DNA from: a virus
Length of the DNA: 20,127 bases
Strand: one strand, 5' to 3'
Virus record (IMG/VR): IMGVR_UViG_3300027805_000109
Span: 1-20,127 of that record
Part shown: piece by piece, positions 1 through 20,127 of the stretch
Layout: each line of letters begins with the position of its first letter
Position numbering within the stretch: the stretch's first letter is position 1
Program-made: the position numbers and the translations under genes
The notes under the pieces: model-generated
What the model was told of the DNA's origin: nothing
The model's database searches: none
The model's input: only the letters and a program-made list of their open reading frames with translations

Positions 1-65
1 CCATGAGTCTCTTCCACCCACAACACTAAACGCCGTACCCTTGCAGATAGGTTGCCCGGGCTCAT
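1..65 (-). CDS. Start of the gene after terL (partial)
   Basis: An ATG at 65-63 overlaps the terL stop in the ATGA arrangement seen all along this genome, and the frame stays open to the window edge (about 21 codons, starting MSPGNLSARVRR). In GpA-type phages the gene after the large terminase is usually a head-tail connector or the portal, but nothing in these residues identifies it. A second ATG at 4-2, in another frame and preceded by GGAAGAG, could be the real start of the next gene. In that case this short stretch would be only leader. Both readings are open. Confidence 0.35.
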   Translation of the reverse strand, partial: MSPGNLSARVRRLVLWVEETH

Positions 66-1849
66 GCGGAAGGCAAGTCGGTTTCGGCAGTTTCCCGACC
101 AGCGATGCCCCAGCGGACGGCGGCGAGTAGCGCAAGGATTTCACAGTCGAGGGCGTGGTTATCCTTCTTGCCCTGCGGAAGTATCCACTGGGGCTTGCCC
201 GTCCGGCGGTCCTTGATGCGGACTTCCGAATTCAGCTGGGATACGAAGTCCTCCCCCGCGTCGAGGGAGTAGCTCCACACGCGGCGAGCCCGCAGGCCGT
301 GGAGCAAATCCTTGCCGGCGGTGGCCGAGTGCACGATCAGGGTCGCCCGCTGCGGGATGCCAGGGACGACGATGGACTGCTTCTCGGAATAGAAGCGGCG
401 GGTCGTCTGGCCGTCCTTGGACGTCACCGCGAAGTCGTCAGAGCCCGAGCCCTTGGCCGTCTTCCAGTTGCGCTTGGCTGTCTCGCGGTAGACCTCCTGC
501 GTATTGTCACCCGAGTCGACGAGCACCAGAGCCTGATGGACTCCGTGCTGCTTGGCGTATGCCTCGACGTTCCCCCATGAGTCGATGCGGGCGAAGGCCA
601 TGAGGCGGCTATGCCCGGTCTTCGACCAACGGCGGACGACCACCCAGAAGTGGCCGCGCTGAACGTCGACGCCCATCGTGCGGAAAGGGATGCTTCCGGT
701 CGGTGCGCCTTCGCGGTCGGCGACTTTGGCCTTCGGGGTGATCACGGCCTCCGCGTCCCAGTCGTCGCCCATCTTGTAGTTGGCGGCCTCGGCTAGCGAT
801 ACCATCTCGCCGCCCTCTTCGCTCCAGGGAAGGGCCAGCCGCTTCTGCTTGAAGATGCGTCGCGGTTCCTCGTCGCCGTATTCGTCAGCCGATGCCTTGG
901 CCTTCAGCATCAAAACGCCAAGCTCGCCCCAGCTCATGGAGGCCAGCGAGTTCCAGTGAAGGCCGATGTGCCCGGAGTTGGACGACGTGGCCGTAGCCAC
1001 AAAGGCACCACGCGCATTGGCCTCGAGGCGGGAAGCGTTCGTGTCGGGCAGGTGCGTCCGGCATCCCGCGCACTCGTAGGTCGTGCCGACGCTGACCTTG
1101 TGCAAGTCCCACGTCCCGCTGGCCTTCGCGTCCTCGGGGAACCTGATCTGTTCCCACAACCAGGGCTGAAGGTGGTCGCACTTCGGGCAACGCATATTCC
1201 AGTCACGCTGGTCCGTGCCTTCGTGCAGCTGATGGAACTCCTGACCAGCCGAACCACCCTGTGACATGAACACCCGTTTGCCCATCCAGCCGAACGCCGT
1301 CACGCGCGCGCTCGCTTCGGCCAAGTGTCCGGGCGGCGCCATCCAGCACTCGTCGGCGATAACGTAGCGCAAGGACAGGCGCTGAAGGTTGGCCTCGTTC
1401 CAGATGCCGCGACAGTAAAGCGTCATGCGGTCAAAGTCCGCGGTCGTCGAGCGGTCAAGGTCTTCGAGAGAAAGCCGAGCCTTGACGGGCGGGCAGTTGT
1501 TCCAGACCGGGCGGAGGTAACGCAGGGCGAAGTCCTTGGCCTCGGGGTCGGTGGCCTGCAAAAGCATCGTCGGCCCTGGAGCGTTGACGATGATGTGACA
1601 GGTGAGCAGGCGGGCGAAGAGGGACTTGCCTGACTGGATGCTGGCAAGGACGGTGAGCAGACGCGTCTCGGGGTCGGCGGCGATACGTAGCGCTTCCGCG
1701 ATCCACGGCGTGCGGTCGGAGCGGAACGGCCCGGGCATCGGTGAGTCAGGGATGGCGTGAACGTTGTCCTCGAGCCACTCGACCACGTCGCCCGAGTCGG
1801 ACGGACGCAGGACTTCCCGACCGATGCGGAGCAGGTCGGACTTGTTCAT
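62..1849 (-). CDS. terL: Terminase large subunit, GpA family (packaging ATPase/nuclease)
   Basis: This is the motor that pumps phage DNA into the prohead and cuts it. The 595-aa length and motif order match the lambda GpA family. The ATPase domain has a Walker A, SIQSGKS, at residues 70-76 and a Walker B, YVIADEC, at 162-168. Next come two CxxC pairs (CPKC 221-224 and CAGC 260-263), the zinc-ribbon-like insert of this family. The C-terminal nuclease shows GVDVQ (D395), LVDSG (D445) and NHALD (D568), a plausible acidic metal-binding triad. The ATG overlaps the stop of the 45-aa basic gene by 4 nt. A GAAGGAG lies 14 nt upstream, rather far for a Shine-Dalgarno, so translational coupling is likely. 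No key residue appears to be missing. Confidence 0.96.
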   Translation of the reverse strand: MNKSDLLRIGREVLRPSDSGDVVEWLEDNVHAIPDSPMPGPFRSDRTPWIAEALRIAADPETRLLTVLASIQSGKSLFARLLTCHIIVNAPGPTMLLQATDPEAKDFALRYLRPVWNNCPPVKARLSLEDLDRSTTADFDRMTLYCRGIWNEANLQRLSLRYVIADECWMAPPGHLAEASARVTAFGWMGKRVFMSQGGSAGQEFHQLHEGTDQRDWNMRCPKCDHLQPWLWEQIRFPEDAKASGTWDLHKVSVGTTYECAGCRTHLPDTNASRLEANARGAFVATATSSNSGHIGLHWNSLASMSWGELGVLMLKAKASADEYGDEEPRRIFKQKRLALPWSEEGGEMVSLAEAANYKMGDDWDAEAVITPKAKVADREGAPTGSIPFRTMGVDVQRGHFWVVVRRWSKTGHSRLMAFARIDSWGNVEAYAKQHGVHQALVLVDSGDNTQEVYRETAKRNWKTAKGSGSDDFAVTSKDGQTTRRFYSEKQSIVVPGIPQRATLIVHSATAGKDLLHGLRARRVWSYSLDAGEDFVSQLNSEVRIKDRRTGKPQWILPQGKKDNHALDCEILALLAAVRWGIAGRETAETDLPSA

Positions 1850-1983
1850 GTGTCGAGGCCGTGCTCCTTCAGCAGTTTCCAGAGTCGGTCAGAGAAGGTC
1901 GACCACTTGGGCCGCTTGTCTTTGTGCGGGCGAGAAGGCTTTGGCATCGGCTTTCGCTTGGGCTTGCGCTTACGCTTCGTCAT
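1846..1983 (-). CDS. 45-aa Lys/Arg-rich protein between terS and terL
   Basis: A small frame fills the otherwise empty gap between the two terminase genes. It starts at an ATG inside the last codons of terS (14-nt overlap) and stops with TGA in a 4-nt ATGA overlap with terL. Both junctions follow the packing style of the genome. The protein begins MTKRKRKPKRKPMPKP, is very rich in Lys, Arg and Pro in its first half, and ends with a short helix-like segment with three tryptophans over the whole protein. The charge suggests nucleic-acid binding, perhaps accessory to packaging, but I recognise no family. There is no clear ribosome site, so coupled translation from terS is assumed. It could be a chance frame, although the double overlap argues against that. 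Confidence 0.6.
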   Translation of the reverse strand: MTKRKRKPKRKPMPKPSRPHKDKRPKWSTFSDRLWKLLKEHGLDT

Positions 1984-2518
1984 CTTGGGAGAGTTCGGCC
2001 TTTACCCGACGCACCCAAGCCTCGAGCACCTTGACCGCTTTGGCCGGGTTTTCAGGGTTGCAACCTTCTGCCGCGTCGAGCGCCAGTTTGTCGAGTCGGT
2101 TCACCATCGTTGCCGCTAACTCGCGCATCGCTTCGCCGGCTTCGCGGGACGAGATGTAATCCTTAGCCAGGATGAGCCTGCGTTCCTGCTCTTCCTCGAG
2201 GCTTATCAGGGAGCGCAGGCTGGAGTTATACGCCGACTGGTATTTTCCCTGATTGGGGTCTCCCGCATCCATCGCACCCAGCCAGACGCCACGGGCACGG
2301 GTGACAAGTGATCGGTGCTCGAGGATTGTGTCGGCTAGGCTTCCGTCGTCGAGCTGCGCGGGGGCAATCGGTGCCTTGCGTAGCCGGGCATCTTCCTGCG
2401 CTTGTCTCCAAGCGGTGGCCGCTTCGACTGAGTCGATGGGCATCCCCTTCTTGACCAGGATGGAGACGCGCTGACGCGTAAGGCCGAGGGCCTCGGCAAT
2501 GTCAGTTTGGCTGGGCAT
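1970..2518 (-). CDS. terS: Terminase small subunit (HTH, Nu1-like)
   Basis: This 182-aa protein probably recognises the packaging site and recruits the large subunit. Residues 5-28 form a helix-turn-helix of the MerR/Nu1 winged type (IAEALGLTRQRVSILVKKG). A long, charged alpha-helical region follows (about 60-180) and could carry oligomerisation and contact with the large subunit. Its place directly before terL, separated only by a 45-codon gene, is the classic small-terminase position. The ATG overlaps the end of the upstream nuclease gene by 17 nt and has no Shine-Dalgarno. The assignment rests on the HTH, the helical architecture and the gene order, not on a close family match. Confidence 0.8.
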   Translation of the reverse strand: MPSQTDIAEALGLTRQRVSILVKKGMPIDSVEAATAWRQAQEDARLRKAPIAPAQLDDGSLADTILEHRSLVTRARGVWLGAMDAGDPNQGKYQSAYNSSLRSLISLEEEQERRLILAKDYISSREAGEAMRELAATMVNRLDKLALDAAEGCNPENPAKAVKVLEAWVRRVKAELSQDDEA

Positions 2519-3149
2519 CGTTTTGGACGGTGTTCACCCACCAGATAAGTTGCGACATCTTGATGACCGGGATGCCATAGGATAGGCATTCACTGACATA
2601 GAAGGAAGCGGGCTCCAGATCGTCGGGAAGCATGATGCAGACGTGGCGCTTGTTGAGGTGCTTTCGGTAGACCAGGCACTGAGCCATGGCTGTAAGCATA
2701 CCTTGCGAACTGCACTCCTTCTTCGTCTCTATTGCCCAATTGAACCCGACTAGGTCGGCACGCATCTGGCAACCGGGAACTTGGACTTCGCGTTGAATGT
2801 GGCGGGGATATGCGACGCAGGCATCCTTTAGCATCTGTTCTGCTTCGGTCTGCATATGAAGTTCGGAGCCATGGGACTTTGAATAGGTTCGGTCATCCCA
2901 TTTCGACTTCTTCGGGCTTGGCTTGAACTTCGCAATAAGCACCTGATCCCGATTGGACTTGTCGTAGACCCCGGCCTTGGAGATGGCCCTACGCACGACC
3001 TCGCGTGAATGCGTGAAGTCTAGCGCCTGACGCGTGGCGTGGATGGTTCTACATCGCAGGTAAGTTTCGACGATGACTGCGTCTCGCTTGGCTTTTTCAA
3101 ACCGCGCCAGTTCGGCGAGCTGCCGGGTTTTCGAATCACAGGGTTTCAT
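2502..3149 (-). CDS. HTH plus PD-(D/E)XK nuclease-like protein upstream of terS
   Basis: A 215-aa protein with two visible parts. Residues about 25-62 look like a helix-turn-helix (TYLRCRTIHATRQALDF followed by EVVRRAISKAG). Residues 100-165 carry a PD-(D/E)XK-like nuclease signature: a glutamate in TEAEQ, then MRADLVGFNWAIETKKE, giving D132 and E141-x-K143, followed by a helix with a conserved-looking Gln. This is the layout of phage and repair endonucleases. A TTG six bases upstream (3155) with AGAGAG in front is an alternative start. Its position just before terS, overlapping it by 17 nt, suggests a role in packaging or genome maturation, but that is inference. Local G+C is low: 58 of 120 nt at 2821-2940. 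Confidence 0.65.
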   Translation of the reverse strand: MKPCDSKTRQLAELARFEKAKRDAVIVETYLRCRTIHATRQALDFTHSREVVRRAISKAGVYDKSNRDQVLIAKFKPSPKKSKWDDRTYSKSHGSELHMQTEAEQMLKDACVAYPRHIQREVQVPGCQMRADLVGFNWAIETKKECSSQGMLTAMAQCLVYRKHLNKRHVCIMLPDDLEPASFYVSECLSYGIPVIKMSQLIWWVNTVQNDAQPN

Positions 3150-3155
3150 TGTCAA

Positions 3156-3263
3156 CAGGTCTCTCTTGTCACACGGACTTGTAAAAAAAGGCCGTGGTGT
3201 CGGGCCACGCGTGAAGGCGGGGGGGGTCTAGGAGACTCCTTAAGGGGGGTATATGGGCTGTTT
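3156..3263. other. 108-bp G-rich gap before the packaging genes
   Basis: This non-coding gap separates the HTH-protein gene from the nuclease-terS-terL block. On the plus strand it holds runs of eight G (3219-3226) and six G (3244-3249), an 11-nt palindrome AGGAGACTCCT (3230-3240), and a hairpin plus T-run on the minus strand. I see no convincing sigma70-type promoter. It is a candidate for a packaging initiation site because of its position, but no sequence match to a known cos or pac site is claimed. Confidence 0.5.
3183..3209 (-). terminator. Probable rho-independent terminator
   Basis: Read on the minus strand, CGTGG-CCCGACA-CCACG can form a 5-bp stem, or GGCC can pair with GGCC. The second stem is followed directly by seven T. 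This is the only hairpin plus T-run noticed in the window. It lies after the HTH-protein gene and before the nuclease-terminase genes. The stem is short, so termination may be partial. Confidence 0.45.
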
Positions 3264-3833
3264 TCACGGGTTGTGCGGGGCAGGGCGGGGGCGGGCCTGC
3301 TTATGTTTGTCGCGTCTGGCATTAACGTGCGGGAACATTCCGACCGCATCAGAGTTTACGGCGCGTTGGATTTCCTTGGCTCGGCTACGCATCCAGAAGT
3401 GAGAGCGTCCGTACATCTTCCCGATCGTGCGGGAGTCCAGGCATCCGGGCAGGGACAGCGCCCACCTCACCGTCTCGACGTGACGACGGAAGGCGAAGTT
3501 GTCCGTCGCGGCCAGCGCGTCGATGAAGCCCTTCAGCATTACCCCTACGTGGTCCCTACTTATAAACGCCTCTGTCTCCTTGCGTAGGTTGTCACCGTCC
3601 TTCGTAGACCAGGCAGGATGATTGGCGTCCACTTGGAACACATGCCGAGACTGCGACATCTCGCGGTAAGGCAGCACGCCGTTCTCGCGCATCTTCTCCT
3701 GCACCTTCTTCGGCTGGGCAAAGAACCAAGCGTCAAAGCTCTTCGCATCCCTAGCCGGAGCAGAGAGGTCGTTGATGCTGGCCTTGGTCACGCACTGTAG
3801 TGGAAAGGATATTACTCGGCGGGCAAGTGGCAA
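3264..3833 (-). CDS. Hypothetical protein with possible C-terminal HTH
   Basis: I do not recognise this protein (189 aa from a TTG start). Residues about 115-160 (RHVETVRWALSLPGCL, then TIGKMYGRSHFWMRSRAKEI) look like a helix-turn-helix, so it may bind DNA. The C-terminus is basic and proline-rich because the reading frame runs into a G-rich tract. The start is uncertain. TTG at 3833 overlaps the upstream gene by 22 nt; a GTG at 3791 would leave a 20-nt gap; neither has a Shine-Dalgarno. The protein is followed by a likely terminator. Together with its upstream neighbour it may form a small regulatory pair ahead of the packaging genes. Confidence 0.6.
   Translation of the reverse strand: MPLARRVISFPLQCVTKASINDLSAPARDAKSFDAWFFAQPKKVQEKMRENGVLPYREMSQSRHVFQVDANHPAWSTKDGDNLRKETEAFISRDHVGVMLKGFIDALAATDNFAFRRHVETVRWALSLPGCLDSRTIGKMYGRSHFWMRSRAKEIQRAVNSDAVGMFPHVNARRDKHKQARPRPAPHNP
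3277..3295 (+). repeat. G-quadruplex motif
   Basis: GGGGCAGGGCGGGGGCGGG contains four G-tracts of at least three with loops of 2, 1 and 1 nt, which meets the standard motif for a stable G-quadruplex. It lies on the template strand of the leftward genes, within the last codons of the 189-aa gene, where it encodes the Pro/Arg-rich tail. Confidence 0.6.
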
Positions 3834-4165
3834 AGGTTGTGCCAGTATCCGTCAGTGTCGTACCTGAGCATGGCCTTACGAGTGAAGCGATAGGTCAGTG
3901 AGGTATACCTGCCATCATACTCAAGCGTCTGCTCCACGATCTCCCTGAGTTCGGCTGATGTCATCTTCGCCGGCCATGTGCTGATGACTTCCCTGAGCGC
4001 CTTGTCTTTCTCTTCCTTGACTGCCTTGGCTGCATCGGTGGCCTGCTGCCGGATATGCTCCATCCTCTCAGGCTGTTCCCTCCAAGCCTTCTGCCTGTAC
4101 CTGGTCAGGCTCAGCTTACGCAGGATCCATCCTCTCCGCGCTTTAGTACGGTTCGGTTTGGTCAT
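3812..4165 (-). CDS. Small basic protein with winged-helix-like C-terminus
   Basis: A 117-aa protein with a strongly basic N-terminus (MTKPNRTKARRGW), a charged helical middle (about 30-65) and a C-terminal segment (MTSAELREIVEQ, then YTSLTYRFTRKAMLRYD) that resembles a winged helix-turn-helix. A DNA-binding regulator is the best guess. I chose the ATG at 4165 over a TTG at 4222 because ATG is preceded by GAGGAGG (13 nt away) and the extra 19 residues look unlike coding sequence. It is the first well-supported gene after a roughly 165-bp gap, so a promoter for the packaging block may lie just upstream. Confidence 0.65.
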   Translation of the reverse strand: MTKPNRTKARRGWILRKLSLTRYRQKAWREQPERMEHIRQQATDAAKAVKEEKDKALREVISTWPAKMTSAELREIVEQTLEYDGRYTSLTYRFTRKAMLRYDTDGYWHNLCHLPAE

Positions 4166-4299
4166 CGCAGTAGACTTGCCTCCTCGCCAGAGACTCGGTC
4201 GAACCCCGAGCGTAAGCGACAAGGGGTGAGACTAGAGTCACCCTTGTACGAAGTACATGGGACGGAAGTTGAGTCGGATGTTGATAAGGGATTTAGCAT
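4162..4299 (-). CDS. Possible 45-aa small protein
   Basis: An open frame from ATG 4299 runs 45 codons and stops in a 4-nt ATGA overlap with the next gene, the junction type typical of this genome. The product (starts MLNPLSTSDSTSVP) is serine-rich with two cysteines and has no recognised family. There is no ribosome site. The alternative is that this stretch is simply a regulatory gap, since it also holds a palindrome at 4245-4257. Confidence 0.3.
   Translation of the reverse strand: MLNPLSTSDSTSVPCTSYKGDSSLTPCRLRSGFDRVSGEEASLLR
4245..4257. promoter_or_regulatory. Palindrome TGTACGAAGTACA (operator candidate)
   Basis: A perfect 5-bp inverted repeat (TGTAC/GTACA) around a 3-nt centre, in the gap between the helicase gene and the two HTH-protein genes. 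It could be an operator for one of those proteins or an RNA hairpin. No T-run follows on either strand, so it is not a terminator. A further short palindrome, GACTAGAGTC, lies a few bases away. Confidence 0.35.
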
Positions 4300-4331
4300 T
4301 GGCTTTAGGGTGGGGGTACGGGTGTTGACCC

Positions 4332-5651
4332 TCAGTTGACCTTCAAACGCCTTGGCGACCCCTTGGCGGGGCTGGAATGGGCATCCCTTGGGGCGACCTC
4401 AACCCCACTTTGGGAGGGGGGCTGGCTGTATTCCCACCTGATGACCCCCTTCTCGGCGGCGTGGCGGATGTGTATCTCGCCCTTAAACTGACCTTCGGAG
4501 TCTCGGAGGCCGGCACGGCCACGGCGCTTGGTCAGGCCGAACTTGTAGATCGGCTCGTCGCCCTGACATCGGAAGAGGACAGCGACCTCGCGGAAGTAGT
4601 TCGTAAACTCGGACGACCCTAGGCCCGCGTAGGCTAGGTCGGCGACGGTGTGGCCTTCCTTGTCGCTGGCGGCCTTGGGCTTGCCGGTGTGGTGCATGGC
4701 TACGAGGACGGCGCCTGTCTCGAGCAGGATCGGGGCGAGGTCATGGCGCAGGAACTTGGAAGCCTGCTCCTGGTCGGACACGTCGATGCCGGCGAAGGAG
4801 AGCAGCGGGTCGACGAACACGATGTCTGCCCGGTGTTCGCGGACTAGGTCGGCGAGGGCGGCGGTGAAGGCCGTGCCTGTGCTGACGGTGTCGCGGAAGA
4901 TGGCGAGGGACTCCCGCAGCTGGTCACGCTCCTGGCTGTCGAGGTAGGCACCTGCCACGACGTCCTGCAAAGCCTCGGACACGTCGCCCGCGTCATTCTC
5001 TGCCTGAAGGATGATGGCCCGCAGGGGTCGGGCTGGCTTGATGCCGAAGAAGTCACGGCCTAACGCCCAATGCACTGCGGCCTGCATCATCAGGGACGAC
5101 TTGCCCGTGCCGGACTGGCCGACGATCAGAAGGGAGCCGCCCTTGCAGAGCCAGCGGTTGCCGAGGACGGTGTTCGGGTCGTCCTTGCGGTCGAAGGCCA
5201 TCAGGTCGTCGAAGGCCATGCGCTTGGGGCCGTGCTTAACCTTTGAGCCCTTGCGCTTGTCGGCGAGGCGGGCATAATGGTCGAGCAGGACATCCGGGTC
5301 GGTGGTCGGGTCTAAGGCGTGTCCTGCGAGGTTGGCGGCCTCGCGTAAGGTCGCCATGCGCCGGATGATGTCGACGTGTTCGGGGCGATATGTCGATTGA
5401 CCGCATTCAGTGACTAGGAGCGAGATGCTTGTGGCGTCCACTGGCGATCGGTCAAAGCGGAGTCGCTCGGTGACGGTAAGTTCGTCGGCGACCATGCCGT
5501 CGAGCTGAAGCGAGCAGATGGCCCGGGCGATGTCAGCGTGGGCGGGCTCGAAGAAGTCGTCGTGAGATAGGTCGGCAGGGAAAGGGAGCGCGTCACGGAG
5601 AAGGACACCGAGGAGGTGGCGTTCCGCCGGCACGTTGTTCGGAGGAGTCAT
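4332..5651 (-). CDS. Replicative helicase-like ATPase (DnaB N-domain plus RepA-type AAA)
   Basis: A 439-aa protein. Residues 7-110 resemble the DnaB N-terminal helical domain (PAERHLLGVLLRD, FFEPAHADIARAI, ADELTVTERL). A RecA-fold ATPase of the RepA/AAA_25 kind follows: Walker A GQSGTGKS at 178-185, Walker B DIVFVDPL with D281, and a sensor-like AMHHTGK at 318-324. The C-terminal tail is polar. Fused DnaB-N/RepA-type helicases are common in phage replication modules, where they unwind DNA at the fork. The gene follows the tandem-HTH gene after a 40-nt C/A-rich gap and has no Shine-Dalgarno. A primase domain was not seen in the protein or elsewhere in the window. Confidence 0.85.
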   Translation of the reverse strand: MTPPNNVPAERHLLGVLLRDALPFPADLSHDDFFEPAHADIARAICSLQLDGMVADELTVTERLRFDRSPVDATSISLLVTECGQSTYRPEHVDIIRRMATLREAANLAGHALDPTTDPDVLLDHYARLADKRKGSKVKHGPKRMAFDDLMAFDRKDDPNTVLGNRWLCKGGSLLIVGQSGTGKSSLMMQAAVHWALGRDFFGIKPARPLRAIILQAENDAGDVSEALQDVVAGAYLDSQERDQLRESLAIFRDTVSTGTAFTAALADLVREHRADIVFVDPLLSFAGIDVSDQEQASKFLRHDLAPILLETGAVLVAMHHTGKPKAASDKEGHTVADLAYAGLGSSEFTNYFREVAVLFRCQGDEPIYKFGLTKRRGRAGLRDSEGQFKGEIHIRHAAEKGVIRWEYSQPPSQSGVEVAPRDAHSSPAKGSPRRLKVN

Positions 5652-5691
5652 GGAAGAGAGGGTTGGGGTTTGGGGGCGTGGGTGCCCTTGG
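5652..5691 (-). promoter_or_regulatory. C/A-rich leader of the helicase gene, no Shine-Dalgarno
   Basis: On the minus strand the 40 nt between the HTH gene and the helicase are dominated by C and A, contain AAACCCCAACCC, and end with CCCTCTCTTCC before ATG. There is no purine-rich ribosome site. The composition matches the leaders at 9046-9082 and 15313-15329. Confidence 0.4.
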
Positions 5692-6138
5692 TCAAGATGC
5701 TTTGCGTAGGATGCGGTCGAGGTCGGTCTTGCGGTAATGAGGGACAGGGCGAGGGGTGCGGAAGACCTTGCGGGCGATGTCAGCGCCGTCGATACGGTAC
5801 TGGATGCCGCGGACGGTGCGTCGGCTCTTGCGGGCGTACTGCGTGAGCGTGACCCAGCCTGCGGGGCTCTTGAAGGCTTCGAGGGCTAGGGCGGCCTCGT
5901 GGGCTTTCGCCCAGGTCTTGAAGCGGGGCGACAGGCGATAGACTAGGCGGTGATGTTTGACGCGACGCTCTTCGGCGAAGCCTGCCTTGACGATGCGGGC
6001 GATGGGGCCGCGAACACCGGCGAGGGTCTTCAGGCCGAGGAGCGGGGCGACGTCGATAGTCCTGATCCATCCGTCTAGGTCTTCCCTTGGCTCGTCCTTG
6101 AGGGCGGCCAGCAGCGCGTGGGCGTCGAAGCGCTTCAT
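5692..6138 (-). CDS. DNA-binding protein with two HTH-like domains
   Basis: A 148-aa basic protein. The N-terminal half (about 25-70) looks like a winged helix (IDVAPLLGLKTLAGVRGPIARIVKAG, here split: IDVAPLLGLKT then VRGPIARIVKAGF). The C-terminal half (about 94-146) resembles an excisionase/MerR-like HTH: VTLTQYARKSRRTVRGIQYRI, here VTLTQYARKSRRTV, followed by PHYRKTDLDRILR. Sitting directly before the helicase gene, it may be the origin-binding or helicase-loading partner, or a regulator. It overlaps the phosphoesterase gene by 4 nt. I cannot assign a named family. Confidence 0.65.
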   Translation of the reverse strand: MKRFDAHALLAALKDEPREDLDGWIRTIDVAPLLGLKTLAGVRGPIARIVKAGFAEERRVKHHRLVYRLSPRFKTWAKAHEAALALEAFKSPAGWVTLTQYARKSRRTVRGIQYRIDGADIARKVFRTPRPVPHYRKTDLDRILRKAS

Positions 6139-6899
6139 CGGGCCTTCGGGGTGAAGACCTTGAGGTCGGTCGTCCAGACCCAGCGGGAGCCGACGCGGTG
6201 GACGAGCCAGACCTTCCAGTCCTTGCCGTCGACCCAGCCAGCTGCGAAGCCTGAGCCCCAGCGGGAGGTGGCGAGTCGGTGAGACGCGTAGGCCATGGCG
6301 TCCTTCTGGCAGAGACAGCCGGCGGAGAAAGCCGCGCCGCCTTCGGCCTTGGTCAGGTTTACCTGGGCGAGCGTGTGCGTGTGTCCGTGGATCAGTGCGC
6401 CGCCTCGGTCGGCGTAGTGCTTGCCCTGCTCTGCGGTGGCGTTCAGGCCGTGGGCGTAGCCGTGGATAAAGGCGACCTGCCCAAGGCGGTAGACACCCTT
6501 CTCGGCGTGGTAAGGCAGGATGGTCTTGGCTCCGCAGCTCTTCGCGGTGGTCTTGATGCGGGCCTCTAGGTCGGCACAGTAGTCGCGTACCAGGGCGGAG
6601 CCCGAGGTATGCTGGAGGGCTTGGGCCCGGTGCTCGTGGTTGCCCATCAGGTAGACGGTGGGCTTGGTACGCTCGAGGAAGTGTTCACCGGCCTCGATGT
6701 CGGAGATGAGGGACTCAGCGCCTTCGGCATCCTGCCCGGCTCCACGGCGGAGCGATCGGAAGTCAAAGCAGTCGCCGAGGTGTACGCGCACGGTCGGCTT
6801 GTAGTCCTTGATGAATTCGACGAGGGCCTCGACGGCGTTCTCGTCGGCCATGTCGCCGTGGTTGTCGCCGAAGGCAACGAAGCGGGTCGGGGTGCTCAT
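6135..6899 (-). CDS. Calcineurin-like metallophosphoesterase
   Basis: A 254-aa protein with the full metallophosphoesterase motif set: GDNHGD (D12, H14), GDCFDF (D43), GNHEH (N87, H88), FIHGY (H146) and HGHTH (H171, H173). These bind two metal ions and hydrolyse phosphodiesters or phosphomonoesters. Single-domain enzymes of this type are frequent in phage DNA-metabolism clusters, but the substrate cannot be read from the sequence. Its neighbours (dNMP kinase, exonuclease, helicase) suggest a nucleic-acid or nucleotide substrate. Both ends overlap neighbours by 4 nt, so it is co-translated in the replication operon. Confidence 0.9.
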   Translation of the reverse strand: MSTPTRFVAFGDNHGDMADENAVEALVEFIKDYKPTVRVHLGDCFDFRSLRRGAGQDAEGAESLISDIEAGEHFLERTKPTVYLMGNHEHRAQALQHTSGSALVRDYCADLEARIKTTAKSCGAKTILPYHAEKGVYRLGQVAFIHGYAHGLNATAEQGKHYADRGGALIHGHTHTLAQVNLTKAEGGAAFSAGCLCQKDAMAYASHRLATSRWGSGFAAGWVDGKDWKVWLVHRVGSRWVWTTDLKVFTPKAR

Positions 6900-7210
6900 T
6901 TGTTGGCGAGGTAAGGGATGGGCTTGCCGGCATCGAAGGCCGCAAGCATTTCGTCACGGCGTTTGCGGGCCGTGGTCAGATCGCCGCCGATGTTCTCGAC
7001 GATGTCCTTGCCGCGTCGACGCAGGCGAAACCACCAGCAAGAGCCAAGGCGCTGGAGGTGATGGTTCGGGTTGTCCTTCACGTTGCGCTCGGACTTGCGG
7101 TTGCCGTGGCAGACCGTGAACTTGGGGCAGGAGGCGAGGAAGGCCATGCGGTCAGGGGCGATGCCGATACGCATACCCCACTTGATGGTCTCGGGGGTCA
7201 GAGTCTCCAT
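6896..7210 (-). CDS. Small protein resembling an integrase arm-binding domain
   Basis: A 104-aa protein whose second half (about 55-100) has the pattern of the N-terminal arm-type DNA-binding domain of tyrosine recombinases or an AP2-like fold: LGSCWWFRLRRRGKDI, then a glycine turn, then TTARKRRDEMLAAFDAG. No catalytic recombinase domain follows, so it is not an integrase. It could be a DNA-binding accessory protein or a remnant. The N-terminal half contains C28, C34 and nearby histidines without a clear zinc pattern. It overlaps the kinase gene by 13 nt and the phosphoesterase gene by 4 nt. Confidence 0.6.
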   Translation of the reverse strand: METLTPETIKWGMRIGIAPDRMAFLASCPKFTVCHGNRKSERNVKDNPNHHLQRLGSCWWFRLRRRGKDIVENIGGDLTTARKRRDEMLAAFDAGKPIPYLANK

Positions 7211-7791
7211 GACTTGGCGAGGATGCGTCCTTCGGACATGATCTGGTTACGGGCGTCAGGCTTGAAGATGTACTCCTGGTCAAACAGGTGGGCGGCGCGT
7301 ATCTCGGCGATGCTGTCGAGCTCTTCGTCGTTCGCCGGGCCGACGCCAGCGGTCGAGACGTAGACCGTGCGGACCTTCCAGCCTTTCTCCCAGAGGATGT
7401 CTTGGCAGACCCGCAGTTCGTTGATGTAGCGCCAGTCTGAGCAGACGACCGTCTCGGGGGAGGGCTGGTCATGGTGCTTCATCACCGGGCACCAATTGGC
7501 GAAGTGGCGGGCGAAGACGTCCTTATCTAGGCGCCGTGCGAACTTGCCCGCGTTGACGAGGAAGTCGCGGTTATCGACCTTGAAGTCCTCGCGGAAGAAG
7601 TCGCCCTCTAGGCCGAGGTAATCCATGTAATGGTTCGCGGCCTCTTTGAGGGCGTCGGCGAAGTTGATGTGCTCGGCGGGGCGGGTGGACCACTCGAGAA
7701 GCCCGGAGGCGAGAGTGTCCTTCCCGGCCCTAGCGAACCCAGAAATCAGCACGAGGGTCGGTGCGGCCATCGGCGTGGGTGCCTCGGTCAT
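7198..7791 (-). CDS. Deoxynucleoside monophosphate kinase-like P-loop protein
   Basis: A 197-aa P-loop kinase. ISGFARAGKDT at residues 16-26 is the Walker A of phage dNMP kinases (GxxxxGKDT). A downstream region with DWRYINELRVCQ (about 118-129) resembles the LID/substrate region of this family, which phosphorylates dNMPs to dNDPs to feed replication. Length is in the normal range for the family. The gene starts 3 nt after the SSB-like gene stop (TAG, TCC, ATG) and has no Shine-Dalgarno. Exact nucleotide specificity is not predictable here. Confidence 0.82.
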   Translation of the reverse strand: MTEAPTPMAAPTLVLISGFARAGKDTLASGLLEWSTRPAEHINFADALKEAANHYMDYLGLEGDFFREDFKVDNRDFLVNAGKFARRLDKDVFARHFANWCPVMKHHDQPSPETVVCSDWRYINELRVCQDILWEKGWKVRTVYVSTAGVGPANDEELDSIAEIRAAHLFDQEYIFKPDARNQIMSEGRILAKSWRL

Positions 7792-7794
7792 GGA

Positions 7795-8229
7795 CTAGAA
7801 GGGCGGGGCTTCGGTGTGGGACTCAGGAACGATGGGCTTCTGGCCGCCCTTGGGGAAGGTCAGCTTGTATTTGAACTGGGGCTTGCCGTTCCACTCGCCG
7901 TTCGGGATGGCCTCGACGCCGATCAGGCAGGTCTTGCCGCAGGCGGGTTCGATGTACTGCATGAACTCGGCAGGGGTCGCGTCCAAGCGCAGCTCTTCGG
8001 TGAACTTGCCGGAGAACTTGCCGATGAGCATGGCGAGGGGCTTGCCATACTTGGAGCCGTAGGACTTCGACAGGCAGTTGCCCTGGTCGTCGAGGAAGAA
8101 CAGGCGGGCGGAGGAGGTGCCGTCCTCGTTGTGCTTCACCTTCTCGAACTTCGGCTTGATGAGCTTCAGTTTATAGGTGCCATTCACTTCGATGGACTTG
8201 AGGGGCGGGCGGTCGTTGTTGGGTTCCAT
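7795..8229 (-). CDS. SSB-like single-stranded DNA-binding protein
   Basis: A 144-aa protein with a beta-strand-rich body: GTYKLKLIKPKFEKVK at 17-32, ARLFFLDDQG and FKYKLTFPKG. It ends in SHTEAPPF. An acidic/proline tip ending in Pro-Phe is the hallmark of bacterial SSB C-termini, which recruit repair proteins. The body resembles the OB-fold SSB-like proteins found next to phage exonucleases. It lies directly downstream of the RecE-like exonuclease with a 9-nt gap, TCTCCCACC. Together with ERF and the exonuclease it would make the annealing system. The call rests on tail motif and context, not on strong family residues. Confidence 0.68.
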   Translation of the reverse strand: MEPNNDRPPLKSIEVNGTYKLKLIKPKFEKVKHNEDGTSSARLFFLDDQGNCLSKSYGSKYGKPLAMLIGKFSGKFTEELRLDATPAEFMQYIEPACGKTCLIGVEAIPNGEWNGKPQFKYKLTFPKGGQKPIVPESHTEAPPF

Positions 8230-8238
8230 GGTGGGAGA
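8230..8238 (-). promoter_or_regulatory. Recurrent intergenic leader TCTCCCACC before ATG
   Basis: The nine bases between the TAA of the exonuclease gene and the ATG of the SSB-like gene read TCTCCCACC. The same TAA-TCTCCCACC-ATG string occurs at 10995-11009, and a near copy at 15160-15177. It contains no Shine-Dalgarno; the core is pyrimidine-rich and closer to the anti-Shine-Dalgarno itself. Confidence 0.55.
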
Positions 8239-9045
8239 TTAGGCGAAGGAGATGTTGGTCGCGGCGCTGGGCTTGGCGGCGAGGTCGATGGTGGTGATCT
8301 CCTTCTGGTAGCCGGGCCACTCGCCCGAGGCGGTGCAATCCTTATAGAGTTTGATGGCCCGCTCGAAGTCGAACGCGGCGTTCGTCATCAGTTCCGGCCC
8401 CAGCTCATAGACGGCGGTCGCATAGGGCGGCTCCTTCTCGACGGCGATAAAGCGGAAACCAAGGACGCGGCACTTGTAGGCGGCCTCGACGGCGTGGCGA
8501 TAGAAGTAACTTTGCAGGGGGTAATTATACTTACGGCAGGCTGCCAAAAATCCGCGAGGGCTGGCATCCTCACAACTTTTTAGGTCGTAGATATAGCCGT
8601 CTTCAGAAATCCCGTCGATTGCACATTTGACCAAGACGTCACCGAGGAAGGCCGTGAACATGACTTCGGTCTTGGAGAGGACGATGCCGTGTTCCTTCAT
8701 GCAGCCGATCGCGGCGTTGGAGACAGCGTCGACCAAGGCGCCTTCATCGGCGGTCAGGATGGCCTTCCCTTCGTTGGCCGTGGCGAACTCAGCAAAGGCC
8801 GCTTTGCCTTCCTTAGTCCGCTTATCCACTTCGGGGGCGATGGCGTGGGTGGCGTTGTATGCGTCCAGCCCTTCGAGGGCCAGTTTGTGGACGGCGGTGC
8901 CGACCCGGAGAGCCTTGGACTCTTCGCGGGTGCGGGCGAGATACGCCTGGTAGTGGGCGGGGGACTTGAGCAGTTCCTTGGCGCCGCTCTGGTTAAGCGC
9001 TTGGATGCCGTCATAGATGACGCGTTCGGTGATGAGGTCGGGCAT
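8239..9045 (-). CDS. RecE-like 5'-3' exonuclease (PD-(D/E)XK)
   Basis: A 268-aa protein of the phage RecE/exonuclease VIII-like family. Family marks are SGAKELLKSPAHYQAYL at 20-36, LRVGTAVHKLALEG with H53 at 46-59, E127 in KTEVMF, AIDGI with D144, YDLKS with D154 and K156, and the helix NYPLQSYFYRHA with Q178. These form the metal-binding nuclease core that degrades one strand of double-stranded ends to leave single strands for the ERF annealase encoded nearby. It is shorter than E. coli RecE but typical for phage versions. A 37-nt A/C-rich leader without Shine-Dalgarno precedes the ATG. Confidence 0.88.
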   Translation of the reverse strand: MPDLITERVIYDGIQALNQSGAKELLKSPAHYQAYLARTREESKALRVGTAVHKLALEGLDAYNATHAIAPEVDKRTKEGKAAFAEFATANEGKAILTADEGALVDAVSNAAIGCMKEHGIVLSKTEVMFTAFLGDVLVKCAIDGISEDGYIYDLKSCEDASPRGFLAACRKYNYPLQSYFYRHAVEAAYKCRVLGFRFIAVEKEPPYATAVYELGPELMTNAAFDFERAIKLYKDCTASGEWPGYQKEITTIDLAAKPSAATNISFA

Positions 9046-9082
9046 TGGTATTCGGTGTTTGGTGTTCTGGGTTGGTGGGAAA
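9046..9082 (-). promoter_or_regulatory. A/C-rich leader of the exonuclease gene
   Basis: On the minus strand this gap starts TTTCCCACC after the TAA, close to the nonamer found elsewhere, and goes on with AACACCAAACACC up to the ATG. It is almost free of G, has no Shine-Dalgarno, and should be unstructured. ACCAAACAC is also found in the leader at 15313-15329. Confidence 0.45.
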
Positions 9083-9379
9083 TTAGAGCAAGGCCATGAT
9101 GGCGTCGGCCTGATCGGGGCGACGGCGCTGGATGGCGGTCACGCACATGGTCGAGCCCACGGCGAAGCGGGAGCAAGCGACAGGGCGGTTGCTGTATGTC
9201 TTGCACTTGCCGGAGCCTGACAGGTGCGGGCATCGGCTAGGCAGTTCGGCGAAGGTGCGTCCGACAATCTGGAAGACTTCGCCACGGGCGGAATAAAACT
9301 CCGTCGTGGTCGGGCTGGCGTCGATAGGGATGAGGATGCTTTCACAGCAAGCCCCCTTGCACAGTTCACAGGCTGTCAT
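9083..9379 (-). CDS. YkgJ-type CxxCxxxCC metal-binding protein
   Basis: A 98-aa cysteine-rich protein with the YkgJ/CxxCxxCC family pattern: CELCKGACC (C4, C7, C11, C12), then CPHL (C50), CKTY (C59), NRPVAC (C69) and C79. Members are thought to bind zinc or an iron-sulfur cluster; the biological role is poorly known. The start was placed at ATG 9379 so that the first cysteine cluster is at the N-terminus, as usual. This gives a 14-nt overlap with the upstream gene. It lies in the middle of the recombination genes, just before the exonuclease, which hints at a DNA-related or redox role but does not prove it. Confidence 0.82.
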   Translation of the reverse strand: MTACELCKGACCESILIPIDASPTTTEFYSARGEVFQIVGRTFAELPSRCPHLSGSGKCKTYSNRPVACSRFAVGSTMCVTAIQRRRPDQADAIMALL

Positions 9380-9719
9380 CTTCGGGGTCGGCTTCTTCGA
9401 CGGAGGCGGAGATGTGGCGGACATCCTCAAGGGCTTTCTCCGCGGCGTTCTCCATCTGCTCAAGGGTGTTCCGCAGGACGCGCAGCTGGACGACCAGGAC
9501 ATGCACCCGGTCATGCAGGGGCTTCACGGCGGCGGCCTCATCAGCCGTCTCGATGTGATCGCGGAAGACCTGCAACTCCGTGATGGCGGAGCGGTTGAGG
9601 TCAGAGAGGGTGATGATGTCGGCGTCGTGCTGTTCGTAGCGTCCGGCGATGTGCTGGACGGTGGCGAGACAGCCGGTGATGTTCTCCACTAGGCGCTTGA
9701 TGTTGTCGCGGTTGGTCAT
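9366..9719 (-). CDS. Helical coiled-coil protein, unknown function
   Basis: A 117-aa protein that is almost entirely predicted helix, with heptad-like patterns from about 50 to 105 (AVKPLHDRVHVLVVQLRVL, then LEQMENAAEKALEDV) and an acidic C-terminus (EEADPEDDSL). No family recognised. Its start overlaps the upstream stop by 4 nt. It is one of four small coiled-coil-type proteins in this part of the genome and is probably an oligomeric accessory protein. Confidence 0.65.
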   Translation of the reverse strand: MTNRDNIKRLVENITGCLATVQHIAGRYEQHDADIITLSDLNRSAITELQVFRDHIETADEAAAVKPLHDRVHVLVVQLRVLRNTLEQMENAAEKALEDVRHISASVEEADPEDDSL

Positions 9720-9964
9720 CGGTTGAAGGCAAGTTCCTTTATTTCCCCGTTCGGGGCAAGCGTGAAGAAGCGGACGTCGGACCGGGAGAGCGACGGGTAG
9801 GTCTTGCGCTTCCAGGCGTTGAGTTCGCAGAGGTAGTCCGCCGACTTGCGGGCCGTGAGCTCGACATAGGGGAAGCCGTCGAGGAAGAGGAGGAGGGCGT
9901 ACTGGCCCGGGACGGTCTTGGCGATCGTGAGGATGCCTTTGGGGGTGGCGTGGGTGCGTTCCAT
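9716..9964 (-). CDS. Hypothetical 82-aa protein
   Basis: An 82-aa protein with normal amino-acid composition, beta-rich (GILTIAKTVPGQYALLLFLDG, here GILTIAKTVPG then YALLLFLDGFPYVEL) with an RKSADYLCELNAWKRKTY helix. No family recognised. It ends in a 4-nt overlap with the next gene. The first 226 nt lie out of phase inside the longer frame 9739-10098, and this frame looks the more protein-like of the two over the shared part. Confidence 0.65.
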   Translation of the reverse strand: MERTHATPKGILTIAKTVPGQYALLLFLDGFPYVELTARKSADYLCELNAWKRKTYPSLSRSDVRFFTLAPNGEIKELAFNR

Positions 9965-10098
9965 TTGTTCAGGGAGAAGAGGTAATCCCAGCGGGACTGG
10001 GCCATGGCGAGTTCATTCGCCACGAAGGCGGCCTCGGCAGGAGTCAGGCTTCGTTTGATAAAGGCCGTGTTCTTCCTGCTGGGGCCGCGTTGGGTCAT
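9739..10098 (-). CDS. Hypothetical protein with a low-complexity tail, overlapping the next gene
   Basis: The first 45 residues look like a genuine protein (MTQRGPSRKNTAFIKRSL, then TPAEAAFVANELAMAQS) and fill what would otherwise be a gap. The start overlaps the upstream stop by 4 nt. After about residue 46 the frame turns into Ser/Pro/Arg-rich sequence typical of a non-coding shadow, while the well-formed 82-aa gene runs in the -1 frame of the same DNA. Either this is a true long overlap, or an indel has separated an original stop or fused gene. No function can be assigned. Confidence 0.5.
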   Translation of the reverse strand: MTQRGPSRKNTAFIKRSLTPAEAAFVANELAMAQSRWDYLFSLNKWNAPTPPPKASSRSPRPSRASTPSSSSSTASPMSSSRPASRRTTSANSTPGSARPTRRSPGPTSASSRLPRTGK

Positions 10099-10313
10099 TG
10101 GCCGGTCTTGGCGTTCTTCCAGCGGGCCACGGTGGCGGTCATCACGGCGCGGGAGATTTGGCAGGTGATCATGCCGGAGCCGAGGATGTCGTCCATGACG
10201 CGGGCGAGTTCGTCGCCGGCATAGCGAAGGTCGGCGATGGTCTGGGCTTGGTTTTCGCAGCGCTTCTCGGCACGGCGGCAGGCATCAGCCCAGACCTCTT
10301 CGTTGTTAGGCAT
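10095..10313 (-). CDS. Small helical protein, unknown
   Basis: A 72-aa helical protein with two cysteines (MPNNEEVWADACRRAEK, MDDILGSGMITCQISRAV). The ATG at 10313 was chosen over upstream starts because an AGGAGG lies 9 nt in front of it, one of the few good Shine-Dalgarno sites in the window, and because upstream residues are Ser/Pro/Arg-rich shadow. It overlaps the previous gene by 8 nt and the next by 4 nt. No family recognised. Confidence 0.65.
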   Translation of the reverse strand: MPNNEEVWADACRRAEKRCENQAQTIADLRYAGDELARVMDDILGSGMITCQISRAVMTATVARWKNAKTGQ

Positions 10314-10542
10314 GGTTGCGGGCCTCCTGCCATTCGCGCATGGCGTCCATGACTTCCTCCGGGGTGACGGACTGGGCGTGTCGGAAGCAATAGGCGAGCG
10401 CGTCGCCGGCCTCGCGGAGGGTTTCGAGGCGTTCCTCGAGCTGATGGATGCGGGCATCCTTGGCGTCGAGCATATTGCCCTGGTGCATGGCACGCATGGC
10501 GGCGCTGACCGGGTCGAAGGGGTCAAACTCGGGCTGGCTCAT
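10306..10542 (-). CDS. Small coiled-coil protein
   Basis: A 78-aa protein with a central coiled coil (about 25-50: DARIHQLEERLETLREAGDA) and a C-terminal helix (TPEEVMDAMREWQEARN). It starts in a 4-nt overlap with the ERF gene, so it is translationally coupled to it. No family recognised. It could act with the annealase, but only proximity supports that. Confidence 0.65.
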   Translation of the reverse strand: MSQPEFDPFDPVSAAMRAMHQGNMLDAKDARIHQLEERLETLREAGDALAYCFRHAQSVTPEEVMDAMREWQEARNHA

Positions 10543-10997
10543 CGGGTGAGGGGGCGAGGGGTGGCAGGGCTAGGGGCGGAGGCCACGGAGGCCGCAGGGC
10601 GGAAGCCAGAGGCCACGGCGCCGTCATCGTCGAGGTCGACCGAGATGCCGCAGGCGGTCTGGATGGACTGGCGGCGGATGTAGGTGATGGCTCCGCCGAT
10701 CTGCTGGGCGGTCAGGCCGTCAGCCTTGACCATCAGTTTGCCGAAGTCGAAGCGCTCGCCCGACGCGTGGAGGAACGCGGTGGACACGCCGACCTTGCCG
10801 TCCTCGGAGACGAGCGTCTGGATCAGAGCGAGGTCGTGGTCGAGCAGGATGGGCTTGATGGCGTCGAGCAGCGCGTCGAGGGAGACGTACTTGGCTTTGA
10901 AGGCCGGGTTGATTTTGTTGGCCTTGACGTTGTCGAGCTCTGCGAGCGCGGCGACGAGGGAGCCAGTGGCGGTTTGGGTTTTGGGCGTGGTGCTCAT
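10539..10997 (-). CDS. erf: ERF-family single-strand annealing recombinase
   Basis: A 152-aa protein matching the ERF family along its core: NPAFKAKYVSLDALLDAIKP at 30-49, the LIQTLVSEDG turn, TAFLHASGE at 73-81, TAQQIGGAITYIRRQSI at 96-112, and an acidic DLDDDG at 121-126. ERF proteins form rings on single-stranded DNA and anneal complementary strands, working with a 5'-3' exonuclease like the one encoded downstream. The C-terminal 25 residues are Ala/Pro-rich and probably disordered. The gene starts 9 nt after the upstream stop behind the TCTCCCACC leader. Confidence 0.92.
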   Translation of the reverse strand: MSTTPKTQTATGSLVAALAELDNVKANKINPAFKAKYVSLDALLDAIKPILLDHDLALIQTLVSEDGKVGVSTAFLHASGERFDFGKLMVKADGLTAQQIGGAITYIRRQSIQTACGISVDLDDDGAVASGFRPAASVASAPSPATPRPLTR

Positions 10998-11006
10998 GGT
11001 GGGAGA
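10998..11006 (-). promoter_or_regulatory. Second exact copy of the TCTCCCACC leader
   Basis: Between the TAA of the 74-aa gene and the ATG of erf the nine bases are TCTCCCACC, identical to 8230-8238. The flanking genes are unrelated, so this is not a simple gene duplication. No Shine-Dalgarno is present. Confidence 0.55.
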
Positions 11007-11231
11007 TTATTTGGTGGGCTGGTCAGCCTTGGCGACTTCACCGGCCTTGATGGTGGCTTCGATGTCGGCGAGGGACATCCGGGTGTAGCCAGGGACGAAG
11101 AGGTTGTAGTAGGTCACGCCGTTGCGGACGGTGGGCGTGAGCAGGCGGGCGACCTTCTGGTCGGGTAATACGATGTAGGACGAGTCCGCAATGATGCGGT
11201 AGTCGGCGGGGAGTTTCGGGTCTTTCTTCAT
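11007..11231 (-). CDS. Small beta-rich protein, perhaps NUMOD-like
   Basis: A 74-aa protein. The segment DYRIIADSSYIVLPDQKVARL followed by VRNGVTYYNLFVPG (split here for length: DYRIIADSSYIVLPD, QKVARLL) loosely resembles the NUMOD-type DNA-binding modules found with homing endonucleases, but there is no nuclease domain and the similarity is weak. It is the first gene after the inverted-repeat gap at 11239-11281, so it may be regulated there. The leader is CTCTCCCCTC directly before ATG, again without Shine-Dalgarno. Confidence 0.6.
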   Translation of the reverse strand: MKKDPKLPADYRIIADSSYIVLPDQKVARLLTPTVRNGVTYYNLFVPGYTRMSLADIEATIKAGEVAKADQPTK

Positions 11232-11238
11232 GAGGGGA

Positions 11239-11281
11239 GAGTTTACAAAAGTCGGGGGGTGTCTGAGTTATGTAAACTCAG
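11239..11281. promoter_or_regulatory. Nested inverted repeats (operator or RNA hairpin)
   Basis: GAGTTTACA (11239-11247) is repeated as its exact complement TGTAAACTC (11271-11279). The second arm also lies within a tighter hairpin, CTGAGTT (11263-11269), loop ATGTA, AACTCAG (11275-11281), which covers the stop codon of the RuvC-like gene. The two pairings exclude each other. No T-run follows, so a terminator is unlikely. Confidence 0.55.
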
Positions 11282-11742
11282 TTGATGACGCGGCGGGTGG
11301 CGGCGTCGTAGATCAGGAGGGCGTCGGCGTTCCAGAGGGTGACGTCGACAGTCGGAAACAGTTCGGCAGCGCGTGCCTTGAGTTTGTTCTTCCACTGGGT
11401 CGAGGACAGTTCGCCCTTCGTGCCGCAGGTGTGGGCCTTCTGCCAGATGGCGGGACGGATGCGGTGTATCTTCCAGCCCATGGCGACGGCGGCGCCGTAA
11501 AGGACGCCCGTGTTCCACATCAGTTTGCCGATGGCCGAGCCGGGGATGTTCTTGCCGGCGAACAGGGGAGGCTCTTCGAGGAAGAGTTCCGCGTCCTTGG
11601 CCTTGCAGCTCAAGTCAGCGAGCAGTTGGCAGACCTCGACATCCGATCCGGGCATCTTTGCGCACTCGACAGGATCACCGTCGACCGACCAGACGATGCC
11701 ACCGTTCACGCCAGGGTCGATTGCCACAAGGAGGGATGCCAT
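11278..11742 (-). CDS. RuvC-like Holliday-junction resolvase
   Basis: A 154-aa protein of the RuvC/RNase H-fold resolvase group. It begins with AIDPGVNGG (D9), has LFLEEPP (E56/E57) in the middle and NADALLIYDAA (D140, D146) near the C-terminus, the expected four acidic positions of the active site. These enzymes cut branched DNA formed during recombination and packaging. The start was taken at ATG 11742, right before the first beta-strand, as usual for the family. It is preceded by the palindrome AAAGACTCTTT at 11747-11757. Its position between the recombination genes and the SLT enzyme fits a role in resolving junctions made by ERF. Confidence 0.87.
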   Translation of the reverse strand: MASLLVAIDPGVNGGIVWSVDGDPVECAKMPGSDVEVCQLLADLSCKAKDAELFLEEPPLFAGKNIPGSAIGKLMWNTGVLYGAAVAMGWKIHRIRPAIWQKAHTCGTKGELSSTQWKNKLKARAAELFPTVDVTLWNADALLIYDAATRRVIN

Positions 11743-11746
11743 TGGG

Positions 11747-11757
11747 AAAGACTCTTT
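11747..11757. promoter_or_regulatory. 11-nt palindrome AAAGACTCTTT
   Basis: This perfect palindrome with a one-base centre spans the stop of the SLT gene and the leader of the RuvC-like gene. It shares the GACTC core with AGGAGACTCCT at 3230-3240. It might be a protein-binding site; at this length chance occurrence is possible. Confidence 0.25.
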
Positions 11758-12205
11758 AACGAGGGTGCGGGGACAAGCGGAAAAGATTGGCCACGCGGAA
11801 GGCGTAGTCGTTAGGGCGGAAGGCACGCTCTCGGGCGGCGGTCCAGCCTACGTTCCAGACGAGGGCCATCTGTTCGGGGGTCGGGTTGGTCATGCCGATG
11901 CGGTGGAAGTTCGACCTGATCCAGCGGAGATGAGAGGCGGCGACCATGTCCTGAGCGGTAGCGTCCCGCCATTTCGACCAAGGGAAGGCGTAGTGTCCTT
12001 CGGCCTTGAGGCGGGCGGAGGCGTCGTCCCATGCCTCCTTGCCGACCTGATACATCCCACGCTCGCCGGCCTTTCCGATGGCCTTGCGGTTGTGCCCGGA
12101 CTCGACCTCGGCAACGGCGGAGAGAAAGGCCGCGTCGGTCTTGGCTTGGGCGTTGAGGCCAAGCAGGAGCAGGGCGACGACGCTGAAGCGCTGGTTGAGG
12201 GTCAT
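11756..12205 (-). CDS. Secreted SLT-type lytic transglycosylase/lysozyme
   Basis: A 149-aa protein with an N-terminal signal sequence or signal anchor (residues 5-21, FSVVALLLLGLNAQA) followed by an SLT/lysozyme-like domain. Key marks are AVAEVESGHN (catalytic glutamate E35, less likely E33), GERGMYQV at 47-54 and NDYAFRVANLF at 132-142, as in SLT enzymes. It would cleave peptidoglycan from the periplasmic side and is the best endolysin candidate in the window. The ATG at 12205 overlaps the upstream stop by 4 nt and has AAGGAGG 10 nt in front. It lies among recombination genes, about 3.6 kb after the holin, rather than in the lysis block. Confidence 0.85.
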   Translation of the reverse strand: MTLNQRFSVVALLLLGLNAQAKTDAAFLSAVAEVESGHNRKAIGKAGERGMYQVGKEAWDDASARLKAEGHYAFPWSKWRDATAQDMVAASHLRWIRSNFHRIGMTNPTPEQMALVWNVGWTAARERAFRPNDYAFRVANLFRLSPHPR

Positions 12206-12648
12206 GGCTGCTTGCCCTCCTTGGCTGCGTTCCACTTGGGGAGGGTTTCGGAGTCTGCTGGGTCATATCCTTCCCCCTCATAACAGCCAATGATTTCTTC
12301 AGCCATCTCATCCCCGGCCTTGAGGCGGGCGTAGGTGCCGACCTTGGCGGCTTCATACTCGCCGTCGAGGAGCATCAGGCGTTCCGTGTCGGCGAACAGG
12401 TTGCGGAGCCGCTCGACCTCGGCCTTGAGGCGGGTCACTTCATCGGCGACCTTGATGCCAACCTCCGAAGCCAACTTGAGGGCATCGGCAAGTTCGACCA
12501 CGTCGGCCTTGAGTCGTAGGTTATCCGCACAAGCCTCACCGAGATGCTTGACTACCAATTGTGCGTCGGCCTTGAGGCTGGCGACCTCGGCTTCAAGCAG
12601 GCTTGCCCGGACAAGATGCGGACAGGTGTCGTTATCGTGTTCGCTCAT
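12202..12648 (-). CDS. Coiled-coil protein
   Basis: A 148-aa protein with a long coiled coil (about 15-100): repeated LKAD/LKAE segments such as EAEVASLKADAQLVV and VTRLKAEVERLRNLF. An acidic C-terminal part contains a YEGEGYDPADSE stretch. The ATG at 12648 overlaps the upstream stop by 4 nt; the 69 extra residues possible upstream are Arg-rich shadow. Probably an oligomeric structural or scaffold-like accessory protein. No family recognised. Confidence 0.7.
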   Translation of the reverse strand: MSEHDNDTCPHLVRASLLEAEVASLKADAQLVVKHLGEACADNLRLKADVVELADALKLASEVGIKVADEVTRLKAEVERLRNLFADTERLMLLDGEYEAAKVGTYARLKAGDEMAEEIIGCYEGEGYDPADSETLPKWNAAKEGKQP

Positions 12649-12929
12649 ACGCGTCTCGGGACTTGTGATCCGGCGACCTCGAAGCCGTCGACCTCGTAGG
12701 AGTAGGTGATGCCGACCCAGCCGCCGGCGGCGACGTAAGCTTGGAGCGAAACCTTGCTGGCCCCGTCCTCGTGCAGGGCTTCGTGATAATGGTTCAGCAG
12801 CTTCTTCATCTTGGTCGAGGCGATAGCGGTCTTCGCGGAGCAGATGTCTCCGCACATCACGCGCTCGTTAATCTCGTAGATTTCGGAGAGCAGGGCGACC
12901 ATGCCGTCGAGGTGCTTAAAGGCGGACAT
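12645..12929 (-). CDS. Hypothetical 94-aa protein
   Basis: A protein with a helical N-terminal half (MSAFKHLDGMVALLSEIYEI) and a beta-rich C-terminal half (VGITYSYEVDGFEVAG). No family recognised. ATG 12929 has GGAGG 9 nt upstream and gives a 14-nt overlap with the previous gene. The downstream end overlaps the coiled-coil gene by 4 nt. Confidence 0.65.
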   Translation of the reverse strand: MSAFKHLDGMVALLSEIYEINERVMCGDICSAKTAIASTKMKKLLNHYHEALHEDGASKVSLQAYVAAGGWVGITYSYEVDGFEVAGSQVPRRV

Positions 12930-13257
12930 ACCCTCGGGCCTCCATCTCGGCGATGACCTTCTCGTTGTGCATGGCCACGGCGTAGGCCCGGTCATGCTTG
13001 GCCAGCCAGTGGTCGCGGGAACCTGCGAGGCGGGCGACCTCTTGCCGGAGGTTCGTAATCTCCTCGGACTGGTCGACGATGATGTGCGCCTGCATCTCGA
13101 GGGCCTTGTCCTGCCGATCGGTGAGGGCTCGGAGGGCGTTGGCGGCGCTGTGCAGGGTGCGGGCGTAGCTCCAGGGGAAGAGCCACCAGAGGGCGGGCTT
13201 GTCGTGGGGTCGGATGATGGTCATGGGTTTGTATGGGCGGTGGGATGGGTCAGGCAT
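12916..13257 (-). CDS. Coiled-coil protein with aromatic N-terminus
   Basis: A 113-aa protein from ATG 13257, which overlaps the methyltransferase stop by 8 nt; ATG 13224 would give 102 aa. Residues 20-40 are aromatic (KPALWWLFPWSYART), perhaps an interfacial membrane-touching segment but too short for a clear transmembrane helix. A coiled coil follows (about 45-100: VDQSEEITNLRQEVARLAG). No family recognised. Confidence 0.62.
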   Translation of the reverse strand: MPDPSHRPYKPMTIIRPHDKPALWWLFPWSYARTLHSAANALRALTDRQDKALEMQAHIIVDQSEEITNLRQEVARLAGSRDHWLAKHDRAYAVAMHNEKVIAEMEARGYVRL

Positions 13258-14896
13258 GGGAAGGAAGGGTAGAGTCAACGGCGGCGATGCGTTCACCGAT
13301 CCAGCGCATGACTGGGACTGCCATGGAGTTCCCGCAAGCCTTATACCGCGGGCCGTCGGGACAGTCCTCCTCGGGCTTGCCCTTCCAAGAGATGCGGGAC
13401 CAATTATCTGGGAAGCCTTGGAGTCGTTCGCACTCGACCGGGGTGAGGCGGCGGACGGCCATGGCGGTCATAGTCCCGATGACAGCGGGGGCTGTATTGC
13501 CGCCAGCGTTAGCGGGAAGTGTCGGGCTTACGTTCTCGTCCCATCCGATGCTACGAGATGCTGCTCCCTGTCCGCTCTTAAAAGCCGCGGCAGTTGGGTA
13601 AGCAATGTGCGGCATCTGGTCTCCAGCCGAAGCCTTGAGGGTAGTAGTAGTAGTAGACGGATCTGCGCCAGCGTCTCGGCGTAGGTTGCCAGGTTGAAAG
13701 GTCACGGCTAAAGCCTCGGCCTCGACCCGTTCGTTGCCGGTGCGGGAGTAGGGCGGGCCACTTGCTCCGATCGTCGGGGCGACGGAACCGGGCATCTGAT
13801 GGCAGACGCCGTGGATGTCAGTCTTGGTCAGCGTGAACATCGGGCCGCCTTCGGTCGCACCTGTGCCTTGCGGGCCGGCGTTCTCGCCTCTGCCGATGAT
13901 CGTCCCTTGGATGGCGACAGGCTGCACGACGGCATGAGTCGTCCGGGTGTCGCCGAGGTCGAAGTTGTTCAGCGTGTTGCTGGCGTCGGCGGGAACCCAA
14001 GTCTCGTTGTCGGTCGTGGAGCAGGCTTGCTTGGATTTGCGGAAGGGGGTCGGCTGACCCGGCACGAGGTAAGCACCGCCTTGGCTGAACAGTTCCTGAT
14101 TAGACGATCCGACCCCACCGCTGCCCTTGGCTGACTGGTTGAGCGTCGGATGGACGTCACCGCCGTCCCAATGGGAGATAGGCTGAAGCACCGTTAGGAA
14201 CCTGTTCTTCTCCGGCATGGTCTGGCCCTTCGCAAGCACCGCGTCGAGGGTCTGGCTTACTTGGCCTCCGTCCCACCAGCAGCCTGCCGCAGGGCTTGTT
14301 CCAGCGCCGGCGGCAGGGCTTTGCCCCTTCGCTCGGCCCTTCTTAGTATCCCGGCGCACGCAGTCGGGCTCAAGAAGAACCTCGGCGGGAGCACGCCAGT
14401 CTCCAAGACACGCGACAACGAAGACTCGACGGCGACGCTGCGGGACTCCGAAGTGTTGAGCGTCCAGCACTCGGTAGGCGAACCCATACCCGAGTTCGAC
14501 CAACGCCCCGAGGAAGGAACCAAAATCCCGTCCACCCGCTGAACTGAGGACACCTGGCACGTTTTCCCAGACGATCCATCTGGGCTTGAGCTTATCAGCG
14601 AGTCCAAGAAAGACGAGGGCGAGGTTGCCGCGTGGGTCATCGAGTCCTTTGCGGAGTCCGGCGACGGAGAAGGACTGGCAAGGAGTCCCGCCGACCAGAA
14701 GGTCGATTGCTCCGGGTTCAAGGGGCCATTGTTTGTATTCGGTGAGTGAGCCATAGTTAGGGATGTTGGGAAAGCGGTGTTTGAGGATAGCGCAGGGGAA
14801 GGGTTCAATCTCGGAGAAGCCGACAGGCTGCCAGCCGAGGGGATGCCACGCGACGGACGCGGCTTCCATGCCCGAGCAGACGGAGAGGTAACGCAT
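13250..14896 (-). CDS. C5-cytosine DNA methyltransferase with large recognition region
   Basis: A 548-aa enzyme that transfers a methyl group from SAM to cytosine C5. Motifs: I SVCSGMEAAS at 5-14; IV GGTPCQSFSVAG with catalytic C73; VI ENVPG at 111-115; VIII QRRRRVF at 153-159; IX RLTPVECERLQGFP at 483-496; X YKACGNSMAVPV at 518-529. All expected residues are present. The region between VIII and IX is about 300 aa, much longer than in simple enzymes, and contains seven copies of a TL...G...V-type motif. No restriction enzyme gene is nearby, so this is an orphan methyltransferase, probably for protection against host restriction. ATG 14896 overlaps the HTH gene stop by one base (TAATG). Confidence 0.95.
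   Translation of the reverse strand: MRYLSVCSGMEAASVAWHPLGWQPVGFSEIEPFPCAILKHRFPNIPNYGSLTEYKQWPLEPGAIDLLVGGTPCQSFSVAGLRKGLDDPRGNLALVFLGLADKLKPRWIVWENVPGVLSSAGGRDFGSFLGALVELGYGFAYRVLDAQHFGVPQRRRRVFVVACLGDWRAPAEVLLEPDCVRRDTKKGRAKGQSPAAGAGTSPAAGCWWDGGQVSQTLDAVLAKGQTMPEKNRFLTVLQPISHWDGGDVHPTLNQSAKGSGGVGSSNQELFSQGGAYLVPGQPTPFRKSKQACSTTDNETWVPADASNTLNNFDLGDTRTTHAVVQPVAIQGTIIGRGENAGPQGTGATEGGPMFTLTKTDIHGVCHQMPGSVAPTIGASGPPYSRTGNERVEAEALAVTFQPGNLRRDAGADPSTTTTTLKASAGDQMPHIAYPTAAAFKSGQGAASRSIGWDENVSPTLPANAGGNTAPAVIGTMTAMAVRRLTPVECERLQGFPDNWSRISWKGKPEEDCPDGPRYKACGNSMAVPVMRWIGERIAAVDSTLPSHA
13641..13656 (+). repeat. Trinucleotide repeat (GTA)5G inside the methyltransferase
   Basis: GTAGTAGTAGTAGTAG lies in the recognition region and encodes five threonines (residues 415-419). 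Slippage here would add or remove residues without shifting the frame. Confidence 0.8.
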
Positions 14897-15162
14897 TAGG
14901 CGCGGGTCTTGTACGGTCCACGGACCTTGAGGTTCGTCCAAGTAGTCCCGGTGATTTCAATCCACTTGCGGAGGGAGCAGACGGTCGTGCCGAGGGCGGC
15001 GGCGGCGTCGGCCTGCGTCTTGCCGGCGGCGTTGAGCGCGGCGATCTGCGGGAGGATAGCCTGCAAGCGGACGGCGGCATAGACGGCCATCGGTCGCTTG
15101 AGGGGGATAGGCCGACCAGCGAAGGTGAGGTGGTCGGTGTAGGGGTGGTTGGCGTTGGGCAT
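14896..15162 (-). CDS. Small HTH protein ahead of the methyltransferase
   Basis: An 88-aa protein with a helix-turn-helix at about 47-70 (GKTQADAAAALGTTVCSLRK) after a basic, proline-containing N-terminus. It is directly upstream of the methyltransferase and overlaps it by one base. Small HTH proteins beside methyltransferases often control their expression, so a regulator role is plausible, but sequence similarity to known C-proteins is not evident. The leader is TCTCCACCCACC, related to the nonamer seen before erf and the SSB-like gene. Confidence 0.68.
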   Translation of the reverse strand: MPNANHPYTDHLTFAGRPIPLKRPMAVYAAVRLQAILPQIAALNAAGKTQADAAAALGTTVCSLRKWIEITGTTWTNLKVRGPYKTRA

Positions 15163-15174
15163 GGTGGGTGGAGA
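15163..15174 (-). promoter_or_regulatory. Variant of the CT-rich leader (TCTCCACCCACC)
   Basis: The twelve bases between the TAA of the 45-aa membrane-protein gene and the ATG of the HTH gene match the TCTCCCACC leader with three extra bases in the middle. The flanking TAA and ATG are also the same. No Shine-Dalgarno is present. Confidence 0.5.
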
Positions 15175-15312
15175 TTAGCGGGAGCGGCGAATGGCCTTGG
15201 CCTTGACCGGCTCGGGGCCGTTGATGGCGCGGTAGAGTTCCGGGCCGCAGAAGGTGACGACGGCCAGCCAGCCGAAGATGATGAGGAACGAGAGGGCGAT
15301 GAGGGACTTCAT
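15175..15312 (-). CDS. 45-aa single-pass membrane protein
   Basis: The frame from ATG 15312 encodes a 45-aa protein with a hydrophobic segment at residues 4-22 (LIALSFLIIFGWLAVVTF) followed by a basic tail ending AKAIRRSR, so the C-terminus is probably cytoplasmic. No family recognised. It is the first gene after the 212-bp control region and is followed 12 nt later by the HTH gene behind a conserved-looking leader, which supports it being real. Its own leader, GCACCACCAAACAC, has no Shine-Dalgarno and shares ACCAAACAC with the exonuclease leader. Role unknown; small phage membrane proteins of this sort can be lysis or superinfection factors. Confidence 0.65.
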   Translation of the reverse strand: MKSLIALSFLIIFGWLAVVTFCGPELYRAINGPEPVKAKAIRRSR

Positions 15313-15524
15313 GTGTTTGGTGGTGCGTCAATGACCTTGGCGGACTGTTCCGCATTCGTCAAGCACCTTTCCCAACAAACCCTGCGACCCTCATTCAAGG
15401 GTCTAGGATTTTAAGCCCCCAGGTCATAAAGGCCCGCCATATTAAGCGTACCCCTCGCCGGATAGGTACAGGATGCCACCCTAGCCTGCCCTGTCAAGCG
15501 GTTGTTAGACCCCTCTGGCTTGCC
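15313..15524 (-). promoter_or_regulatory. 212-bp non-coding control region
   Basis: This is the longest gap without a gene in the window and separates the late lysis genes from the methyltransferase-recombination genes. On the minus strand it holds a perfect TTGACA (-35-like) near its start, two AT-rich -10-like strings (TAATAT, TAAAAT) without a well-spaced -35, and a 6-bp inverted repeat at 15386-15403. ATGACCT and AGGTCAT arms also occur about 85 nt apart. No good promoter pair or terminator is clear. Confidence 0.5.
15386..15403. promoter_or_regulatory. Inverted repeat GACCCT-6-AGGGTC
   Basis: Perfect 6-bp arms around CATTCA, inside the 212-bp control region and about 75 nt before the first downstream start codon. 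An operator for a phage regulator, possibly the small HTH protein encoded downstream, is the likeliest reading; it could also fold in RNA. Confidence 0.45.
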
Positions 15525-15857
15525 CTAGGAGGCGTTTTGACGGCGGGAGCGTATGAAGACCGCTACCCCTACCCCAAGGCACCCCACGGCCAAGGCCCAG
15601 CCAAGGTCGCGGACGGCTTTCAGCGCAAGGGTCGCAGCTGACAGACCCTGCTCGACGCTGACCGAGTCCGATTTGATGCCCGCATCGGTGACGATCATGA
15701 CCAGGGCGTCTCGGGATTGGAGCAAGTCGAGGACCACGCCGGCGATGTAGGCGGACGCAAACGCCGACAGGCCCGCGAAGGCCGTCAGCAGGCAGACCGC
15801 CAAGACGAGGTTACTTCCCCCGCTTGGCTGCTGGCTTGTTGGCTTTGCCTTTCCCAT
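15525..15857 (-). CDS. Two-pass membrane protein of the lysis block
   Basis: A 110-aa protein with two hydrophobic helices (about 17-45 and 86-102), a short positively charged C-terminus (RSRRQNAS), and a charged loop between them. It overlaps the holin gene by 47 nt. Size, topology and place directly after the holin suggest a second holin, an antiholin or a pinholin-like protein, but no family signature is visible. It is the last gene before the 212-bp control region. Confidence 0.7.
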   Translation of the reverse strand: MGKAKPTSQQPSGGSNLVLAVCLLTAFAGLSAFASAYIAGVVLDLLQSRDALVMIVTDAGIKSDSVSVEQGLSAATLALKAVRDLGWALAVGCLGVGVAVFIRSRRQNAS

Positions 15858-16197
15858 GTGGCTTGGAGGGTTTGCCAGCGACCGCGGCGACTTCCTTTTC
15901 TCCGCGGGCTTTGACGTACTTCAGCAGATAGTCCAGACACTCGGGGGCCGCGTAGCCTGCCGCACCGACGACGCCCATCCGCAGGCCCGGGCTTTGAATG
16001 TGCTCTTGGATGGCGTAGCCGACCAAGGCCGCAGTGATCGCGGCGGCACAGACACGGCGCACGACCCAGCCTAGGGACACGGGTTCGGTGGACAGCAGGA
16101 GCCGCGCCGTCATCGCGAGGCCGCCAAGGATGGAGGCGACGAGGCCGTCCTTGACCTCCTTCGGGATGTCCTCGGGGTTGAAGGGGGCGGCGCTCAC
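15811..16197 (-). CDS. Phage holin, LydA-like
   Basis: A 128-aa membrane protein with three hydrophobic helices (about 18-35, 44-63 and 73-93). The layout, including LVASILGGLAMTARLLL, EPVSLGWVVRRVC and GMRMG-like turns (GLRMGVVGAAGYAA), resembles the LydA/class III phage holins that open the inner membrane. The last 30 residues are Lys-rich, as usual for a cytoplasmic holin tail. It starts with GTG in a 4-nt GTGA overlap with the HEXXH gene. Confidence 0.8.
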   Translation of the reverse strand: MSAAPFNPEDIPKEVKDGLVASILGGLAMTARLLLSTEPVSLGWVVRRVCAAAITAALVGYAIQEHIQSPGLRMGVVGAAGYAAPECLDYLLKYVKARGEKEVAAVAGKPSKPHGKGKANKPAAKRGK

Positions 16198-16481
16198 GAG
16201 ATGCGGGGAGGCTTGGCGTTCGGGTTGAGCAGGACGCGGCGGTAGTCCTGAGCCCAGAGCATCTTGGCGAGGGCTTTGCCGGCCTTGTCCACATCGGGTT
16301 CGGACAGCCCGGGGAAAAGCAGATGGACCTGTTCGTGGCAGAGCACTTCGAGCTGACGCTTCGCACCTAGGCGGGGGTCAATCTCGATGAGGTCTTCGCC
16401 GATCGTGGCCTGACCCCATGCGCGCTCGCGGCCTAACTTGCGCCAGACGACCTTGACTGGCTTAGGCTTGCGGCGGGACAT
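16194..16481 (-). CDS. Small HEXXH metallopeptidase-like protein
   Basis: A 95-aa protein with the zinc-protease signature CHEQVH (H49, E50, H53), preceded by LIEIDPRLGAKRQLEVL and followed by a possible third ligand E61. Similar short HEXXH proteins are known in phages, but their substrate is unclear. No signal peptide is seen, so it would act in the cytoplasm unless it exits through the holin. The ATG at 16481 overlaps the upstream gene by 20 nt; upstream residues in frame look non-coding. It sits between the spanin-like gene and the holin. Confidence 0.75.
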   Translation of the reverse strand: MSRRKPKPVKVVWRKLGRERAWGQATIGEDLIEIDPRLGAKRQLEVLCHEQVHLLFPGLSEPDVDKAGKALAKMLWAQDYRRVLLNPNAKPPRIS

Positions 16482-17202
16482 CGTCGTTAGGCTTGTTGAC
16501 CGAGTCGCGCACCTTGTCGGCCAGCCACCAAAGGCCAAGGCCGGAGCAGACCAGGAGCGTACCGCCGGCGATGTACTCGAAATACGGCGAGTCGATGATG
16601 AAGGGGACGGAACCGCAGAACGCCCCGCACAAGAGCAGCGGGATGCCGATACGCGGTCCCATGAAGGCGGTCGTAAGCGCACCGATCACGGCGAGGCCCG
16701 CACCCGTCAGCGTCCAGACGTTGTTCGAGGCTTCCTGCTTCACGCGCACGACCTCGGCGGTCAGGTCTTCGATACGCTTGTCCTTCAGGCTGGAGACTCG
16801 CTTGGCTTCGGCTTGGTCGGCTTCTAGTTTCTCCCAGGCACGGTTGACGGCGGTGGCGAGTTTGCGTCCGAACTCCATCTGCTTGGCGTAGTCGATAGGG
16901 TCGGCCTTGGTGGCCCGGGCCATAGCGAAGGCGATGTCAGCCTCGGGGGGCTGGGGCAGATAGGACTGGGCTAGGCGGGACTCGGCCACGACCACCTTTG
17001 GCTTGTCGGCGTTGCGCTCGATAGCGACGAGGGACGCGGCCACGCGGTGATCCGTCTTGTCGAGGTCTTTGCCTAGGGTCTGGACGACCGAAGGAGTCGT
17101 CGGGGCGTCCGGCTGCTTGGGCAGGGGAGCGTCCGCCGGCGACGAGCGGAACAGGCTGCACCCGGTCAGGGCCAAGGCGGCGATGACCAGGAGCAGGCGC
17201 AC
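16462..17202 (-). CDS. Lipoprotein with coiled coil and three C-terminal TM helices (spanin-like)
   Basis: A 246-aa protein starting with GTG. Residues 1-15 are a lipoprotein signal with lipobox LTGC (C15). A proline-rich linker (20-38) is followed by a helical, coiled-coil-like part (about 105-160: LEADQAEAKRVSSLKDKR) and three hydrophobic helices (about 162-180, 185-203 and 209-228). An outer-membrane-bound lipoprotein end joined to a C-terminal membrane anchor is the plan of unimolecular spanins, which fuse the two membranes at the end of lysis. Known ones have a single C-terminal helix; this one has three. The place before the holin fits lysis. It starts 3 nt after the upstream stop. Confidence 0.65.
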   Translation of the reverse strand: MRLLLVIAALALTGCSLFRSSPADAPLPKQPDAPTTPSVVQTLGKDLDKTDHRVAASLVAIERNADKPKVVVAESRLAQSYLPQPPEADIAFAMARATKADPIDYAKQMEFGRKLATAVNRAWEKLEADQAEAKRVSSLKDKRIEDLTAEVVRVKQEASNNVWTLTGAGLAVIGALTTAFMGPRIGIPLLLCGAFCGSVPFIIDSPYFEYIAGGTLLVCSGLGLWWLADKVRDSVNKPNDDVPPQA

Positions 17203-17205
17203 GGC

Positions 17206-17337
17206 TTACTTGCCCTTGAGGGCGTCGAGAGCCTGACGGCCTTTGGCTTCGAGCTCGCTGGCCTTGACGGCGTGCTTGCGGAAGACGAGGGCACCGGCGA
17301 CGAAGCCGACGACGAGGGCGAGGAGGTGGGTGATCAT
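17206..17337 (-). CDS. 43-aa single-pass membrane protein
   Basis: A 43-aa protein with one hydrophobic helix (residues 3-19, THLLALVVGFVAGALVF) and a basic helical tail (RKHAVKASELEAKGRQ). The start at 17337 overlaps the upstream stop by 4 nt, and the stop lies 3 nt before the next GTG, so it sits neatly in the operon. Small phage proteins of this kind can be holin-like or antiholin-like; no family recognised. Confidence 0.68.
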   Translation of the reverse strand: MITHLLALVVGFVAGALVFRKHAVKASELEAKGRQALDALKGK

Positions 17338-17531
17338 AGGTTTGAAATGAGTTCGACTTTGACGAGAGGGCCGAGGTCGGCGGGAGTCTGCGGGGTGTCG
17401 AAGGTGACTTGGACGTAAGCTCCGTTTGATTGGGCTGGCTCGCCATTCCACTGAGGGAACACGGCCTTAAGGAAAGCATAGGGATCGGCAAGGTGGACGC
17501 CGCTCATGGAGACTTTATAGGTGTAGTTCAT
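17334..17531 (-). CDS. Small protein after the tail fibre gene
   Basis: A 65-aa protein, beta-rich by eye (NYTYKVSMSGVHL, YVQVTFDTPQT, VKVELISNL). It overlaps the fibre gene and the next membrane-protein gene by 4 nt each. No family recognised. A fibre accessory or assembly role is only suggested by position. Confidence 0.65.
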   Translation of the reverse strand: MNYTYKVSMSGVHLADPYAFLKAVFPQWNGEPAQSNGAYVQVTFDTPQTPADLGPLVKVELISNL

Positions 17532-19774
17532 CGCTGGATATAGACGCCTGCGCCGGCTACGTGCATGGAGGAAAGTGCGCCGTTGGACGTTGCCGATTCT
17601 AGCTGCTCTTCGTAGATGTTTGCGCCCGCAGTGCTGTCACCCGTAGGACCAGCAGTGGTCGAAGCGGCCAGCGTTCCGTTGAGGTAGAGCTGCACGTTGC
17701 CTGCGCCGTCAGAGTAGATGATATAATGAACTGAGGCGTCGCTGGCTACGGTCACAGAGGTCGCCACGTTGGTCAGTGTCGTGCCGTTGTGCACGGTAAG
17801 GTTTACGAACGTGGAAGTGCCGCCGACCTTGAAGAATCCGATACCCTTGGTCGTTAGGTTTCCAGTTGCGCTGCTAGTGCGTCCGCCGAGATTGACGCGG
17901 CAGATGGTGTTGGCGTTTCCGAGGTAAGAACCTCGGCCAAGGATAGCCACACCGAAAATCCATACACGCTTAGACCAATTAATGACTCGAGCATTGGAAG
18001 GCGAAGAGATGTTTGCAAAGTCGCCAGCATAGGAAGAAGAGAACCAAGTAGCCCGACCAGCAACGGATGTCGAGGTGGTGTAAAGCTCGCGAGCAGGACC
18101 GAACTGAGTAACGCCGGCGCTTCCGCTGATGGCGTTGATAGTCAGGCTGCAATAATTCCTGTAATTGCCGTTCGCCAACAGGAAGGGAATGTTCGACGGA
18201 TTCAGCGCCAGGGTGGTGCTGGTCGGATCGTTGATGACGTTGGTCGCGGTCGCAAACGCCGGAACCGCCGCGGTGACGAAGGCCGTAGTCGCGACAGCGG
18301 TCGTGTTATTGCCAGCGGTCTGGGTGACGGCAATCGTGCCAGTCGGCAGGGAAGGCGTGCCGGAGAAGGTCGGGCTGGCGAGGTCGGCCTTGTTTGCGGC
18401 GCTGGCAATCGTGAAGTAAGTCGAGGCAGCCGAAGCGGTCGTAAGGTAGGACGACATTCCGCTGATTGTCTGGTAGGTCGAGGCGGCGGTGGCAGAGGTC
18501 AGGTAAGTCGAGGCCGCGTCAGCCGAGGTCAGCAGGCCGAGGGCGCTGAAGGTCTTATTCTTCCAGAGGTCGGTGGAGGACTCGTAGGCCAGCAGGTCGT
18601 TGTTGGCCAGCGTGCCGATTGCCACGTCATGCAGTTCCTCGAGCTCGTAGCCGTTCTGCACAGCGACCAGGATTACACCCTGCGTCGGGTGAGCACGGAC
18701 GCAGATGCCGACGTAGACGAGGTGCTGGGGGGCGGAGGGCTTGGTGGTCGTGTAGGCACCGGCGGTCGTCGGGGAGAGGTACAGCTGCACGCCTTCGGTC
18801 AGCGCCGAGGTGTCCAAAGCTTCGCACTCGCCGCGGACGATGACGAAGCCGAAGCCGTTGTTCGCGATGGCGGCCTTCGTGAAGCCGAAGGTCTGAGCGG
18901 AGTTCGCGTCGTTGTTAGCCTGGGCGAGCGTGATCGTCGGGCGGTTGCCCGTGGCGCCGTTGATGTAGACGATGGCCCCGGCAGGGATGGTCGAGCCGGT
19001 CTGGTTGCGGACGTAGACCTCGAGGTTGCGGGCGTTGGCCGTGCCCGACAGGAGTTCCTGCTGGACGAAGGCGGTCGTAGCGATGGAGGTATCGTTGTCC
19101 GCAAGGGCCGCCGTCGGGGCGGTGGGGTTGCCCGTGAAGGCAGGGGACGCGAGAGGGGCGTAGCCTTGCGCCTTGACGAAGGCCGTGGTGGCGATGCTGG
19201 TATCGTTATCGCCGGAGGGCGGGGTCGGGGCCCTCGGGTCGCCCGTGAAGACAGGGGAGATTTTTGTGGCGAAATTAGTACCTACATAAGACTCGGTGGC
19301 GATGTTCTGCGTATTGCCTTCTAGGTAGACCTTAAACTTGGACGGAGAGTCTCCCTCGTCATCGTAAATCCAGAGGTCGCCATCGACCTTGTCGGTAGGA
19401 TCGGCGGGTGTGGTGTTGATGCTGACCCCAGAGAAGCTTACGAACCCGTCACTAATAATGCCTGGGAAGGTGACGCGGCCAGTGAAGTCAGCTCCCGAAA
19501 GCAGCGCATAGCCTGACAGGTTGAGCGTGACCCAGTCGGTGTTATAGTCGACGCCGTCAATCTTTTGGAGGTACTGACCAGCCGTGCCACCAACAGGCAC
19601 GCCAACGCCAGGAGCGCCGGGACTGCCAGCGGGGCCAGGGACGCCGACCGAACCAGAGAGGGTGCCGGGGACGATGCCCGAAACCGTGCCCGTGATGGTC
19701 GACTGGTCCGCCGCAAACGTGCCGGAGATGGTCCCGAAGGTCGAGGCCGTGGACGTGATGATCGCGTCGGGCAT
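17528..19774 (-). CDS. Tail fibre/receptor-binding protein
   Basis: A 748-aa modular fibre. Residues 1-45 carry TISGTF/TGTVSG-like repeats; 45-60 form a short collagen-like stretch (VPGPAGSPGAPG); 171-239 hold two copies of the phage-fibre ATTAFV repeat, with a third at 463-503. Residues 245-385 match a widespread phage structural domain (VRNQTGSTIPAGAIVYINGA, then LYLSPTTAGAYTTTKP). Residues 415-462 are about five 10-aa Ala/Ser/Thr-Tyr repeats. The last 190 residues (560-748) look like a LamG/concanavalin-type sugar-binding domain (VQLYLNGTLAAS). The C-terminal lectin-like domain probably contacts the host surface. The gene starts 3 nt after the upstream stop. Confidence 0.9.
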   Translation of the reverse strand: MPDAIITSTASTFGTISGTFAADQSTITGTVSGIVPGTLSGSVGVPGPAGSPGAPGVGVPVGGTAGQYLQKIDGVDYNTDWVTLNLSGYALLSGADFTGRVTFPGIISDGFVSFSGVSINTTPADPTDKVDGDLWIYDDEGDSPSKFKVYLEGNTQNIATESYVGTNFATKISPVFTGDPRAPTPPSGDNDTSIATTAFVKAQGYAPLASPAFTGNPTAPTAALADNDTSIATTAFVQQELLSGTANARNLEVYVRNQTGSTIPAGAIVYINGATGNRPTITLAQANNDANSAQTFGFTKAAIANNGFGFVIVRGECEALDTSALTEGVQLYLSPTTAGAYTTTKPSAPQHLVYVGICVRAHPTQGVILVAVQNGYELEELHDVAIGTLANNDLLAYESSTDLWKNKTFSALGLLTSADAASTYLTSATAASTYQTISGMSSYLTTASAASTYFTIASAANKADLASPTFSGTPSLPTGTIAVTQTAGNNTTAVATTAFVTAAVPAFATATNVINDPTSTTLALNPSNIPFLLANGNYRNYCSLTINAISGSAGVTQFGPARELYTTSTSVAGRATWFSSSYAGDFANISSPSNARVINWSKRVWIFGVAILGRGSYLGNANTICRVNLGGRTSSATGNLTTKGIGFFKVGGTSTFVNLTVHNGTTLTNVATSVTVASDASVHYIIYSDGAGNVQLYLNGTLAASTTAGPTGDSTAGANIYEEQLESATSNGALSSMHVAGAGVYIQR
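18389..18532 (-). repeat. 10-aa Ala/Ser/Thr-Tyr repeats in the fibre
   Basis: About five units such as LTSATAASTY and LTTASAASTY (residues 415-462), likely a repetitive fibre shaft segment. Confidence 0.75.
19058..19264 (-). repeat. Tandem ATTAFV fibre repeats (two units)
   Basis: Two units of 35 and 34 codons (residues 171-205 and 206-239), similar also at DNA level; each contains DNDTSIATTAFV. A diverged third copy lies at 18275-18388. Confidence 0.8.
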
Positions 19775-19777
19775 GGC

Positions 19778-20098
19778 TTAGACCGTGACGGAGTCGATGA
19801 CGTTGACGCGGAAGATTTCGGAGCGGCTGACCGTGGAGCCGGGGAAGACGAACTTGATGTCCCAGCGACCGACGCCGATGGCCCAGTCCGCCGTCGAACC
19901 CGTGTAGGCCACGGTGAAGGACAGGCCGTCGCCCGCCTTGGTGACGGTCATCGCGTACTGATTGAACTGCTTGTCCTCGAAGGTCGAGGTGATCGTGGTT
20001 GTCAGGAGGTTGGCCGGACCAGAAGCACCCGGCGTCCAGGAGAAGACGCAGGCGAAGGTGTTGCCCCTCGAGATGGTTACGGTGTTAGGACAGCTCAT
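19778..20098 (-). CDS. Beta-rich tail-tip or baseplate protein
   Basis: A 106-aa protein with regular beta-strands: TVTISRGNTFACVFSW, TTTITSTFEDKQ, WDIKFVFPGSTV, EIFRVNVIDSV. The plan resembles short phage proteins of the BppU-N or Ig-like type that lie before fibre genes and make up the tail tip or attach the fibre. The start overlaps the upstream stop by 4 nt; the stop is 3 nt (GCC) before the fibre ATG. Family membership is not proven by a diagnostic motif. Confidence 0.68.
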   Translation of the reverse strand: MSCPNTVTISRGNTFACVFSWTPGASGPANLLTTTITSTFEDKQFNQYAMTVTKAGDGLSFTVAYTGSTADWAIGVGRWDIKFVFPGSTVSRSEIFRVNVIDSVTV

Positions 20099-20127
20099 CG
20101 GGTCTTAAACTTGCCCCGATTGGAAGG
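20095..20127 (-). CDS. End of an upstream gene (partial)
   Basis: The last ten codons of a frame entering from the window edge (ending PSNRGKFKTR, then TGA) overlap the next ATG by 4 nt, the usual junction here. A second in-frame stop possibility (TAA in GTTTAAG) exists in another frame. In tailed phages a tail gene would be expected at this place, but the piece is too short to say. Confidence 0.4.
   Translation of the reverse strand, partial: PSNRGKFKTR

Follow-up and report, generated by a model that had tools for sequence, protein, structure and literature searches.

Shared TAA-to-ATG leaders of a viral record as a probable stop-leader-start module for Shine-Dalgarno-independent initiation

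Most documented cases of translation initiation without a Shine-Dalgarno (SD) sequence come from Bacteroidetes and have A-rich contexts. In Flavobacterium johnsoniae, starts lack the SD and carry Kozak-like bases, and the anti-SD is kept in the ribosome (PMC6847099). SD-scarce genomes also occur among the Verrucomicrobia, including Akkermansia and IMCC26134, in which CCUCC is kept in 16S rRNA (PMC10783764). Furthermore, ribosomal protein S1 binds pyrimidine-rich unstructured leaders, at sites that are U-rich and lie further upstream (PMC5397173). The start context described here is C-based and occurs in a G+C-rich bacterial lineage and in phages. This context and that of Bacteroidetes (PMC6847099) share the absence of the SD and an initiation tuned by absent structure and by the bases just before AUG; unlike in Bacteroidetes, where A at −3 and −6 matters, C at −1 and −2 is strongest here, the spacer is C/T-rich and G-free, and T is disfavoured at −3. 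With Akkermansia and IMCC26134 the lineage shares its phylum and the scarcity of SD interactions; that study reports missing SD pairing, and no CC-ATG context was found in the passages of its text that were searched (PMC10783764). The leaders resemble described S1 leaders in placing unpaired, U/C-containing RNA upstream of non-SD starts, but their spacer is C-rich and just 6-15 nt long (PMC5397173). Together, SD-free initiation in Bacteroidetes and SD-poor Verrucomicrobia are known, whereas neither a CC-ATG context in Verrucomicrobiota nor its use by phages turned up in the part of the open-access literature searched.

The window, by which we mean the whole stretch of DNA analyzed, is a 20,127-base viral record, a fragment only, with tailed-phage genes on the minus strand. 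It holds two exact copies of TAATCTCCCACCATG, both on the minus strand (8227-8241 and 10995-11009), and no copy of the reversed control pattern; TAATCTCCACCCACCATG is found at 15160-15177 (minus strand), before an HTH-like gene. The identical leaders of the SSB-like gene and erf, and the near-identical HTH leader, are therefore as given in the original prediction, made from the sequence of the window. In all three, the TAA terminates the upstream gene (an exonuclease VIII-like gene ending at 8239, a 74-aa ORF ending at 11007 and a 45-aa ORF ending at 15175), and the C-rich part that follows fills the whole distance to the next ATG. The SSB-like gene (7795-8229, minus; 144 aa) has TAA at 8239-8241, TCTCCCACC at 8230-8238 and ATG at 8227-8229. 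The same TCTCCCACC, at 10998-11006, separates TAA (11007-11009) from the ATG (10995-10997) of the gene for an Erf-like ssDNA-annealing protein (10539-10997, minus; phrog_2324, E 3e-32). At the HTH-like gene (14896-15162, minus; 88 aa), TCTCCACCCACC lies between TAA (15175-15177) and ATG. The labels of the SSB-like and HTH-like genes come from the original prediction, and neither gene has a PHROG match. The leaders before 11231, 5651 and 11742 had also been read correctly: the 74-aa ORF (11231-11007) is preceded by CTCTCCCCTC and ATG (11229-11241), a DnaB-like helicase gene by a G-poor leader ending in CCCCAACCCTCTCTTCC and ATG (5649-5680), and a RuvC-like gene by TCTTTCCCA and ATG (11740-11751), a host-type context that is merely average (all minus strand).

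The exonuclease gene has a longer, G-poor leader (9043-9085, minus) that starts with TAA-TTTCCCACC at the upstream stop codon. Within 9046-9085, TAA-TTTCCCACC stands directly at that stop, 37 nt from the ATG, so this part of the motif is tied to the stop codon rather than to the spacing from the ATG. The exonuclease-SSB stretch has no match in the INPHARED phage collection. In the DNA methyltransferase gene (13250-14896, minus), about 230 residues between the N-terminal catalytic and the C-terminal parts lie outside most methyltransferase profiles.

As to repetition by chance in a C-rich genome, the count in the window alone is borderline: with up to two mismatches allowed there are five matches, compared with 1.96 for shuffled sequence, and five or more turn up in 6 of 100 shuffles. 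In a related set of 160 viral loci (1.36 Mb), collected from two viral-contig scans with the terminase and the exonuclease, the placement is far above chance. Of the 94 sense copies of TAATCTCC, 87 fall in the 12 nt before a start, although such positions make up 2% of the related-phage sequence, and seven lie elsewhere; five copies are antisense. TCTCCCACC stands just before a start in 33 of 34 sense occurrences, with one antisense, and both counts include homologous copies, the related loci not being independent samples. TAATCTCC precedes at least four unrelated gene families in these loci. When each gene family contributes a single member, TAAT[CT]T appears at 3.8 families on average against 0.2 in shuffled sequence, ACC-ATG at 7.8 against 1.8, and CC-ATG at 15.5 against 6.1. 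Plain CT-rich strings are not enriched per family (TCTCC, 2.0 vs 1.4; CTCCC, 1.4 vs 2.4 shuffled), so the wider grouping of CT-rich leaders that had been put forward is unsupported as a string motif. The looser pattern TAA-(no G)3-14-CCATG occurs 271 times in sense and 9 times in antisense in the phages, and 10 times in the bacterial genome G001, with none for the reversed control. Per-family enrichment and placement at starts refute chance repetition in the main, and we regard it as highly improbable. The strand and position counts also argue against the proposed binding of a phage protein: very few copies of the strings lie antisense or off-start, and a DNA-binding operator was rejected on the same counts (5 antisense and 7 off-start vs 87 at starts).

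Across the phage family, starts behind a gap of 6-40 nt are poor in G, which accounts for 3-5% of the bases from −9 to −5, and rich in C at −2 and −1 (about 70%); the upstream stop is TAA in 204 of 273 such starts. Overlapping starts, which account for much of these phage genomes, do not have the G-poor/CC context. As had been noted, there is no Shine-Dalgarno: the SSB, erf and HTH leaders contain no SD-like purine motif at −4 to −16. Predicted folding at spaced starts is −3.8 kcal/mol compared with −8.6 kcal/mol for random 40-mers, and for the single start regions it is −1.6 (SSB), −1.3 (erf) and 0 kcal/mol (HTH). The resemblance of the leader to the anti-SD is explained most simply by a spacer that is rich in C and free of G. 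A Rho-type C-rich site was considered and rejected, the spacers being too short (9-40 nt between translated genes).

In the bacterial genome collection, relatives of the terminase were found only in three MAGs, assigned to Opitutales (97% identity), Opitutae (82%) and Verrucomicrobiota (61%). The phage host is probably a freshwater Opitutales (Verrucomicrobiota) lineage, a call that depends on metagenome bins, in which phage contigs can be mis-binned. Genes in stretches of the MAGs were taken from a simple, home-made codon-based caller that is blind to upstream sequence, and their starts are predicted; as a positive control, the same procedure finds an SD in 59% of E. coli starts against 13% in shuffled sequence. 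Spaced starts of G001 and G003 show the SD near the shuffled level in most classes, with little or no excess (0.047 vs 0.041 shuffled for G001 operon-internal gaps). They carry C at −1 in 68-78% and at −2 in 45-60%, with T almost absent at −3 and raised at −8/−7, and few G. In both genomes this pattern is the same at operon-internal and first-in-operon starts, so that promoters do not account for the CC context. G001 starts have no excess of plain CT-rich strings (0.152 vs 0.148 shuffled).

Within ribosomal-protein operons, an SD precedes 4-8% of starts in G001, G002 and G003, compared with 59% in E. coli. By the same procedure, the pooled value is 12% in the family of G001, where a few members still stand at 30-38%, and 21% elsewhere in the order; most of the other genomes sampled from the phylum fall at roughly 30-75%. 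Retention of the SD by most of these relatives makes the phylum a natural comparison for the loss of SD use. The assemblies of the three nearest MAGs contain no 16S rRNA; in another genome from the host family the anti-SD is intact (GGATCACCTCC), and S1-domain proteins are encoded in all three MAGs.

A position matrix trained on bacterial starts alone was then applied to phage ATGs. Among host starts, the SSB leader ranks at the 96th percentile and the erf leader at the 99th, and they outscore 99.6% and 99.9% of the non-start ATGs of the phages, respectively; the HTH and 11231 leaders reach the 90th and 79th percentiles of host starts. For phage starts (40 families) against non-start ATGs, host-family matrices reach AUCs of 0.81-0.87, whereas control matrices from SD-using relatives (0.58) and from E. 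coli (0.51) fail on phage starts; these AUCs, with family means as positives and single ATGs as negatives, are comparable with one another and are not absolute values. Shuffled leaders score below the real ones across the 40 families (p 1e-5), and the real score is reached by 2.4% (SSB) and 2.0% (erf) of same-letter shuffles, so the host matrix beats composition. The largest contribution in the matrix is that of C at −1 (+0.96 bits), alongside C at −2 (+0.61), and the role of A at −6 (+0.62) and at −3 (+0.45) is secondary, which departs from the Kozak-like context of Bacteroidetes. The whole host context is weak, about 1 bit, and the exact string TAATCTCCC is therefore not demanded by context alone.

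Together, sense-strand placement at starts and the match to the start context of the probable host favour one of the functions originally suggested, a signal for translation initiation. We consider it probable that, in the shared string, stop, leader and start form a compact module for SD-independent initiation, tuned to the probable Opitutales-family host. Position, strand, the lack of an SD, the lack of predicted structure and the match to MAG starts are observed; the agreement between phage and host is one of sequence, and initiation at these ATGs is predicted. In such a module, the TAA stop of the upstream gene would be reused and would give the A-rich part of the leader, and the next 6-15 nt would be nearly G-free and unpaired, the spacer ending in [AC]CC right before ATG. 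The 30S subunit could land on this unpaired pyrimidine-rich RNA, perhaps aided by ribosomal protein S1, and the bases at −3 to −1 may favour AUG selection, by analogy with the Kozak-like bases of Bacteroidetes. The ribosome might read the leader through S1, through direct contact at −3 to −1, or through mere lack of structure. The identical 12-mers would then lie close to the optimum of one loose code instead of forming a signal of their own, and recombination may have helped to spread them.

Comparison of the junctions among relatives indicates what is constrained. At most junctions the exact letters of the leader drift through substitution and indel. At the erf junction, 84% of relatives retain TAATCT, and the C-run varies by indels; before the SSB-like gene, TAATCTCCCACC persists in the closest relatives and many others have TAATACC; at the HTH junction, relatives show forms such as TAATCTTCCCACC, and the length varies. 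The gap at the 11231 junction is 6-12 or 46-49 nt in relatives, some of which have the RuvC stop directly in TAA-TCTCCC-ATG, without the gap of 46-49 nt. Selection on the leader, as originally proposed, is borne out in part: conservation of the leader exceeds that of neighbouring third codon positions at the erf, helicase and RuvC-like junctions, but not at the SSB, HTH and 11231 junctions among the relatives. The constraint common to the families is a G-free unstructured spacer with a CC or ACC end, that is, composition and the bases next to ATG rather than the exact letters throughout. The gap before the helicase gene (about 40 nt, G-poor, 5652-5691, minus) is conserved, with 0.10 differences against 0.23-0.26 at nearby third codon positions, which suggests a further regulatory element.

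This pattern bears on two other accounts of the repeat. The leader might be a recombination boundary, a short functionless homology spread by exchange of gene cassettes, and an identical string before unrelated genes, together with junctions that gain or lose sequence among relatives (as in the two gap classes at 11231), would be in agreement with it. Such exchange, however, leaves unexplained both the same context at bacterial starts of the host lineage and a base-level drift that keeps G absent and CC before ATG; we consider this account improbable. Still less probable is that a phage RNA-binding regulator or an RNase recognizes the leader as a specific sequence and so acts on a replication and recombination regulon. 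TAAT[CT]T-CC does precede several early-type genes (SSB-like, erf, HTH, 11231), and some late-type genes share another leader, but the letters at SSB, HTH and 11231 are not conserved, and the part enriched across families is the host-type CC/ACC end.

Promoters of the TANNNT type that give leaderless mRNAs are known from Deinococcus and Actinobacteria. TAATCT could be such a −10 element, with transcripts starting at the A of ATG: at two genes of the window, SSB and erf, it lies exactly 6 nt before ATG, the expected register. Furthermore, long-gap genes of G001 show an excess of TANNNT at −13/−12 (11 vs 2.05 expected, p 1e-5; 4 vs 1.3 in G003), and a leaderless promoter is accordingly possible for the two exact copies. 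Unlike in leaderless promoters, the distance is variable, TAAT[CT]T lying at about −8 to −17 from ATG in relatives, and TAA doubles as the upstream stop codon. TANNNT at the fixed −13/−12 holds for the SSB and erf genes of the window and is not kept among relatives, which include TAATCTCCC-ATG, too near for a leaderless start, and many SSB leaders of the form TAATACC-ATG, in which the last T is missing. Inspection by eye showed no −35 box, and the CC context is equally strong at operon-internal and first host genes. We consider a leaderless promoter unlikely, though less so than the recombination boundary or the regulator site, and leaderless promoter, protein-binding site and RNA processing are all less supported than SD-independent initiation. 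As an observation on the bacterium itself, the TANNNT excess in G001 suggests that a few percent of its genes are leaderless.

A stronger form of SD-independent initiation, which we put forward tentatively and hold to be rather unlikely as a whole, is that the Opitutales lineage gave up the SD and that its ribosome or an initiation factor would directly read a C-based code of unpaired G-free spacer, [ACG]CC and ATG. Phages would copy this code, stop and leader would form a standard cassette, and the context could be used to assign hosts. A C-based start context is of interest as a sequence signature with which uncultivated phages can be tied to their hosts and gene starts called correctly.

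A different leader, approximately TTCCAA-N4-GCA(A/T)-N-T-A, is present at 20098-20127 (minus strand), about 19-20 nt before ATG, where the copy in the window reads CCTTCCAATCGGGGCAAGTTTAAGACCCG-ATG. Leaders of this type precede about five unrelated late-type families, including structural-type genes of relatives L007, L008 and L003, and are possibly a late promoter or late leader. In L007, near 7147, and in its relatives, a hairpin with a T run (CCCCCAGCAATGGGGGCCTTTTTT) stands directly before one late-type leader, arranged as a terminator followed by a promoter would be.
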